Program-made: the position numbers and the translations under genes | The notes under the pieces: generated by a model | Database searches by the model: none | What the model saw: the letters and a program-made list of their open reading frames with translations, nothing else | What the model was told of the DNA's origin: nothing | Part shown: positions 1-64,000 of the stretch, piece after piece | Layout: the number at the start of each line of letters is the position of its first letter | Position numbering within the stretch: position 1 is the first letter of the stretch | Source of the DNA: Halohasta litchfieldiae | GTDB taxonomy: Archaea > Halobacteriota > Halobacteria > Halobacteriales > Haloferacaceae | Direction: 5' to 3' | NCBI RefSeq assembly: GCF_002788215.1 | Contig: NZ_CP024845.1 | Span: 1,302,001-1,366,000 of the forward strand | Length of the DNA stretch: 64,000 bases

Positions 1-424
1 TGTAGACCGTAATTTCGTCGTCGACCTGCTGGCGACTATTGAGTCGACGAGCCACCTCCTCAGTTTCCATCAGCTGTTCGAGTCGGCGTTCGAAGGTTCG
101 CTCGTCGATCTCACCGCTTGCATATCGGTATTTGAGTCGGTCAAGCGGGGTGTCGACACCCGGTGGTGTCTCCTCGACTGGTTCGACAGGCTCGGATTCT
201 TTTTTGTCCGAGCCAAACAGTCGACCATAGATACCATACAACACGTAACAGGCCATAACGATTGGTGGCCCGAACGTGAGGAGGACTGCCGCCGAAACCC
301 ACAACGGAATCCCCGGAATGACGACCGTCGGGAGGACAAAAAACAGCGTTATCGCGATCCCGGTCCAGAGGGGCGACTGGAGGACCCGTCGACCGCCTGC
401 CTCAATGTGGGACTCCAAGGACAT
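1..424 (-). CDS. Membrane protein with SHOCT-like C-terminus (3' end outside window)
   Basis: The reading frame opens at an ATG at 424 and runs off the left edge of the window after about 141 codons, so the C-terminus is missing. Two hydrophobic stretches (about residues 18-42 and 44-66) predict two membrane helices. A charged linker rich in Glu and Pro follows, then a short helical segment with the pattern PLDRLKYRYASGEIDERTFE, which is the SHOCT (short C-terminal) pattern often found at the end of haloarchaeal membrane proteins. SHOCT is thought to mediate oligomerisation, and no enzymatic function is implied. The cytoplasmic helix appears to continue as a coiled segment. The family call is good; the role is unknown. 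Confidence 0.75.
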   Translation of the reverse strand, partial: MSLESHIEAGGRRVLQSPLWTGIAITLFFVLPTVVIPGIPLWVSAAVLLTFGPPIVMACYVLYGIYGRLFGSDKKESEPVEPVEETPPGVDTPLDRLKYRYASGEIDERTFERRLEQLMETEEVARRLNSRQQVDDEITVY

Positions 425-578
425 ACAAGTGTTATCGGCAGGCGTCCATTTACCGGTTTCGTCGGTCGACGCAACCGAGAGTGAAAGTGAAATATGAACA
501 GCGAGAGACGGCGCAGTCGGGTGGTTTCGAACCGAACTGCACGGGTCGGCTTCGATTTTGCTTGGGCTACTGCTTCGA

Positions 579-755
579 CTACCGATCCAACAGATAGCCC
601 GCGACGCCAAACAGCCCAAAAATAAGGGTGAGTGGCAGCCATATTCCGGCAGATTGGTCGGTCAACCGACTGTGAACGAACACACACCCAGCCAGTAGTG
701 TGTGTGTCGCCATGGTCAATTTCAGGAGTTTCAAGAGCGACACAAGTCGACTCAT
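579..755 (-). CDS. Small membrane protein, 58 aa
   Basis: A short minus-strand frame starts at ATG 755 and ends at TAG 579-581. It begins MSRLVSLLKLLKLTM and has two hydrophobic stretches, about residues 8-28 and 41-55, separated by a short polar loop. It starts only 2 bases after the stop codon of the aldo/keto reductase gene on the same strand, so the two are probably cotranscribed. I do not recognise a family. The tight spacing and clean membrane-helix pattern favour a real small gene, but with 58 residues a chance frame cannot be excluded. Confidence 0.5.
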   Translation of the reverse strand: MSRLVSLLKLLKLTMATHTLLAGCVFVHSRLTDQSAGIWLPLTLIFGLFGVAGYLLDR

Positions 756-757
756 TG

Positions 758-1813
758 CTAGTCGCCAGCTACTTTCCGATCCAGTCCGGCAGCTCGGAGA
801 TCCTCGCCGTCGACCGAGGAGCGAAGACTATCCATCCCGTCAAATCGCTCGATACCGAAACCGTTTGCATAGAGGTCGTCGACGCGGTCGACCTCCTTGT
901 CAGTGAGCGGAACCTCCGAAGCCCCAGCCCACTCGGTGATATCGGCTTTCGTCCGGAAGGTTGGCGTTACTGAAGCGACTGGGTCGTGGCTCAACAGGTA
1001 GGCAATCGAAGCCTGCCCCATTGTTCGTTTGTCATCGGCTTTGAGGAATTGGAGCGTGTCGAGTTTCTCCCAGCCCGTCTCGTACCATTCGTCGGGCCGG
1101 AAACCACGGTGGTCGCCCGCATCGAGTTCGGTCTCGGGAGTGACCTGCTCGTTGAGCAGCCCCGAAGAGTGAGGCACTCGTGGGATGAGGCTGGTCGACG
1201 ATCCAGTGTTCTCGATGGTTTCGAGGAAGTGGTTGCCGACCTCCTGTTCGAACATATTCCAGACCAGCTGAAGCGAATCGAACTCCTCGGCAATTGCCAT
1301 ATCGCCCTCAGCAAGCCAGCCGATCGAGGGGCCGAGCGCCCATCCGGTCGCCTTGATGATGCCGTCTTCTTTGAGTTCGTCGAACACTTCCAAGATGTCC
1401 TCGTCGACCTCTTCGACATCGGCATTGTGGAGCTGGAGCACGTCGACAGAGTCGACGCCGAGTCGGTCGAGGCTCTTTTCGGTTGCCTCGCGGATGTATT
1501 CGGGGGTGATTTCTTTGGGGAGTTCACCGTGGCCGGCCTGGGGGTTGTTGTAGTAATCGTAGCCGATTTTGGTAGCGATGGTGACCTCATCGCGGTAGTC
1601 GGCCAGCGCCTCGCCGAGAAGCTCCTCGGAGTTGCCGTGGCCATAGACATCGCCCGTATCGAAGTAGGTGATCCCCTGGTCGATCGCGTGGTGGATCATC
1701 TCGATCGACTCGTCTCTGGTCCGGTCGCCCCACCAGTCAGTGCCGACGACCCACGCGCCGAAACCGACCTCGCTGACCGCCACATCGGAATCGCCGAGTT
1801 TGCGCTGTTGCAT
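758..1813 (-). CDS. Aldo/keto reductase
   Basis: This 351-residue protein has the length of the aldo/keto reductase superfamily, cytoplasmic TIM-barrel enzymes that reduce carbonyls with NAD(P)H. The catalytic tetrad is visible: Asp52 and Tyr57 in FDTGDVYGHG, Lys82 in IATKIGYD and His129 in LQLHNAD. The signature GNSEELLGEAL follows the Tyr. The substrate cannot be deduced from sequence; the members closest in pattern are general aldehyde or sugar-ketone reductases. The start at 1813 is the first ATG, with a short AT-containing upstream region shared with the CBS gene side. A small membrane protein gene follows 2 bases downstream on the same strand. Confidence 0.9.
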   Translation of the reverse strand: MQQRKLGDSDVAVSEVGFGAWVVGTDWWGDRTRDESIEMIHHAIDQGITYFDTGDVYGHGNSEELLGEALADYRDEVTIATKIGYDYYNNPQAGHGELPKEITPEYIREATEKSLDRLGVDSVDVLQLHNADVEEVDEDILEVFDELKEDGIIKATGWALGPSIGWLAEGDMAIAEEFDSLQLVWNMFEQEVGNHFLETIENTGSSTSLIPRVPHSSGLLNEQVTPETELDAGDHRGFRPDEWYETGWEKLDTLQFLKADDKRTMGQASIAYLLSHDPVASVTPTFRTKADITEWAGASEVPLTDKEVDRVDDLYANGFGIERFDGMDSLRSSVDGEDLRAAGLDRKVAGD

Positions 1814-1877
1814 ACTCCCACGTAGGTAATCGGGGCACTTAGCGAAACTGGTTCGTTTTCAGTGAGTGAGAACGCAC

Positions 1878-2303
1878 TCAGTCTCCGCCACGCCACTCGT
1901 CGGGATCTCGTCTCCCGTGACCGGATTCGAGGTTTCGGGCTTCGTTTAGTAGCTTGCCGTGGTTCTGGACGATGTCGGTCATCGTCAGAATCCCGACAAG
2001 ATCGAATCCAGAGACCACTGGGAGCTTCTTAATATTATTTTTGTGCATGCGACCGATGGCGGTCCGTGCGGTTTTGGTTGGTTCAATCGTGATTAGTGGT
2101 CGACTCATCACCTTCCGAACCGGAACCGACTCGAAAGGCCGGTTAGCTGCATACCCAACACGCAGTGCGTCCATTTCGGTAACGATGCCCGCGGGCGTCT
2201 CGTTGTTGAGTACAATAACGCTGCCAACGTCGTTGTGGAGCATCTGACCTGCGGCCCCTTTCATCGTAGCCCCGGACGGAACCGTCACGAGATCCGTACT
2301 CAT
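1878..2303 (-). CDS. CBS domain pair protein
   Basis: The 141-residue protein consists of two CBS motifs with little else. The first is near residues 5-58 (TVPSGATMKGAAGQMLHNDV, then GIVTEMDAL). The second is near residues 66-125 (MSRPLITIEPTKTARTAIGR, then LVGILTMTDIV). A pair folds as a Bateman module that usually binds adenosyl ligands such as AMP, ATP or SAM and regulates partner proteins. The ISH6 element ends only about 10 bases upstream of the ATG at 2303, so the native promoter has been replaced or cut off; expression may now depend on sequence inside the IS or be lost. The partner is unknown. Confidence 0.85.
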   Translation of the reverse strand: MSTDLVTVPSGATMKGAAGQMLHNDVGSVIVLNNETPAGIVTEMDALRVGYAANRPFESVPVRKVMSRPLITIEPTKTARTAIGRMHKNNIKKLPVVSGFDLVGILTMTDIVQNHGKLLNEARNLESGHGRRDPDEWRGGD

Positions 2304-2313
2304 CAGTTCCTTG

Positions 2314-3757
2314 GGTCGTGTTGCAAAGCGGTCTAGACTTTGCCGCTGGTACTCTCAATTGAGAGGTCACAGTTGATTGCTGTTTTGGTCGAACGTTGGA
2401 GCAGTTCGTCGAGGAACGCTTGGTAGTACTCGGGGTCGGCGTACTTCACCAACCGAAGTTGGAGTATCGCTTCCAATCCCTCTGCTGTCCAGCGCATCCA
2501 CTGGTTCTTGCACCGCTTGCTGACCTCGCCCATCAGTCGTTCGACGGGGTTCGAGGTCCACGGAACCTCGAACCCCTCGACAGCGTGCTCGGCGAACGTC
2601 ACAATCGACGGCAGCCACCGCCGAAGATACCCTGCAGCCTTTGCTGACCCGAACTGCTCCAGTTGCCACGCTGTCTTCTCTAATCGCTCTCTCGTTCGCG
2701 CGATCCGCGAGCGGATCGCCGCGAACTCCTCCGCTGGACGATGCTTCGCCACAGAGTTCTTCAGATGGAACACCTCGTCGATCACCTCCGAAACGATCTC
2801 CTTCCGACGGTCCAAGGAGAAGACGCCATCGTCCCAGAGGGTGTTACCCAGCGTTCGGCCGACGTGGACGAGATCGAGCTGGTGGTCACGGTTTTCGTCG
2901 GTAAAGGCTGTGACGATGCCGCTATCAGCGTCACTGACGACCGTCGCGTCGTCAGTGACTGCGCCGATATCATCGAGTTCGGCGGCAGTTTCGTCCCAGT
3001 CAGCGTTGACCGACAGATCCAGCAGGGAGCGTGACTCTTCGGCGGTGTCTTCGCCGAGCGTTGCTTGGACGGAGTGGGACGAGCGGTCGTCGTCTTGGCT
3101 GTGGCACTTTGTCCCGTCAGGAATGACGGCGTCAGCGTCTGTGCCAGCGACACAGTCTGGAAGGAACTGTTTGAGCTTGTGGCCGTATTTCTTGGCACGG
3201 CGGTTGATGGTGGTCGGCGACGGCATCGAGACGAAGCTGTCGCCGTGATTGGCAGCGTCTCGATAGCTGAGCGAGGTAGCGAGATCGACGCTTTTGGCGG
3301 CGATGTCCTGCTGATAGCGGTTCTGCCCGTCGAAGTCGAGAACGTCTTCGACGGGCCGGAAGTAGCTGGATTCGTCTGGGGAAGCGGCTGTATCTTCGAC
3401 GTAGTGGAGAGAGAACTCGTGTTCTCCGGCAGTTGTGACAGCTGTGCGGGTGTCGGTGCCGGCGCGTTGGAAGCGCTGGTCACCGTTGCCATGTGCGTGT
3501 TTCTCACCACAGAGCGCCTCGACGCTGGCGGCGTCGAGGCTCTCGACCAGCGATTCGAGAAGGACTGCTTCGAGGTTCTGGTCAGTGACGGCCTCGGCAA
3601 GCGTGGCGAGCGGTAGCGTTTTGTCGTCGTCGATACTCAGTTCGAACCGCACGTCGATTGTGGCGTGCATGGGGTACCTCGGTTTGGACACCAGAGGCAA
3701 CCCCGCCTTCACGGGAGTCAGTTACTACTGAACTCTAGAGGACTTTGCGACACGACC
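2314..3757 (-). mobile_element. ISH6-family insertion sequence, 1444 bp
   Basis: The element is delimited by inverted terminal repeats. The left end reads GGTCGTGTTGCAAAGCGG followed by TCTAGA. The right end, read inward, is GGTCGTGTCGCAAAG followed by TCCTCTAGAG. It carries one transposase gene. ISH6-type elements normally make an 8-bp target duplication, but the flanks here (TTCCTTG on the left, AGGATATTG on the right) do not match. This suggests recombination or deletion after insertion. The left end lies against the CBS gene start, and the right end lies in what appears to be a CRISPR spacer. A short relative with the same ends is at 49167-49350. Confidence 0.88.
2333..3670 (-). CDS. ISH6-family transposase
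   Basis: This transposase fills the ISH6 element. The frame is open from 3712, but I place the start at the in-frame ATG at 3670, where the conserved N-terminus MHATIDVRFELS begins, giving 445 residues. Candidate DDE residues are the Asp in VIPDGTKCHS, the Asp pair in VSDADSG and the Glu in NPVERLMGEVSKR. The C-terminal region around WMRWTAEGLEAILQLR is typical of the family. The gene is intact with no frameshift, so the element may still be mobile and could move the short relative at 49 kb. Family assignment is from recognised sequence pattern. Confidence 0.88.
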   Translation of the reverse strand: MHATIDVRFELSIDDDKTLPLATLAEAVTDQNLEAVLLESLVESLDAASVEALCGEKHAHGNGDQRFQRAGTDTRTAVTTAGEHEFSLHYVEDTAASPDESSYFRPVEDVLDFDGQNRYQQDIAAKSVDLATSLSYRDAANHGDSFVSMPSPTTINRRAKKYGHKLKQFLPDCVAGTDADAVIPDGTKCHSQDDDRSSHSVQATLGEDTAEESRSLLDLSVNADWDETAAELDDIGAVTDDATVVSDADSGIVTAFTDENRDHQLDLVHVGRTLGNTLWDDGVFSLDRRKEIVSEVIDEVFHLKNSVAKHRPAEEFAAIRSRIARTRERLEKTAWQLEQFGSAKAAGYLRRWLPSIVTFAEHAVEGFEVPWTSNPVERLMGEVSKRCKNQWMRWTAEGLEAILQLRLVKYADPEYYQAFLDELLQRSTKTAINCDLSIESTSGKV

Positions 3758-3777
3758 AGGATATTGTCCGACCGAGC

Positions 3778-6700
3778 GCTTCAACCTCACGAGAGTTCGT
3801 CTGAAACCTAAGCACGAGATCGTTGCTGTCGGATCTTATTTTTTGCTTCAACCTCACGAGAGTTCGTCTGAAACAACAGAGAACCATCACTTCCAAGCTG
3901 GTGCGGGGCTTCAACCTCACGAGAGTTCGTCTGAAACTGGTAGCATGAGTGATAGAGACAACGACGGAGATGAGCTTCAACCTCACGAGAGTTCGTCTGA
4001 AACCATCCGAATACCGATCAGGCCGCTGTTCCATAATTTGCTTCAACCTCACGAGAGTTCGTCTGAAACCCGTGCATCACTGAGTCAAAGATGCGGTGGC
4101 AACTGCTTCAACCTCACGAGAGTTCGTCTGAAACCATCCGAATACCGATCAGGCCGCTGTTCCATAATTTGCTTCAACCTCACGAGAGTTCGTCTGAAAC
4201 GTTTTTGGGTATCTGAGGCCGCTATGGAAGGCTCTGGCTTCAACCTCACGAGAGTTCGTCTGAAACAACAACCAGAGCCGCCCGATCAGGAGAGATCGAC
4301 TGTGCTTCAACCTCACGAGAGTTCGTCTGAAACAAGCACTCACCGCTATATCGATTACCTGCACAGCCAGCTTCAACCTCACGAGAGTTCGTCTGAAACG
4401 GCTATTAACAGCCGTATAGAAGTAGGGTAAACAGCTTCAACCTCACGAGAGTTCGTCTGAAACTGGGCTTCAGCCAGCCGCCGTGCAATGGGGCGGTAGC
4501 TTCAACCTCACGAGAGTTCGTCTGAAACGAAGAACTGGATGCCACCATTCTCGACGAGCGTCCGCTTCAACCTCACGAGAGTTCGTCTGAAACAGTTCGG
4601 AATCTCGCAACAATCGTCGTTCTGGCAACGCTTCAACCTCACGAGAGTTCGTCTGAAACACCATTGACCCCGACGAAGGCCGACCGACGAGCGCTTCAAC
4701 CTCACGAGAGTTCGTCTGAAACCATAGGTCCAAAACCGGCCACTGACCTACCACCAGCTTCAACCTCACGAGAGTTCGTCTGAAACCATATTGTAGACAC
4801 CGTACTCAGCGGCCATGGACTGCTTCAACCTCACGAGAGTTCGTCTGAAACCCGCATACCCTATCCTGCGCGTGGCTCGCCTCACGCTTCAACCTCACGA
4901 GAGTTCGTCTGAAACCAGCGTGTTTCTGGTTCCAGTAGTTAGACAACCATGCTTCAACCTCACGAGAGTTCGTCTGAAACTCGCCCAGATCCCAGACGAG
5001 CCAGCCATTCCCGAAGCTTCAACCTCACGAGAGTTCGTCTGAAACGGGAAATACCAATACGCGCGTATCGCAACGTGCACGGCTTCAACCTCACGAGAGT
5101 TCGTCTGAAACAATCCAAATGGCCGAGCATTTTGGTGAGTTTGAGCACGCTTCAACCTCACGAGAGTTCGTCTGAAACCGGTCGAAGGATGCTCACCGCG
5201 CCCCGATCCCGGTCGCTTCAACCTCACGAGAGTTCGTCTGAAACTAGAGTTAGCCCCATCGAAAACCGCAGTCATTTGTTGCTTCAACCTCACGAGAGTT
5301 CGTCTGAAACCTGTCGGCTATCTCCGCGGGTGGGCCCAAAGCGAGGCTTCAACCTCACGAGAGTTCGTCTGAAACTGTAGTCGTCAATTCCGGCAGTGTT
5401 GATTTAGAATTCGCTTCAACCTCACGAGAGTTCGTCTGAAACAACCCTTAAGTCAAGCCGACCCGTTGATCTAGTTGGCTTCAACCTCACGAGAGTTCGT
5501 CTGAAACGCCGCTGGAATCGGGATTCGGTCGGATGAGTCGCTGCTTCAACCTCACGAGAGTTCGTCTGAAACCATGATCTAGATCCATCTACCTCACGGG
5601 AGTTCGTCTGCTTCAACCTCACGAGAGTTCGTCTGAAACTAGTCCGAATGGCCGAGCATTTTGGTGAGTTTGAGGCCGCTTCAACCTCACGAGAGTTCGT
5701 CTGAAACGGGGGGCATGCTTCGGCCATATGGACGCACTCCTCGCTTCAACCTCACGAGAGTTCGTCTGAAACACCGGTGACTGGGTCTCCTCATCAGGTT
5801 TGTAGTATGCTTCAACCTCACGAGAGTTCGTCTGAAACGACCGACTGGCAAAACTATCGACGGAGGGTCGACGCTTCAACCTCACGAGAGTTCGTCTGAA
5901 ACTCGTCGAGATCGTCAGCTCGTGGATGACTGCCGTATCGCTTCAACCTCACGAGAGTTCGTCTGAAACCACCGACAACCCAGTGACCTCTAATCCATCT
6001 CCATCGCTTCAACCTCACGAGAGTTCGTCTGAAACCGTCGTCGCGGTTCTCCAGGAGGTCGGTCCAACTGTCGCTTCAACCTCACGAGAGTTCGTCTGAA
6101 ACCCCTGTGGACACACATTGGCCACCGACCTCCACCAGCTTCAACCTCACGAGAGTTCGTCTGAAACGTGGAACCATAACGATCACTGAGGAGCCGTATG
6201 AGGGCTTCAACCTCACGAGAGTTCGTCTGAAACCCGCAGGTCGCAGCGTTCGCGGAGGCGGGCCAATTGCTTCAACCTCACGAGAGTTCGTCTGAAACTT
6301 TCGGTGATGGGCGACGTCGACGGCGCGATGAAAGCTTCAACCTCACGAGAGTTCGTCTGAAACTCGCAGCTCTCCGACGAGTCGTCGCCGGTTTCCACGG
6401 CTTCAACCTCACGAGAGTTCGTCTGAAACTCGAACTGCCCCTCGTAGATCCCCTCGTTGGTGATGCTTCAACCTCACGAGAGTTCGTCTGAAACACGTAT
6501 CCGACTGTTCGACTTCGACGAGTTGCCCTTTGCTTCAACCTCACGAGAGTTCGTCTGAAACTATCTTCGACGGGTGGACCGACTACACTAAGGACTCGCT
6601 TCAACCTCACGAGAGTTCGTCTGAAACTTTTGACCTTCGAGAAAACACCGGTGACTGTATCGCGCTTCAACCTCACGAGAGTTCGTCTGAAACCAACTTC

Positions 6701-9449
6701 GCCGCCCCCACCGGAGTGTCTGTCACGGTCGCTTCAACCTCACGAGAGTTCGTCTGAAACTGTTACTTTCCCCCCCGATTCTCTCCCCCACCCTGCTTCA
6801 ACCTCACGAGAGTTCGTCTGAAACTTGGCTGGTACGTGTAAATCGCCTTCGTGCGATAGCTTCAACCTCACGAGAGTTCGTCTGAAACCTGTTGCGGGGC
6901 GTCTTCGAGTAGCAACACACCGCGGCTTCAACCTCACGAGAGTTCGTCTGAAACCACCCTAGATCACACAGCGGCCAGTGTGCGTCCACAGCTTCAACCT
7001 CACGAGAGTTCGTCTGAAACCCGTTGTGAAACCCCGCGGAAAGCACACGCAGGAAGCGGCTTCAACCTCACGAGAGTTCGTCTGAAACGTGCGATAGAAG
7101 ATGCCCCCCGGTAGGTTGATCAGTGCTTCAACCTCACGAGAGTTCGTCTGAAACTAAGTCAAGCCGAGCCTTTGTTTGAGTTGCAATGTCGCTTCAACCT
7201 CACGAGAGTTCGTCTGAAACTCACCCACGCCGTCGAGAGTGAGTAGCCGCCGAAGTTGCTTCAACCTCACGAGAGTTCGTCTGAAACTGTTTCGAGTCCT
7301 TTTGTCCCTGAAATAGTCGAAGTCGCTTCAACCTCACGAGAGTTCGTCTGAAACGCTATGCCAGTCGTCGGGGTCGGACCAGGAGATCGAGCTTCAACCT
7401 CACGAGAGTTCGTCTGAAACCCGTTCGTTATCGGGTCGGTCCTCGTCGAAAAGCGCGCTTCAACCTCACGAGAGTTCGTCTGAAACTCGACTGGCTGCTG
7501 GTGGTGCATCCTCTGATACCTGCTTCAACCTCACGAGAGTTCGTCTGAAACCCGGTGGGAGCTGCGAAGTTGGCGGCTTTGTTCAAGCTTCAACCTCACG
7601 AGAGTTCGTCTGAAACTGTCTGTCGTGGTCGAATTCGACGACGGAACGACCATGCTTCAACCTCACGAGAGTTCGTCTGAAACTTGTACTCGCTAACAAA
7701 ATCGCCGCTCGGAGGCCTGCTTCAACCTCACGAGAGTTCGTCTGAAACTGTCGCCACGGTGGATGAGTTCTTTGCGACTCAACAGGCTTCAACCTCACGA
7801 GAGTTCGTCTGAAACCATGCCGGGAGATGACCCATCGGGGGACACCTCCGCTTCAACCTCACGAGAGTTCGTCTGAAACCGACATTGCCGGGTGGTATGA
7901 GATCGGACAGCGGTGGCTTCAACCTCACGAGAGTTCGTCTGAAACGGTTACTACTGAAGGTATCAACCCAGTGTTGTAACTCGCTTCAACCTCACGAGAG
8001 TTCGTCTGAAACGACGACGCGATGGCCTTGTGGTTGCCATTGAACGGGCTTCAACCTCACGAGAGTTCGTCTGAAACTCGGAGTGGTCGTCGGGGCCTCT
8101 GACGTTGGTAAAGCTTCAACCTCACGAGAGTTCGTCTGAAACCAGTCTTCGCACACTGGCGCTGGATAATCCCATTCGGCTTCAACCTCACGAGAGTTCG
8201 TCTGAAACCATTGACCTGCGCTGGACTGACATCTCGGTAGTCCATGCTTCAACCTCACGAGAGTTCGTCTGAAACGTGGTGGGCGTACTCGCAACGGTGT
8301 GGGTCATGGAGCTTCAACCTCACGAGAGTTCGTCTGAAACCAAATTACGATGGAGGGCAACGGCCTCGATTCGGAAGCTTCAACCTCACGAGAGTTCGTC
8401 TGAAACTTTATTCAGCCCACGACGAAGGACGTCGATGGACCGCTTCAACCTCACGAGAGTTCGTCTGAAACTCCAATCCATGGCTGCGGAACACGGTGTC
8501 GTGAACATGCTTCAACCTCACGAGAGTTCGTCTGAAACTACGGTGTTCTGGGACGCGCTGATCGAGTCGAACGCTTCAACCTCACGAGAGTTCGTCTGAA
8601 ACGTGCCCTCTCCGCGCGATATGTCGTAAGTGAAATAGCTTCAACCTCACGAGAGTTCGTCTGAAACCATCAACGTGAACAATAGCACAGTCGGACGCTG
8701 CGGGGCTTCAACCTCACGAGAGTTCGTCTGAAACATGTAAGACGGCCGAAAACCACGTCCCGACAGTTAGCTTCAACCTCACGAGAGTTCGTCTGAAACC
8801 CTCGGTCCCTCAAAGGGATACCCTCGGTTACCACTGCTTCAACCTCACGAGAGTTCGTCTGAAACAATTGGTCGGGACTATGCTCCTACTGATATGTTCG
8901 CTTCAACCTCACGAGAGTTCGTCTGAAACTTGAGGAGATTCGACTGGATCGTAGCCAGATAGGCTGCTTCAACCTCACGAGAGTTCGTCTGAAACCGGTG
9001 TGCCAGTATCCCGATGTTCTCTTCAGATTCGCTTCAACCTCACGAGAGTTCGTCTGAAACTGATGTAATAATCAGTTTCAGTATCAATAACAACTGCTTC
9101 AACCTCACGAGAGTTCGTCTGAAACGAGGCAATTTCACCGAAGAGGTTGGTATCGATTCGCTTCAACCTCACGAGAGTTCGTCTGAAACAAGAGAACACA
9201 CGAATGGCGATGACTCGGCTGAGGCTTCAACCTCACGAGAGTTCGTCTGAAACACGCGCTCAAGAAGTACGTCCCGCAACTCTGTGGCGGCTTCAACCTC
9301 ACGAGAGTTCGTCTGAAACGAACGTCGTCTTGCCCGATCCCTTCGGGCCGTAGGCGCTTCAACCTCACGAGAGTTCGTCTGAAACTCGGAATCCCTACGA
9401 TGATCCAGTAGAGGAAAGTGCTTCAACCTCACGAGAGTTCGTCTGAAAC
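3778..9449 (-). CRISPR. Type I-B CRISPR array 1: 87 repeats, 86 spacers
   Basis: I counted 87 copies of a 30-nt repeat. On the minus strand it begins GTTTCAGACGAAC and ends GTGAGGTTGAAGC. Spacers are 33 to 38 nt, mostly 35 to 37. The repeat end GTTGAAGC is the usual haloarchaeal 8-nt crRNA 5' handle, so transcription runs on the minus strand from the leader at 9450-9551 towards 3778, and the newest spacers are near 9449. All repeats I read appear identical, including the leader-distal one, so the normal degenerate terminal repeat is absent. A 20-nt stub of another spacer (3758-3777) abuts the ISH6 element, so the old end was cut off by the IS. Spacers at 4004-4039 and 4135-4170 are identical. 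The spacer at 5573-5609 contains a repeat-like segment. Confidence 0.98.
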
Positions 9450-9551
9450 CATGCCCGAAATACGGGTCACAAGCTCTCTACCGGACGGCTATACTAAAGC
9501 ACTTCGGTCGACCCCCAATCACCCCCAAACCCCCGGGGGGTTGACGGAAAC
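9450..9551 (-). promoter_or_regulatory. Leader of CRISPR array 1
   Basis: The 102 bases between the last repeat and the cas2 stop are the leader, judged by position and repeat orientation. Read on the minus strand it starts with a G-rich tract holding three runs of five G in close order. An AT-containing stretch (TTTAGTATA) that could serve as a TATA element follows. Directly beside the first repeat is a small inverted repeat, CCCG and CGGG separated by five bases. Transcription from here would give the long pre-crRNA. Leaders also direct spacer acquisition, but which bases Cas1-Cas2 recognises cannot be told from this sequence. Confidence 0.75.
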
Positions 9552-9812
9552 TCAGAGAAACCGTTGATCCTCGGTGGGATCTTCACCGTACACGGTACGG
9601 TTGAGCAGTGTATCTGAGGACAATTCGTAGATGATCGTCGACTCTCCTGGTTTCAACAGATCGTCGATTTCGTTTTGCAGTGTTTTGAGATCACCCTCTG
9701 AAATTTTACCCTCAAGAACTGAGTTTTGAACGTGGGTCAGATACCGTCGACCCAATTTGAGAGCCTTATGAGTCCGTTCAGCTTCTAAATCGTACACCAT
9801 CACGACATACAT
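9552..9812 (-). CDS. cas2: CRISPR-associated protein Cas2
   Basis: Cas2 is the small structural partner of Cas1 in spacer integration. The 86-residue length fits the family. The N-terminus MYVVMVYDLEAERTHKALKL has the beta strand ending in the conserved Asp (VYDL), followed by a helix. The motif TIIYELSSDTLL matches the C-terminal strand region, and the I-B subfamily ending is present. It is the last gene of the cas operon, starting 1 base after cas1 ends, and the CRISPR leader follows immediately after its stop codon. Regulation is presumably shared with the whole cas operon. Confidence 0.96.
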   Translation of the reverse strand: MYVVMVYDLEAERTHKALKLGRRYLTHVQNSVLEGKISEGDLKTLQNEIDDLLKPGESTIIYELSSDTLLNRTVYGEDPTEDQRFL

Positions 9813-9813
9813 A

Positions 9814-10806
9814 CTACCACCATCGCTTGAACGAATCGTACTCTTCGCCAGTGAGAAGATGTTTCTTCAGTTTGTAGGCTTCCAGCCGAAGCAGATACTG
9901 GTAGCTAACCTTCCGATTCAGTTCTGGATGGTCGACCGTTCTCTCAAGTGCCTCTTCAAACGTCTTTGTGTATGTTTTTCGCCCGCTCTCGTTTAGGAGA
10001 CACGACCCGAGTTCGGTCTCGAAGTCAGAACTGGATATCTGCTGTCGGTTCACGAGACGGAACAGCACTCGATCAGCGAGTAACGGTTTGAAGAGATCTG
10101 CGAGATCAAGTGACAACGAGTATCGGCGTTCTCCGGGCTCATGCAGATAGCTGATCGTCGGATCCAAAGCGGTTGCTCTGATTGCCGAAACACAGTTGGC
10201 ATACACCAGTGAGTTACCGAACGAAATAAGACTGTTAATTTCGTTCGGCGGCGGATTATATTCTCGGCGGGCAAGCTGGAACTCACTCGGCAGGATTTCA
10301 TTGAAGCTCCGGTAGTAGGCCTTTCTAGCGGTCGCCTCGATTCCCATCAACTCGTCAATCGGGAGACTCGTGTCGACACGCCCTGCTGCAGTTTCCAGAT
10401 CACTGATTTCAGTTTCGAGATCGTGGTCGCGGCCATTGTAGTAGACCACGTTTGTCCGCATATTGTGAATGCTTCCACGGATGATTGCGGCCGCAAGCTG
10501 GCGTCTGTGCTGTGTGTCTTCGTAGGCCCGAACCTGCTCGACAACCGTCTTGCCGGAGGTCTGGCCGCGCTTGGGCATCACGGAGCCGCTGTAATAATCC
10601 TCCCAGCCAAAGACATGGAGTGCAACGGTATGTTCGTTACAGAACGACATCAATCGAGTGTTGAAATCGATTTGGCCATGCAGAAAGAACGCCTCAGCGT
10701 TCTCGATTGGAATGTATTTTTTCTCGTCGTCCTCAGTAACGAGTCTAAGGGTGTCGTCGTTGCGTTCGAGTCGGCCGTCGGAAAACACGTGGTAGTTTCT
10801 ATCCAT
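9814..10806 (-). CDS. cas1: CRISPR-associated endonuclease Cas1
   Basis: Cas1 is the integrase that inserts new spacers next to the leader, acting as a Cas1-Cas2 complex. The 330-residue protein starts MDRNYHVFSDGRLERNDDTL. The metal-binding residues are recognisable: Glu in MGIEATARKAYY, His in YLHEPGERRYSL and Asp in SLDLADLF. I chose ATG 10806, which begins 2 bases after the cas4 stop. A GTG at 10818 in the same frame would add MVLT and overlap cas4, but the family usually starts at the MxRNYHVFSDG motif. The neighbours cas4 and cas2 complete the adaptation module. Confidence 0.97.
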   Translation of the reverse strand: MDRNYHVFSDGRLERNDDTLRLVTEDDEKKYIPIENAEAFFLHGQIDFNTRLMSFCNEHTVALHVFGWEDYYSGSVMPKRGQTSGKTVVEQVRAYEDTQHRRQLAAAIIRGSIHNMRTNVVYYNGRDHDLETEISDLETAAGRVDTSLPIDELMGIEATARKAYYRSFNEILPSEFQLARREYNPPPNEINSLISFGNSLVYANCVSAIRATALDPTISYLHEPGERRYSLSLDLADLFKPLLADRVLFRLVNRQQISSSDFETELGSCLLNESGRKTYTKTFEEALERTVDHPELNRKVSYQYLLRLEAYKLKKHLLTGEEYDSFKRWW

Positions 10807-10808
10807 TG

Positions 10809-11357
10809 TCAACACCAACAGAAGTCGTGGTATGCACAGGAGTCACAGAACGGCTTTTCCTCAGCCGGTGGCGGCGATGACTGGGTGATTATGCTGTGAA
10901 TCCCTCGAACCGCTGCTTCGACTTTTTCGACGCGCTCGTCAGTTAGTTCAACTGGCTCTCGATTTCGTTCTCGGGGATGGGCGAGGACGCCATCGCGCTG
11001 AACATCTGCAACGCGGTCGAGATACCAGAGGTAGTACGACAGCTGCATCTCAGCGGGCTCGGTGAGTGCCGAGGAAGGTTTAATTTCAACGACGCGACCG
11101 TCATCCAAGAGATCCAGCGAGATCATACCCAAATGAAGGTTCTCGCGCTTGTCGCTGTAGGCTGTCTCGTCGACTCGTGTCCCACGAACGACAGTCGCGT
11201 TCTCACGGTTTATTTCGAGATTCCGGCTTTCGAACCAGAGTTCTCGCTTGCAGACGTGGTAGTACTGCATCATCACGCCCGTCACGCGGAAGGGATCGTC
11301 GACTGGTTCGCCACGGGCGGTTGCGAGGAGGCGGCCGACTGGGTCCGAGTCGGTCAC
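10809..11357 (-). CDS. cas4: CRISPR-associated protein Cas4
   Basis: Cas4 is an iron-sulphur RecB-like nuclease that trims prespacers and selects the PAM during adaptation. This 182-residue protein has the expected cysteines. One is near the N-terminus in YYHVCKRELWF. Three or four more form the C-terminal cluster in CDSCAYHDFCWC. The nuclease core residues lie around GMISLDLLDDGRVVEIKPSS, with the Asp followed by the E-x-K pair. Its start overlaps the end of cas3 by 4 bases (ATGA), which indicates translational coupling. The length is normal for type I-B Cas4. Confidence 0.96.
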   Translation of the reverse strand: MTDSDPVGRLLATARGEPVDDPFRVTGVMMQYYHVCKRELWFESRNLEINRENATVVRGTRVDETAYSDKRENLHLGMISLDLLDDGRVVEIKPSSALTEPAEMQLSYYLWYLDRVADVQRDGVLAHPRERNREPVELTDERVEKVEAAVRGIHSIITQSSPPPAEEKPFCDSCAYHDFCWC

Positions 11358-13975
11358 AGTATCCGCCTCTCAGCAGTGCTATCAGGTATCACGAACCCGG
11401 TACTCTCGTTAAAATACTGGCCGAGACCGTGTTCCCGAATGTCGAGACACAATACATCGGAATCCGAGTGGATCGGATTCAACTGTCCGAGTTTCTCAGT
11501 TTTGTCCGACTCGCCTCGATATACTGGAATCGATACTCTCGTCTCTTTGAGTTCGTCCATCAGTCGACGAACCTGGTCGAAATCGTAGTTTCGCCACGCT
11601 TCTCGGACGTTCTCAACGCGAGTTCGTTCGGCATTGGTTCGACAAATAACAATGTCGACAGCATTTCGCTGATCAATAAGCGACAACTCCGCCAGTTTGT
11701 CTCCTCTCGCGTCGTCGACATACTCCGCGTATGCCGCTTTGCCAACGTCCTTCTGCTCGTGGAGTGTCTTATAATACTGCTTGACTGCTGTTCGAGCAAC
11801 AGCTCTTTCCGACAGCACAGATTCTTCACCACGAACGGAATCGAGCGTCTCGGCCGCCACCGGAAGCAGTGTCGCACCGCGATTGTACACTGCCTCTGCA
11901 GGTGTTTTTTGTTGTTCGTCAGGAACGTCGAGCCACCAAACCGTAACGTGGCCTCGGTCCCGCTCGAACGACCGATTACAGCGTCCGGCCGCCTGCACGA
12001 TGCTATCGATGGGGGCCAGATCCCGGTAGACTCGGTCGAAACTAATGTCGACACCAGCCTCGACGAGCTGTGTCGAGACAGCCAGCAGGCCATGCCCACG
12101 CTTTGTGAGTTCTTTTGCCGTTTCGATCAGCATAAGTCGATCTACCGGCCGAAGTCGTGTCGAAAGGTGGAGTACTGATTGGTCGCCGCTGTCCACGATC
12201 TCGGCTGCCAGTTCAGTTGGATCGAGGTCGGCTGTTGTCTCGACGGTTTCGAGTGCGTTTGCATAGACCTCACCCACGCTCAGGAGCGACGCTTCGAGAT
12301 CAGTAGCGTGATCGAACAGAGTCCTCGCGCTATCGATTGTGTTGCAGACTGCGAGTGTCGACTCACCGGACTCGACAGCGTTGTGAAGCTCGGTGGCTGC
12401 GTCGGCGTACGATTTCGGCCCTTCTTGGGCGTCGATATACCGCTCGGTCGACCGGTCGAGTTCGTACTGGACGCGGGCTGTCGTCTCGAAGTATACGTCG
12501 GGATCGTCGACCAGTTCCGTCGCTTCGTCGAACAGTTGGGGTTGGGTAGCAGTCATGGCGATCACTGTCGCATCGTACTGCTCGGTCAGCATCTCGATGA
12601 GGCGAGGAACGAGCTTCCACCAGTCGAGCGGGAGGCTCTGTGGTTCATCGAGGATCACCACACTATCGCGAAGAGCTGGTAGCTTCATCGACTGTGTGTT
12701 CGCTGGTCCGGCGAGACTCTCGAATAGTTGGACGAAGGTTGTTACCGTCAATCCGGCCCGCCATCCTTCTGCGAGCATCCCAGCAACGTCGTCGTTTCTG
12801 TCGGCTTTGTCGACATCCTCATCGGTCTCGTCGACGATTGTGGTCTCCGAGAGGTGGTGGTGGGCCGTCAGCAGCCGACCAAGCGTGTCCGTCTCATAGA
12901 TCTCTTCGAGTTCGTCGACGACCTGATCAATAATACTCGTAAACGGTAGCGCGTAAATCACCCGTTGGCCGCCGAGTTCGTCACGAATCGTCTGGGCGGC
13001 CGACAGTCCGGACAGTGTTTTTCCCATGCCTGTCGGTAGCGTCAGTGTCGCAACCCCACCACCGGACTCGGCGAATGCCGCGGCGTTTTCAACAATAGTC
13101 GACCGGGCACGTGACCGGTAGTAGTTCAGTTGTTCCGTTCGACTTCCATCCGGATCAGCAGGCGACGACGATTCGAGATCGTCGACGTACTCATCCAACA
13201 CCTGCAATGCGGGTTGCTCCGCCTCGTAGGGTGAGTGTTCGGTTCCTGTAGCCTCGCTTCGGCTTGCGGCACTCGTCTTATCTGCGAGCACGAGCGACCC
13301 CCAACATTCGAGAACCAGTCCGTAACAGGAGTCGGACAACGAGTCTCGACTGATCGTTGCTCCGCTTCCGACCGTCTCGACGGCCGAAGCAATCTCGTCG
13401 AGCAGCCCATCGGTAAACGATGTTCGAAACGACTCCCATGAACCCGCCTTGTTGGTCGCCTTGTCAAACAGTTTGGTTGCAAGTTCCGGAACATGGGTCT
13501 CGATATCCGCCAACTGTTCTGCAATTGCCGTCTGCTGTCGTTCAGCACTATTGAACGAACCGGCTGAGACGTTTTTGCGACGGTACGAACGGTCGTGAAT
13601 GTATTTTACGACATCCGTGAGTTGACCGTGGTGTTTGGCGACCGCAACGAAACCCGCCAAACAGGTCTCGGTTTCGAACCCCTGAGCATCAAGCGCGTAG
13701 TAGGCCGCAAACGAGCCGACTGGTGCATGGTATCGGTACTCTTTGAAATCCGGCTCTGTCGAATGGAGCAAATACTCTTGGAAGAACGTCGTCGCTTTAC
13801 CGAAGTCGTGTACGTACGCGAGTATCTCGACGACATCCGGAAGCGACTCTCCGTCGGGTGTTTCGGCGTCGACAGGAACGATTTCTCGGACGCGGCGGGC
13901 AACATCTTCGAGATGGTCGACCAGTTCGACACCGTCATGGCCGTTCTCCGGTGGATGAGAGTACCGACTGGCCAT
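11354..13975 (-). CDS. cas3: CRISPR-associated helicase-nuclease Cas3 (type I-B)
   Basis: Cas3 degrades the target DNA after Cascade binding. The 873-residue protein has an N-terminal HD nuclease domain: VDHLEDVARR supplies the first His and AYVHDFGKATTFFQ the HD pair. A superfamily 2 helicase follows. Walker A is LPTGMGKTLSGL near residue 310, the DExx motif reads VILDEPQSLPLDWW, SAT-like residues occur in AMTATQPQLF, and motif VI is IVQAAGRCNRSFERD. It starts with an ATG that shares one base with the cas5 stop (TGATG). HD and helicase are on one chain, as usual for haloarchaeal type I-B systems. Confidence 0.96.
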   Translation of the reverse strand: MASRYSHPPENGHDGVELVDHLEDVARRVREIVPVDAETPDGESLPDVVEILAYVHDFGKATTFFQEYLLHSTEPDFKEYRYHAPVGSFAAYYALDAQGFETETCLAGFVAVAKHHGQLTDVVKYIHDRSYRRKNVSAGSFNSAERQQTAIAEQLADIETHVPELATKLFDKATNKAGSWESFRTSFTDGLLDEIASAVETVGSGATISRDSLSDSCYGLVLECWGSLVLADKTSAASRSEATGTEHSPYEAEQPALQVLDEYVDDLESSSPADPDGSRTEQLNYYRSRARSTIVENAAAFAESGGGVATLTLPTGMGKTLSGLSAAQTIRDELGGQRVIYALPFTSIIDQVVDELEEIYETDTLGRLLTAHHHLSETTIVDETDEDVDKADRNDDVAGMLAEGWRAGLTVTTFVQLFESLAGPANTQSMKLPALRDSVVILDEPQSLPLDWWKLVPRLIEMLTEQYDATVIAMTATQPQLFDEATELVDDPDVYFETTARVQYELDRSTERYIDAQEGPKSYADAATELHNAVESGESTLAVCNTIDSARTLFDHATDLEASLLSVGEVYANALETVETTADLDPTELAAEIVDSGDQSVLHLSTRLRPVDRLMLIETAKELTKRGHGLLAVSTQLVEAGVDISFDRVYRDLAPIDSIVQAAGRCNRSFERDRGHVTVWWLDVPDEQQKTPAEAVYNRGATLLPVAAETLDSVRGEESVLSERAVARTAVKQYYKTLHEQKDVGKAAYAEYVDDARGDKLAELSLIDQRNAVDIVICRTNAERTRVENVREAWRNYDFDQVRRLMDELKETRVSIPVYRGESDKTEKLGQLNPIHSDSDVLCLDIREHGLGQYFNESTGFVIPDSTAERRIL

Positions 13976-14772
13976 CAGACGAACACCACGGTCCGCCCGT
14001 CGACACGAGCAGTCTCTATATCGGCAACCGTCAGTGGGTTCGCATCCGGATTGTACGCGTAGGTCGTGAATCCGGTTGTCGTCCGGCCACCGGAATCTGC
14101 CCGCATAAACGCCGGTGATTCTTCGATCTGACAGCGTGTGCCCGCATCGAGAACGATATCGTCGACCGCGTTCGGAACTGCTGAATCGACTGCTACAGAC
14201 TCACCCTGTGGTCCTGCGTCGACATCGAATTCCCCGTGATACTTGATTTCCGCGAGATGCTCGGAGAGGCCGAGGCTTGGGACATAGTGTGATTTCCCTG
14301 CCGTGAGCATTTCTCGGAGTTCAGTATACCACTCGTCGTCCGACAGCGAGATATCAATACGGTAGGCTGGCTCGACCAGTACTTCGTAGTTGTGCTGTTG
14401 CCGGAGTGTCGTCGGATCGGGGAGTTTCACGCTGATTTTTCCCCGTCCGTTGAGTGATTGGAGATTGCCGCTCGCCGTCGATAGCGTGTTCATCGGCATA
14501 TTGATCGTCCGGATCTCACAGACCGGTTCGATGGCGACTGCTGACTCCTCGGGGGCGAACAGATCGTAGTAGCCGTCCCGCTCGATGCCGACAACGGCGG
14601 CCAGCAGGCCAGCGACGGTCGTCCGTGGGATGATTCGGTAGGTCTGTTTGACGATATTGCCCTCGATCCGCCGGAAATGTCCCCATGGACCACGGATGGT
14701 AAACGAGAGACAGCGCTTCGGGCGCGAACCATCACTCTCGGTCGACCACTCGCCCAACGATTGCTGTCCCAT
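13975..14772 (-). CDS. cas5: CRISPR-associated protein Cas5 (type I-B)
   Basis: Cas5 is the Cascade subunit that caps the 5' handle of the crRNA. The 265-residue protein has the family's N-terminal RAMP strand and glycine turn in RCLSFTIRGPWGHFRR. The conserved helix follows (TVAGLLAAVVGIERDGYYDLF). A later RAMP region includes VPSLGLSEHLAEIKYHG. It begins 2 bases after the cas7 stop and overlaps cas3 by one base. The start at 14772 gives MGQQSLGEW before the RAMP domain. This is a normal-length I-B (Hmari-type) member with no sign of damage. Confidence 0.94.
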   Translation of the reverse strand: MGQQSLGEWSTESDGSRPKRCLSFTIRGPWGHFRRIEGNIVKQTYRIIPRTTVAGLLAAVVGIERDGYYDLFAPEESAVAIEPVCEIRTINMPMNTLSTASGNLQSLNGRGKISVKLPDPTTLRQQHNYEVLVEPAYRIDISLSDDEWYTELREMLTAGKSHYVPSLGLSEHLAEIKYHGEFDVDAGPQGESVAVDSAVPNAVDDIVLDAGTRCQIEESPAFMRADSGGRTTTGFTTYAYNPDANPLTVADIETARVDGRTVVFV

Positions 14773-14774
14773 CG

Positions 14775-15857
14775 TTAGGCAGTGTCGCCGTCGGTCGGAA
14801 GCGTTGCGGTGTGTTCGTTGTATACATCGACGATCTCGACGATGTCCGCTCCGAGTGCCTCACGGAGTGCATCGTAGAGAACGTCAGGTCCACCGGATTC
14901 GTCGCCAGCAGAGAGATCCAACACATCACTGACGACGACTCTAACGCGCTTGATCTGGTCGCTCGCGTTTTCGAGCCGGTCGACGAATCCCTCTACGTCG
15001 AGTGTCAGATCTCGAACTGTCCGCAGCTCTTCGTCGGCTTTCGAGTTGTCGGGGTCGAGTTCGAGATCCCTATCGAGGCCGCCGAGATGGAAACTCTCGT
15101 CGGCGTACTCGACGCGGCAATAAAGCCGTGGCTCTTGGCCAACTTTGCTTCGGCTGATCGTCTGATTTTTGATCGACCGCCAGCAGAGCGTATCGAGTCG
15201 TTCGACATCGCTCGTGGTGAGTTTGGTATCCTCGGCACCGTGTTCGTCGACGAGTCCGTGGAACCGAATCAGCCCGTACTGTATCCGGTGGTCGTCGAGA
15301 TCGAACCCACCCTGCTGTTTGTTTTCCTGCGTTGCGATCACGCTTGTCAGGCTGTCGTACTCCTCGTTTTCGTTGACCGCGTGGATCGATTTGCCGGGCG
15401 AGAACTGCACCGGACCTGTGAAGTGATCCGGCAGATGTTTCGCGTAGGCATCGTCTGTGTTGACCGACATCGTCGCACCGAAATAGCGCACGTCGACGCT
15501 GTTGTCGAGGAACTCGCCGAACACGTCCTCGCGGAACTGGTCGGCTTCCTCGTCGTCCTTGAGATCGTAGTCATCGTAGTCGACGGCTTTGAGTCGATCT
15601 TCGAGCAGTTCACCGCGGGTGAACTGGTTACCCTCTTCTTGGACGTTGCGGATGTAGACGCCGTGGCCGTCGTCATCGAGCTGGTCGCGGAGATACCGTT
15701 TCAGTCGAACATCGGTGACGATAGCCTGCTGGGTTTGTGGATCGATTCGTGGGCGATTTGAGCCACTGAGTGGATTCCCATTCGGGTTGGCGTCGACGGC
15801 GTCGTACAGAAAGACGATTTCTGAGCGGTTCGTCACGGTGTCGATAGTGTCGGACAT
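14775..15857 (-). CDS. cas7: CRISPR-associated protein Cas7 (Csh2, type I-B)
   Basis: Cas7 is the backbone subunit that polymerises along the crRNA spacer in Cascade. The 360-residue protein starts with the family signature NRSEIVFLYDAVDANPNGNP, followed by DPQTQQAIVTDVRLKRYLRD. Further conserved parts are YFGATMSVNTDDAYAKHLPD, TGPVQFSPGKSIHAVN and the region around HRIQYGLIRFHGLVDE. It lies 1 base downstream of cas8b and 2 bases upstream of cas5, so the effector subunits are tightly coupled. The length is normal for the Csh2 branch. Confidence 0.96.
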   Translation of the reverse strand: MSDTIDTVTNRSEIVFLYDAVDANPNGNPLSGSNRPRIDPQTQQAIVTDVRLKRYLRDQLDDDGHGVYIRNVQEEGNQFTRGELLEDRLKAVDYDDYDLKDDEEADQFREDVFGEFLDNSVDVRYFGATMSVNTDDAYAKHLPDHFTGPVQFSPGKSIHAVNENEEYDSLTSVIATQENKQQGGFDLDDHRIQYGLIRFHGLVDEHGAEDTKLTTSDVERLDTLCWRSIKNQTISRSKVGQEPRLYCRVEYADESFHLGGLDRDLELDPDNSKADEELRTVRDLTLDVEGFVDRLENASDQIKRVRVVVSDVLDLSAGDESGGPDVLYDALREALGADIVEIVDVYNEHTATLPTDGDTA

Positions 15858-15858
15858 A

Positions 15859-18018
15859 TTAGTGTTCCTCCTCGGTTTCGGCTGGGTCGTCTGCGTCGCT
15901 ATCCGTCTGGTTCCAATCTGGGTGGTCGTTCATTCCGTAAGTTACGCCAAGGGCGTAGTAGAAGCGGAGGTCGTCAGTGTCGATCTCCCAGTCGTCGGGA
16001 TCTGGATCGAGAATCGTCTCGCGAAGTCGTTCAACGATGTGTTCGGCCTTCGTTCCAGGATAGATCCCGCTCTGTTTCTTTTCTTTTCGTGTATAGGTCA
16101 GCGTCTTGGCGACCGTCTCCTGAGTGACCTTTTTAATACGTGACCGGGTGATCGACTTGACCGGATACTGGTCGACGAGCGTCGTCGAGCGGTTCTCGCT
16201 GTACTCCTGATAGCTCCCGATATCGCCGACAAGCGCGCCTAGGAGGAACGCCCCACGGCGCTCGCTAGAGACCGATTCGGGATCATCGTCGTGGTCTGGC
16301 GACAGCGCGGGTGTGTCATTGATGAACGATTCGAGTTTCGGTTCGGCGGGGTGGCCCCCATCTGCGGCAAAATGATTGTCCATTGTATGTCTCTCGTAGC
16401 TCGGTTCGTAGGTGATCGGTTCTTTACTCGAGTCGGTTGTTTTCAACAGATCAAGGTCGTCGGCGTCGGCCAGCGCACAGAGTTGAGCGAACTGGCTGGC
16501 GACCAGAAACGCTGGAAAGCCCTCGTGGTCGTCCTCGTCGGTCTGGTCGTCGATGATTCGGTCGACGTACTCTCCAAGTAGGACATCGACGCTGATTGCA
16601 TCGCCACTCAGCACGCTGACGAGCGCCTCGATCCGTGGATCGTCGGCGTCCGCAGCGTCATCGTCGCGCTCGGCGAACGTCTGATAAAAGTACCAGCCAG
16701 TTGCGACAGCGTGGAGCTGCTCATCGCTCCCGGAGAGTAGCCCCCACTTCTCGTTTGTCGGTAATGGTGCAGTCCACTCTGTACTGGTGTTGAACACAGA
16801 GACGGTCTCGACAAATCGGTTGTGTGTGAACGCGAGTTCCTTTGGATAGTGGAGTCGACCGTTCAGCGTCTCACCGAATACGTCATACCGGGACATCTGA
16901 TGCGGCATGACTGCTGAGACATAGAACCGGAATCGCTGATCAGCAAGGTCCTGTTCTCGCTGGTCGATATGCGCTTGTTCGATAGGCGTTGTGTCGCCGC
17001 CGTCTTCGACAACCCTGTACAGTAGGCCATACAGTTGATACACCGTTTCGGGGGTCAGCCGACCAAACACGTATGGTAGATAGTACACTTTCGCGCCGAA
17101 GGTTCGATAGGTACAGGCTTCGACGAACGTCTCGGCGTTCATCACCGTGATCGCGGCGTCCTCCGAAATCGGGTGGGAGCGCCACGCGTTTTCTATGTCG
17201 AGGCCGGGGAACTTCTCAAGCTGTTTGCCGAGGAAGTAATTCTGTGGGTCCTCGGACGTGCCGACCGTCCGAGCAGGTCGACCGGTGACGAGGTCTGTCG
17301 CGTCGCCAGATGAGTCCTTGGCCTTGTTTTTGGTGACAAGCTTTGAGAGCTTCCGCTGGCGCATCGCCTCACGGAACACGTCAATATCTCCAGGCCATTG
17401 GTAGTCGCCGTCAGACTCAGTTTTTATTTGTACTGTCAGCAGCGATGTCGCCGATTCGCCACCAAGCTTCCGCGTGAGTGTCTCCTCGATTGTTTCGAGC
17501 GCCGTCTCATTATCACCGATTTCGGCAAGCCGGTCAATAATCCAGCCATCCGGATGTTCGTCGGCTGTCTCGGTTACTACATCATCAGTGGCCCATTTGG
17601 TCAACCGTTCTTTAGCGTACCGAGCCAACTTCTCGGGGTCGCTATTTCGCCCAGCCTGGTGGGTCACGCTGTGGTCAATCCCCCGAGCTGCCGGATACTT
17701 ACAGTGACCGACCTGCTGAATCAGGTCTTTGGTGTATCTCCTCACTTGAACGGGGCCGATATCGTCGTCGGCCAGCTGTGGCTCTTCACCAGAAACATCG
17801 ACCCGGACGACGATCAGGCTGTCATCAGTGTCGACAAGATCACCGGCTGCATCGGGTGTGAGATACGGGGCGTACTCGCCGCCGCCTGTCGTGGCGAGTG
17901 TGTAGAGTTTCCCGTAGAGGTACTGGAGATCCCGGAGTGATCCGATAGGTGAGTCGGGTAGCTCCTCGGCCAGTTCGTCTTCGGGATAGGACTCGCGGAA
18001 TGCCTCAGGCGAAAGCAT
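15859..18018 (-). CDS. cas8b: CRISPR-associated protein Cas8b (large Cascade subunit)
   Basis: Cas8b is the large subunit of type I-B Cascade, which recognises the PAM and helps recruit Cas3. The 719-residue protein matches the haloarchaeal family in length, genomic position and several patterns, such as IGSLRDLQYLYGKLYTLATT near the N-terminus and LPYVFGRLTPETVYQLYGLL in the middle. The C-terminal part has RSRIKKVTQETVAKTLTYTR and FYYALGVTYGMNDHPDW. It is a low-conservation family, so position between cas6 and cas7 is part of the evidence. Its start overlaps the cas6 end by 14 bases, again suggesting coupled translation. Confidence 0.93.
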   Translation of the reverse strand: MLSPEAFRESYPEDELAEELPDSPIGSLRDLQYLYGKLYTLATTGGGEYAPYLTPDAAGDLVDTDDSLIVVRVDVSGEEPQLADDDIGPVQVRRYTKDLIQQVGHCKYPAARGIDHSVTHQAGRNSDPEKLARYAKERLTKWATDDVVTETADEHPDGWIIDRLAEIGDNETALETIEETLTRKLGGESATSLLTVQIKTESDGDYQWPGDIDVFREAMRQRKLSKLVTKNKAKDSSGDATDLVTGRPARTVGTSEDPQNYFLGKQLEKFPGLDIENAWRSHPISEDAAITVMNAETFVEACTYRTFGAKVYYLPYVFGRLTPETVYQLYGLLYRVVEDGGDTTPIEQAHIDQREQDLADQRFRFYVSAVMPHQMSRYDVFGETLNGRLHYPKELAFTHNRFVETVSVFNTSTEWTAPLPTNEKWGLLSGSDEQLHAVATGWYFYQTFAERDDDAADADDPRIEALVSVLSGDAISVDVLLGEYVDRIIDDQTDEDDHEGFPAFLVASQFAQLCALADADDLDLLKTTDSSKEPITYEPSYERHTMDNHFAADGGHPAEPKLESFINDTPALSPDHDDDPESVSSERRGAFLLGALVGDIGSYQEYSENRSTTLVDQYPVKSITRSRIKKVTQETVAKTLTYTRKEKKQSGIYPGTKAEHIVERLRETILDPDPDDWEIDTDDLRFYYALGVTYGMNDHPDWNQTDSDADDPAETEEEH

Positions 18019-18820
18019 CCCGCTCCTCCAGTTCGCTCTCGCCGGGTCGAGTCTTGTCGGTGATATTTATAAACCCGAGTCCCAACGAGTTTCGTTCGCC
18101 GAGCCCGCAGTCGAGTGCGAGATTCAGGTGTCGACGGTGATGGTCATTTCGAACGGTATAACTGAACTTCCACTTGCTCAAGACGTAGGTCATCTCCTGA
18201 CCTTCGGTCACCGTCACCGGAACGGCGAAGGTCTTGATAAGTTCGTAGCCGTCGAACAAGTCGCCGTCGACATCACTCGGTCCGGGCAAGTGATCGTGAG
18301 CATACAACTCGTGCTTCTGATCGAGGTTGGCCTCTACCTGTTTTCGAAGCGGCTTCGTTGTATGTTCAGGCTGCCAAAAGACGGCCGTATCGCCACCGGG
18401 ATGGTCGATTCCGTACTCTTCGCACCGCCACGGCGGTATCCGGACTAGCAGGCCGGTTCCGGATTCAATCGTCCCTCGTGTTCCGGGTTCTCCCACGTCG
18501 GGTTCGAGTGAGGTTACATCGTCGACGTGAAACGGCATCTCGCCGATATTGAGCTCCGGCTCCTCAAGTAGGTCCGCAGCGACGTTGGCGAGCAGTTCCT
18601 CGTCAGGAGAGGCAACTAGCAGTTTGCGGTCGTCACCCTCCTGCATATCATGTGGGGGGAACGGGTTAGAAAACGAGAACCCTGGTGGTTTACCCGAGTC
18701 GTGTCGCTCATCGTATTTGGTTCCTGATAGGGCACCCCAGAGTCGACCGCGGAGCTTGTCGTGGTAGTCATTTTGGTATACCGTGTCTGCACGTGCGGAT
18801 AGGTGAGCCATTACGCGCAC
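18005..18820 (-). CDS. cas6: CRISPR RNA endoribonuclease Cas6
   Basis: Cas6 cuts the pre-crRNA in each repeat, leaving the 8-nt handle. The 271-residue protein has the C-terminal glycine-rich loop LDCGLGERNSLGLGFINI, the RAMP hallmark, and an N-terminal region with His and Tyr residues (YQNDYHDKLRGRLWGAL) where the catalytic His is expected. The start is uncertain between GTG 18820 and ATG 18811. A Shine-Dalgarno-like GAGGTGA lies about 9 bases upstream of the GTG and favours it. This is the first gene of the operon, behind a TATA box near 18885. It must handle two repeat types that differ at three positions. Confidence 0.94.
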   Translation of the reverse strand: MRVMAHLSARADTVYQNDYHDKLRGRLWGALSGTKYDERHDSGKPPGFSFSNPFPPHDMQEGDDRKLLVASPDEELLANVAADLLEEPELNIGEMPFHVDDVTSLEPDVGEPGTRGTIESGTGLLVRIPPWRCEEYGIDHPGGDTAVFWQPEHTTKPLRKQVEANLDQKHELYAHDHLPGPSDVDGDLFDGYELIKTFAVPVTVTEGQEMTYVLSKWKFSYTVRNDHHRRHLNLALDCGLGERNSLGLGFINITDKTRPGESELEERDAFA

Positions 18821-18879
18821 TTACTGGACTCACCTCTGTGATTGGGGGATGTCATCCAATACTTAATACTCACAGACAG

Positions 18880-18890
18880 TATATAAAAGA
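18880..18890 (-). promoter_or_regulatory. TATA box of the cas operon
   Basis: Read on the minus strand the sequence is TCTTTTATATACTG, a good archaeal TATA element. It lies about 60 to 70 bases upstream of the cas6 start, predicting transcription start near 18860 and a 5' leader of about 40 bases that includes the GAGGTGA ribosome-binding site. No other TATA candidate of this quality lies between CRISPR array 2 and cas6, so it probably drives all eight cas genes. Read-through from array 2, on the same strand just upstream, is also possible. Confidence 0.6.
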
Positions 18891-18911
18891 ATGTAAAGCG
18901 CAGTGAAAGTA

Positions 18912-19202
18912 GAACGGACCCCACAAGCGTTCGTCTGAAACTGTCCTCGCACCATTTGGGAGGCGATAAGATATGAGCTTCAACCGCACAAGCGTTCGTC
19001 TGAAACAGTCTGGGAGTGGCTGATTCAAGGCACGAAGGGAATGCTTCAACCGCACAAGCGTTCGTCTGAAACCGGGAGAGAAGTCTTGGAGCGCATTGAG
19101 CAATGTTCGGCTTCAACCGCACAAGCGTTCGTCTGAAACCAGTCGCGACCGCCAACCGAGCGCAGCGCCAACGGCTTCAACCGCACAAGCGTTCGTCTGA
19201 AA
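18912..19202 (-). CRISPR. CRISPR array 2: five repeats, four spacers, leader lost
   Basis: Repeats start at 18912 (degenerate), 18977, 19043, 19110 and 19174; spacers are 34 to 37 nt. On the minus strand the 30-nt repeat begins GTTTCAGACGAAC and ends GTGCGGTTGAAGC. It differs from array 1 at three central positions. The repeat at 18912-18941 is degraded in the half that encodes the handle, as expected for the leader-distal end, so the leader lay above 19202. The last repeat lacks its final base where the IS5-family element begins at 19203, so the leader is gone or displaced. The array is close to cas6 and on the same strand. Confidence 0.95.
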
Positions 19203-20139
19203 GGCTCTGGTGAATCGCCACACTGCGTCGGGATAGGTCGTCAGTTCAAAGGAGTTGAAGCGGGAGACTGTCGATGCCTATGTCGAAGATCTCCCGCTTC
19301 ACGAGCAAGGCGGTGTCGTTAGCTAAAAATGCTGTTGGTGGCCGAGGCGAAGCCGCCGCCCCCGAAGGGGGTGGGGGCTTCGCCGACTACGCCGTCGTTT
19401 CGCTTCACTGTCTCCGGATTTACCTAGAGAAATCCTACCGCGAGGCGCTCGATCTCTTGAGCGAGATGCCACATATTTTGGCCGAAATCGGCCTCGAAGA
19501 GGGCGATCTCCCGCATCACTCGACGCTAGTAAAGTCGTTTGACAGGTTACAGATGAAGATCTGGCGAGTGCTGCTGCGCCTTTCGGCGCAGCTGCACGAC
19601 ACCGCGGATCACGCCGCGATGGACGCGACGTTCTTCGACCGTGAAACCGCCAGCAAGCACTACTGCCGCCGCACGAATTACCGCGTTCAAACACTGAAAA
19701 CGACCGCTCTCGTCGATACACAAACACAAGCTGTACTCAACGTTCACTGTACGACCGAGAAACGTCACGACACGCAGATCGGCTGGCAACTCGCCCGCCG
19801 CAACGCGGGCGAGATTGCCAGCCTCGCCGCCGACAAAGGCTACGATTGGATGCAATTACGCGAGAAATTGCGCGAAGAAGGCGTGAGACCGCTGATCAAG
19901 CACCGTGAGTTCCGACCCGTCGATTGCGCGCATAACGCGCGCATCGATGAGTCTCTGTACGGCCAACGAGCGCTGTCTGAGACCGTCTTTTCAACGATTA
20001 AGCGAACGCTCGGCCACGCGGTGCGTGCCCGAGCGTGGTACCGCGAATTTCGTGAGATCGTTCTGATGTGTGCGGTCTACAACATCAAGCGAGCCGTGAA
20101 ACCGTGAAATCAAACGCCTTCTGGCGATTCACCAGAGCC
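19203..20139 (+). mobile_element. IS5-family insertion sequence, copy 1 (937 bp)
   Basis: The element is bounded by an 18-bp inverted repeat. The left end is GGCTCTGGTGAATCGCCA at 19203, and the right end is its complement ending at 20139. It contains one intact transposase gene. The bases just outside (GTCTGAAA on the left, GTTGATAG on the right) are not a duplication, although the sister element at 62783 has a perfect 8-bp one. The present location therefore probably arose by recombination or an adjacent deletion. The left junction is exactly at the end of a CRISPR repeat. Confidence 0.92.
19274..20107 (+). CDS. IS5-family transposase, copy 1
   Basis: This 277-residue DDE transposase fills the element. 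Catalytic residues are Asp in AAMDATFFDRE, Asp in SLAADKGYDW and Glu in SETVFSTIKRTLGHAV. The Y-2-R-3-E type signature is visible in YGQRALSETVFSTIKR. A Gly-rich turn (APEGGGGFADYA) precedes the domain. A start at the second Met (19280) is equally possible. It is roughly two-thirds identical by eye to the transposase at 62854, so the two elements are related but not recent copies of one another. The frame is intact. Confidence 0.92.
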   Translation: MPMSKISRFTSKAVSLAKNAVGGRGEAAAPEGGGGFADYAVVSLHCLRIYLEKSYREALDLLSEMPHILAEIGLEEGDLPHHSTLVKSFDRLQMKIWRVLLRLSAQLHDTADHAAMDATFFDRETASKHYCRRTNYRVQTLKTTALVDTQTQAVLNVHCTTEKRHDTQIGWQLARRNAGEIASLAADKGYDWMQLREKLREEGVRPLIKHREFRPVDCAHNARIDESLYGQRALSETVFSTIKRTLGHAVRARAWYREFREIVLMCAVYNIKRAVKP

Positions 20140-20140
20140 G

Positions 20141-20216
20141 TTGATAGAGAAACGGGGGCACTAGCGGAGTGGTTTCTCTATCAAAGAGTGCCCAATGTGG
20201 GGGCATTTGGCACTCT
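20141..20216 (+). other. Two tandem hairpins beside the IS5 element
   Basis: Two inverted repeats lie back to back. The first is TTGATAGAGAAAC at 20141-20153 with its complement at 20172-20184: a perfect 13-bp stem with an 18-base loop. The second is AGAGTGCC at 20185-20192 with its complement at 20209-20216: an 8-bp stem. They begin one base after the IS end. No gene was found in 20140-20380. They may be terminator or RNA structures, or ends of another mobile element. They do not resemble the leader of array 1. Confidence 0.7.
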
Positions 20217-20380
20217 GATTTGTGAGAGGAGGGCAACTGGTGATTTTGGGGGAAGGAATCACTTGATGGGATGGGAGAATCCCAAACTAACATGGGTACT
20301 CTAACGAAATGACTTCCACCCCTGCTCATTCTGCCTTTTAAATAAGGGGCACGAATGTTCTTACCGAAACTGGAGCAGGA

Positions 20381-21025
20381 TTATTCGGTTGTCACCAGCT
20401 GTGACTTAATGAGTTTCTCTGTCCCACGTCGAAGCAACTCTGAAAGCGTTTGGTGAGATATTCCAAGTACTGCTGCGATCTCCTCGCCCGAAACCTCTCG
20501 TGGAATCTTATAGTAGCCATGTTCCCAAGCAGTCACAAGGGCTTCTCGCTGTCTCGGCGTCAAATTTCCAACTGACAGTCGAGGTTTGTCTGGTTCTGTG
20601 AGTTCTAATAACGAATATGAATAGTTCTGATCATTCAGGGCTTTACGGAAGGAGTCAAAATGGTCACGATCAGCGAATCGAAACCGTAGCCGCCATCCTT
20701 CAGGAGTCCCAGTCGCACTCAGAATCGATCCTCCTTGGTTGGTGTAACGGGCTATTTGTTCCATGACGGCGTCAGCCCACTTTACCATATAATATTTCTC
20801 GTCAGCAAACTCGGCTGCTTCTACGATTGTTTCAATCGACGGATCGGACGAGAGTGCTTCGTCTATTGCAGTGAAATCTGTGCCTGAAATCCATAAACAC
20901 GGCATCGTCCACTCAGTGCTGTGAGCAGCAACTCGTTCGGCTTCGACTCGCATTTTGGGAACCTGTCCAAATGCTTGGTTGAGACCGACTGCCTCATGAT
21001 CGAGCTGGAAGGTCGCAATATTCAT
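20381..21025 (-). CDS. HTH_10 (Bat-like) transcriptional regulator
   Basis: The 214-residue protein ends in the bacterio-opsin activator HTH_10 domain: LTPRQREALVTAWEHGYYKI, then GEEIAAVLGISHQTLSELLR. The N-terminal about 150 residues form the usual all-beta sensory half seen in short Bat-like proteins, including the segment EWTMPCLWISGTDFTAIDEA. These proteins are cytoplasmic regulators of unknown ligand in haloarchaea. It stands alone, with 240 bases of non-coding sequence on its downstream side and about 230 upstream. The target genes are not evident, though the GH16/GT2 pair is next upstream on the same strand. Confidence 0.88.
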   Translation of the reverse strand: MNIATFQLDHEAVGLNQAFGQVPKMRVEAERVAAHSTEWTMPCLWISGTDFTAIDEALSSDPSIETIVEAAEFADEKYYMVKWADAVMEQIARYTNQGGSILSATGTPEGWRLRFRFADRDHFDSFRKALNDQNYSYSLLELTEPDKPRLSVGNLTPRQREALVTAWEHGYYKIPREVSGEEIAAVLGISHQTLSELLRRGTEKLIKSQLVTTE

Positions 21026-21252
21026 AACTCAGTAAAGGTTTTCGGCTAAAAAACTGCGAGGATAGTTCTGCTCAAGGATATGTGTAGCGCTGATAAGATT
21101 CTCAGTCTCCAGACCAATAGATCTGAGTTCTATAGTTTGAGGTTCTGTTGAAACCCTTAGCCAATGATTGATAATGTATCCTGAATACAGAGTGGCAGTA
21201 TAGCAGCCGAATTCACAACCAGTATGAATTACGTTCTTTATACGATCGCTAA

Positions 21253-22053
21253 TTACGAACTCAGCTCAGATATTGTAATCCAATCAATAACGAGCTGCTC
21301 GGTCCATGCCCGAGTAAGATCTGCTTGACCGATTCGATTCACATGATTCGAGAATATGAGTCCGAACGGCTGAGCAGTCGACGCTGTGAGTGATCCAATC
21401 ATTGTTGGCAGAGATGACCGTGTCGCAATCTGCTGCCCATTAAAATACCATTCAATCCGATCTTCGAACCACGCACAGCCGTACCGATTGAAACTCTCGG
21501 TGAGATCGATTCCAGTATCTACTGACGACGGGGCATGTTCGTGGGTCCCTCTATCGTTTGGTTCTCCAGATGCACTCCAATGAACATCAACGTTCATCAA
21601 ACGGCGTTCAGTCTCGGGGTCAGCTCCCCGTTGAAACAGTTCTACGATGTCGATTTCAGGTGGCCACTTCGTGTTTGCTGGGTGCATCCAGAACGCAGGC
21701 AACACCCCGGTTCGACCCGGTAACTTGAGTCGAGCTTCTACGTACTGTCCGGGTGACAGGTCAATCGGAATACCGATAGACGGATGATGGGGCTCACCCC
21801 CAACACTCGAATTTATCACTCCCTGATAGCAACCAGAAGGGCCTGTTCCTTCGGATTCTACCTCTAAGACACACTGCTCGCCTTCCACAAAGACATGATC
21901 GGGACTCACAGTTGCATCGTCGTCGGGAATCCATTCGTCTCGATCAATAAAGCCGACACCCCACCAATCCGAATCGAACTGTTCCCAGTTTTCTTCAACA
22001 ATAACTGTCCAGTTCCCATCCGGTCCGGTAGTCGACTGCGTACGATCTGACAT
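21253..22053 (-). CDS. Glycoside hydrolase family 16-like protein
   Basis: The 266-residue protein shows the GH16 fold pattern. The catalytic motif ExDxxE appears as WPPEIDIVELF near the middle, with the nucleophile and acid-base Glu both present. Upstream is the substrate-cleft strand GQYVEARLKLPGRTGVLPAF; downstream are FNRYGCAWFEDRIEWYFNGQ and the C-terminal beta strands. GH16 enzymes cut or transfer beta-1,3 or beta-1,4 glycans. I chose ATG 22053; the frame stays open to 22101. No signal peptide is visible with either start, which is unusual for a GH16. It lies about 130 bases downstream of the GT2 synthase gene on the same strand, suggesting joint function. Confidence 0.85.
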   Translation of the reverse strand: MSDRTQSTTGPDGNWTVIVEENWEQFDSDWWGVGFIDRDEWIPDDDATVSPDHVFVEGEQCVLEVESEGTGPSGCYQGVINSSVGGEPHHPSIGIPIDLSPGQYVEARLKLPGRTGVLPAFWMHPANTKWPPEIDIVELFQRGADPETERRLMNVDVHWSASGEPNDRGTHEHAPSSVDTGIDLTESFNRYGCAWFEDRIEWYFNGQQIATRSSLPTMIGSLTASTAQPFGLIFSNHVNRIGQADLTRAWTEQLVIDWITISELSS

Positions 22054-22186
22054 TGGTCTGTTTTTTCCCTCCGAGATATCCCTGCCCCAGAAGCCACTCA
22101 AAGCGCAGTGAGAACCGCCCGACGAGGCATCCGATCGGAACTCACGACACGGTAATAAAACAGTTCGGCGCAGTAATTACTATCGA

Positions 22187-23434
22187 CTACTCTCCACTGG
22201 AAGGAATCTCATCAAATCCACCATCCGCAATGAGTTCCGTTTCGCCATCATGGTTCTCAAGATCACCCTCTTTTAGCCACGGGTTGATTTGTTCAAGTTC
22301 GCTAGGCAAGACCTTCTGTATTTTCGGGGCAACCTTTTCTGTTACAGCGAACGTCTGAATGGGCGCAATCCATCCCCATAACGCACCGAAAGTGTTCAAC
22401 ACGACCAGCAGTGGCGTCAGTGGGAGTGCAAGCAGAGTAATCCGTTCGTGCTTGATATAAACAATGACGCCAACGAACGTGATCACAAACAACATTGCGA
22501 ACGCAACGAGCGACCCGAGTAGATACGCCCGTGGCTGTGGAACGTACTGTGGGAAGAAGTACAAGAAGAGCGAAATAAACGGGATGACCGGCGAGAGAGC
22601 CCACGCAATCATCCGGAACGACAGAAACGCACGATATCGACGGGGCAGGATATTCGATGAGTGCTGCGTCCCAGAAAACCATCGTCGACGCTGCCGGAAC
22701 ATCCCCCGAATTGTTGGCGGTGCCTGATTACGGAATTTGAAATTGAGAACTCGGAAGTCGATGTCACCGCGTTCTTTGATTGCACGCCAGACGAAATTTG
22801 TGTCCTCGGTAATCGTTTTTGCATCCCATGTAATTTCGTCCTCCAATGATTTCCTGATGGCGATGCCACCGCCCCATGCATACAGGGGGAATTTGAACCG
22901 GCCGAATGCCCGTTGCTCGTACTGGTAGCCGATTCGGAACGTCTCTGAGAGGTATGCGATCCATGACCCGGTGAAAATCGGCATTTCGGTGATCTGTATG
23001 ACATCTGCATCCGGCAAGCCGGTGAACTGCTGGACGATGGTATCCTCATCGAGATATAAGATGAACTCCTGTGTGCATGGAACATTTTGGCGCGCCCATT
23101 CAAGCGCACGGCCTTTGTGAGTCGCGTTACACTGGAACTCTTCAGGAACAACATGTACCGTCGCACCCTCGATCTGGATATCCCGTTCGGCGATCACCCG
23201 AATATCAGTGACTCCTTCTGGTATCGAATTGACCGTTGCTTGCACAACCTCCTCTGCTCCGACTGTCAAGATGCGAACCTGGACATCCTCGTGCCCATAC
23301 ACCAGTTCATCAGTAGAAACAATCTGATTTCGGGCAAGAATACCGGCCTCAAACAGCCAGAACAACACTGAAGTGGAGTACAGTATGAAGATGCTCCATA
23401 GAGTAACGAGAATTACAGACGTTGTTGAGAGCAT
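22187..23434 (-). CDS. Processive family 2 glycosyltransferase (membrane)
   Basis: The protein of about 415 residues has two N-terminal hydrophobic segments (VILVTLWSIFILYSTSVLFW) and about four C-terminal ones (residues 270-370), around a cytoplasmic GT-A domain. Processive GT2 motifs are visible: LDED for nucleotide and metal, TED for the base, and QRRRW in MFRQRRRWFSGTQ. This is the layout of hyaluronan, cellulose and beta-glucan synthases. The conserved D,D,D,QxxRW set implies polymer synthesis coupled to export. The start at ATG 23434 is preferred; a GTG at 23452 is in frame. The adjacent GH16 gene suggests an exopolysaccharide with a trimming or remodelling enzyme. Confidence 0.88.
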   Translation of the reverse strand: MLSTTSVILVTLWSIFILYSTSVLFWLFEAGILARNQIVSTDELVYGHEDVQVRILTVGAEEVVQATVNSIPEGVTDIRVIAERDIQIEGATVHVVPEEFQCNATHKGRALEWARQNVPCTQEFILYLDEDTIVQQFTGLPDADVIQITEMPIFTGSWIAYLSETFRIGYQYEQRAFGRFKFPLYAWGGGIAIRKSLEDEITWDAKTITEDTNFVWRAIKERGDIDFRVLNFKFRNQAPPTIRGMFRQRRRWFSGTQHSSNILPRRYRAFLSFRMIAWALSPVIPFISLFLYFFPQYVPQPRAYLLGSLVAFAMLFVITFVGVIVYIKHERITLLALPLTPLLVVLNTFGALWGWIAPIQTFAVTEKVAPKIQKVLPSELEQINPWLKEGDLENHDGETELIADGGFDEIPSSGE

Positions 23435-24100
23435 ACGGTAGTTACGTACCACTTACTCACGAATGTATTAAGTGAACTGAATGAGTGCCATACTCACTCC
23501 AACGAATTACGTATTAATCTATTCTGACTATTAAACTGGATAACAATCTTTGTTCGATCACTTTTCTCTCGCAGCCTTGCACATATGTTTTAATGATGGC
23601 CTAATTGTCGACCCTTGAAGAGACCAGTCGTGTAGCTACTCCTCCAGTATCTTGGTCTGGTCTATATTGGTTAACGGTCCGTCCCGCTCGCCGTCTATTG
23701 CCTTCCGCGGCGCTCGCGACCGACCATTCCGGGCTGCGCCGAGCAAGCTCGCCGTTCCGGGCTAAAATGAATGTGCCTTCGACGCCAGCAGGTATCCGTC
23801 GGGGGTTGCGCTTTGACGTGCTCACCCCGCGACGCATACTCTGCTGGACGCTTGCTTCAGGCAGACACCGGGTCACTCACTGCGTTCGTGCCCCGAGCCT
23901 CACCTCGCTTCGCTCGCTGAGACTGCGCGCGGTACTGGTTAGTTTCTCTCTTCGGACACGCTCTCACTCGCGCCCAGCGGCGCTCGTGAAGGCGCGAGCG
24001 AGAGCGTGTGACGGTTGAGTTGGTCGAAAGAGAGCCACGGCTGGGCAGTCGTGGTGTCGGAAAAAGACGCTGGGCGAGCGCCTTCGGAGTTAGGACTCCA
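23435..24100. other. Intergenic region of 666 bp, second half GC-rich
   Basis: The first 150 bases are AT-rich and include the promoter side of the GT2 gene. From about 23620 to 24090 the sequence becomes GC-rich, with many GCGCGAGCG and CGCTCGC stretches and short inverted repeats. The open frames here have compositions unlike proteins. This looks like the non-coding regions that precede single-strand-binding type genes on haloarchaeal plasmids. No start, motif or known RNA was recognised. Confidence 0.5.
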
Positions 24101-24997
24101 ATGAAAAATAGCAACGTAACCAGTAATGAAGTTTCGGTCGATGAACAGGCGTTCGAAAATGCGGATGAAGTGACTGTCGACGAGGATGGCTTCGAGGTCG
24201 TCGATGAGACTCCTGAGTTCCGGCCGTCGGTGCAGATGGAAATCCAGGCGAAGGTCGATTCAAACCACCCAGATGCGCGTCTCGAAGCAGCTCGGGATCA
24301 CATATACGGAAAGACCCTCGTTCAGGAAGAACGTATCCAGGGGCGGGAAGCAGAGTTAGCATCGATTAGTGCGAAGGCGGTATTCGGAAGTCAAGAGGGA
24401 CGAGAAGAGCGGACCCGAGAGATCGTGGTCGAGCAAACTGGGGCGCGGCGTGTGGAGTTCCTAAAGCGGGCCGGCTGTGTGAATCCGATGATTCATCCAG
24501 AGCGAGCCGATCCTCGTGAGATGCTTCCTCCTGAGCAGTTGGGGGCGGTGAATAGGGAGGCGATGCGGTTGGCCGAGAAATTGAAGGGCTGGTCAAGGGC
24601 AGCGATTGGTCGACATCTGGCTGAAGCCGTAGTCGGTGGATTGGATCTGACGAGTGCGGTGGTTGGGACGTTCGAGAAATTGCAGACGGCCCCCGGAGTG
24701 GTAGTGCCGATCGGGAAGCTCGAATCAATTAGTCGTGAAGAGGTGAGCATCGAGGGTCGAGTAGTCCAGTTGTGGGATTCATCGAGTCCAGTTATTGCTC
24801 AGGTGGGACTCATCGAGGATGAGAGTGGGCGAACGAAGTTCACGTCCTTCGTGAGGTCGAATCCGAAGTCGGTGCAAGAAGGCGAGCAGGTGTGTATACA
24901 CGGAGCGGCCAAGAGCTGGTATCAAGGGCGTGTCTCGGTGGCTGTGACCGGGTGGAGCACCATCCATACTCCTGAGCGCGGTCGGTGGTGGGAGTAG
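24101..24997 (+). CDS. OB-fold single-stranded DNA-binding (RPA-like) protein
   Basis: The 298-residue protein begins MKNSNVTSNEVSVDEQAFEN; the in-frame start at 24008 would add 31 residues unlike the rest. The C-terminal 80 residues read as one OB fold: VSIEGRVVQLWDSSSPVIAQ, then VGLIEDESGRTKFTSFV, and VQEGEQVCIHGAAKSW. This is the pattern of RPA-like proteins from haloarchaeal plasmids and genomes. The middle part is helical and basic. It probably binds single-stranded DNA in replication or repair. It stands alone on the plus strand, followed by a T-rich stretch at 25010-25019 that could terminate transcription. Confidence 0.7.
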   Translation: MKNSNVTSNEVSVDEQAFENADEVTVDEDGFEVVDETPEFRPSVQMEIQAKVDSNHPDARLEAARDHIYGKTLVQEERIQGREAELASISAKAVFGSQEGREERTREIVVEQTGARRVEFLKRAGCVNPMIHPERADPREMLPPEQLGAVNREAMRLAEKLKGWSRAAIGRHLAEAVVGGLDLTSAVVGTFEKLQTAPGVVVPIGKLESISREEVSIEGRVVQLWDSSSPVIAQVGLIEDESGRTKFTSFVRSNPKSVQEGEQVCIHGAAKSWYQGRVSVAVTGWSTIHTPERGRWWE

Positions 24998-25174
24998 TCG
25001 GTCGAGGGGGCTTCTTTTTTGCTCTATGCCGGAGCCGACCCTAACCCCACCTCCCCACCCACCGCTCCGTGCTCGCTCGGTGAGACTCACCGGTCGTCTC
25101 ACCGGTTCTCGTTCGCAGGCTCACGAGAACGCCGCTGTGCGCGCAGCCACGACCTTGGCAGCAACGCTAAGTGG

Positions 25175-25194
25175 GAGAGTACATTTCGTCTGCT
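25175..25194 (+). repeat. 20-nt inverted repeat, left copy
   Basis: The sequence GAGAGTACATTTCGTCTGCT occurs here on the plus strand and again, perfectly, on the minus strand at 27018-27037. The two copies face each other around the HEPN/MNT pair and the small zinc-ribbon gene. A 20-nt perfect match is unlikely by chance in 64 kb. Outside the match the flanks differ. It may mark a small mobile cassette or the remains of terminal repeats. Confidence 0.85.
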
Positions 25195-25284
25195 TCAAAA
25201 TAGAGAAACGTTGGTAGACGGTTCTCAAAGGCTGGATAAAGTTAATTCGACATCGACACTAACTACCATGTTCAGGGATGAATT

Positions 25285-25782
25285 TCAGTCGGTAGAGTCA
25301 CAGATGCATTCATGGCCTTGTCGAGATCGACCGACGACAAACTCGTGAATCTCGCTGGCAAGTTCATACATTGTGTCTGCACGGTCAGCTGCTGCAAGGC
25401 CATCTTGATAGTAGGTCTTCGCCCGATGTTCTCGCCACAGATCCGCCAAATCTTCGGCGACCGATTCAGCGAAAAGCCCGATAGCAGCCGCTTCTCGATA
25501 CACTCCTGGATGTGTGCCCGGAAGGTCATTTGGATCCATTGTTCCCCGTTCGAGCAACCGAAACTCGACTGTCCGTTCGATTGCGACGAACGAGGCCTCA
25601 ATCACGAGTGTGTAGTATTCTGCATCCCGAAGTGTGTCGGCACCAGCGAGCAGTCGACATCCCTTTCGCAACTGGAGGAGTGCAGCATCCTCGACATCGA
25701 GGCCTGGTTCGATTTGTGTTGGTCGGCGGTCGAATGCCGCCTGGACTTCGGTGACTAACTGGTCGATACGTGTACTACTCAT
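25285..25782 (-). CDS. HEPN domain toxin of a HEPN/MNT pair
   Basis: The 165-residue, mostly helical protein follows an MNT nucleotidyltransferase gene and overlaps it by 8 bases, the usual order for a HEPN/MNT toxin-antitoxin pair. Near the C-terminus RSRQGHE gives the RxxxxH pattern of the HEPN ribonuclease site. The central helix LVIEASFVAIERTVEFRLLE and the Tyr pair in RAKTYYQDGLAAADRADTM fit the family. HEPN proteins of this type are RNases, often silenced by AMPylation from the partner. The assignment rests on context plus the motif. It is transcribed away from the OB-fold gene. Confidence 0.75.
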   Translation of the reverse strand: MSSTRIDQLVTEVQAAFDRRPTQIEPGLDVEDAALLQLRKGCRLLAGADTLRDAEYYTLVIEASFVAIERTVEFRLLERGTMDPNDLPGTHPGVYREAAAIGLFAESVAEDLADLWREHRAKTYYQDGLAAADRADTMYELASEIHEFVVGRSRQGHECICDSTD

Positions 25783-26464
25783 TGGCTATCACCGTCTTCC
25801 GGATTGACTGCAGTTTCTCGTCTTCATATACTGTAATTCCCTCCAAGAAGATCTCACGAAGCTTTGATCCAGCTCGCAGAGCACTGTCTGCGGATTCGAC
25901 GTATGGCTCAAATTCAAATCGATCTCCATTAAATCGCTGGTCTTGGAGGTCGGCAACGACATCGGTCACAACCCGCCGAGCAGGTGTTCGATCTCCGTCG
26001 ACTACAACGAAGAGGTCAATATCGCTCTGTCGATCAGCTTCACCGCGAGCGACGCTTCCGAAGACGACGATCCCAAGAAGTGAGTCGACATCATCTGTGT
26101 CAATGATTGCTTCCTGGATCTGGTCGACGAACGCTCGGATTGGCTTGTGGAACTCCGATTGTTCGATGGCCAGTATGGGATCGTCTTTTTTGAGATTATC
26201 TGGATTTATGGAGACGTAGTTTCGTTGTGGCGTCTCTCGAATGTCGACTGCATCTATACTTTCGAGTAAGTCGATAGCCCGCCACACTGTCGAGCGAGCG
26301 ACGTCCGTTGTGTCGACAAGCTCAGGAATGGTGAACTCTGAGTCGTGGGCATCGGCTAGAAGACGGAGAATATCGTCTGCTGCCTCGATACGAAATACCC
26401 CCGTATCGGTATTTGGATCTGGATCAATACAGATCCTCACACTTTGTTTCGTCATATCGGACAC
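25775..26464 (-). CDS. wHTH-MNT nucleotidyltransferase, probable antitoxin
   Basis: The 229-residue protein has an N-terminal winged helix (residues 20-80: EFTIPELVDTTDVARSTVWR). A minimal nucleotidyltransferase domain follows with the signature VVFGSVARGEADRQSDIDLF, where GS and D-x-D bind nucleotide and metal. This fusion is a known antitoxin form that modifies the HEPN partner and can also bind DNA. Either GTG 26464 or ATG 26455 could be the start; the TATA box about 25 bases upstream suggests a leaderless message near GTG 26464. The HEPN gene follows with an 8-base overlap. An inverted repeat beside the TATA box suggests autoregulation. Confidence 0.85.
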   Translation of the reverse strand: MSDMTKQSVRICIDPDPNTDTGVFRIEAADDILRLLADAHDSEFTIPELVDTTDVARSTVWRAIDLLESIDAVDIRETPQRNYVSINPDNLKKDDPILAIEQSEFHKPIRAFVDQIQEAIIDTDDVDSLLGIVVFGSVARGEADRQSDIDLFVVVDGDRTPARRVVTDVVADLQDQRFNGDRFEFEPYVESADSALRAGSKLREIFLEGITVYEDEKLQSIRKTVIANE

Positions 26465-26472
26465 TGTCTTAT

Positions 26473-26496
26473 CTTGTGCAACAAGGTATATATAAA
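26473..26496 (-). promoter_or_regulatory. Promoter and operator of the HEPN/MNT operon
   Basis: On the minus strand a TATA element (GTTTATATATAC) directly precedes an inverted repeat, CTTGT-TGC-ACAAG (26473-26485), and the operon starts 9 bases further on. A palindrome between TATA and transcription start is where an archaeal repressor would block transcription, and the first gene encodes a winged helix. The sequence and spacing are observed; binding by the MNT protein is inference. Confidence 0.6.
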
Positions 26497-26758
26497 CAGC
26501 GGCGTTTCAGCACAGACTGGTCGACGAGGTTCTTGTGACATACAACATATCGCTCCTAAAGAGGCTGAGGAAGCAGGTGGTACAGTCCTATTATTGGGGT
26601 ATCTCATATCGGGATTGATGTTTCACTTTCACTGTGCTTGGCTGAATTATATCAAGTAGTGACTTCTCTGGATATGTAGGAGGGGTTGAGTAGTTGGAAT
26701 ACAATGTCACATGCTCCATGCAACTCACACCTCTCTTGCATTCTGCCTTTGATACATA

Positions 26759-26905
26759 ATGTTGAGAATTTTTAATTTTGTTCTGGGTGACGGTAGCACC
26801 TCAGATACGTTGGTGGAGTGTCGACAGTGTGGTTCGAAACTAGAGGAGGGACAGAATTGTTGTTTAGAGTGCGGTAGTTCGGAGGTAGCACGGTATCAAC
26901 TGTAG
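26759..26905 (+). CDS. Small zinc-ribbon protein, 48 aa
   Basis: A short frame from ATG 26759 to TAG 26903-26905 encodes MLRIFNFVLGDGSTSDTLVE, then two cysteine knuckles, CRQCG and CLECG, 10 residues apart, and a short tail SSEVARYQL. Four Cys arranged C-x2-C and C-x2-C predict one bound zinc ion. Many haloarchaea carry such tiny zinc-finger proteins of mostly unknown role. The start is convincing because a hydrophobic N-terminus precedes the ribbon without stops. No partner gene is evident; the right-hand 20-nt inverted repeat lies about 110 bases downstream. Confidence 0.7.
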   Translation: MLRIFNFVLGDGSTSDTLVECRQCGSKLEEGQNCCLECGSSEVARYQL

Positions 26906-27407
26906 ACGAATCTAGCTGCTGTTTTTGATCTCTTCTTTCTATCGAGAAAACAGAGAGAGTTTCTGTTTGTTGGCTTTGCTGGACGCACCCCCGTTTCCCC
27001 TTGTGATGATTCTGCAGAGCAGACGAAATGTACTCTCTTGTTCTTTAAGTAGATCTGAATTCTCGTCGCTGTGTAGTCCAATGTTACGTCCCGAGTACTT
27101 GGTTCTCCGAGAATCCGACACGTCACAATCACTGGATATCTTTTTGTTGGAAATGGGACTCCAAGTCTCTGTAGGTCGATGCTCAATGTGGAACTACCGA
27201 CAGCGTCGACACGTTGGTCGACGTGAGCTAACGTCGACGGCGAGAGCCTCCTCGTCATCGCGACGGAATCCTGGCCGTCGAGAAAGCCACACACAGACAG
27301 TCCTCCAGCCGAAACTTCTCGATTGATCTTATTGTCAGGTGGGTATAATTCACATTCGACACCCAAGGGAACAACAGCGCGTTCGCTTGGGTTGTCACTA
27401 CAGTAGT
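26906..27407. other. 502-bp region without a convincing gene
   Basis: It contains the right copy of the 20-nt inverted repeat. An open minus-strand frame (26896-27414) needs a TTG start, overlaps the UbiA start and has no recognisable domain, so it was not called. The last 60 bases must hold the promoter of the UbiA-like gene, but no strong TATA box was seen there. Confidence 0.5.
27018..27037 (-). repeat. 20-nt inverted repeat, right copy
   Basis: This is the perfect reverse complement of 25175-25194. Together the two copies enclose about 1.86 kb with the HEPN/MNT operon and the zinc-ribbon gene. See the left copy for interpretation. Confidence 0.85.
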
Positions 27408-28343
27408 ATGTCAAGTAAAAAACTAGAGCGGACGACCTCCAGTGAACAGTCCACCGAAACTGGTAGAGGTCATCGTCCGTCAGTCGATCTGTGGCATCGA
27501 ATACGAAAAGCCTGCATCTTCACCCAACTCGATATCGTGGGGATGGGTATCGCCGGAACGCTCGTCACGATGGTGATCCTGTCGCTCGCGCCAACCCCGG
27601 CCCCCATCGTCGTCGGGTTGGTCGCCTACGGCGTCTACGTCGGCGACAGAATCAGCGATGTACGATACGACCCGCAGGCAACGTCTGAGCGGAGTGCGTT
27701 CATTGGGCGACACAGGCGTCTCCTCTCGGTCACGTCAGCTGGAGCATACGGACTCGCAATCGCCCTCTCGACGCTTGGTGGTCCACTCGCGCTCGCGATC
27801 ACCCTCGTCCCAGGTGCGACTTGGATCCTGTATGTAGTGGATCTGTCCGAACGCTCGTTTGTGCCGCTCAAGCGCCTGAAGACCGTCTTTGTGCTCAATT
27901 CCACACTTGTGGCGCTAGCGTGGGCGACAGCGATGGTATTCCTGCCGATTGTGTTTGCCGACGCCGCGATCACGCCCCTCGCCGTCGTCCTCACGGTCTA
28001 CTTCTTCGCCGACATCTTCGTCAACACGGAGATTCCGAACGTCCGTGACATCGAAGATGATGCCCAAAACGACGTCTCAACGTTTCCGACAGTCGTGGGC
28101 GTCCGACGGACGCGACACCTATTGTATATGATCAATATTCTCTCCATTCTCGTGGTCGTCGGGGCGTTTCTCGGCGGGTACCTGCCGATGCTCTTCGCGT
28201 TGATTCTCCTCGCCGGGCGGGTGCTGGCGGTCTTGCTCAATAGTCGTATCGGGCGCAGCGACGACTACCGTCGGCTGGAGTTGCTCGGCGAGATGAACTA
28301 TGTGTTTGTGGCAAGCGTCCTGTTGATCGCCGTCTTCGGCTAA
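27408..28343 (+). CDS. UbiA-family prenyltransferase
   Basis: The 311-residue integral membrane protein has about eight predicted helices. Two Asp-rich motifs of the UbiA superfamily are present: GDRISDVRYDP near residue 75 (D-x3-D-x3-D) and NVRDIEDDAQNDVSTFP near residue 205. These bind the Mg-diphosphate of an isoprenoid donor. In haloarchaea such enzymes make quinones, archaeal lipids or C50 carotenoids; the acceptor cannot be assigned here. I chose ATG 27408 (MSSKKLERTTSSEQ); the frame is open from 27339. It is a single gene, followed after 20 bases by a T-run (28361-28369) that may terminate it. Confidence 0.9.
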   Translation: MSSKKLERTTSSEQSTETGRGHRPSVDLWHRIRKACIFTQLDIVGMGIAGTLVTMVILSLAPTPAPIVVGLVAYGVYVGDRISDVRYDPQATSERSAFIGRHRRLLSVTSAGAYGLAIALSTLGGPLALAITLVPGATWILYVVDLSERSFVPLKRLKTVFVLNSTLVALAWATAMVFLPIVFADAAITPLAVVLTVYFFADIFVNTEIPNVRDIEDDAQNDVSTFPTVVGVRRTRHLLYMINILSILVVVGAFLGGYLPMLFALILLAGRVLAVLLNSRIGRSDDYRRLELLGEMNYVFVASVLLIAVFG

Positions 28344-28427
28344 TTTACCGCTTTCTCTTTTTTTTTAATTGGGTGTGAGAGAACAGCTTTTATCAACATA
28401 AGATTCGTATACATAGAGGTAATTTGG

Positions 28428-28585
28428 GTGACTGTGTCGAATTCAATCCTTCTGCTCCTCTCGTTACTTATTTCGATCGTTCTCGGTTCGGCTTCGGGTA
28501 TCCTGGCGTGGAGGGAGGGGAAGAAGCCAGGGGCGAGAGCACTCGTGCTTCTGTTGGTCGGACAGGTGTTCTGGTCGCTCATGCT
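28428..28585 (+). pseudogene. N-terminal fragment of a 7TM histidine kinase
   Basis: From GTG 28428 the frame reads MTVSNSILLLLSLLISIVLG, then SASGILAWREGKKPGARALV and LLLVGQVFWSLML. This is the start of the N-terminal 7TM region of haloarchaeal sensor kinases, with helix 1 and helix 2 around a W-R-x-x-x-K-P-G-A-R turn. After about 52 codons it is cut by an ISH3-like end at about 28586, so no sensor or kinase domain follows. A histidine-kinase C-terminal piece next to an ISH3 copy occurs at 61723, and the two could be halves of one gene, though that is unproven. Confidence 0.65.
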
Positions 28586-28910
28586 CAGTACTTCACAAAG
28601 CCGCTTAGTTAGAACGTCTGCTTGCTGAAGGTGTGTCTAAAACCAAACAAGCAGACGGTGAGATCCACGAGGACCAGCTTCTTAACTTTCTCGTCAACCG
28701 CCTTGACGAGGAAGTTTCGCTCTCGTTAGCCAATAACGCTGAAATCACTGCTGAAGACATCTATGAGGTCCTCGTCGGCGCTTGCGCCGACGGGACCTCT
28801 GTCTCTACGCTCTGTGCGTCGAGCCAGAACTCACCCGCTGGGAACACGGTCCTCTACCATCTTCGGACGAAGTTCGAGCCGGAACGGCTCGAACGAGTCG
28901 CTAAGAGTGA
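28586..28910 (+). pseudogene. ISH3-family element fragment (5' end)
   Basis: The fragment begins with an end-like sequence (CAGTACTTCACAAAGCCGC, then TTAG) resembling the inverted repeat of the complete ISH3 at 61722. It then encodes about 90 residues of transposase N-terminus: EIHEDQLLNFLVNRLDEEVS, then ITAEDIYEVLVGACADGTSV and SSQNSPAGNTVLYHLRTKFE. These match the ISH3 transposase at 60532-61677 in pattern (about half identical), so it is a different subgroup. It breaks off near ERLERVA. The rest of the element is missing. Confidence 0.7.
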
Positions 28911-28913
28911 CCG

Positions 28914-29138
28914 TATCTTACGTTTTACTTCAATGTTGGGCCAAAATCGACCGAGATGTCCCATGTGGCTGCTGAGTGGTCGTGTCGTGAGATCGTAGAT
29001 CTCAAACCACCCTTCAGCCGAACCGGGCAAATGCTTGACTGCTTTTGAGATACGTGACCGGCAATCGTTCTCAAGCACATCTTCTGTTCCTTCTATGATT
29101 CCGCTACAACGGAAAACGTAGTCACTGCTATTAGTCAT
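28914..29138 (-). pseudogene. Truncated hypothetical protein beside the ISH3 fragment
   Basis: From ATG 29138 the frame encodes MTNSSDYVFRCSGIIEGTED and about 55 further residues (HLPGSAEGWFEIYDLTTRPL among them) before entering the ISH3-like fragment, where coding character is lost. The remaining residues after about 28920 are shadows of the transposase frame. I do not recognise the family. The 3' part was probably removed by the IS insertion and deletion, so the gene is likely dead. Confidence 0.45.
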
Positions 29139-29468
29139 TGGTTTGTTTGATTTTGCTGACTAACGAATGTCAGTTTATGAGCACTCTGGATCTCGTTCTA
29201 CACAATCTATCCATGGATCACACTCAACCACAGAGCGCTCACCACAACCGCGCGATAAAAACAACACAGAACCAACACCCTAACATAATCACATACATGT
29301 TTTCTGTTTATCTACAACCATATTCTTGGTTTTCTTCACTATTATTTCCCAAAGCACTCAAATTTCACGTGCTATAAAAACAATAATCCAACGCTTGCTC
29401 AACTAACCACATTAGAAGCTAATTATCAATCATACAGATGAAGAAACAGTAGACAGCGTATTCATGAA
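29139..29468. other. 330-bp AT-rich gap
   Basis: No frame with protein character, RNA gene or clear repeat was seen. The sequence is AT-rich, with several TATA-like patches near 29255 and 29378, and separates the IS-damaged segment from the next minus-strand gene. Confidence 0.5.
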
Positions 29469-30017
29469 CTAGTCTTTCATGATATCTTTTATTTTCTTAC
29501 AGGCATTCCATCCTTCAACATCATGCAGCTCACAGATTGCTTCAAACGATTCAGATCCAACAATTCGATCATCAATTTCTTTTGCATCGACCTCACCAAT
29601 ATATGCAATTGCACCGAGTACTAGGGCCTCGATGCCTCCGATTTGATTAAATCGTCGACCGTTGGTGTTAGTGACAATATCAACGACACGGCGTTTTTGG
29701 AAAGCAGAGAGATGCAGTGAATCCGCGAGAGCATGACTCAGGTGAACCTTGTCTTGGTGCTCTCGTCGGCCAGTATCATCAGAATTCCATTCGTGTTGGT
29801 GCTTCCAAAGGCGATTCCACTTGTCAGTATCCTTTGCACTCTCCGCATAGAATGTCGTTCGAGCAGTTTCGAACTGAATAAGCCGCTTTTTATTGTCGAC
29901 AATGCGGTCACGCTTCACAGCAAGAGCGGATCGTTGACCATCACCAGATTCAGCGACGACAGGCTGTCCAGAACGCGTAACTCCGACAACGTACTCAGAT
30001 TCAGAACCGTACGACAC
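29469..30017 (-). CDS. Hypothetical protein with cyclin-like C-terminal helices
   Basis: The 182-residue protein has an N-terminal beta-rich third (YVVGVTRSGQPVVAESGDGQ), a middle with Trp and His (DKWNRLWKHQHEWNSDD) and a helical C-terminal half. That half (LSAFQKRRVVDIVTNTNGRR, then FNQIGGIEALVLGAIAYIGE) recalls one cyclin-like repeat of TFB, and the central W-rich pattern recalls proteins annotated in haloarchaea as RNA polymerase epsilon-type. This is a recollection and not tested. The gene is monocistronic with an AT-rich promoter region at 30018-30060. A transcription role is plausible but not shown. Confidence 0.6.
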   Translation of the reverse strand: MSYGSESEYVVGVTRSGQPVVAESGDGQRSALAVKRDRIVDNKKRLIQFETARTTFYAESAKDTDKWNRLWKHQHEWNSDDTGRREHQDKVHLSHALADSLHLSAFQKRRVVDIVTNTNGRRFNQIGGIEALVLGAIAYIGEVDAKEIDDRIVGSESFEAICELHDVEGWNACKKIKDIMKD

Positions 30018-30211
30018 TGGACGACCCCATAAGAAGTCTACTGTGCACGTACTACTTAAATAGACCCGGTTAATACTACGAAATACTACGCTTAGTTCAG
30101 AACTAACGGTTTGTCGTGGTTAGGACGCTTCTTAATTCACGCATTATTAGTGTGGGACTACTCTAACAGCCGTTCAAAGTTAATTAGGTGCCGACAGACC
30201 TCACTCATATT

Positions 30212-30610
30212 TCAACTCAAATCATCGGGATAGAGTACATTTAGGCCGTCAATATACTCGAAATCACGATCCATAGCAACGATATCTGCATCATAATCCA
30301 GAGCGACGGCAGCGATGAGAACATCAACCGCATTAATTTGTTGACCCTGATCGAACAGTTGAGCCCGTATCCGGGCACCCTCCTGAGCTGCACTTCGGTT
30401 GAATCCAATCACACCAATCCAATCGAGTGAGTCATCAATCGCTGCAATCGAGTCTCCCTGCTTGTTGGATCGTTCGGCCCCAGTATAGAGCTCCCACAAT
30501 GCCAAGGTCGGGACCACGTACTCAGCATTTGGTCGCGCCTCCAGAAACGACAGTGCATGATCTCGACCGTGGAGATAGTCGATAAGAAAGCTACTGTCCA
30601 AACAAAGCAT
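30212..30610 (-). CDS. PIN-domain ribonuclease toxin (VapC-like)
   Basis: The 132-residue PIN-domain protein has the acidic metal site: Asp in MLCLDSSFLIDYLHG, Glu in LALWELYTGAE and Asp residues in NAVDVLIAAVALDYDADIVA and MDRDFEYI. VapC toxins are RNases that cut tRNA or rRNA. I chose ATG 30610, which overlaps the upstream antitoxin gene by 20 bases in another frame; the longer frame from 30646 would overlap further and adds residues foreign to the family. The pair is a type II toxin-antitoxin operon, with the antitoxin first. Confidence 0.88.
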   Translation of the reverse strand: MLCLDSSFLIDYLHGRDHALSFLEARPNAEYVVPTLALWELYTGAERSNKQGDSIAAIDDSLDWIGVIGFNRSAAQEGARIRAQLFDQGQQINAVDVLIAAVALDYDADIVAMDRDFEYIDGLNVLYPDDLS

Positions 30611-30962
30611 CTTGTCGCTCCTCAACCCCCTTCTCGAACTCTTCACTTGCCTTCTCTACCTGGGCTTCGAGATCGGTTTCAGCGAATGACCCAAACCCGC
30701 TCTTGAAATCGGGTGTCTCGTCATCTTCGTCGACGATCCACCAGACGACTGAGCGGGCCCCAACGTCCTTTCGCTCGACGGCCTTACGTTCGTGAAGATC
30801 AACGAGTCGCTTTCGAACAGCACTCCGACCAATCGGGAGCTCATCTGCAATCTCAGTTGCAGTCATCACTGGGGCTGACGCTCGCTCAAGAATCCCAAGA
30901 ATATCGGCGTCTGTAACCGATGGTGTGTATCGTCCCCCACCGTCTCGATCTGATCCAGACAT
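30591..30962 (-). CDS. Winged-helix antitoxin of the PIN toxin
   Basis: The 123-residue protein has a winged helix in its N-terminal half (DADILGILERASAPVMTATE, then IADELPIGRSAVRKRLVDLH). An acidic, helical C-terminus (FAETDLEAQVEKASEEFEKG) follows, which would wrap the toxin. This wHTH type of antitoxin replaces VapB in many haloarchaeal PIN modules. It is the promoter-proximal gene and overlaps the toxin gene by 20 bases, which couples their translation. Autorepression is expected for the family but no clear operator was seen. Confidence 0.8.
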   Translation of the reverse strand: MSGSDRDGGGRYTPSVTDADILGILERASAPVMTATEIADELPIGRSAVRKRLVDLHERKAVERKDVGARSVVWWIVDEDDETPDFKSGFGSFAETDLEAQVEKASEEFEKGVEERQDALFGQ

Positions 30963-31189
30963 ACACGGCTATTTTCACTACTCCGTATTAGCTATTACTC
31001 TCGTGAAAACTTGATTTATAAGCCCAAGCTTCACGAAACGAGCGGATCCAGAAGGCCAGATCACATCATCGACCAGTATTTGCACGTTTGTATATTAACG
31101 TGCAAAAATTCGACTCCAGGCCGGGAATTGTCTCTGTTGAGGGCCGATATCAACACCGCTAAGTGCATGATTCTCATGAATAACACGCA

Positions 31190-31795
31190 ATGCGAACCGA
31201 ACGGAACAAAGACAGCTCCTGGAACGTCTGGCTCTCACGGAGCGAATACGAAGTACTGCCTCGGGAAGCCAAGACGTTTGAACAGGAAGTAGCGATCCGG
31301 CTAATGGGTGATTGCGGGCTTCGTGTCCAGGAAGTCCTTGATGTGAAGCCTAAGCACGTCTCCAGAATGAGCGACGGTACGCACTTCGAGCTGAAAGTCG
31401 TCGGTGGAAAGGACACCACCGGTGAGTATACCGGGGGTAAGTACCGCGAGACATGGCTTCCACGGGATGTTGAGGCAACAATCAACCGCTACATTCAGCA
31501 GACTGGGATCGACGACGAGGAACGCTTAGTGCCGAAAGCCAAACGGACCGTCCAGTACTGGGTTGAACAAACAGCCGAGAAAGCAGCCGAAGAAACTGGA
31601 GACGATGACTACCGCCGTATTTCAACCCACGATCTTCGCCGCTGTTGGGCAAATCACCTCCTTGTCGAACAGAACGTCAGCCCGCGGATCGTCATGGCTC
31701 TCGGGGGATGGAGTTCCTATGACGCTATTGAGCCTTATCTCGCCGCTCCAACTGAACAGAACATTATCGAATCAATGAGAACTGCATTACAGTGA
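31190..31795 (+). CDS. Tyrosine recombinase/integrase, catalytic domain only
   Basis: The 201-residue protein has the tyrosine recombinase catalytic set: Arg in GDCGLRVQEV, Lys near LKVVGGKDT, His-x-x-Arg in STHDLRRCWAN, Trp in ALGGWSSYDA and the nucleophile Tyr in IEPYLAAP. It lacks the N-terminal SAM-like arm and core-binding domain of XerC/D, so it is a small integrase of the haloarchaeal provirus and plasmid type. Its 3' end faces that of a related integrase at 37957-38562. Together they enclose about 6.2 kb of plasmid-like genes. No attachment site was identified. Confidence 0.9.
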   Translation: MRTERNKDSSWNVWLSRSEYEVLPREAKTFEQEVAIRLMGDCGLRVQEVLDVKPKHVSRMSDGTHFELKVVGGKDTTGEYTGGKYRETWLPRDVEATINRYIQQTGIDDEERLVPKAKRTVQYWVEQTAEKAAEETGDDDYRRISTHDLRRCWANHLLVEQNVSPRIVMALGGWSSYDAIEPYLAAPTEQNIIESMRTALQ

Positions 31796-32128
31796 CGCAG
31801 GTGTTTAGCCCCATATTATGTGTTTCGCGCGCACGTGAATGATATCCTAAGTCGTAGTATACTCTCAAACCACCCGTATCGTACCGCTGTAAGATGGTCT
31901 GCGTGATATACAGTATATCGCTATATCAATTTTCTAGATCAACTGAGGTTTTCACGCAGAATTAGATCGTCATGTTACACCGAAAGGCACCGCGACCGTG
32001 GGGGAGATCATTGCTACTGACTGGAATGATAATACTAGATAGCCAAGTACGAACCACTGGTAACCGAAAAAATTTGTCTCAGAAGCGACCAGACTTTATT
32101 TCTACCACCGAAAGTGTCGGTTACTCTC
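31796..32128. other. 333-bp gap after the integrase gene
   Basis: No gene is supported here. TATA-like elements occur near 31923 and at 32091-32100 (ACTTTATTTC). The second lies about 30 bases before ATG 32129 and probably serves the next gene. A stretch at 31905-31926 is made of overlapping TATA and AGTATATC motifs and could be a protein-binding or attachment site, but nothing decisive is visible. Confidence 0.5.
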
Positions 32129-33937
32129 ATGCCGAATACGACTCACCCTTGGCTCCCCGAAGATGCTGACGAAACTTTTGATCCACTTGATTATGCGGAT
32201 GTAACACCCTCTCCCGACACTCCATTGGTTGTTACCCCACGTGGAGGTGATCGAGAGGTCGGTCGGAGTTGCTATCAGGTCGACACCCAGCACGGCCGGT
32301 ATCTTGTCGATTGCGGGCTGAATCAGGGCACCGGCGAGAAGTTCCCCGACTTCCGCGGATTACAGCCGCAATCAATCGACGCTGTATTCCTTACCCATGC
32401 CCACGTCGACCACTGCGGTGGGCTGCCAGTCCTCGAAAATCGAAATCTCCTCGCTGATGATGCTCCCATCATTGCTACCCCACCGACGGTCTCGATTGCC
32501 TCACTCATGCTTGAGGACTCATTGAAGATTCATCGCCGCGAAACCGATAACTCACAGGCAATCCAACAGTTTACTAGTCGTGATGTCGCCGAGGTGTGTG
32601 ATCGCTTCCAGACGGTCGACTACGGCGGTGGCCGTATCGAAGGTGTGGCTCCAGTCTCGGATGTCGAACCGGCAATCTTCCAGTTCGGCAACGCAGCTCA
32701 TCTCCTCGGATCTGCATGGGTGATGATCCAGACCAGTGGCTATCGTGTCTGTTTTTCTGGTGACCTCGGTGGCAGAGCCACCCACCTTCCCGACCTGAGT
32801 CCGCCCCCAGAGTCAGATCTCCTCATGTTGGAGTCGACCTACGGCGACACTCACAGCCACCCCTCTCTCAGTGGTGCTCGTACAGACCTCTGGACTGATA
32901 TCGAACGGGCGATCCAAACGCGTGAACCCGTCTTGATTCCCACCTTTGCTATTGGGCGTGCCCAGACGATTCTGTTGATAATCGCTGAACGATTCCATAC
33001 CTTGTCTACTGACCTTCGGGATCGTCTCGAAATTGTTCTCGATGGCATGGCCGTCGAAGGGACTGACATCTATCACCAATACGTCGACGACGAGACCTAT
33101 GTCGACGAGTCGCTGGTCAACCGGGTGACCGAGAGTGGTCAGACGGAACCGTTCTTCCCGGAGTCAATCACTACTCCTGAGACAGACCAAGACCGCCAAG
33201 AGATCCTCTCACGTGCAGTACGTGATGATACCGTCCCAGTTATTATTTCGCCGTCAGGGATGCTAACCGGTGGAAACTCTCCGCGGTATCTGGCTGAGTT
33301 TGCAGCCCGCTTCGGGACTGCTTCGGTCTTCCTAACGGGATATCAGGCTACCAATACCACTGGTCGGACCCTCCAGTCACAGTATCAGGCAGACCAAGAG
33401 ACGATCTCAGCAACCATTGATGCAACACCACTCGGTACTGACTGGCCTGACAGTACTGACGTTCAATGGGTCCCACCCGAGAATGACAACGGTTCGGAAC
33501 TGAAAACTCGGCTTTCATTCCCTGCTGACTGGATCTCGATGGTTGACGGACTCAGCGGCCACGCCGCACAGAGCGGCTTACTCTCATTTGCTCGGACAGT
33601 GGGGCCAGACACAATCGCGCTCATACACGGCCCCGACTACGCCCAGGAACGGCTTGGACCCCACCTTGCTGAGAACGTCACCGGTGTCAAGCAGGTCACT
33701 CGAAGCCGACGGCTGAGTCCTATCGCCGTTGGTGCTGATTCGGATGTCGACACCGCTGCAATCTCACCAGAGGAGATCGACAGCACAGGCTATACCGACC
33801 TCGAAGACCAGATTGACCACCTCTATGACCTGTTGAGCCAGCTCAACGGAGAGGTTGCTGCTGCTCGCAACGAGACAGGGCTCTCTGAAGCAGAGATCCG
33901 GGAGATCGTTCGAGATGAAATTGAAACAGAAGAGTGA
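32129..33937 (+). CDS. Beta-CASP metallo-beta-lactamase-fold nuclease
   Basis: The 602-residue protein carries the MBL nuclease core: THAHVDHCGG (motif 2), GNAAHLLGSA (motif 3) and FSGDLGGR (motif 4). The beta-CASP region has motif A in ESTYGDTHS, motif B in PTFAIGRAQT, GMLTGGNSPRY and the His of motif C in LSGHAAQSG. These enzymes process RNA as endo- or 5' exonucleases (aCPSF and RNase J relatives). It lacks the N-terminal KH domains of aCPSF1. The C-terminus ends in a charged coiled segment. The start at ATG 32129 fits a TATA box at about 32095 and a leaderless transcript. Confidence 0.9.
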   Translation: MPNTTHPWLPEDADETFDPLDYADVTPSPDTPLVVTPRGGDREVGRSCYQVDTQHGRYLVDCGLNQGTGEKFPDFRGLQPQSIDAVFLTHAHVDHCGGLPVLENRNLLADDAPIIATPPTVSIASLMLEDSLKIHRRETDNSQAIQQFTSRDVAEVCDRFQTVDYGGGRIEGVAPVSDVEPAIFQFGNAAHLLGSAWVMIQTSGYRVCFSGDLGGRATHLPDLSPPPESDLLMLESTYGDTHSHPSLSGARTDLWTDIERAIQTREPVLIPTFAIGRAQTILLIIAERFHTLSTDLRDRLEIVLDGMAVEGTDIYHQYVDDETYVDESLVNRVTESGQTEPFFPESITTPETDQDRQEILSRAVRDDTVPVIISPSGMLTGGNSPRYLAEFAARFGTASVFLTGYQATNTTGRTLQSQYQADQETISATIDATPLGTDWPDSTDVQWVPPENDNGSELKTRLSFPADWISMVDGLSGHAAQSGLLSFARTVGPDTIALIHGPDYAQERLGPHLAENVTGVKQVTRSRRLSPIAVGADSDVDTAAISPEEIDSTGYTDLEDQIDHLYDLLSQLNGEVAAARNETGLSEAEIREIVRDEIETEE

Positions 33938-34036
33938 ATCATAGAGTGGTCTCGCAGATTAGTTGAGACATATATTCAGATTCACCGTCGTTTCAATACT
34001 ATCGCCACGTTTCAGACCTATACAGATCCAGTGACC

Positions 34037-34369
34037 CTATTGCTGGGTTCGAAGATAGATACCTAATTCTCGATATACGTCTTCAACAGTAGAGTGAGTC
34101 GCTTTTGCAGGTTGTTGGGTTATCATCCAGTCTTTGAGAGTCAACACAGCCCATGGAGAAATATGCGAGACCTTCGGCAGTCTTCCTTCGTCTATCCTCT
34201 CTTCCGTGAGCTCGATAGCCTGTTCCCGAGCTGTTGTCGTAACAATAGCAGCAATATACTCTTCGCCGTGGAACGGGTGTTGCTTGTTTGAAAGTATTAG
34301 ATAAGGTCGGGTCGAGCTATTTCCGAAGGGGTCATCAGCAATAACAATTGCTCCTTGATTGTACGCCAT
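34037..34369 (-). CDS. MazF/PemK-like endoribonuclease toxin
   Basis: The 110-residue protein begins MAYNQGAIVIADDPFGNSST and has the MazF/PemK fold signature: G-A-I-V at the start, RPYLILSNKQH in strand 2 and YIAAIVTTTAR in strand 3. LTLKDWMI follows in the helix region. MazF toxins cleave mRNA. The start lies 1 base after the antitoxin stop (TAG-G-ATG), so the pair forms an operon with the antitoxin first. The longer frame start at 34387 would overlap the antitoxin and lacks support. Confidence 0.85.
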   Translation of the reverse strand: MAYNQGAIVIADDPFGNSSTRPYLILSNKQHPFHGEEYIAAIVTTTAREQAIELTEERIDEGRLPKVSHISPWAVLTLKDWMITQQPAKATHSTVEDVYRELGIYLRTQQ

Positions 34370-34370
34370 C

Positions 34371-34739
34371 CTATTCGTCCTCAGCACTCAGATCAGGCAA
34401 ATCTTCTTCCCACCCTTCGTTTTCGGCGTACCAATCATCGCCAAAGGATGATGCGGCAGTTTCAACACCAACAAACGAAGCAATCGCAGACCCGAGTCTG
34501 TCATCCTCTGCTGCAGCCCAATACGGTTTTTTGTGTCGAACTAGCCCCGCCTCTTCGAGCCGCTTCAATGTTGGACCAACGCTTCCACGAGGTATCTCGG
34601 TTTGATCTGCTAATTCTGCTGGCGTATATCCAACACTGGGCGTCTCAAGTAGAAACTCCATCAACCGCCTCGCGTTGGTGCCTTCGGACAGGTCAATCCG
34701 GGGGCTACCAGGTGTGTGTTTTTCGAAGTCGACTGGCAT
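34371..34739 (-). CDS. Winged-helix antitoxin of the MazF-like toxin
   Basis: The 122-residue protein has a central MarR-type winged helix (RRLMEFLLETPSVGYTPAEL, then IPRGSVGPTLKRLEEAGLVR) and an acidic C-terminal tail (WYAENEGWEEDLPDLSAEDE), the typical antitoxin layout. It stands directly upstream of a MazF-like toxin in the same operon. As in the PIN module at 30.6 kb, a winged-helix protein replaces the usual MazE or VapB antitoxin. The upstream region has an AT stretch near 34750 that may hold the promoter. Confidence 0.78.
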   Translation of the reverse strand: MPVDFEKHTPGSPRIDLSEGTNARRLMEFLLETPSVGYTPAELADQTEIPRGSVGPTLKRLEEAGLVRHKKPYWAAAEDDRLGSAIASFVGVETAASSFGDDWYAENEGWEEDLPDLSAEDE

Positions 34740-34971
34740 ATACGACTATTGTATTTGAATTGTATTAGCCCTTGTGCCGACTTAGACACCAGGTCGACGC
34801 CCCGCGGAACGCGTGCTACGAGTAGGACAATCACTCTCCATAATAATTTAGCCCTGTCTGCTGGTGACTCAGCGGGCAACTCATCCAATCTTCGCAACTG
34901 CAAAAATCACATATTGTTATACAATTCCGAGTGGGCTCTTCTAAGCCAGCTCACCAAAGACCACGCAAACA

Positions 34972-35014
34972 GTTAAGACAGTTTAGACAATAAATCTATC
35001 TTGTATGTCTAAAC
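34972..35014 (+). promoter_or_regulatory. GTTTAGAC repeats at the ParA start
   Basis: Direct repeats GTTAAGACA (34972-34980) and GTTTAGACA (34981-34989) lie just upstream of parA. The inverted form GTCTAAAC covers the start codon region (35007-35014). The same motif recurs inside the partner gene at 35937-35944 and 36123-36190. Repeats at the edges of a par operon are typical of operators and centromeres bound by the ParB-like partner. The pattern is observed; the role is inferred. Confidence 0.6.
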
Positions 35015-35811
35015 CGTTAAAGATCGCTGTGTCAAATCAAAAAGGAGGCGTTGGAAAAACAACTGTCGCAATCAATGTTGCTGGTGCGCTAGCTGATCGT
35101 GGGAACGACGTTCTGTTTGTAGATCTCGATCCCCAAGGGAACGCCACCGAGAATCTTGGAATGATGGAACGCTACGACGACCCCGAGCCAAATCTGTTTA
35201 CATGCCTCACAGATTCTACCGAACGCGAGCGGGTAAGAGAGATTATCTGTGATCACGACGAGATGGATTTGATTCCATCAAATATCGACATGACTGCTGC
35301 CGAGCCGGAGCTCACACTCAGTCGCCGCAGTGGTGAGCAGCTTGCCCTGCTCTTGGATATGGTTGAGGACGACTACGACGTTATCCTCGTCGACTGTCCG
35401 CCATTCTTGGGAAACCTCATGGACAACGCCCTATTCGCCACTCAAAACGTTCTCATCCCAGCACTCGCGGAGTCGACCTCGAAACGTGCCTTCGAACTCC
35501 TATTCGATCACGTCGACGCCCTAGAGTATGATTACGAGATCGGTATTGAGGATATTGGTGTAGTAATTAACCGGATAGACGTACGGAAGACTCAGGCAAC
35601 CGAGATGATCGAGTGGATCGAAAGTGCGTTTGAGGGCAAGCCGACGTGGAAGGTCCGAGAGCGAGCAGCCATCCAGAAATCCCTAGACTCGGGGCAGTCG
35701 CTTGCCAAGTTCGATCCGGATTGTGATATGGTCAATGTTTTCGACGAGATCGCAGTCGAGATTGAGCGTGTTGCTGAGAGCCAAGTTGCTGATGGGGAGG
35801 CTACAGCATGA
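35005..35811 (+). CDS. parA: ParA-family partition ATPase
   Basis: The 268-residue protein is a deviant Walker ATPase of the ParA/Soj family: KGGVGKTT (Walker A with the signature Lys), VDLDPQGNATENLG (A') and VILVDCPPFLG (Walker B). It starts MSKPLKIAVSNQKGGVGKTT, with no DNA-binding domain before the Walker A, so the partner protein probably regulates transcription. It segregates plasmid DNA along the nucleoid. The next gene overlaps it by 4 bases (ATGA). GTTTAGAC repeats lie around its start. Confidence 0.93.
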   Translation: MSKPLKIAVSNQKGGVGKTTVAINVAGALADRGNDVLFVDLDPQGNATENLGMMERYDDPEPNLFTCLTDSTERERVREIICDHDEMDLIPSNIDMTAAEPELTLSRRSGEQLALLLDMVEDDYDVILVDCPPFLGNLMDNALFATQNVLIPALAESTSKRAFELLFDHVDALEYDYEIGIEDIGVVINRIDVRKTQATEMIEWIESAFEGKPTWKVRERAAIQKSLDSGQSLAKFDPDCDMVNVFDEIAVEIERVAESQVADGEATA

Positions 35812-36191
35812 GCGATGACGAGGGTGAAGACCGTGCCAGCCGGCTGCGGAACCGCCGAAATAAGACTCGTGAGAAGGCCAAATCTGGGACAGAGAAGATG
35901 GAAAAAGAAGCAAAGAGCGATAAGGAATCTACACAGTCTAAACCATCTAAGACGAATAAGATCTCTGTGAAAGAAGACCGCCCAGCTCAAATGATGTACC
36001 TCCCCGAATCAATGCAGCGGGAGATGAATCGGCAATTTGGTATGATTGAAACTGAGTATGAATACGAATTCAGTGAGAACTTCGAAAAAAACCGTCACTA
36101 CTTCCCACTACTAATCAAAGCCGGTTTAGATAGTTTAGACGGTTTAGATATAAAAGACATCAAAGATAAATTAGACAGTTTTGACGGATAA
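35808..36191 (+). CDS. ParA partner protein (ParB-like, no recognised domain)
   Basis: The 127-residue protein overlaps parA by 4 bases, so it is very likely its partition partner. The first 60 residues are a charged, basic tail (RASRLRNRRNKTREKAKSGT) that could touch DNA or the ParA ATPase. Residues 62-110 (DRPAQMMYLPESMQREMNRQ and on) look like a small helical domain. The C-terminus, KAGLDSLDGLDIKDIKDKLD, is a repeated LD pattern encoded by tandem GTTTAGA motifs. It has no ParB CTPase or HTH signature that I recognise. Role inferred from position. Confidence 0.7.
   Translation: MSDDEGEDRASRLRNRRNKTREKAKSGTEKMEKEAKSDKESTQSKPSKTNKISVKEDRPAQMMYLPESMQREMNRQFGMIETEYEYEFSENFEKNRHYFPLLIKAGLDSLDGLDIKDIKDKLDSFDG
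36123..36190 (+). repeat. Tandem GTTTAGA iterons inside the partner gene
   Basis: Within the 3' end of the ParA partner gene are GGTTTAGATA, GTTTAGACG and GGTTTAGATA spaced 9 bases apart, then weaker copies ATTAGACAG and GTTTTGACGG. The motif matches the repeats at the parA start and a single copy at 35937-35944. The 9-base period is not a helical turn but gives a run of LD codons. These are centromere or operator candidates. Confidence 0.6.
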
Positions 36192-36245
36192 CCCATTTTA
36201 TTTTTGTGCCGTAATTCTGGCACCCCGTGTATTGCCAACACTAAC

Positions 36246-36268
36246 AAGTTAGTAGTCTCTACTAACTT
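36246..36268 (+). promoter_or_regulatory. Perfect palindrome before gene 36271
   Basis: The sequence AAGTTAGTAG-TCT-CTACTAACTT is a perfect inverted repeat with 10-bp arms and a 3-base centre, ending 2 bases before the GTG start at 36271. A related site with arms GTTAGTA/TACTAAC and a 5-base centre overlaps the end of the same gene (36686-36708). It can be read as an operator or as a recombination site. It overlaps the likely transcription start. Confidence 0.65.
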
Positions 36269-36270
36269 AT

Positions 36271-36699
36271 GTGGCTAACAATATCAAAGAGTCGGCTGGT
36301 GGATGGGCGTTGCAGATTACGAAGCCAGCGCGGAAAGCGGACCTAATTGTTGAAGATGACGACGGAGAGGTGACACGCTTAGCCGAGGTCTACGTTTACG
36401 GGTTCGACAGCTTGCTACTTATCATCGATGCCGAAAACGTGTCGACAAGCCACCGTGCGGAGTTAGTCGCATCTGCAGCCGAGGACACCAATAGTATCCA
36501 TCAAGGTGCGATGTCATCAGTAGGAATTGCAGGCAATGGCTATCAAGTCCAACTACCCGGATGCCGCGAGGCGGGCTTTGAGATCGGTAATAGTGCACCG
36601 ACAGTCGTTGATCAAGGCTTGATCGTCATCCACAATAGGAGCAGTGTCCAACTCGCAGAAAACTTGCTCACAATCCGGAGATCACAAGTTAGTAGTTAA
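36271..36699 (+). CDS. Hypothetical protein bracketed by palindromes
   Basis: The 142-residue protein starts at GTG 36271 (M-ANNIKESAGGWALQITKPAR). It is rich in beta-strand pattern: TRLAEVYVYGFDSLLLIIDA, then GIAGNGYQVQLPGCREAGFE and LIVIHNRSSVQLAENLLTIR. No cysteines or enzyme motifs stand out; a DNA-binding swapped-hairpin (AbrB-like) fold is conceivable but not supported by a clear match. Upstream is a perfect palindrome 2 bases away, and a second similar site overlaps the last codons and stop. It follows the par operon by 80 bases and could belong to plasmid control. Confidence 0.65.
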   Translation: MANNIKESAGGWALQITKPARKADLIVEDDDGEVTRLAEVYVYGFDSLLLIIDAENVSTSHRAELVASAAEDTNSIHQGAMSSVGIAGNGYQVQLPGCREAGFEIGNSAPTVVDQGLIVIHNRSSVQLAENLLTIRRSQVSS

Positions 36700-36708
36700 T
36701 ACTAACCT
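36686..36708 (+). repeat. Second copy of the palindrome, at the end of gene 36271
   Basis: The sequence ACAAGTTAGTAGT is shared with the upstream site, followed by a different centre and ACTAAC. Arms GTTAGTA and TACTAAC are separated by five bases. It covers the codons for RSQVSS and the stop. Both copies have the same orientation, so recombination between them would excise the gene as a circle. Confidence 0.6.
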
Positions 36709-36982
36709 GCTTAGAAGGTGTGAGGGGTAGAACGCTCACCCATATGTAGAGCTGCCGAAACAGGGTGACCGCTGGTGAAAGGTGACTGCTCGAAGTGCTG
36801 TGTAAAGGCTGATCTCGACTGAATCCACTTCGTGGAGGAAACACGTACATAGGCACTCTACTGTGTCTTTCCACGCATCTACATAGCGTCAAGTGTTATG
36901 CGGGAGGTGTAGTCTGATAATGTCATGACACGGATGGCGTGTCACAACAACTATGTCTCTCGGGGATGAATACTAACACAAG

Positions 36983-37291
36983 ATGTCGACGAACAACGAC
37001 AAGATCCAGTTCCGAGGGCGAGCTGAAAAGGAGGCAACACAGATCGTCGACCAGCTACGGCTTGGTGGGATCAACATCAGTGAACTTGCTCGTCAGGGGT
37101 TAGCCGAGAAGCTTCGAGAGACGCTGTCAGATGAAGAGAGGATTACTCTTCACCAGCAGTACAAAGATGGCGAGCTGTCCGATGATGCTGCAGAAATCTT
37201 GCTCGGTGATGCCATTGAAGAGATCGACCGCGAGCGGGAGACCTTCGAAGAGGCCACAGAGCTTGACACGACTGATGTGTTCCAGGAGTGA
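36983..37291 (+). CDS. Probable antitoxin or DNA-binding partner of the PIN-like gene
   Basis: The 102-residue helical, acidic protein (IQFRGRAEKEATQIVDQLRL, then GINISELARQGLAEKLRETL) resembles the N-terminal helices of ribbon-helix-helix or small HTH antitoxins, followed by an acidic tail (EEIDRERETFEEATELDTTD). It is immediately followed by a PIN-like gene whose ATG is 2 bases after its stop, the arrangement of toxin-antitoxin operons. The fold assignment is tentative. Confidence 0.6.
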   Translation: MSTNNDKIQFRGRAEKEATQIVDQLRLGGINISELARQGLAEKLRETLSDEERITLHQQYKDGELSDDAAEILLGDAIEEIDRERETFEEATELDTTDVFQE

Positions 37292-37293
37292 CA

Positions 37294-37905
37294 ATGGTCG
37301 ACGATGACGTACGATATCCCGTAATTGTTGACACTGACGCTTTAATTGCTGTTGCAAACACAAGCCTGTGGCCCCGTATTGTCGAGACGCTCCAACTGAC
37401 GACGACAAACGTCTGTTATCACGAACTCACACGCCATATTCGGGAGACATCCGAACACGCACCAGAGGGGACACAGGAGAAGTGGCTTCATGATGGGTGT
37501 ACCAATGTACGCGAACCATTTGATGACGATACGAACGATTCGTTTACTGTTGTCTCATGTGTCCCACGACCACATGGGGAGGATGCTGGCGAGCAGTCGA
37601 TACAAACCGAGATCAAACAGCATCCCGGAACATATCGGTTTGCGATTTTAATGGACAAGCACGGTCGACGGTCGATCAACCGTGTTTTTGACCAGGCAGA
37701 CGAGACGAACGGAAAGGCGGTTGCACCCACGTTTTTGCTGTATCTGTTACTTGATTCAGGAGCCTGTACTGTCGAAGAGTTTTGCCACGCCTGCGGTGAG
37801 ATGCTTCGCGGCGAAGGGTGGGTCGGATACCAGGCGATTCAAGCAGCATGGGAGGCGATCCCGGTTGACTGTGCACAGTATCTCCCAGATAATCTCCTCT
37901 CATGA
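37294..37905 (+). CDS. PIN-like protein, probable toxin
   Basis: The 203-residue protein starts MVDDDVRYPVIVDTDALIAV, where the first acidic residue (VDTDAL) matches the PIN active-site Asp. A later Glu is in CYHELTRHIRE, and Asp residues occur in FAILMDKHGRRSINRVFD. It is longer than a VapC and has a C-terminal extension with Cys and Trp (EFCHACGEMLRGEGWVGYQA). It pairs with the small gene before it. It could be an RNase toxin of a haloarchaeal group without a settled name. I chose ATG 37294 over GTG 37288. Confidence 0.65.
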   Translation: MVDDDVRYPVIVDTDALIAVANTSLWPRIVETLQLTTTNVCYHELTRHIRETSEHAPEGTQEKWLHDGCTNVREPFDDDTNDSFTVVSCVPRPHGEDAGEQSIQTEIKQHPGTYRFAILMDKHGRRSINRVFDQADETNGKAVAPTFLLYLLLDSGACTVEEFCHACGEMLRGEGWVGYQAIQAAWEAIPVDCAQYLPDNLLS

Positions 37906-37956
37906 TGTGTCGATAGATAGCTTGAGCCCCCAACTACGATGATAAGCTCTCGCCCT

Positions 37957-38562
37957 TCAGTGAAGAGAGGATGACAACATTGCCTCTCCAATTCGACGTT
38001 CGGTCGGCTCAGCAAGATACGGTTCAATGGCGGAGTAATCACTCCAGCCACCGATAGCCATCATTGTCCGGACGTCGACTTGTCGTTCGACGAGATGGTA
38101 GGTCGCCCAACTACGCCGGAGATCGTGTGAGGAAACTGATTTCCACCGTTTGTTGCCCGTTTCGTCAGCAATCGCCTGTGTTGCTTCCTTCACCCACCGA
38201 CGGATCGATGGTGTAGAGACGTCGACCCACAGATCTGACTCGGAGAGCTTGCGTTCACGAGTATATTTGTGGATGTCATCAGCTACTGTTTCGGGCATCC
38301 AAGCATCGCGGGTCTTCGGACCGCCACCTTTGGTATTCTTGCCTCGGACCTCAAAGAGCCAGATATCACCATCTTTTGACCACCTGAGTTCCTCGGTACT
38401 CGGATAGGAAACTTCGCTCACACGGAGCCCACACCGCCCCATCAGTTGCATTGCAATCTCTTGTTCCCACCCGGCGGCACCAGCAGTCCGTTCAAGATAA
38501 TCGAGCTCATCAGGTGACAACCAGCATTTGACAACTGGATCTGAGTCATCGATCCGAACCAT
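37957..38562 (-). CDS. Tyrosine recombinase/integrase, second copy
   Basis: The 201-residue protein has the same domain extent as the recombinase at 31190: Arg in GRCGLRVSEV, Lys in RGKNTKGGG, His-x-x-Arg in SSHDLRRSWAT, Trp in IGGWSDYSA and Tyr in EPYLAEPTER. By eye the two are about half identical over the catalytic core. It is encoded on the opposite strand, so the two genes point at each other across the 31.8-37.9 kb segment. Only the catalytic domain is present. It could act on the palindrome-type sites near 36.2-36.7 kb, but this is untested. Confidence 0.9.
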   Translation of the reverse strand: MVRIDDSDPVVKCWLSPDELDYLERTAGAAGWEQEIAMQLMGRCGLRVSEVSYPSTEELRWSKDGDIWLFEVRGKNTKGGGPKTRDAWMPETVADDIHKYTRERKLSESDLWVDVSTPSIRRWVKEATQAIADETGNKRWKSVSSHDLRRSWATYHLVERQVDVRTMMAIGGWSDYSAIEPYLAEPTERRIGEAMLSSSLH

Positions 38563-38673
38563 GAACAGATAGATAGGGGTTTTCGATCAAAAATTGGTTT
38601 GGCGGTCCGCTGAGAGGATCATATATCGGTTGATGTAGGGATGTTCAATCGAGTTACGGCATAACTCGATCAA

Positions 38674-38782
38674 TTCATTCTGCAATGCTGGGTCTTCTAT
38701 CTGTCTCGACGGTTCGAGCCTTGGATTCCGTAGGCTTCGCCGTCGGTTTCAATCCCGTGCAGGGTTTTCTAGGCGTCTCGAC
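38674..38782 (+). CRISPR. Relic of a second CRISPR family (37-nt repeats)
   Basis: A 37-nt unit (38746-38782) begins GTTTCAATCCCGTGC and ends GTCTCGAC. It is preceded by a 35-nt spacer-like stretch (38711-38745) and by a degraded copy (38674-38710) whose last 25 bases match well. Eight bases after the unit, an ISH3 remnant begins. A matching repeat in reverse orientation is at 41041-41077. The repeat differs wholly from the I-B repeats and resembles what I remember of type I-D or III repeats; no cas genes of those types are in the window. Confidence 0.6.
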
Positions 38783-38790
38783 CACATCTT

Positions 38791-39045
38791 CAGTCGATCA
38801 CATCGGGTTAGAGAAAGTGTCTGCTTGGACGTGGTGTGAAACCTGGCGGCGCCCCACCACAGGGGGCGCCGCCTCTTGGAGTGGCCGTTCGTAGAGTTTT
38901 GCCAGATGGTACTCCGCGCTGCCTGGACCGCACTCGGAGTTCGTCGAGCTGTTCCAGCGAACCGACCGCTCGACCGGCAGTTCTTCCGATTGTTGCCCTC
39001 GGATTAGGGCATCATTGATGAGTGGCAACGCTGTCGCATCGGCGG
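38791..39045 (+). mobile_element. ISH3-family remnant with internal deletion
   Basis: It starts with the ISH3 terminal repeat CAGTCGATCACATCGGG and the following GTCTGCTTGGACG stretch. It then jumps to transposase C-terminal sequence (GGCGCCGCCTCTTGGAGTGG and on, as in the complete element at 60532-60690). The far end is missing. The transposase is destroyed. It entered a CRISPR-like spacer eight bases after a repeat. Confidence 0.7.
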
Positions 39046-39201
39046 CTGATCGACAAATCCCTATCCCGCCCCCCGACTTCCCAGCAGTGGTACCCTGACA
39101 CAGCAGGCCTCGACTAGGACGGCAATAAATACGAGTCGACGAGGGTTCACGCTATCGGAATTTGCGAGCCAAATAAAAAATCTGCCGCCGACAACAGCCG
39201 A

Positions 39202-39672
39202 TTAGTTAGGCCACTGTCGTTCGGCGAGCGTGTTTGAAGACCCACCCGATGGGTTGGTCCATACAACACGGACGACCTCACCAGTGGTATCTGAACCGTC
39301 GACAGGTATTGTGAGTTCATCACCGGTTGAGATGGTGCTTGACCACGTATCGTTTCTAGTAGCATCATCTGTGTTGGTGTTGGTTTTGTTAAACCCTGAC
39401 CCATCGTACAATGGTGAGCCACCGACTGATATTTCAATTTCGCTTTTTTCAATATTGTCGCCACCTTCGTGTGTGAGCGTCACATTCGTATCAGAGTCGA
39501 ATGAAAATCCGATCGTAGCTTGTGGTGCATTAGTCGACACCTGATCGCCGAGTCCGAGCACAAACGCACCGATCACGGCGGCCAGGATGACGGTTATCGC
39601 CACCATGAGGATGACCCCTATAACAGGAGACACACCACGTTCATTATCGTCTGTGAATAGTTCTTTGAACAT
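39202..39672 (-). CDS. Type IV pilin-like protein (PilA family)
   Basis: The 156-residue protein starts [20 protein letters not shown] with the archaeal pilin signal: a charged N-terminus, then [20 protein letters not shown]. The prepilin peptidase (PibD) would cut before the hydrophobic helix. The rest is a beta-rich, acidic pilin head. It would be exported and assembled in a pilus or remain membrane-anchored. I chose ATG 39672; the longer frame from 39726 adds residues that do not fit. It lies between two ISH3 remnants. Confidence 0.9.
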
Positions 39673-39876
39673 TTTTGGTATACCTCCACATGGCACAACG
39701 GTTATTTCGATACATCCCGTCGACACGGTTGGAGCACGCCATCCCGCTCCGCCGTTCTTCGTCGACAGTTACATTCGAGCGACTGTTGTGCTGTGGTGTA
39801 TGTCACTAGGCTGGTAGTGATATAAATACGTTTGTTCGACAGCCTCATATCTGATAGTGGTCTTGTATTAGGTAGC

Positions 39877-40668
39877 ATGGAGCGACTGCCAAGTGTTGAG
39901 GACCTTGCTGGGACCTACAACACCCCTGCATATGCCAACCCGATGGATGCTGTCGAAGATTATCGGCAGTACCAACGAGAGTGGGCAACGACGACCCTCG
40001 GCTCACACGCAATTTCGACGCGCATGGAGTTGCCTCGTGGTCGGATTCGGTCGTGGGAAGACGGCAGTCGACCAGATGTCGTTAACGGTATCGAGACCGC
40101 CCGTGAGCACGGCTGGCTCGAATGCGAGGCCGACAGCGATACCTTCGCGGCGCTGAACCGACTGGTCGCCGGTGTGTTTTCGGGCGGGTCGATCAGTGCT
40201 TCAACCTTTGAGCCGAGTTATTCCGCACCCGACGATCGCGTCGACGGCCAGCTCCGGGCTGATCTCGACACCCTCGGCGTCGGGAGTCGTATCGCTCTCT
40301 CGAACTCCGGAAACGTCGAAGAGATACGGCCGGAGTCAGACGCCAGCGTGCTGGGCCGGGTGCTTGTCGCCCTCGGTGCGCCTGCTGGTGAGAAAGCGGG
40401 CGTGGTTGAGCGACTGCCGTCGTACCTCTATCGCCACGCTGATTCAACCCAACGGGAGTTCGCCCGTGTGTACGTCGCCAATCGGGCGACCGACCGGCGC
40501 GACCGTAACTTCATGCAGATTCGGGAGGAGCGTTCGGACCGGTATCTCGATTCCGTCGCAGTATTGCTCCGTTCGACGATGGACGTAGAAGTGTGGCGCG
40601 GCGACCGCACAATCCGGTTTCGGAAAGCGGGTATGGAAGCGATCGGTCTAGTCTGTCTCCAACGATGA
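39877..40668 (+). CDS. Hypothetical protein with HTH-like N-terminus
   Basis: The 263-residue protein begins MERLPSVEDLAGTYNTPAYA. An N-terminal helix pair (RQYQREWATTTLGSHAISTR, then ELPRGRIRSWEDGSRP) resembles a DNA-binding HTH with a recognition helix. The C-terminal half has mixed alpha/beta pattern and many Arg residues (DRRDRNFMQIREERSDRYLD). I recall similar haloarchaeal proteins of unknown role and cannot name the family. The frame is open from 39832, but ATG 39877 begins the conserved-looking part. It has a TATA-like TATAAATAC about 55 bases upstream. Confidence 0.65.
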   Translation: MERLPSVEDLAGTYNTPAYANPMDAVEDYRQYQREWATTTLGSHAISTRMELPRGRIRSWEDGSRPDVVNGIETAREHGWLECEADSDTFAALNRLVAGVFSGGSISASTFEPSYSAPDDRVDGQLRADLDTLGVGSRIALSNSGNVEEIRPESDASVLGRVLVALGAPAGEKAGVVERLPSYLYRHADSTQREFARVYVANRATDRRDRNFMQIREERSDRYLDSVAVLLRSTMDVEVWRGDRTIRFRKAGMEAIGLVCLQR

Positions 40669-40734
40669 AGTCCTAGGTACAACTGATAGACGGTATGTAG
40701 TGGGCATCTAACAGATCACGACTGAAGACCCACT

Positions 40735-41010
40735 AGGTTGAACGGCTAACCTGCTTGGACAGCACTCGAAGTTCGTCGATCTGTTCCACCGAACCAACCG
40801 CTTGACAGCCGGTTCTTCCGGTGGTTGTCCCCGAATCAGGGCAGCGTTGATTGGTGGCAACACTGTCGCGTCGGCGGCTGACCGCCGCCGACAGCGACTG
40901 GTTACGAATAGGACTCACAGTCGCTACCTTGCTGAAGGATAGCCAGCCACCGCAGACACAGATTCAACACCTACTGGAGGATATCTTGAGGTTCTCAATA
41001 TAATCGACTG
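40735..41010 (+). mobile_element. ISH3-family remnant, 3' end
   Basis: The sequence resembles the last part of the complete ISH3 (60346-60620, reversed) and ends with a terminal-repeat form, TCTCAATATAATCGACTG, at 41010. Many substitutions indicate an old copy. The transposase frame is gone. Thirty bases beyond the end lies a 37-nt CRISPR-like repeat, so it was probably inserted in a spacer. Confidence 0.65.
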
Positions 41011-41040
41011 ATACTTAGTCGAATTTATCGACGCGGTCGG

Positions 41041-41077
41041 GTCGAGACAGCCAGAAAACCCAGCACGGGATTAAAAC
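41041..41077 (-). CRISPR. Orphan 37-nt CRISPR-like repeat
   Basis: On the minus strand the unit begins GTTTTAATCCCGTGCTGG and ends GGCTGTCTCGAC. It matches the repeat at 38746-38782 in 33 of 37 positions by eye. Between it and the ISH3 remnant is a 30-base stub. No second unit follows at higher coordinates, so this may be the leader-side end, and the sequence from 41078 could include the old leader. It was not called as an active array. Confidence 0.55.
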
Positions 41078-41150
41078 ACGTCGTACAGTCTGAGATGAGC
41101 TAGCAGCGTGAGTATGAAAATTCTGTTCGCTGGTAAGCCAGTACAACAGC

Positions 41151-41203
41151 TTGTAATCGAGTTATACGATAACATGATCAAACCAGATATCCAAGACTGT
41201 GGC
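41151..41203 (+). repeat. Dispersed repeat, copy 1
   Basis: About 53 bases starting TTGTAATCGAGTTATACGA closely match 62046-62098 (about 44 of 54 aligned positions, one gap). No coding function is apparent. It may be part of a lost element or a CRISPR leader. Confidence 0.6.
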
Positions 41204-41357
41204 CGCCATATCTTGCAATAGGTTATGTTTCCACCGCATATACAAAGGAAAAGGTGCATGAAATAGTAGAAATGGCATATATATTATTTTGTAGATACAT
41301 AAAGAGAGAATTAATAAGGAAAGTTTAATTCTGAATTTATGTTTTTTGTTGTACGAG

Positions 41358-42017
41358 ATGATTCAAGATTCGGATCGAGGACAGTCTGAAGTCATTGGAT
41401 CTCTTCTATTTGTGGGATTAATTACGATTGGAATAACAGGTGTAGGTGGATTTGCATTAGCTAATTTCATGGAACAAGCAAATTCCGATGATATATTGAT
41501 GGATTGTTCGATTGAGATGCAGGATGATTCTGTACTAATCACACATACTGGTGGGGAGTCCGCCGATGTAGACGAGTTAAAAATCGTATTCGAAAATGAG
41601 TCATCACAGTCACAAAAAGCGTTTCAGATAACAGAAGGAAATGGGGATGGTTTTTTTGATACGGGAGAATCAGCTGCGTTTGATTCGCCTTCTGTTGAGA
41701 CTGAAATCCAGCTTGTAACCGATAATCAAGTTATTTGCGATACAACAATTGATCCAAGTCTTCAAGAAGAAGAGGAAGAGGAAGAGGAAGAAGAAGAGGA
41801 AGACGAAGAAGAGGAAGAAGAAGAGGAAGACGAAGAAGAGGAAGAAGAAGAAGAAGACGAAGAAGAAGATGAAGAAGAGGAAGACGAAGAAGAAGATGAA
41901 AAAGAAGATGAAGAAGAGGAAGACGAAGAAGAAGATGAAGAAGAGGAAGACGAAGAAGAAGACGAAGAAGAGGAAGAAGAGGAAGGAGATGAAGGAGGCT
42001 TGTTTGGCCTCTTCTAG
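41358..42017 (+). CDS. Pilin-like protein with long Glu/Asp tail
   Basis: The 219-residue protein starts MIQDSDRGQSEVIGSLLFVG, the archaeal pilin/flagellin-type signal: charged residues, then G-Q-S-E-V-I-G and a hydrophobic helix (LITIGITGVGGFALANF). A beta-rich domain to about residue 135 (ILMDCSIEMQDDSVLITHTG, then FENESSQSQKAFQITEGNGD) follows. The last about 75 residues are nearly all Glu and Asp, ending GDEGGLFGLF. Such domains occur at the surface of haloarchaea. The acidic tail comes from a GAA/GAG/GAC repeat tract. I chose the second Met; MLYE from 41346 is possible. Confidence 0.8.
   Translation: MIQDSDRGQSEVIGSLLFVGLITIGITGVGGFALANFMEQANSDDILMDCSIEMQDDSVLITHTGGESADVDELKIVFENESSQSQKAFQITEGNGDGFFDTGESAAFDSPSVETEIQLVTDNQVICDTTIDPSLQEEEEEEEEEEEEDEEEEEEEEDEEEEEEEEDEEEDEEEEDEEEDEKEDEEEEDEEEDEEEEDEEEDEEEEEEEGDEGGLFGLF
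41766..41983 (+). repeat. GAA/GAG/GAC codon microsatellite
   Basis: This tract of imperfect trinucleotide repeats (mostly GAA, GAG, GAC, and one AAA) encodes the acidic tail of the pilin-like protein. It contains larger periodic units of 9 to 24 bases. Such tracts change length readily by slippage or recombination and would keep frame because the unit is a codon. Confidence 0.9.
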
Positions 42018-42305
42018 ATCCCGAAGGACGACTAGAGAAGAGACTGTCCTCGGCGATCACTAGTTACATTAGTTCAGAACAAATTGGCTTTACAGTCGAT
42101 TTTCATTTGCTGGATTGATCCTCTAAGTAGAGCATTGAATCGCACAACCGAGTTGTTATACAAATCGTCAATCGATTATGACTCACCAACAGTTTCCGCC
42201 ACAAGAGAATTCAATGAGATGTCGGTCCCTTCCCGTTGCCCTCTTTGCAGGGACGCCCCCACACCCTTGCCTCGCACGGCGTTCGTATCTGTTAGATCTG
42301 ATTTC

Positions 42306-43097
42306 CTACTCGTTTGAATTCATTCGCCAGGTGAAGATTGCTCTCAGGACCACAACGAGGCTGTTTGTTTCGCCTTCTCCCCAGATTGCAGTCTCCGACC
42401 GTGGGTCCGACGGTTTCGCGTCCTTGCCGTTGGCGAGCGCACTCACAAGTGTCTTCTCACTGTCGACCATCATGAGCCGTCCAGCTGACGTATCCGACCA
42501 GACCCACAGTGATTCGAACATCTGTGCACTGGGAATGTCGTCCTGAATACGTGCCTGGACGTCGGCCGAGACCCCTCCGAGTCGGATCGAAACACCTCGT
42601 TCTGCGGCCCGACGTAAGCCCGACAGGAGATCCTCAGTAAGGAGGTCTTCGACAGTCATATAGACGATCTCTTCTTCGGCACTGTCAAAAAAATCCACCA
42701 GACGGTTAGAAATCGCTTGCTGTCCACTCACAGTCCAGACCCCTCGCTGTTCAGATCGTCGCTGGACAGGTTCGAGTTCAGTTAGTGCCGTCCGCAGTAT
42801 TTCATTGGAGCGTTGAAGTTCGTGTTCGAATATTCTACTCGCTGTTTCTGCGGAGACTGACCAGAACTCCTTGGGCGAGGTGTTCTGAATATCGACGAGT
42901 CCCCGGTTGTGCAGTTCGTCGATAGCATCGTACACCCGAGTCCGTGGCACTTCCGAGACCTCGCTTACGTCTTTTGCTGTTGCGGTATCGAGCATCGCCA
43001 ACGCAACGAACGTTCGTGCGGCGTAGGTACTCAATCCAAACCGTTCGAGTTGGGTGATTGCTGTCGACTGTGGGTTTTCGATTGGGTTGTTACTCAT
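42306..43097 (-). CDS. TrmB-family transcriptional regulator 1
   Basis: The 263-residue protein has the TrmB layout. An N-terminal winged helix reads QLERFGLSTYAARTFVALAM, then EVPRTRVYDAIDELHNRGLV. A coiled linker follows (ELQRSNEILRTALTELEPVQ), then a C-terminal PLD-like alpha/beta domain (EIVYMTVEDLLTEDLLSGLR, then RGVSIRLGGVSADVQARIQ). TrmB regulators bind sugars or other small molecules. A paralogue is divergently encoded at 43471. It has no obvious target next to it besides the pair itself. Confidence 0.88.
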   Translation of the reverse strand: MSNNPIENPQSTAITQLERFGLSTYAARTFVALAMLDTATAKDVSEVSEVPRTRVYDAIDELHNRGLVDIQNTSPKEFWSVSAETASRIFEHELQRSNEILRTALTELEPVQRRSEQRGVWTVSGQQAISNRLVDFFDSAEEEIVYMTVEDLLTEDLLSGLRRAAERGVSIRLGGVSADVQARIQDDIPSAQMFESLWVWSDTSAGRLMMVDSEKTLVSALANGKDAKPSDPRSETAIWGEGETNSLVVVLRAIFTWRMNSNE

Positions 43098-43470
43098 CGT
43101 GTCTGTTGCTGTCTAAACACACGAATCAGATCACACGACGTGGGCGATCGGCACGCAGCAATGCTGTAGGGAGAATACAAATTGGGATTGTGCACTGGTA
43201 AATCGCTTGGCTTCTACCAGATATATAATTTTTGTGATTAAGTGAGTGAATTAGTTTACTGCCAATTTGAGAAGGCAAAACGTTCAAATCACGTGTTTCC
43301 AAAATGTTCATGCAAGCAGTTACAGTATGATTGGATCTCATGGACTTCCTCGCACACTTCGCGTGCTGCTCTACCAACCTGAATATTCTATTTACGAAAC
43401 CAGTAACAATATCTATCTGCGCAGATACGGTTTTCTCAGGTAGATCCGAAACTGTCGGACTGTCGAATAT
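43098..43470. other. 373-bp divergent intergenic region between TrmB paralogues
   Basis: The region must hold promoters for both TrmB-like genes. AT-rich patches lie near 43220-43245 and 43380-43400. No palindrome longer than 6 bp per arm or small gene stood out. Minor minus-strand frames here are low in protein character. Confidence 0.5.
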
Positions 43471-44265
43471 ATGGAAACAGTGGACAATATACAAGAGGCG
43501 GTTGAGATTCTCCAGCAGCTAGGGCTCAAAGAATACGAAGCACAGTGTTTTGTCGGTCTCTCACAGGTGCCGTCAGCCACGGCGAAAAAAATCAGCGAGA
43601 TAACCGATGTTCCCCGTACGCGCGTCTACGATGCGGTTCGGGTACTGGAGTCTAAGGGGTTGGTCGAGATTCAGCATTCGAGTCCCCAGCGGTTCCGAGC
43701 CGTCTCGCTGTCGGAGGCTACAGAGACGCTCCGGGATCAGTATGACGCACGCGTCGACCGGCTCCACGACGCACTGGATTCCATCCAGATGGACACCGAT
43801 GCTGACGAGTCATCGATCCAGGAGATCTGGTCAATGACAGGCTCGACAGCAATTGAGCAACGGACGAACACACTGCTCTCGCAGGCCGAAACCGAGATCG
43901 TATTCGTCATCGCCGACGAGTCATTGTTCACTGACCCGCTGGTTGCGAAGCTCAACGAGACTGACCAGGAAGTCGACCTGTTGGTCGGTGCGGCATCCGA
44001 GTCGGTACGAACCCACGTCCAGGATGTAATTCCACGGGCTACAACGTTCGTGTCCGGTTTAGAGTGGCTCCAAGAAGACGACGCCAATACCGACGAAACG
44101 GCAATCGGACGGCTGGTGTTGGTCGATCGATCGACAATCCTAGTGAGTTCGATTGTGCCCTCAACGGGAGAGGAACAGGCAATTTTCGGAGAAGGCTTCG
44201 GCAACGGATTGGTCGTGATCGCGCGTCGACTGATGTCACAGGGACAATTCACTGCTGATAACTGA
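43471..44265 (+). CDS. TrmB-family transcriptional regulator 2
   Basis: The 264-residue protein is a paralogue of the one at 42306. The winged helix reads VEILQQLGLKEYEAQCFVGL, then TDVPRTRVYDAVRVLESKGL, followed by the coiled linker and the PLD-like domain (TEIVFVIADESLFTDPLVAK, then AASESVRTHVQDVIPRATTF). The two proteins share the PRTRVYDA recognition helix almost exactly, so they may compete for similar operators. The start at ATG 43471 fits the family. Confidence 0.88.
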   Translation: METVDNIQEAVEILQQLGLKEYEAQCFVGLSQVPSATAKKISEITDVPRTRVYDAVRVLESKGLVEIQHSSPQRFRAVSLSEATETLRDQYDARVDRLHDALDSIQMDTDADESSIQEIWSMTGSTAIEQRTNTLLSQAETEIVFVIADESLFTDPLVAKLNETDQEVDLLVGAASESVRTHVQDVIPRATTFVSGLEWLQEDDANTDETAIGRLVLVDRSTILVSSIVPSTGEEQAIFGEGFGNGLVVIARRLMSQGQFTADN

Positions 44266-44543
44266 GTAGCTACCAATTGTCTACAGTCTGCAGGAAGTTC
44301 GTCTTCATCTGCTATCGACAGTTCGAGCAATGGTTTGATCTCATCGAAACCAGTTGTACTCTCTTCGTGGGCGGTAGATTCAACACGCGAATTGGGAGGC
44401 ATTGACCGCCAGTTGGCAGATGTGTTTTTGATTAAACGAGTAAATTACCAGTACTGTTTTATGAGTTCAAACCAATGTCAAGTTGCAGGGGTTGGGGGGA
44501 TCTCTGCGAAGGAGAGCCGGGGGCACCCCCTCTTTCGTTATCG

Positions 44544-44660
44544 ATGAAATTGATCGATGAGCTCATAGTAAATAGAGAATTGAGCGACGAGGATATGGAC
44601 GAAATCGCAGCGAAAATCAACGACAGCGCACGCCAGCGTTTTGAAGAAGAGTCGGAGTAG
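44544..44660 (+). CDS. Very small acidic protein, 38 aa (tentative)
   Basis: From ATG 44544 the frame encodes MKLIDELIVNRELSDEDMDE, then IAAKINDSARQRFEEESE. It is amphipathic helical and acidic, like the C-terminal part of small haloarchaeal regulators. An upstream frame (44461 to 44547) ends just where this one begins, so a frameshifted longer gene is also possible. No motif supports a function. Confidence 0.35.
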   Translation: MKLIDELIVNRELSDEDMDEIAAKINDSARQRFEEESE

Positions 44661-44726
44661 ACTGCCGAATGAAACTGGTTGTAGATACAAATTGTCAATG
44701 AGTGACGAACTGATCTCGTCTTACGA

Positions 44727-45146
44727 TTAGTTCGATTCTCCAGGAAGACTGTGAGTTTTGAGAACAACTCGGATTCGATTTGCTAAGACATCCATATTGG
44801 CCGTAGCGTGGTCACCTTTGTAGACGAATTCTGTCACCCCTTTCTCAATTGCATCGGCGGCGATCGGTTCGAGCTCCCGGCCCGTCAGCAGAATAATGGG
44901 TACTACTGGTTCCCTCCCCGATGGATTCAATGAATCAGCTAGTTCTACCCCCGTTTCGTCTGGGAGTTCATAATTGACAACAATACAGTCGAATGTATTG
45001 TCGATGAGACTGTCTCTCGCTTCGGCGGCTGTCCCGACAGCCGTGAGTGACATATTATGGCTGTCTTCTAATGTCTCAATAATACGCATCGACATGAACT
45101 CGCTGTCTTCAACGAGGAGCACTTCTGGTACAGTCATCGCCACCAT
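44727..45146 (-). CDS. Receiver-domain protein with Asn at the phosphorylation site
   Basis: The 139-residue protein is one response-regulator receiver domain: the acidic pair and Ser after VLLVEDSEFM, ILLTGRELEP for the Thr position and VYKGD for the conserved Lys. At the phosphoacceptor position, where relatives read CVVSDYEMP, this one has CIVVNYELP. Asn thus replaces Asp, and normal phosphotransfer is not expected. The domain may bind partners constitutively. ATG 45146 or ATG 45137 could be the start. It is single-gene; no kinase is adjacent. Confidence 0.85.
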   Translation of the reverse strand: MVAMTVPEVLLVEDSEFMSMRIIETLEDSHNMSLTAVGTAAEARDSLIDNTFDCIVVNYELPDETGVELADSLNPSGREPVVPIILLTGRELEPIAADAIEKGVTEFVYKGDHATANMDVLANRIRVVLKTHSLPGESN

Positions 45147-45492
45147 TTTTGCTTTTTGTTTAGAATTCTCTCTCGTAATAGCTCAATCACACATCTATTG
45201 GATGTGAATTTCATAGATATTGATCTATCATTGTGGGTATTGGAGTCTCTGGATTATACTTTTTGGGGTGATGGATACTACATTGTTTCCTATCTAACTT
45301 CCATATATGTTTGAAATTATCACTCGAAGGAATACATTTATATCGGTCTGGTATTTATATATGAACGTATTTGGGATTGCCCACTTCCAATTCGTCCACC
45401 ACGAATTGCGCCTAGCTACAAGTCTGGTACATCCAGATTGGGCTTCTCAAATACATTTCTGTAACTCCAAAACCCCTCAAACCAGGTAGATA
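45147..45492. other. 346-bp AT-rich gap
   Basis: The gap is AT-rich (TATATATGAACG near 45355, several TATA-like stretches) and separates the minus-strand receiver gene from the plus-strand rhodanese gene. No coding frame with protein character or RNA gene was found. Promoters for both neighbours should lie here. Confidence 0.5.
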
Positions 45493-45495
45493 TTG

Positions 45496-45978
45496 ATGAC
45501 TGTTGACCCACGCAATTCGTATACAGTGAGCTCATCATGGGTACAGTCCCAGCTTGATGAGATTCAAAAAGAGGATTCGTCGGTACGGTTACTAGAAATA
45601 GGTTGTAATCCTGAAAGATATAGACGTGGGCATATCCCCGGAGCAATAGCTCTTAATTGGGATCATGAGATGTCTCAAATTTCTGGAAGCCACCGTATTG
45701 AGAGAGAAACATTTGAGGAGGTCATGGGAAAGTGCGGCATTACTGAAAACACAACGCTGATTCTCTACAGTGATGAGCGTAATTGGCATGCATTTCATGC
45801 ATTCTGGATCTGCTGGTACTTTGGACACGAGAAGTTACGCTTGATGAAAGGTGGAAAGTCCAGCTGGGAACAAAACGGGTTCGAACTTACGAAGAATATT
45901 CGCTCAGTGAGTGAAACCACCTATACGGTTGATAGAAGATGTGAAGGACTTGATTGTAGTATTGTAAGAATTGGCTGA
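45496..45978 (+). CDS. Single rhodanese-like domain, truncated
   Basis: The 160-residue protein matches the N-terminal, non-catalytic domain of thiosulfate sulfurtransferases: LLEIGCNPERYRRGHIPGAI, then TLILYSDERNWHAFHAFWIC and LRLMKGGKSSWEQNGFEL. That domain carries no active-site Cys loop. The C-terminal catalytic domain is absent: the protein ends after a short tail (ETTYTVDRRCEGLDCSIVRI) that could derive from the domain linker. It is probably a truncated gene or a lone regulatory domain. Start MTVDPRNSYT is at 45496. Confidence 0.75.
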   Translation: MTVDPRNSYTVSSSWVQSQLDEIQKEDSSVRLLEIGCNPERYRRGHIPGAIALNWDHEMSQISGSHRIERETFEEVMGKCGITENTTLILYSDERNWHAFHAFWICWYFGHEKLRLMKGGKSSWEQNGFELTKNIRSVSETTYTVDRRCEGLDCSIVRIG

Positions 45979-46185
45979 GATCACTACTCAACGAGAGACA
46001 CACTTGCTCGCATACTCTGACAGGTAGTCGCTCGTGGCTATCCGCAAGTCTATAACAAGAGTTTCAAAGATACTGGGAGTATGCCCAATAAAATATTTAA
46101 AACCACATTTGGTTGATTTTAAATAAATTTATTATCATTAATAATGCTACTAGGGGTTTATTATTATGAGTGTCTACAATATCAC

Positions 46186-46371
46186 ATGGAAGTATTAGAA
46201 GGAAACCAAATTGAATGTAGCCGGTGTGAGAATATTATCGAATTAGAGGACGCTGTCGGACTCAATAAGTCAAAATCGATATTCAAACCATTATGCTCTG
46301 ACTGTCTGGGTGCAATTGGTGTTCCACAGGGTTATGATCTTGAGCGTGATATTACGTATCTCGCAAGATAG
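46186..46371 (+). CDS. Small zinc-knuckle protein next to the TFB gene
   Basis: The 61-residue protein starts MEVLEGNQIECSRCENIIEL and has a second pair in PLCSDCLGAIGVPQGYDLER, giving two C-x2-C knuckles about 25 residues apart. This spacing is what a rubredoxin-like or zinc-ribbon domain needs. The in-frame ATG at 46144 would add a hydrophobic stretch. It ends 73 bases before a TFB gene that lacks its own zinc-ribbon cysteines. Whether the two work together is a hypothesis only. Confidence 0.65.
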   Translation: MEVLEGNQIECSRCENIIELEDAVGLNKSKSIFKPLCSDCLGAIGVPQGYDLERDITYLAR

Positions 46372-46444
46372 AAAGTAAAATTGTTTATTGAAATAGTGTC
46401 ATCATGAGCCAAATTCATATCAACACATATTTTAACCTAATATA

Positions 46445-47407
46445 ATGGTATCTCCCGACAGTCGACAAATTACTGAGAGCTTTCAGACCCAACAAGTTGA
46501 TGATACAGCCGAGAACATTGAGCCAGATGAAGTCGACGCTGAAGACGTTGTACAGACAGCAGATGGTGAGTTGATTCACGAACCTACAGGACTCGTTCTT
46601 GAGGAAGACCAAATCGACCATGGACCAGAGTGGCGAGCATTCACTCATTCAGATCGCCAAGAAGTGTCACGTGTTGGAGCACCTATCTCGCAAAATTTCC
46701 ATGACAAAGGACTCACAACAACTATCGACTGGAAAAATCAAGATGCATCTGGCCGATCACTTTCTTCTCAAAAGCAGAATCAAATGCGCCGACTACGGAA
46801 ATGGCAGGACCGTATCCGGACCCAAAACACAGGTGAGCGAAATCTTCAACTCGCACTAAGTGAGATTGATCGAATGACAAGTGCCCTTGGGATTCCAGAT
46901 ACGGTTCAGCAAGTTGCTGCAGTTATGTATCGACGGGCTCTCAATGAAGATTTGATTCGTGGACGATCTATCGAAGGTGTCTCGACTGCACTGTTATATG
47001 CGGCCTGTCGACAAGAGGGAATTCCTCGAAGCCTCGAAGAAGTCGCCGAGGTCTCCCGGGTCGACCGCAAGAAAATCGGGCGGACCTACCGACATGTTGC
47101 CAACGATTTAAGCCTTAAAATGAAGCCTGCTGACCCAAAACAGTACGTACCGCGATTTGCCTCCGAATTAGGTCTCAGCGAACAGACCCGTAGAAAAGCT
47201 AAAAGCGTAATCGATACCACTGCCGAGGAAGGTCTTCTCTCTGGGAAATCTCCCACAGGGTTTGCAGCTGCCGCGATCTACATCGCATCACGGCTCTGTA
47301 ATGAAAGACGGATTCAACGAGAAATTGCTGATGTCGCAAATGTATCTGAGATTACTGTTCGAAATCGCTATCAAGAACAGATGGAGGTATTGGATCAAAA
47401 TAGCTAA
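46445..47407 (+). CDS. tfb: Transcription initiation factor TFB paralogue without zinc-ribbon Cys
   Basis: The 320-residue protein is a TFB: two cyclin repeats (LSEIDRMTSALGIPDTVQQV to about residue 205, then YVPRFASELGLSEQTRRKAK to the end), the B-reader motif GPEWRAF, and helices with RGRSIEGVSTALLYAACRQ. TFB recruits RNA polymerase to TBP-bound promoters. The N-terminal zinc ribbon is degenerate. In the stretch AENIEPDEVDAEDVVQTADG, then ELIHEPTGLVLEEDQIDHGP, all four expected Cys are replaced. This predicts changed polymerase recruitment. No cofactor change in the core is evident. Confidence 0.92.
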   Translation: MVSPDSRQITESFQTQQVDDTAENIEPDEVDAEDVVQTADGELIHEPTGLVLEEDQIDHGPEWRAFTHSDRQEVSRVGAPISQNFHDKGLTTTIDWKNQDASGRSLSSQKQNQMRRLRKWQDRIRTQNTGERNLQLALSEIDRMTSALGIPDTVQQVAAVMYRRALNEDLIRGRSIEGVSTALLYAACRQEGIPRSLEEVAEVSRVDRKKIGRTYRHVANDLSLKMKPADPKQYVPRFASELGLSEQTRRKAKSVIDTTAEEGLLSGKSPTGFAAAAIYIASRLCNERRIQREIADVANVSEITVRNRYQEQMEVLDQNS

Positions 47408-47819
47408 CGACAGATTATGTTCGATACTGTAAGTCAGGATGAGATAATGGGGATCGCTTTTGTGTAGAGAATTGCTGGTAGGGGCTCGCTACTTCAGGTC
47501 AGTCCCGAGAAAGCACGGTTCCGCGAGGGTCACGTCTGTTCTGGAAGGATAGTTACAGAGAGTTGTACAAAGCGTCAATGAGTAACTGGATACCTCTGAG
47601 TTTGATACGGACGAAACAAAGTGCTACAATGCAACTAGACTGTTATGCAAGACTGCGAACACATATTTAACATATAGGTCAGGACTCACCAGCACGTGTC
47701 TGGCCGTTCGATGTGTGTTCCGGCCAGCAAACGATCTGGTTCAATCGTTTCAGTGCCGCCATTCTCCCCTAGCTAGCTGTATGTATTATATGTCTGGAGA
47801 GAATTACTTGTAAAGTATA
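47408..47819. other. 412-bp gap between TFB and the STAS-like gene
   Basis: No gene with protein character is seen. A short match (ATGCAAGACTGCGA near 47645) occurs also in the dispersed repeat at 62091. AT-rich patches near 47670 and 47785-47815 could hold the promoter for the next gene. Confidence 0.5.
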
Positions 47820-48221
47820 ATGTCGACTATCTCAAAGTCCGGTGAGAACACCGACGCAAGCTACGAAATTCGAGCCGACAGGACATCTAATACGCTATAT
47901 TTGGAGTTTAGCGGTACGCTGACCGCAGACGAGATGGAGACTGCCGCCGACGAGACCGTCGAGACAGCCAAGCGCCTCGATGATGGGTTCCGCATTATCA
48001 ACGACATCTCTGGGTTCACGCCGCCGTCTCCCGAGGCCGCCAAACCCATCAAGAAGGCACAGGTCAAACTCAAGGAGATGAGCGTCGGCGACGTGGTCCG
48101 TGTCGTAGCCGACGACACCAGTTCGGTCACCGAAAACGCCTTCCAGCGACGATCCAGAAAGGCAGGCTATGACGGAAAGACTGCGACGACGGTAGCCGAG
48201 GCAGAGCGGAAGCTGGAGTAG
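47820..48221 (+). CDS. STAS-like protein
   Basis: The 133-residue protein has alternating strand/helix pattern: TSNTLYLEFSGTLTADEMET, then RLDDGFRIINDISGFTPPSP and VGDVVRVVADDTSSVTENAF. This recalls STAS or SpoIIAA-like folds, in which strand 3 ends in a Ser/Thr that can be phosphorylated or the domain binds a ligand. Family recognition is weak and the function unknown. It is single-gene, with a TATA-like sequence (TATTATATG near 47785) upstream. Confidence 0.6.
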   Translation: MSTISKSGENTDASYEIRADRTSNTLYLEFSGTLTADEMETAADETVETAKRLDDGFRIINDISGFTPPSPEAAKPIKKAQVKLKEMSVGDVVRVVADDTSSVTENAFQRRSRKAGYDGKTATTVAEAERKLE

Positions 48222-48330
48222 TTGAGGCGATAGAACGCGTAGCAAGACGATATTTTGGGCCCTCGCAACGACTTTATGTCACACAGAGTGTTGCACACAA
48301 TAACGTCCTAGTTGTTCTTCACACACGCAT

Positions 48331-49098
48331 TCAGATGTTTTCAGCAATATAGCTTTCAATCTCCTCAACGAGTGGTTGTCGGAAGGTCCAAAAGCCATCC
48401 CAGACGTTCGGTTCGTCTTCAAGTGCGAGGAGCGCGACGTGGTCTGTTATCTCGGCATCCGGTGGCGGCTGGAAGACGACAAACCACGACCGACGGTATG
48501 GATAAGAAGTACCTGTATGGACAGTCACTGGGAGATCGTCGCTCGGATCGGTATCACCAACCCCATAGAGGTGGACATCAATGCCACTGTTACTGAGGAT
48601 TTCATAGACTCTGTAGGTCCCACGTTCATCGTTGAGTCGAGAGAGTCGCTGGAACGATGCACGGAGTCGTCCTCCTCCGGTCTCGGCTGCAATTCGTTCG
48701 ATAACTCGTGAGATGCTGATCAACAAGAGTTTCTCTTTGTTTGAATCCGGATATCCACGGAGGCGGAACGGAACCTCATCAAGGCCCTGCAAAACATCGG
48801 GAAGTGTGATATCTTCGAGATCGATGGCACCCGTTTTGTAGAGGTCAGAATTAATCAATAACACTGATTCGAGCAATTCATCGAGAGTCGAGCGAGCAAG
48901 AATGCCACCATCTTCGACCAGCGCAACAGTATCAGTCTCCTCATCAGCAACATCAAGATCGCTAACCGAGACCGGCTGCCCATCAAGCATTGAATCAAGC
49001 AGTCTGCGAACCGGATACTCAGCATCACGGTTGAGTACCACGAGCTGCCGGTCGGGATTTTTGATTTCCTCGAAAAACCCACGCAATGAGTCGACCAT
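48331..49098 (-). CDS. DICT sensory domain protein
   Basis: The 255-residue protein begins MVDSLRGFFEEIKNPDRQLV, and the C-terminal 100 residues (RTYRVYEILSNSGIDVHLYG-like segment, then YRRSWFVVFQPPPDAEITDH and VWDGFWTFRQPLVEEIESYI) match the DICT domain seen in haloarchaeal and bacterial signalling proteins. The N-terminal half (RRLLDSMLDGQPVSVSDLDV, then VALVEDGGILARSTLDELLE) is the DICT-associated region. No output domain is attached. A small ISH6-related element lies 68 bases upstream of its ATG and may affect its promoter. I chose ATG 49098 because upstream codons read unlike a protein. Confidence 0.8.
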   Translation of the reverse strand: MVDSLRGFFEEIKNPDRQLVVLNRDAEYPVRRLLDSMLDGQPVSVSDLDVADEETDTVALVEDGGILARSTLDELLESVLLINSDLYKTGAIDLEDITLPDVLQGLDEVPFRLRGYPDSNKEKLLLISISRVIERIAAETGGGRLRASFQRLSRLNDERGTYRVYEILSNSGIDVHLYGVGDTDPSDDLPVTVHTGTSYPYRRSWFVVFQPPPDAEITDHVALLALEDEPNVWDGFWTFRQPLVEEIESYIAENI

Positions 49099-49166
49099 CA
49101 TTAGCAAAATAAATTGCCCAAACGGAAATATTTTTCCGAACAATAGATTTGTTCTACCAATATTTC

Positions 49167-49350
49167 GGTCGCGTCGCAAAGCGGTCTAGAGTTTCGAGTT
49201 ATGGTCATGTAGACTACTCGGCGGTGCTATCTCTAACGCTCTCTAAGCTACGTGCACTTGGTGCACACCATTCTAACGCAGTATTTTTGTTTGTACTAAG
49301 TACCGTCGGGACTCTCAGCGGCAAACTCTAGAGGACTTTGCGACACGACC
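49167..49350. mobile_element. Non-autonomous ISH6-related element (MITE), 184 bp
   Basis: Both ends match the ISH6 at 2314-3757. The left is GGTCGCGTCGCAAAGCGG then TCTAGAG. The right, read inward, is GGTCGTGTCGCAAAG then TCCTCTAGAG followed by TTTGCCGCTG, which also follows the ISH6 left end. It has no coding capacity. A 7-bp direct repeat, AATATTT, flanks it at a one-base offset (49159-49165 and 49352-49358). The intact ISH6 transposase could mobilise it. Confidence 0.9.
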
Positions 49351-49438
49351 AAATATTTAGATTTCTACATGTTCGGTAGTTCCAGTACTTCTCAGATCCT
49401 GACTTCTCAGATCCTGTGTTATCATTCTATGTTCATAT

Positions 49439-49720
49439 TCAATCTTGGTCTGTTTTATCAGAGTTCGTTGTTGACTGAGAGATAGTCTGTTCAACTAGTG
49501 GTTCGTCCCAGTTGCCCCACTCGCCAGGTTGGTCACCCAAACTGACAATGTAATAGAGGAGGGCTTGCCAAAACAAGAAGAGAACGAACCCGACGGGAAG
49601 AGTGAAAAACACCACTTCGAACGTACTCAGAGACCAACGAATGATGATTTGCCACACAACGAGTGTCACAACACTGACAGCGAGACCTGCTACGAGTACG
49701 AACCGATTTACACTCGTCAT
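49439..49720 (-). CDS. Small membrane protein coupled to the ATP-grasp gene
   Basis: The 93-residue protein starts MTSVNRFVLVAGLAVSVVTL and has two hydrophobic segments (FVLVAGLAVSVVTLVVWQII, and VVFFTLPVGFVLFLFWQALL). A polar acidic tail (EWGNWDEPLVEQTISQSTTN) follows. The ATG overlaps the stop of the upstream ATP-grasp gene by 4 bases (ATGA), so it is cotranslated with it. I do not recognise a family. It could be a subunit or anchor for the ATP-grasp protein. Confidence 0.7.
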   Translation of the reverse strand: MTSVNRFVLVAGLAVSVVTLVVWQIIIRWSLSTFEVVFFTLPVGFVLFLFWQALLYYIVSLGDQPGEWGNWDEPLVEQTISQSTTNSDKTDQD

Positions 49721-51471
49721 TGGTATCCCGCTGTGTCCCACTGTTTAGCAAGGTCGACTTTCTTTTCGGGTGGATAGAACTCACACGCTGGTGGGAGTTC
49801 ACAGATCCATTCCAACCGTTTCAACAGCCCAAGACGGGTCGTGTTTTGGATTCCGAGCCCCGGATACGCGTTTACTTCGAATACAAGTGGTGTATTAGAC
49901 CCGTCGAGAGTGATATCAACACCAGCATACCCGAGTCCAGAGGCGGCCGCGGTCTCAACGGCTGTCTGTAAGATCCGATCCCATTCCGGAATTTTGAATG
50001 CTGTAAGGTCGACGCCAGTATCGGGATGGGTAGGCACCCAGCGATCATGGCTCTGTTGATACGCGCCGAGTGGAGTTCCATCAGCAACTGTAAGCCCGAC
50101 TCCAATTGCTCCTTTGTGAAGATTCGCTTGATTCCCCGATTCAATGGTCGGCAGTCTCGTCATCGCCATGATCGGATATCCTTGAAATACAATAATTCGA
50201 ATATCTGGGACGCCACCTGATGAGAGTCGTCTAAATAACGGGCTTGCCTCTACCCGTTGTTCGATGATCGCAGCACCGCTCAGATTGATTCCTGCATACT
50301 GACCTTGGATGATCCGTTGGACGTGTCGAAGGAGGTCGTCGACTGTCTTTTTTCCATCCGTCGTGTGATATGTGTCTTCAGTACGATCTGTGATTATGAG
50401 AATACCTTCACCGCCGTATGCATCATCCGGTTTAATTACAAACGAATCTCGTTTTTCAAACACAGCTCTCGCTTGAGAGAGATCGTCCGTATCTTCCACG
50501 ATTGCGTACGTGTCCGGTGTCGGAATACCTAACCCGTGCAATCGTCGCTTTGTTTCGACTTTTCCCGCACTCGTTCGAAGATGACCTGGATTATACTGCT
50601 TTATGTATCTATTCCTGATATTTATGCCCAGTACGTCTGTAAGTGAGGTTTGTCTCGGCTCCTGACGGACCCAAGCCGAGATATTGCGGAGTGCAACCTG
50701 TATCCGAGTCCCGATCCCATTTATGAATCCGCCCCAGTGGGAATTGAATCGATAATACTCTTTTAATCGAGTTCGAGTTGTAACTCCCAAATAGAGATTT
50801 GTTCCAATGAGTAGTACCCACAGTTCCGGTGTACGAATATACCAGTCGACAATCGGTCTCGTAGAAATCAGGCCGTAAGTGAGTACGATTGCGAGTAAGG
50901 TCCAAATGAACTGAATTGATGGCACAGACCAGCCACGTTCTTCGACATCACTGGCAAAGCGATCGGCATACCACGCGGTGACAATTGCCGGAAAAAAGAC
51001 CTCAATCGTCCCAGAAAGACGGGGTAACAGCCCAATATCACCCATCAGTAAAAACGCAGCCACAGAGAGGCCGACGACACTAATTATGGCCCCAAGACGG
51101 TGGGCTGTTCCAACATTTAGCGGTTCTAATATCGCGTAAACTCCCATAGAAATAACAAAAATATTTAAGAAAAGTCCTAATCCCCAAATTAAGCCTGTCG
51201 ACAGCAATGTTAGTGCAAGGACGATCGGAGCAAACAGCCCGTAGGTCTTTAGCCCCAATTCGTTTCGGAGAATAGCTATGAGACCTGCTGCAAGCGTCAA
51301 TTGAAACAGCGTTCGATATGGCTCAAGTAATGTCGACAAAGACGTAGAGAACAGTCGTAACGTCCACCCAAGTATAAGAAAAATCAGTAGTAGGCTCGCT
51401 ACGAGATAATATTGGAATGTATAGCTTTCAAAAAATTTATTAAAATATCTTAGTTTACCTTGATTAGTCAT
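49717..51471 (-). CDS. 7TM protein fused to a RimK-related ATP-grasp ligase
   Basis: The 584-residue protein has about seven N-terminal membrane helices (residues 17-230). An ATP-grasp domain (from about 270) then matches the alpha-L-glutamate-ligase-like group. Lys and Gly-rich loop FVIKPDDAYGGEGILIITDR binds nucleotide; PDIRIIVFQGYPIMAMTRLP and GLGYAGVDITLDGSNTPLVF with FEVNAYPGLG carry the acidic metal residues. Such ligases join amino acids to acids or peptides. In bacteria a separate 7TM transglutaminase-like gene often sits beside this ligase; here 7TM and ligase are one chain. The substrate is unknown. A small membrane protein is cotranslated downstream. Confidence 0.88.
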   Translation of the reverse strand: MTNQGKLRYFNKFFESYTFQYYLVASLLLIFLILGWTLRLFSTSLSTLLEPYRTLFQLTLAAGLIAILRNELGLKTYGLFAPIVLALTLLSTGLIWGLGLFLNIFVISMGVYAILEPLNVGTAHRLGAIISVVGLSVAAFLLMGDIGLLPRLSGTIEVFFPAIVTAWYADRFASDVEERGWSVPSIQFIWTLLAIVLTYGLISTRPIVDWYIRTPELWVLLIGTNLYLGVTTRTRLKEYYRFNSHWGGFINGIGTRIQVALRNISAWVRQEPRQTSLTDVLGINIRNRYIKQYNPGHLRTSAGKVETKRRLHGLGIPTPDTYAIVEDTDDLSQARAVFEKRDSFVIKPDDAYGGEGILIITDRTEDTYHTTDGKKTVDDLLRHVQRIIQGQYAGINLSGAAIIEQRVEASPLFRRLSSGGVPDIRIIVFQGYPIMAMTRLPTIESGNQANLHKGAIGVGLTVADGTPLGAYQQSHDRWVPTHPDTGVDLTAFKIPEWDRILQTAVETAAASGLGYAGVDITLDGSNTPLVFEVNAYPGLGIQNTTRLGLLKRLEWICELPPACEFYPPEKKVDLAKQWDTAGYQ

Positions 51472-51621
51472 AATTCTATCCGTACCTCATCACTATTTTG
51501 AGATATACTCGACATACTGTATTTATAGACCGAATGAGTATTATACTTTTGATCCCGTCATATGAGTGTATTTATTCTATGTGACATATTCGCCCGATAA
51601 CGTTGGAAGTAGCGTGCAGAG

Positions 51622-51996
51622 CTACTGCACGGCCTGTTCAATACGATGAGTCAACAGTTCGTAGGAGGTTCCACAGAACGATTTGGGCACAAAATCGGTC
51701 ACGCCACGCTCGAAGGCCGCCGCAACGGTGTCGGCAGACTCCTCGCCGGTAAAGAGTATAAACGGTAGTCGCGGGTAGGCCTCCCTGATCGCCGCGAGGA
51801 ACTCGAAGCCGTCGGTCTCGGGCATCGTTAGATCGCTCAGTACACAGTCGACTCCACCCCTCGAAAGGCGGTCGAGACCGGCAGCGGGCGTGAGGGCAGT
51901 CACCACCTCGAAACCGTGGTTGGAGAGCATTTCGGCGTGGATCTGCGTCGCACGACGGCTGTCGTCGACGTAGAGGACCCGTATCCGATTACACAT
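51622..51996 (-). CDS. Response regulator (receiver domain only)
   Basis: The 124-residue protein is a single receiver domain with all key residues: VLYVDDSRRA acidic pair, the phosphoacceptor Asp in CVLSDLTMPETDGFE, Thr in ILFTGEESAD and Lys in FVPKSFC. It has no output domain, so it may act through protein contact or phosphorelay. It is monocistronic, with AT-rich DNA upstream near 52010. Histidine kinases with PAS domains occur 3.6 kb further on and could be partners, but this is not shown. Confidence 0.9.
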   Translation of the reverse strand: MCNRIRVLYVDDSRRATQIHAEMLSNHGFEVVTALTPAAGLDRLSRGGVDCVLSDLTMPETDGFEFLAAIREAYPRLPFILFTGEESADTVAAAFERGVTDFVPKSFCGTSYELLTHRIEQAVQ

Positions 51997-52329
51997 GGCG
52001 GTACTACTGGCTATCAGGGCATAACTCTACGACCGTCATGTGACGGGTTTTAGGAGTGAAGTGGGGAAATCGGCTCTAGGAACCGTCTCAGACGGGGTGA
52101 TGGGGTACGCAACCGGCTCAAGCCCAACTGACGGCAGTCGAGGGGGAACCGTCTACAGCACCCCCGCATCAATGAGTCTCCACTGTCGCGTGCGATTTCT
52201 AACTCGGAGTACCGTCACATGACGCACTACCGCTTAGGTACCGTTCGTTCGTGAACTCCATATGTTCAAATTATACAGACACTCCGGGCTTGGAGACATA
52301 TGCGGCCGAATTCGGGAGGGCAGTACCGA
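51997..52329. promoter_or_regulatory. 333-bp region with two inverted operator-like sites
   Basis: Sites CCGTCATGTGACGG (52033-52046) and the inverted CCGTCACATGACG (52212-52224) share 13 bases on opposite strands, about 165 bases apart. Both have arms CGTCA/TGACG. The region separates a minus-strand receiver gene from a plus-strand surface protein gene. No small gene was found. A regulator that binds both sites and loops DNA is one possible reading. Confidence 0.5.
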
Positions 52330-55300
52330 ATGAAACGCGGTCGAGGGATTGTTTGGGCTGGGTTAGTCGTCTGTCTGCTGCTCGCTGGGGGTGTCGTCGT
52401 CGGTTCGTTGGCCGTCGGGGCCCAATCTGACACCGCAACTGCACCCGTCACCAACGAGTCAGCGTGGCCGTCGTTCGGGCTGGGACCGGACGGTAACCGA
52501 GCGCTGTCGAACGGCACCGGACCGGTCGAAACAGGTGTCGTCCAGTGGAACTACACCACCGGTGGGATCGTCCATTCGTCGCCAGCGGTCGTCAACGGGA
52601 CACTCTACGTCGGGAGTGACGACAACAAGGTGTACGCCTTCGATACACAGACCAGTAGTGAACAGTGGAATTTCACCACTGGAGGGTCGGTACTCTCGTC
52701 GCCAGCAGTGGCGAACGGAACCGCCTATGTCGGGAGTTACGATAACAGGATCTACGCGTTGAATGCCACCGATGGCACCGAACAGTGGAACTACACCACC
52801 GGTGGTGACGTGTGGTCGTCGCCAGCGGTGGTCAATGGCACCGTCTACGTCGGGAGTGACGACGACACCGTGTACGGTCTCGACGCACAGACCGGCAGCG
52901 AACAGTGGAACTACACCACCGGTGGTGAGGTGCGATCGTCACCAGCAGTGGTGAACGGAACCGTCTATGTCGGGAGTTACGATGGTGAAGTCTACGCGTT
53001 GAATGCCACCGACGGCACTGAACAGTGGAGCTATTCCCGCGGCGGCCCCGGAACTGAGCTATCGTCGCCAGCAGTAGTCAACGGTACCGTCTACATCGGC
53101 GGTGTCGGCGGATCGGTATACGCGTTGAACGCCACTGATGGCACCGAACGGTGGAAGACAGCAACCACTTTTGACGTGCAATCGTCGCCGACGGTGTGGA
53201 ACGACACGGTGTACATTGGAAGCAATGAAGACGTTTATGCGCTGGATACAACCACCGGCACCGAACAGTGGAGCTATCCCACCAACAACAAGGTGTACTC
53301 GACGCCGACAGTCGTCAACGGAACAGTGTACGTCGGGAGTTACGACAACAACGTGTACACGCTTGACGCGGTGAAAGGCACTGAACAGTGGACCTACACC
53401 ACCGGCGGGTTCGTGTTCTCCTCACCGACAGTCGTCGACGGCATTGCCTACTTCGGGAGTGAAGACGGGAACCTGTACGCACTCCACGCCGACGACTCCG
53501 TCCCGATACTCTCGGAATACACTGTCTCGAATCCATCGAATCAGAACATTGCCGTTCGGTTCAATTCGGATAAACTACTCACCAACCTCTCGGCCTCGAT
53601 CAGTGGGACCGAATCGGCCACGCTCTCGACGAGTGATTTCACACCGACGGTCGACACCGATGGCAACGTGACATATGAGGCTATCTACACGGCAGGCAGT
53701 GAGGGTAGCTACACGGCAACGCTCGATACCGCCGCAGACGGTGCAGGCAACGACGCCGCCACCAGTCAGGCAGAGTCTGTGGTCCTAGATGCACCACCGA
53801 CAATCTCAGCGTACGCTGTTTCGAATCCATCGGGCCAGAACGTCACGGTTCGGTTCAACGCAACTGAACAGCTTTCGACGATCTCGGTCTCGATCAGCAA
53901 CGCTGAGTCGGCTACGCTCTCGTCGACCGATTTTACAGAGACGGCCATCACTGGTGGTAACTACACGTATGACGCGAGCTACACCGGAATTAGTGACGGT
54001 ACCTACACCGCAACACTCGATACTGCCGCAGACGCCGCGGGCAACGACGGCGCGACCGGCCAACAGGATTCGGTGATCGTGGATACGACGCCGCCGACGG
54101 CGGCTGCAGGCGAGAACCAAACCGTCGATGAGGACACCACTGTCCAGTTCAACGGCTCGAACACCACTGACAACACTGGAATCGCCAGCTACAACTGGAG
54201 CTTCGGAGATGGGATGAACGCGACGGGCCAGACAGTCACTCACACCTACACCGACTCCGGCGAGTACACCGTGACACTGACGGTCGAAGACGCAGCGGGT
54301 AATCAGGACATCGATACGAGTACCGTCACCGTTGAGTCCAGTAGTAACGGTGGTAGTGGTGGTAACGGTGGTGGCGGTGGCAGTAGTCGATCTACAGACA
54401 CCGGGTCGACGGTGACGGTTGTTCCTGCACAAGAACCAGAATCCTCGGATAGCGACGACTCGTCGACCCGTGGCTCTGAGGCTGCTGACAGTATCGACAG
54501 CCAATCAGTGGCTGTCCGCGGTGTCTCCCGGGGTGAACGAGTCAGCGTCGACTTCACCACACCCGACGAAGACCGCACGGCAACCGATCAAGACGAGTCG
54601 ACCGGCGACTCCGATGGCAGCGATGAGCCGACACCACGACAGGTTCGAAACATTGTCCCCGATGGACTTGACATTCAGTTCGCCGAGGCGGGAGATTATG
54701 AGTTCACCGTCCGGACTCGTGACGCCGACACCAGCGACAGTGCCGAGTCGGAACCGAGCAGGACTGGCGACTCCGGGTCGGCATTCCGATCCGATTTCTC
54801 GACGAACAGCCTCAGCGACGATGGGGTTCGATTTGCGCGTGAGACGCGCCAGCGACCGGTCGGATTCATCGAGGTCGACACAGAGTTCGAAACTGAAGCT
54901 GTCGAGACAGCGACACACCGCTTCCGGGTGCGGAAGAGCTACCTCGAGTCGACCGACGCGTCGGTCGAGAGCGTCAGACTCTACCGTGACGAGATCGCTC
55001 AGTGGCGGGAACTCGACACCCAACAGGTCCGAGAAACCGAGGACTACTATTTCTTCGAGGCCGAGACGCCCGGCTTCTCGGTGTTCGTCATCGGGACGAG
55101 TGCGCCGGTTTTCGAGACAACTGACCAGCAGTTGATCGGGTTCGACGAGTCGACTGGCGGGGTCGAAGCCACCGTCTCGGTCGAAAACATCGGCAGCAAA
55201 GCCGGAACCTATGACGCGGTCCTTTCGGCCGACGGAGAAACCATCGGTACTGCTGAAGCCTCCGTCGACGCCGCCGAGCGCGCTGACGTGACAGTCACCG

Positions 55301-55503
55301 GCACCGTCGAGACGGACGACCCGGTGACGCTCAGGCTGGCCGGGCAGTCGCTCGGCGACGTCACACGCACCAAACCAACACCGGTGCCGACCGACCCAGA
55401 GCAGTCCGGACTCCGTCTCGTCGGCGTCCTCCTGGGCGTGGCCGTTGTCGTGATCGGTGGGCTGTTGTGGAGTCGACGGAAGAACGGCGAAGAAACCCAA
55501 TAG
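52330..55503 (+). CDS. Large PQQ-type beta-propeller surface protein with PKD domain
   Basis: The 1057-residue protein has a signal peptide-like start (MKRGRGIVWAGLVVCLLLAG), then eight PQQ-type repeats of about 40 residues (pattern VNGTVYVGSYDNNVYALNAT...TEQW), giving an 8-bladed propeller. Two related beta domains (TVSNPSNQNIAVRFNSDKLL and YAVSNPSGQNVTVRFNATEQ), a PKD domain (SYNWSFGDGMNATGQTVTHT) and a Ser/Gly linker follow. Next come a PGF-pre-PGF-like domain, a CARDB-like domain and a C-terminal membrane helix (LLGVAVVVIGGLLWSRRKNG). Many N-x-T/S sites predict glycosylation. Repeats 2 and 4 are almost identical at DNA level. The start is taken at ATG 52330; the frame is open from 52300. 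It is a surface or adhesion protein. Confidence 0.88.
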   Translation: MKRGRGIVWAGLVVCLLLAGGVVVGSLAVGAQSDTATAPVTNESAWPSFGLGPDGNRALSNGTGPVETGVVQWNYTTGGIVHSSPAVVNGTLYVGSDDNKVYAFDTQTSSEQWNFTTGGSVLSSPAVANGTAYVGSYDNRIYALNATDGTEQWNYTTGGDVWSSPAVVNGTVYVGSDDDTVYGLDAQTGSEQWNYTTGGEVRSSPAVVNGTVYVGSYDGEVYALNATDGTEQWSYSRGGPGTELSSPAVVNGTVYIGGVGGSVYALNATDGTERWKTATTFDVQSSPTVWNDTVYIGSNEDVYALDTTTGTEQWSYPTNNKVYSTPTVVNGTVYVGSYDNNVYTLDAVKGTEQWTYTTGGFVFSSPTVVDGIAYFGSEDGNLYALHADDSVPILSEYTVSNPSNQNIAVRFNSDKLLTNLSASISGTESATLSTSDFTPTVDTDGNVTYEAIYTAGSEGSYTATLDTAADGAGNDAATSQAESVVLDAPPTISAYAVSNPSGQNVTVRFNATEQLSTISVSISNAESATLSSTDFTETAITGGNYTYDASYTGISDGTYTATLDTAADAAGNDGATGQQDSVIVDTTPPTAAAGENQTVDEDTTVQFNGSNTTDNTGIASYNWSFGDGMNATGQTVTHTYTDSGEYTVTLTVEDAAGNQDIDTSTVTVESSSNGGSGGNGGGGGSSRSTDTGSTVTVVPAQEPESSDSDDSSTRGSEAADSIDSQSVAVRGVSRGERVSVDFTTPDEDRTATDQDESTGDSDGSDEPTPRQVRNIVPDGLDIQFAEAGDYEFTVRTRDADTSDSAESEPSRTGDSGSAFRSDFSTNSLSDDGVRFARETRQRPVGFIEVDTEFETEAVETATHRFRVRKSYLESTDASVESVRLYRDEIAQWRELDTQQVRETEDYYFFEAETPGFSVFVIGTSAPVFETTDQQLIGFDESTGGVEATVSVENIGSKAGTYDAVLSADGETIGTAEASVDAAERADVTVTGTVETDDPVTLRLAGQSLGDVTRTKPTPVPTDPEQSGLRLVGVLLGVAVVVIGGLLWSRRKNGEETQ

Positions 55504-55553
55504 AGAGAAATCATCCGGTATCCAAGAGCCACCCGCAACTACGGGTCGACGCC

Positions 55554-57710
55554 TCAGTCGACGTCTGGCTTGGCGACCGGGAGACAGACCGTGATGGCAA
55601 CTCCCCCAAGCGTCTCAGCGTCGCTGATCGTGACACGACCACCGTACTGCTCGATGAGCGTGTCAACGAGATATAAGCCAAACCCGGTGCCGTCACTGCC
55701 GGGCAGCGTCTTGCCCTCGGTGAACACCGACTCGCGGTCGGCTTCCGGGATACCCGGACCGTTGTCGGCGACAGTTATACATGCCATTTCGTCTTGGACT
55801 GCCCCCGAGACGACGACCTCGGGGGCGTCGGTGTCGTTGTGGGCGATGGCATTGGTTAGGAGGTTGCGGAACAGCGCGCCGAGCAGTTCGTTGGCCGTCA
55901 CATCGACTGCGGGCACCCCATCGAGGCGGATCGTCACCGCTGGGTCGATCATCGACGCGCTGGCGATCTCGCGGTCGAGCGTCCTCCGTAGGTCGACTGG
56001 AGTAAGCGAGTCGCCCAGCGACGAGATGACCGACATGAGTTCTCGGGCCTGCTGGGTGAGGTCGGTGATCCGGCCGCTGCTGGCGGCAATCTGGGCGGCC
56101 CGCTCGTCAATCTCCGTCTTGGGGTCTGTCTCGGGCGTCGCAGTGCTATCACGAGCAGACTGTCGACCGGCTTCGGGGGTTGGCTGGCCGGACCCGAACT
56201 GTCCGGCCAGCGTCGTGATCAAAAACGCCTCGTTGCGGATGTCGTGGCGGACGAGCTTGTTGAGCAGTTCCAGCCGGTTGTTCTGGTCTTCGAGCCGCCG
56301 CTGGGCCTCCTTGCGGTCGGTGATGTTGGTCTGAATGCCGAGAATACGATCCGGCTGGCCGTCGGCATCGTACTGAACGACACCACGAGCTTGGATCCAG
56401 CGGTGGCCGCCGTCAGGCTGGTCGACCTTGAAATCCGCGCGGTAGGCCTTGCCGGTCTCGACAGCCCGCTCGATGCTGGCCTCGACTGCCTCGAAGTCGG
56501 CCTCGGAGACTTGGTCTGCGAACGCTTCGACCGTGTTGGGGAACTCGCCGGGCATGTAGCCATACAGCCGCTCGGAGGCCGTATCGAAGATCAGCTCCTC
56601 GCTGGTGAGGTCGAACTCCCAGACGCCGGTGTCGGTCTCTTCGAGGGCGAGTTCGAGTCGGGTGTTGAGCGTCGTCAGTCGCTGTTCGCGGCGATGGCGG
56701 GCGGTGACATCTCGGAGCAAAAGCTGGCTGCCGATAGTCGACTCGCCACGAACCAGCTGGCTGAGGGTGACATCGAAGACACCAGCGTCGGTTTCGACGG
56801 TCGCGGACTGTTCGGCTGCCGCTTCGAGATCGAACGGTCTTATAAATACCCCAAGCGCGTCGACGCCGGATCGACCGAGCAGCTCGGTGTTGGGGCTGCC
56901 GAGAAACCGACGTGCAGCGTCGTTGAGGCCCACAATGAGACCATCTCTGTCGAGGGTGACCAGTCCATCGTCGAGCTGTTCGAGCGCGGTTCGACGAGCG
57001 ACCGGCACCGCTGCGAATAGATCATGGCGATGGACTGTGTAACTGAACGCGATTGCCGTTCCAATGTACCCGTATCCCATGTAGTTCGGCGTCGGCTCCG
57101 GACCGAACCCGGTGATGTGTGCAAGGGCCCCAACCGCTGGCAACAGCAACCCTCCGATTAGTGCGAACAGTTGTCGACGATAGCTCCCCTGGGCGTCGCT
57201 GGCAGCTCTGGCGAGCAGGACGATCGATACGATCAAAAACGCGTAGCCGTAGACGACATACAGCCAAAACAGCGGGCCGTAGTCGTTCGAGAGAGTGATA
57301 TAGCCGCCTACCTCGCCGAGGCTCTGTTGGTAATGCAGCCCATGCAGTGGGTTAGTGATCACGCCGACAATGGTAATCACTGGGAGGCTGAACAACGCAG
57401 CGTACTGTCGACGCGAGAGATCATAACCGGTGTACACCAGCACGTATGCCAAAATAAATGCCACTACCGGCCCGTCACCGAAGTAGATGAGTGCGTTCCA
57501 GAACTGCTTGGCTTCTAGTGTTGTGGCCGCCTGCCGAATGGCGAACAACGCAAGCGAGAGCGCGATTGAGGCGACTAACCCGGCTGCAAGCAGTTGGCCC
57601 GGCGCGCGCCGATCCACCTGCTGACGCCAGAGCAGATAGCCCACATTGACCCAGAGGAGTGTCGATCCGAACAGCAGCGGCACAACCCCGGGATGTGCTT
57701 GCCAACCCAT
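55554..57710 (-). CDS. Sensor histidine kinase with 7TM, PAS domains
   Basis: The 718-residue protein has about seven membrane helices in its first 230 residues (LLFGSTLLWVNVGYLLWRQQ and on). A PAS domain around residues 240-330 and a second (ALEETDTGVWEFDLTSEELI, then RADFKVDQPDGGHRWIQARG) follow. Then come the kinase core: H-box LVRHDIRNEAFLITTLAG, N-box LFRNLLTNAIAHND, and ATP-lid GPGIPEADRESVFTEG and GTGFGLYLVDTLI. It autophosphorylates on His. The neighbour upstream is a receiver-PAS-GAF-HTH_10 protein on the same strand, 101 bases away, a likely partner. The gene is intact. Confidence 0.92.
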   Translation of the reverse strand: MGWQAHPGVVPLLFGSTLLWVNVGYLLWRQQVDRRAPGQLLAAGLVASIALSLALFAIRQAATTLEAKQFWNALIYFGDGPVVAFILAYVLVYTGYDLSRRQYAALFSLPVITIVGVITNPLHGLHYQQSLGEVGGYITLSNDYGPLFWLYVVYGYAFLIVSIVLLARAASDAQGSYRRQLFALIGGLLLPAVGALAHITGFGPEPTPNYMGYGYIGTAIAFSYTVHRHDLFAAVPVARRTALEQLDDGLVTLDRDGLIVGLNDAARRFLGSPNTELLGRSGVDALGVFIRPFDLEAAAEQSATVETDAGVFDVTLSQLVRGESTIGSQLLLRDVTARHRREQRLTTLNTRLELALEETDTGVWEFDLTSEELIFDTASERLYGYMPGEFPNTVEAFADQVSEADFEAVEASIERAVETGKAYRADFKVDQPDGGHRWIQARGVVQYDADGQPDRILGIQTNITDRKEAQRRLEDQNNRLELLNKLVRHDIRNEAFLITTLAGQFGSGQPTPEAGRQSARDSTATPETDPKTEIDERAAQIAASSGRITDLTQQARELMSVISSLGDSLTPVDLRRTLDREIASASMIDPAVTIRLDGVPAVDVTANELLGALFRNLLTNAIAHNDTDAPEVVVSGAVQDEMACITVADNGPGIPEADRESVFTEGKTLPGSDGTGFGLYLVDTLIEQYGGRVTISDAETLGGVAITVCLPVAKPDVD

Positions 57711-57811
57711 ACGAAACGACAGGCAAGCCCGATAGAAAACATTTCGATTGTTATATTGACGTAAAAAATAATGTGGTGGTCGATTTCTTGTTCGTGCGCC
57801 GACCGCCTCAG

Positions 57812-59797
57812 TTAGCGGTAGAGGTCGGCAAACAGCTTCTGCTGGCCCGCTCGGAGATGCTGGAGAAACGTCGAATGGGCGACACCGAGAGCCTCGGCGA
57901 TCTCGGTGGCCGAGCTTCTGCGTGGCTGCTCAAAGTAGCCGTGGTGGAACGCCGCCTCTAGGGCGGCGGTCTGCTTGGCAGTAAGCCCACTCATGTCGAC
58001 GATACTCACCGAAGCGGAGTCAGCAACGGAGCGTGTGGTGTCGCCCACCGATAGGACGGCAGTTCCATCGAACACCATTGCCACGTTGTCGACCGTCTCC
58101 CGGACTGAGCTCCGCGCCGGAAGTTCAACGACCAGTTCGGCCCCACTGGTTTCGACGGTGGTCGACCGGACGACTGCACCCTGATTGATCAGGATAGACT
58201 CCGGCGTGGCGGCCTCAACAACGACTTGGAGGCGAGACACAGTTCCCTCAACGATTGTCGTCACCTCACTGACATCGGGGTGCGAATCGAGTGCGGTTCG
58301 GAGTGTCCCAACCATCGACTCGTCGACCGAAAGATACTGTAGAAACTGTCCGTCGGTGTGTCGAAGGGTTCCATGGACAGTGATCGATTCGCCGTCAGTA
58401 AGCCGCTGTTGTCGAACTACATCGAGCAGATAGTACGCGTCGTCGACCACGCGGAGCGTCAACTCGACGGTGTGGTCGGATGCCAGTGCCTGTTCGGTAT
58501 CGACTGTGTGGATCGCGAAGGCGATACTGTCGGCCAACTCACCGAGGAGTCGACGTTCAGTCTCGTCAAACCGACCGGGCTCGGCGTGATAGACTGCAAG
58601 CACACCGTAGGAGATCTCGTTGTATGAAAGTGGGAGTGCTGCACCCGATCGGCAGCCGGATGCGACTGCCTGTTCGAGCCAGTCGGTTGGGAACAGCTCC
58701 TCGAAATCGTCCACGAACCGCGACTCGTCAGCGCGAGCAGCCCAGAGGCTCGGCTCGCTGTCGGCGGTGCCAGTTTCCATCGAGAGATCAATAGCCGTGA
58801 GATACGCCGTCGCGCCGTGTTGTGCGCGCGGTGTGAGCGTGCCGTGTTCCGGAACGCCAATCCATGCCAGTTCGTACCCGTGGTCGACAAGGAGGCCGGT
58901 TACCCCCTGCTCGATGTCGTCTCGAATCCGGGCCGCGACGAGGACGTTTTGCACCGCCCGATTGAGATCGCGTTCCCACCTGAGCTCGCGCTGGCGTTGC
59001 TTGCGGTCGGTTACATCACGGATCGAGAGCATTATGGCCGTCTCGCCGTCGTGACTGATCTGTCGACCAGTGTACTCACAGTGCTGAACTGCCCCGTCGA
59101 CAGTCTGAAGCCGGAGTTCGTCGAGTTGGCCGCCAGCCGACATATCCTGCCAGCGACGAAGGGTGGCTCGAACCTCATCGCGGTCGTCGGGGTGAACGGT
59201 CGCAATAAGGTCCTCTACCGATTCGAACCACGAACGGGGCCGACCAGTGAGATCGATAAGCCGCTGGTTGTAGAAGACGAGTTCGTCGTCCTGTATGATG
59301 AGAATCGCGTCGCTGCTCTGTTCGGTCAGCGACCGGTAGCGACGCTCGCTTTCGGCCATCGCCTGCCGGAGGCGGGCAGCCTCGACCGCCCGGTGGATTT
59401 TGCTGGCAAATACCGAGAGTTGGTCGACTCGCGGGTCCTTGACAACGTAGTCCGAGACGCCCGCATCGATCGCTGCCGAGGCGATATCCTCGCTGCCCTC
59501 GCTTGTGGCGAGAATATAGGGTAGCTCCGGCCGTTCTCGACGAAGCCGCTCTAAGAGTTCGAGGCCGTCGACCTCCGGCATCTGGTAGTCGGCTACGACA
59601 CAGTCGATGTCGAACTCTCCGAGCTGCAACATCGCCTCGTTGGGACTCAGTGCAAGATGGACGGTGATAGATGGATACTCGGCTTCGAGATCACTAGCCA
59701 CGAATCGTGCCCACTGCTCGTTGTCGTCGACGAGCAGGACCGAGACGGGCGTGTTTCCATCATCCAGATGGTGAGGAACAGCGTTTTCACCGACCAT
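57812..59797 (-). CDS. REC-PAS-GAF-HTH_10 (Bat-like) regulator
   Basis: The 661-residue protein starts at ATG 59797 (MVGENAVPHH); a frame start at 59824 adds 9 residues. Order: receiver domain (VLLVDDNEQW, Asp in CVVADYQMPEVDG, Lys in YVVKDPRVD), PAS (YRSLTEQSSDAILIIQDDEL), GAF (RDDIEQGVTGLLVDHGYELA), the Bat-specific beta region, and HTH_10 at the C-terminus (LTAKQTAALEAAFHHGYFEQ, then SATEIAEALGVAHSTFLQHL). Haloarchaeal Bat proteins respond to light, oxygen or redox. It is probably phosphorylated by a kinase such as the one downstream at 55554, which lies on the same strand, 101 bases away. Confidence 0.92.
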   Translation of the reverse strand: MVGENAVPHHLDDGNTPVSVLLVDDNEQWARFVASDLEAEYPSITVHLALSPNEAMLQLGEFDIDCVVADYQMPEVDGLELLERLRRERPELPYILATSEGSEDIASAAIDAGVSDYVVKDPRVDQLSVFASKIHRAVEAARLRQAMAESERRYRSLTEQSSDAILIIQDDELVFYNQRLIDLTGRPRSWFESVEDLIATVHPDDRDEVRATLRRWQDMSAGGQLDELRLQTVDGAVQHCEYTGRQISHDGETAIMLSIRDVTDRKQRQRELRWERDLNRAVQNVLVAARIRDDIEQGVTGLLVDHGYELAWIGVPEHGTLTPRAQHGATAYLTAIDLSMETGTADSEPSLWAARADESRFVDDFEELFPTDWLEQAVASGCRSGAALPLSYNEISYGVLAVYHAEPGRFDETERRLLGELADSIAFAIHTVDTEQALASDHTVELTLRVVDDAYYLLDVVRQQRLTDGESITVHGTLRHTDGQFLQYLSVDESMVGTLRTALDSHPDVSEVTTIVEGTVSRLQVVVEAATPESILINQGAVVRSTTVETSGAELVVELPARSSVRETVDNVAMVFDGTAVLSVGDTTRSVADSASVSIVDMSGLTAKQTAALEAAFHHGYFEQPRRSSATEIAEALGVAHSTFLQHLRAGQQKLFADLYR

Positions 59798-59922
59798 AAT
59801 TATGCAGTTGGAGCGGTCGGCCACGGAGTGGTCATGTACCGATTTTTGGTGAGTCGATTATTAAATATGTCTGTGGTATGTGTATGTTGAATATGAACGC
59901 CAGTGGATACGTCTGACCTATA

Positions 59923-60018
59923 CCTACATATGACGTACTGGGCCAGTACTGTACCGGAAAACAACCCCGTAGATCGGGGCAACTAGCCATTGACCCCACT
60001 CTCTGACTCATATGTAGG
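59923..60018. repeat. 11-bp inverted repeat in the divergent region
   Basis: CCTACATATGA (59923-59933) and its complement TCATATGTAGG (60008-60018) are separated by 74 bases. They lie between the regulator (start 59797) and the small plus-strand gene (60140). They could be operator half-sites or part of an element end. The remaining DNA from 59798 to 60139 holds no gene. Confidence 0.5.
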
Positions 60019-60139
60019 CAGCCGGGCTATCGTAGACGCCTACAGTCTACAGACTATGAATTTCAGTGGGTATGGAGTCTGTGGCGGTGAGCAGCAGAGG
60101 GGCAATCTTAGGACACTTTTTGCGGCAACCGGCTAAGGG

Positions 60140-60298
60140 ATGTTTCTTGTTCTATTTTTTATCGGTCTCGTGGGGATCGTGTACCTGTTTGTGTCGACCG
60201 GTGGCGTCCTCGCGGATACCGACACGGATGGCGATGGGCTGAGCAACGCGACCGAAACAGCACTGGGAACGGACCCAATAGTGGTCGATGAATTCTGA
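60140..60298 (+). CDS. Small membrane protein with thrombospondin type 3-like repeat, 52 aa
   Basis: A short frame from ATG 60140 to TGA 60296-60298 encodes MFLVLFFIGLVGIVYLFVST, one membrane helix or signal anchor. It is followed by DTDTDGDGLSNATETALGTD, the calcium-binding DxDxDGxxD/E pattern of thrombospondin type 3 or dockerin-like repeats. The function is unknown; the protein would bind Ca2+ outside the membrane. It ends 48 bases before the ISH3 element. The frame is too short for chance to be excluded, but the motif is clear. Confidence 0.7.
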   Translation: MFLVLFFIGLVGIVYLFVSTGGVLADTDTDGDGLSNATETALGTDPIVVDEF

Positions 60299-60345
60299 TC
60301 GGTCACTCGATTGAGGTGGGCTAGGTCTACTCACTCACTCACTAG

Positions 60346-61722
60346 CAGTCGATCACATCGAGAACCTCACAACCTCCTCCAGTAGGTGCTGAATCTGTGT
60401 CTGCGGTAGCTGGCTAGTCTTCAGCAAGACGGTGATCGTGAGTTCTACCGGTACCCAGTCGCTGTCGGCGGCGATCAGCCGCCGACGCGACGGTGTTGCC
60501 ACTCACTAACGCTGCCCTAATCCAGGGGCAACTACCGGAAGAACCGGCTGTCGAGCGGTTGGTTCGCTGGAACGGCTCGACGAACTCCGAGTGCTGTCCA
60601 GGCAGCACGGAGTACCATCTCACAGAACTCTGTGAACGGCCACTCCAAGAGGCGGCGCCCCCCGCGGCGGGGCGCCGCCACGTACATCCAGTGGAGATAG
60701 CGCCAAACGTTCTGTAACAACAGGCTCACGACAAACAGCAACAGCCGTAATCCGGCGTCACGAGAGCTCGTAAGAGCGAGACTCTGCCTAGCCAACCGGT
60801 AGGATGATTCGATACCGAACCGCTTGCGGTAGTATTCTCGGGCATCGCGCGGAGTCTCGATAAACGGCGCGTCAGCGGCGTAGCCGTGACGCGCCACCCC
60901 ATTTTCATCGTATCTACCTTGCTGGTAGACGCAATCGATGTACACAGGGAACGTCACCTTCCCAGCTAGCTCGTGCTCGATTACACGGCTCCAACCGCTG
61001 CTGAGTTCGTCTTTGATAGTATCACCCCATTTGACGACCGGTATGACGTAGGCGTAATTGTAGGCGTACAACAACCCTATACAGGTGCTATTGTAGAAAC
61101 CCCGATCAAGGTAGACGGCCTTGACGCCCAGGTCAAGGCCGTCAAGCAGTTCGAAGAACTCACTGAGGACATCACTTGAGGTTTCGCCAGCGACCAGCTG
61201 GCGAACCGCTAGCGTGTATCGTTTGTTGCGCACCCGTGCGTACAGTGTCGCATAGGCGTGAAAGGTCGTCGTTCCACGCTTAGCCAGCGAAGAGTAGAGA
61301 GCTACTGTCTCGTCTTCATCGCCGTAGTAGGGATCGAGGTGGAGGTCGGCGACGACCTCCACCGGTCGATCAGGAAGTGCATCAATGGTTTCCTGTTGGA
61401 GCAGCGTGTCTCCAACTTGCTCGACAGTATCGAGGTCAAACTGATCGGTAAGGTGTCCACGGACGGTATTGGCGTGTGGAGAGTCTTCGGTCGTCTCGCA
61501 GATGTGATTGATCGAGGTCCCGCTGGCGCTGGCGCCAGCGAGGACCTCGTAGAGTTCCTCTGTCGAGACCCTCACACCGTCTGTGAGGTCTATCGGAAGA
61601 TCTTCGTTGAGGCTGTTGACGACAAAATTAAGCAGATGCTCTTCTTCGATCTGGTTGTCTGCTTGGTGAGCTATCACATTACGTCCAAGCAGACACTTCC
61701 TCTAACCCGATGTGATCGACTG
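60346..61722 (-). mobile_element. ISH3-family insertion sequence, 1377 bp, intact
   Basis: The ends are inverted copies: CAGTCGATCACATCG at 60346 and the complement ending at 61722. It carries one transposase gene on the minus strand. Five-base flanks (ACTAG and ACATA) do not match, so the expected 5-bp duplication is missing, which suggests recombination between copies. It separates the small Ca-binding protein gene from a histidine kinase fragment. Remnants of relatives are at 28586, 38791 and 40735. Confidence 0.88.
60532..61677 (-). CDS. ISH3-family transposase
   Basis: The 381-residue DDE transposase starts with GTG 61677 (M-IAHQADNQIEEEHLLNFVV). Catalytic acidic residues are visible in VVADLHLDPYYGDED, in VKAVYLDRGFYN and, for the Glu, in FGIESSYRLARQSL. 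The C-terminal helices (FCEMVLRAAWTALGVRRAVP) match the ISH3 remnants elsewhere in the window. It is intact, so this element may be the active member that generated the other copies. GTG is a usual start for such genes; no Shine-Dalgarno is apparent. Confidence 0.9.
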   Translation of the reverse strand: MIAHQADNQIEEEHLLNFVVNSLNEDLPIDLTDGVRVSTEELYEVLAGASASGTSINHICETTEDSPHANTVRGHLTDQFDLDTVEQVGDTLLQQETIDALPDRPVEVVADLHLDPYYGDEDETVALYSSLAKRGTTTFHAYATLYARVRNKRYTLAVRQLVAGETSSDVLSEFFELLDGLDLGVKAVYLDRGFYNSTCIGLLYAYNYAYVIPVVKWGDTIKDELSSGWSRVIEHELAGKVTFPVYIDCVYQQGRYDENGVARHGYAADAPFIETPRDAREYYRKRFGIESSYRLARQSLALTSSRDAGLRLLLFVVSLLLQNVWRYLHWMYVAAPRRGGRRLLEWPFTEFCEMVLRAAWTALGVRRAVPANQPLDSRFFR

Positions 61723-61939
61723 ACATAAAGAAACGATCTTCGGCAAAGGAAACCAGGGCCTCGACAGCGACGGTACCGGGATCGGGCTGTATCTTGTTCA
61801 GTCACTGGTTGACAGATACGGTGGTAACGTATGGGTAGAGGATCGAGAACCCCCGAGTGCCTCAAGTGATCAGCTACAGACCGCCGCCAACGAGTCGACT
61901 GGGGCGGTCTTTATCGTTCAACTTGCGATACACAAGTGA
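61723..61939 (+). pseudogene. C-terminal fragment of a histidine kinase
   Basis: Directly after the ISH3 end a plus-strand frame encodes KETIFGKGNQGLDSDGTGIG, then LYLVQSLVDRYGGNVWVEDR, and ends FIVQLAIHK with TGA at 61937-61939. It contains the ATP-lid G2 box (GTGIGLYLV) of a HATPase domain. The H-box, N-box and sensor parts are missing, and a stop codon at the IS junction precedes the fragment. It is the tail of a kinase cut by the element. A matching N-terminal type of fragment sits at 28428. Confidence 0.75.
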
Positions 61940-62045
61940 GGAAAATGCCACTATAGCTACGAGTTGAGACGCAGAGAATCATATCGAGAAAAGATCCCCC
62001 GGTTAGATCCGTGGACTAAAACGAACAGATGTTTCATCGTTGCCG

Positions 62046-62098
62046 TTGTAATCGAGTTATACGAAAACTGATCAAGACACGATATGCAAGACTGCGAG
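62046..62098 (+). repeat. Dispersed repeat, copy 2
   Basis: This segment, starting TTGTAATCGAGTTATACGA, matches 41151-41203 in about 44 of 54 positions, and a 14-base piece (ATGCAAGACTGCGA) recurs near 47645. It has no coding function that I can see. Confidence 0.6.
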
Positions 62099-62164
62099 CG
62101 CGAGTGGGTCATACTAATTCGGCAAATGACGGGGAACCGTTGGATTCGAAGATTTGCTCAACAA

Positions 62165-62683
62165 TTAGGGCTCAGAAGGGATTTGTTCGAGTAGTCTCAG
62201 ACTCTGACTACTGAGCCGTGATTGTAGTTTTTCAAATTCGCTCTCAGACAGATGGATTTCATTCTGGTCGGTGTCATACCTCGCAAAGATCAGATTCTGG
62301 TTGCGATCATAGATGAGCAGTTCGATGAGAGGGTCTGAGATCAGGTCGATAGCGTTGTTGATGTTCTCAGTAGTTGCTTTGACCTGTCCTTTGATTACGC
62401 CATCAGTTGTTTCCAGAGCGGTGTTTTCACAGAGTTGATTGACAGCCTTTTGGTTGACATATCCTTCAAGTAGGTCTTTAATGCCTACAAGCTGAATAAA
62501 TTCTGGACTTCGGTCTGTTGCTTTCAATACCTCTCTGACAAATTTCTGTACTACTTTCGACTTGTCCCTCGACCCCAATTCGTTCGTATGAATGTAGTAT
62601 CGTTCGGTCACGTTTAGTAGGTGTAAGAACGCTTGCAACGTAAAATTCGGGTCATAGAGACTTCCAGTATATCGACGCCACAC
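62165..62683 (-). CDS. Hypothetical protein, probably truncated at the N-terminus
   Basis: The 172-residue frame begins with GTG 62683 and ends at 62165. It is helical and charged: LHLLNVTERYYIHTNELGSR, then KATDRSPEFIQLVGIKDLLE, and the tail RYDTDQNEIHLSESEFEKLQ. No ATG lies upstream before a stop, and upstream sequence (to 62783) looks like a degraded or frameshifted continuation. The family is not recognised. It may be a complete GTG gene or the tail of a broken one next to the IS5 element. Confidence 0.4.
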   Translation of the reverse strand: MWRRYTGSLYDPNFTLQAFLHLLNVTERYYIHTNELGSRDKSKVVQKFVREVLKATDRSPEFIQLVGIKDLLEGYVNQKAVNQLCENTALETTDGVIKGQVKATTENINNAIDLISDPLIELLIYDRNQNLIFARYDTDQNEIHLSESEFEKLQSRLSSQSLRLLEQIPSEP

Positions 62684-62782
62684 GAGCGAAGTGGTGATTG
62701 CACTGAATCTATGCTATATGATGGGATTCCAGTTGTGCGGCGGTGATTCGAGGGTATATGTAGTGCAGATTTGGGCTCAAGA

Positions 62783-63722
62783 GGCTCTGTTGAATCACTA
62801 GACAGCGGCAGGATCATTCGCTAAATCGAAGGAGTTGAAGCGGGAGACTTCCGTTGTTCATGACTAAAATCTCCCGCTTCACTAGCGAAATCGTCCCGAT
62901 TTCTCAAAGAGTTACTGGTGATGGAGACGAATCCGCCGCCCCGGAAGGTGGCGGCGGATTCGCCGACTACGCCCTCGTTTCCCTCCATTGTCTACGGATT
63001 TACCTCGACACTTCCTACCGAATGACGATTGACCTCCTGAAGGAGATGCCACAAATAACTGGGGAGATCGGCCTTGACGTGGCCGATCTCCCCGCCCCAT
63101 CCACGTTGTGTAAGGCGTTCGACCAGATTAGTATGAGTGTCTGCCGAGTGCTGCTGCGCCAGTCGGCACAGCTGCACGACCCCTCAAAACACGGTGCTAT
63201 CGACGCTACATTTTACGAACGCTCAGCTGCGAGCCGCCACTACTGCCAGCGAATCAGCTACCGTGTGCAGAAGCTGAAAGTCACGAAGCTCGTAGATACA
63301 GACTCTCAAGCCGTCCTTGACGTTCATTGTTCAACGAACCGGGAAGGAAGCGATGCAGACCTCGCCGAGCAGATCGCCCGCCGAAACGCGGGCGATCTGC
63401 GATCTCTCGCCGCCGACAAGGGATACGACAAGCAATCGCTCCGCGAATCCCTTCGTGACCTCGGGATTCGCCCGCTCATCAAACATCGTATCTTCGCACC
63501 CTACGACCACGCGCACAACGCCAGAATCGACGAACAGCGCTACAATCAGCGCTCAATGACCGAGACAGTGAACTCGGCGGTCAAGCGCTCGCTCGGCTTC
63601 GCCGTGCGAGCGCGATCTTGGTTCCGTGAGTTCCGAGAAATCGCGCTGATGTGTGTCGTCTATAACATCAAGCGTGCCGTGAAACAGTGAATTCCACTGC
63701 TGTATGGCGATTCAACACAGCC
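62783..63722 (+). mobile_element. IS5-family insertion sequence, copy 2 (940 bp)
   Basis: The ends are GGCTCTGTTGAATCAC at 62783 and, read inward from 63722, GGCTGTGTTGAATCGCC. An exact 8-bp target duplication, GCTCAAGA, flanks it at 62775-62782 and 63723-63730. This is a simple, intact insertion. The same family at 19203 lacks such a duplication. The element carries one transposase gene. Confidence 0.95.
62854..63690 (+). CDS. IS5-family transposase, copy 2
   Basis: The 278-residue protein begins MFMTKISRFTSEIVPISQRV and matches the transposase at 19274 across its length (about two-thirds identity by eye). Catalytic residues: Asp in GAIDATFYERS, Asp in SLAADKGYDKQ and Glu in TETVNSAVKRSLGFAV. 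The frame is intact. It starts either at 62854 or at the second Met at 62860. The element has a perfect target duplication and should be able to transpose. Confidence 0.92.
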   Translation: MFMTKISRFTSEIVPISQRVTGDGDESAAPEGGGGFADYALVSLHCLRIYLDTSYRMTIDLLKEMPQITGEIGLDVADLPAPSTLCKAFDQISMSVCRVLLRQSAQLHDPSKHGAIDATFYERSAASRHYCQRISYRVQKLKVTKLVDTDSQAVLDVHCSTNREGSDADLAEQIARRNAGDLRSLAADKGYDKQSLRESLRDLGIRPLIKHRIFAPYDHAHNARIDEQRYNQRSMTETVNSAVKRSLGFAVRARSWFREFREIALMCVVYNIKRAVKQ

Positions 63723-63730
63723 GCTCAAGA

Positions 63731-64000
63731 TGATGAGTGTGAAGATGCGAGACTCACCCTCTAAGTATAGCAATCTGTGCAGCTGATCGGCTCATGATTA
63801 CCATACCTGCCCCTTTCTCGAGACGGTCAATCACTGAACTTAGGAGACTCTCTATAAACTACAAAGTTTGAATTAGCGAATAGCACACTACATTTCGATG
63901 GGGGTTATGCACACAACATTTCAAATGAGGCTCTTACCCAAATAGCGAAGCAGTCTTATTTGGCATCTGTTAGAACGTGCGGTGCAAGATGGAAGGCGCA
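63731..64000. other. 270-bp AT-rich end of the window
   Basis: After the target duplication the sequence holds no recognisable gene up to the window edge. AT-rich stretches occur near 63845-63895. Nothing else could be supported. Confidence 0.5.

Follow-up and report, generated by a model that had tools for sequence, protein, structure and literature searches.

The TFB encoded at positions 46445–47407 of the plus strand of the window, the 64,000-nucleotide stretch of the Halohasta litchfieldiae genome analyzed here, has lost all four cysteines of its zinc B-ribbon and keeps its B-reader, linker and both cyclin repeats, and it belongs to a widespread and apparently undescribed family of Cys-less TFBs. 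In TFB and TFIIB, recruitment of RNA polymerase is attributed to the zinc B-ribbon. We favor, at a probability of roughly 60%, the explanation that the zinc B-ribbon has been replaced by a metal-free three-stranded version and that the TFB would still engage RNA polymerase, likely at a promoter set of its own.

The 320-aa window protein contains two stretches matching TFIIB repeats (Pfam PF00382, E 6e-50) and scores above the cut-off of NCBIfam NF001658 (402 bits vs 384). Its helical core of two cyclin-fold repeats (residues 108–320, positions 46766–47404) is supported by Pfam, by Foldseek, for which the Pyrococcus TFB core 1d3u_B is the best match (E 3.6e-14), and by a sequence profile match (E 4e-70). 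The B-reader motif GPEWRAF (residues 60–66, 46622–46642), which is invariant in ribbon-less and ribboned TFBs, is intact, and the linker is also present. In the rewritten ribbon zone, IEPDEVDAEDVVQTADGELIHEPTGLVLEEDQIDH (residues 25–59, 46517–46621), the zinc positions are replaced, such that the zone contains zero cysteines and a single histidine; the first cysteine of the protein occurs at residue 188 or later. The four-ligand zinc B-ribbon is absent, and the corresponding model, Zn_Ribbon_TF (PF08271), is sub-threshold at 24.1 vs 29 bits, with an alignment that covers only model positions 26–43 of 43, the C-terminal part. Counted back from GPEWRAF, the position of the second CxxC pair reads H45-E-P-T48. 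The residues assigned to the first pair vary with the alignment chosen, being E26/E29 in an ungapped alignment and P27/V30 with a one-residue loop deletion (VVQT aligned to LVKS). These results bear out the sequence-only reading, which had described a TFB with GPEWRAF and both cyclin folds whose four ribbon cysteines were replaced (EPDEVD and IHEPTG), and which had placed both this gene and the small gene upstream of it at the correct coordinates. Apart from TFBs with this ribbon-less segment, all full-length TFBs read in the four genomes of the window genus carry the four ribbon cysteines.

A survey for ribbon-less haloarchaeal TFBs, as the sequence-only reading had proposed, returned many of them. 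An N-terminal 87-aa segment was used as the query against 392 genomes of the order, a design that detects relatives of the ribbon-less family, and candidates were confirmed by reading the sequence. A Cys-less TFB was detected in 86 of the 94 Haloferacaceae (f1) genomes sampled, spanning 18 of 21 genera, and was missing from the remaining eight; all four ribbon cysteines are gone in each family member read. Members share a signature of approximately DxDDxDPE[DE]LVRTADGELIHE[EP]TGL[IV][IV]EE..IDxGPEWRAF, and the window TFB, which reads TADGELIHEPTGL, conforms to the Cys-less DGELIHExTG-type signature of the family. As the same ribbon-less segment was found again in 86 genomes, the loss of the cysteines is not due to chance, and a decaying pseudogene or a sequencing artefact was rejected on the basis of this common signature and the low pN/pS values given below. 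Sporadic ribbon-less TFBs were also found outside f1, in family f4 (G148, G313, G250 and G187), in Natronococcus amylolyticus (G294, L073) and in Natronolimnohabitans (L074), and some f1 genomes carry two (G266, G231, G314 and G242). Ribbon-less paralogues located off the conserved locus described below include L295 (G314), L296 (G242) and L173, L175 and L177 of genus g10, and one off-locus ribbon-less paralogue reads GELIDEESG where others have GELIHEETG. The expansion of TFBs in haloarchaea and its clades are already known (PMC4230888); a search of the open-access PMC literature, with subscription papers outside its scope, found no paper on TFBs without zinc ligands.

The usual order of the ribbon-less locus is a divergent rnhA, the tfb gene, and an nreA in the same direction as tfb, with the flanking genes containing RNase H (RNase HI) and Nre domains, respectively. 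Of 39 fetched ribbon-less neighborhoods, 31 have an RnhA match on the upstream side and 30 have an NreA match on the downstream side. At the same rnhA-tfb locus, a four-Cys TFB was found in families f4, f5, f6, f10, f12, f14 and f17 and in the f1 genus g18, and four-Cys TFBs at the rnhA locus were also found in Haloglomus, in a MAG and in HArc-gm2. Since four-Cys TFBs occupy the same locus in other families, the rewriting of the ribbon took place at this locus, in the f1 lineage. In seven further f1 genomes there is an rnhA with no TFB inside 1.5 kb, which indicates that loss or relocation of the gene can occur. In a tree built on the TFB core with the ribbon left out, a single ribbon-less clade was not rejected (AU p 0.50), nor was it proven, and an unconstrained quick core tree requires six changes. 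Comparison across the 94 genomes shows this replacement to be an old change that has been kept by selection; it would have happened once or a few times. Synteny with Haloferax volcanii, in which HVO_0732 encodes an RNase H and HVO_0734 encodes NreA, suggests that the gene between these two codes for a ribbon-less TFB.

Across the 26 rnhA-linked orthologues that made up the selection set, in which high pS values make the ratios approximate, the ribbon zone has a mean identity of 67% and a pN/pS of 0.30, the tail ahead of it 21% and 0.88, the reader plus linker 94% and 0.09, and the cyclin core 92% and 0.10. No column of the ribbon zone contains a cysteine, and nine are invariant when counted back from GPEWR: D-29, R-23, T-22, D-20, H-15, E-14, T-12, G-11 and E-7. 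By these ratios, the rewritten ribbon segment (LVRTADGELIHE[EP]TGL) is a maintained domain under purifying selection and not a decaying one. The B-reader and linker are constrained as strongly as the cyclin core.

The window copy itself is located elsewhere in its genome. This genome is closed, 3.33 Mb in size, and contains ten TFB-like genes, of which the one most similar to the window TFB (G000:C1:1588771, 71% identical) has a Cys-less ribbon zone and is a syntenic family member, and the second most similar (G000:C1:3320229, 66%) has an ordinary ribbon. The window copy does not have rnhA upstream and nreA downstream, and the other copy of the genome (L153) has both. The window copy differs at 44 of the 212 columns that are invariant among the orthologues, compared to 0–3 in other members (26 orthologues). 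With no common neighbor and this number of changed columns, the window copy was rejected as an orthologue of the conserved locus. Its gene has a GC content of 48% vs 62% for the paralogue and resides in an AT-rich stretch; between the two, the ribbon pN/pS is 0.19, and values of 0.16–0.24 outside the tail indicate purifying selection. The two further well-covered Halohasta genomes contain no counterpart of the window copy. On this genomic evidence, the best reading of the window copy is that of a second family member that has moved and diverged, having arisen via duplication or transfer. It probably has its own targets. As the copy is fast-evolving, conclusions drawn for the family may not apply to it. 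Its source was not found, and in a search for a plasmid origin, two Natronococcus CG52 plasmid matches and a pNRC200 match were all four-Cys, with no plasmid-borne ribbon-less TFB among them.

Several other features of the window and its genome were observed. A DICT-domain gene (48331–49179, minus strand) has 88% identical pieces ~33 kb further on (G000:C1:1382311–1384291), which suggests a duplication inside the region around this gene. Positions 41346–42017 of the plus strand contain a 223-aa ORF with an archaeal-type N-terminal segment followed by a very long acidic E/D tract. Elsewhere in the genome, a TFB-like gene (L010, G000:C1:1954614–1955216, minus strand) near a serine-recombinase-like gene has a CxxC...CxxC ribbon and no GPEWR B-reader, the converse of the ribbon-less TFB. 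Tailed haloarchaeal viruses from Deep Lake also encode a TFB, in which the ribbon is intact and the reader is altered to GAEWR (L308, Halorubrum tailed virus OP630574.1).

Two AlphaFold2 models, which contain no metal, both give the ribbon zone of the window TFB three short strands (residues 35–37, 43–45 and 50–52), with moderate confidence from a mixed alignment (ribbon pLDDT ~72) and low confidence from ribbon-less relatives only (~57). In the explanation we favor, the cyclin core would still bind TBP-promoter DNA and the ribbon-less TFB would still sit within RNA polymerase, as its reader and linker are under the same constraint as the core and, to our knowledge, have no use away from the polymerase cleft. 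The metal-free ribbon would probably be held by a hydrophobic or salt-bridged substitute for the zinc site, together with high salt, and would dock more weakly or on an altered surface. The outcome would be a TFB that serves a promoter set of its own or is used under a condition of its own, with a near-invariant ribboned paralogue presumably carrying out the housekeeping. Counting against this explanation, polymerase recruitment in other systems is considered to require the ribbon, so the loss of zinc could abolish recruitment; the eight f1 genomes without the family also show that it is dispensable. The further proposition that the Haloferacaceae carry out part of their transcription with a zinc-independent general initiation factor kept beside the zinc form, that the polymerase-docking ribbon can work metal-free, and that the zinc site is not essential to TFB/TFIIB is put forward tentatively, with the balance tipped slightly against it.

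A role as a repressor or decoy is the alternative that survives best and is nonetheless unlikely. The core would bind TBP and BRE/TATA DNA, recruit no polymerase, and block the promoters of ribboned TFBs. Such a role fits the intact DNA- and TBP-binding core and the general knowledge that TFB/TFIIB docks on the polymerase mainly through its ribbon, and it also fits a family that must be dispensable, given the eight f1 genomes without it. However, in a decoy the reader and linker, with their polymerase-only use, would be expected to decay, and they have instead the identity and pN/pS reported above; the ribbon zone is likewise conserved rather than decaying. From the predicted strands and the constraint on the reader and linker together, we infer that a metal-free ribbon is favored over a pure decoy.

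A more specific form of the metal-free explanation holds that the Cys-less TFB is a zinc-sparing paralogue that stands in for the zinc-TFB under zinc scarcity. The presence of Cys-plus and Cys-less paralogues in one genome (L003, L002) follows a logic like that of the zinc-independent ribosomal proteins of bacteria (PMC5912738). The gene adjoins rnhA and nreA, however, and no zinc-uptake or zinc-regulator gene was recognized in the neighborhoods read, which leaves this version improbable.

Slightly less probable again is a ribbon with a changed metal, in which conserved Asp/Glu, His and Thr residues near the old cysteine sites would hold Mg, Ca, Mn or low-affinity Zn. In all 26 orthologues there is a histidine at the third cysteine position and a threonine at the fourth, with acidic residues around the first two. 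When the loop deletion is allowed, however, the first two cysteine positions become mostly hydrophobic (column -33, L11 P9 V3 F2 I1; column -30, V10 L7 I4 F3 M2), and an aspartate replaces the histidine in relatives L189, L190 and L294, a poor fit to a fixed metal site.

Finally, the gene just upstream of the window TFB (46186–46371, plus strand) does encode, as the sequence-only reading had noted, a small protein with two CxxC pairs (61 aa; C11-x2-C14 and C37-x2-C40). Its start at 46186 is backed by a 75% identical paralogue with the N-terminus MEILEGNQIEC. Against Pfam and NCBIfam, the small protein stayed below every cut-off (DUF7685, 15.4 bits vs 27), no solved structure gave a convincing match, and the Pfam search did not recognize it as a TFB ribbon. 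Homologues were detected in 55 of 170 Haloferacaceae genomes and 4 of 28 genera and are missing in most genera that carry the ribbon-less TFB; none was found within ~6 kb of other ribbon-less TFBs in the 44 neighborhoods read. In 11 relatives with both genes on the same contig, the distance between them is 478–2347 kb, and in the window genome the closest paralogue of the small protein is 1.2 Mb away from the other ribbon-less TFB. When the surroundings of ribbon-less TFBs were scanned for further small CxxC ORFs, none recurred, and all that turned up, at eight loci, was the beginning of a zinc-finger rhomboid-like gene ~2.8 kb upstream. In a single case, an RpoP-like small zinc protein (MGYTCVNCKS...CPYCGHRIW) is encoded on the minus strand ~2.2 kb upstream of the Natronolimnohabitans ribbon-less TFB (L074). 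The proposal that the small protein provides the missing ribbon in trans, attractive for two adjacent genes on one strand with a 73-bp gap and for four cysteines arranged as two pairs, is rejected as having next to no chance given the absence of linkage in relatives and of any recurrent CxxC ORF, and the small protein is almost certainly a coincidental neighbor that lies outside the system and is not part of the mechanism. A location far from such TFBs in relatives is also the outcome that the sequence-only reading had itself named as refuting its trans-ribbon idea. What holds of the sequence-only reading is the loss of all ribbon cysteines and the possibility of a specialized role, for which it had named repression or other RNA polymerase contacts.

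A conserved family without zinc ligands in which the rest of the protein is strongly selected amounts to a natural experiment on what is needed for a ribbon to work. As H. volcanii is genetically tractable, a direct test is feasible if the gene predicted by synteny is ribbon-less. The long-standing question of the large number of TFBs in haloarchaea also gains, with this family, a structurally distinct class to account for.

Compared with archaeal TFB and eukaryotic TFIIB, the ribbon-less TFB has the same GPEWRAF B-reader, linker, two cyclin repeats and full length, and its core matches the Pyrococcus TFB structures 1d3u and 1ais; it differs in having no zinc ligands, a sub-threshold PF08271 match and a rewritten N-terminal half of the ribbon. 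Another close counterpart is the rnhA-linked haloarchaeal TFB, a positional orthologue with the same core and the same place beside a divergent rnhA and sometimes an nreA, which carries CPEC...CEDC outside the Haloferacaceae and no cysteines inside this family, and relative to whose ribboned members the loop of the ribbon-less TFB is one residue shorter. This rnhA-linked TFB may correspond to the clade TfbC/G of Becker et al. 2014. Among bacterial zinc-independent ribosomal proteins, a Cys-less paralogue is similarly kept beside the zinc form, although these act in translation and are under zinc control (PMC5912738). In Haloferax volcanii, the ribbon of TFE-alpha has a single cysteine and low zinc affinity, and Haloferax TFE-beta has lost its FeS cluster (PMC5861453). 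These haloarchaeal basal factors, too, have shed metal ligands while keeping complex formation and their role (PMC5861453), with the difference that TFE-alpha retains one cysteine and weak zinc binding and the ribbon-less TFB is another factor that has lost all four. The single-Cys ribbon of TFE-alpha indicates that the basal factors of haloarchaea tolerate ligand loss (PMC5861453).
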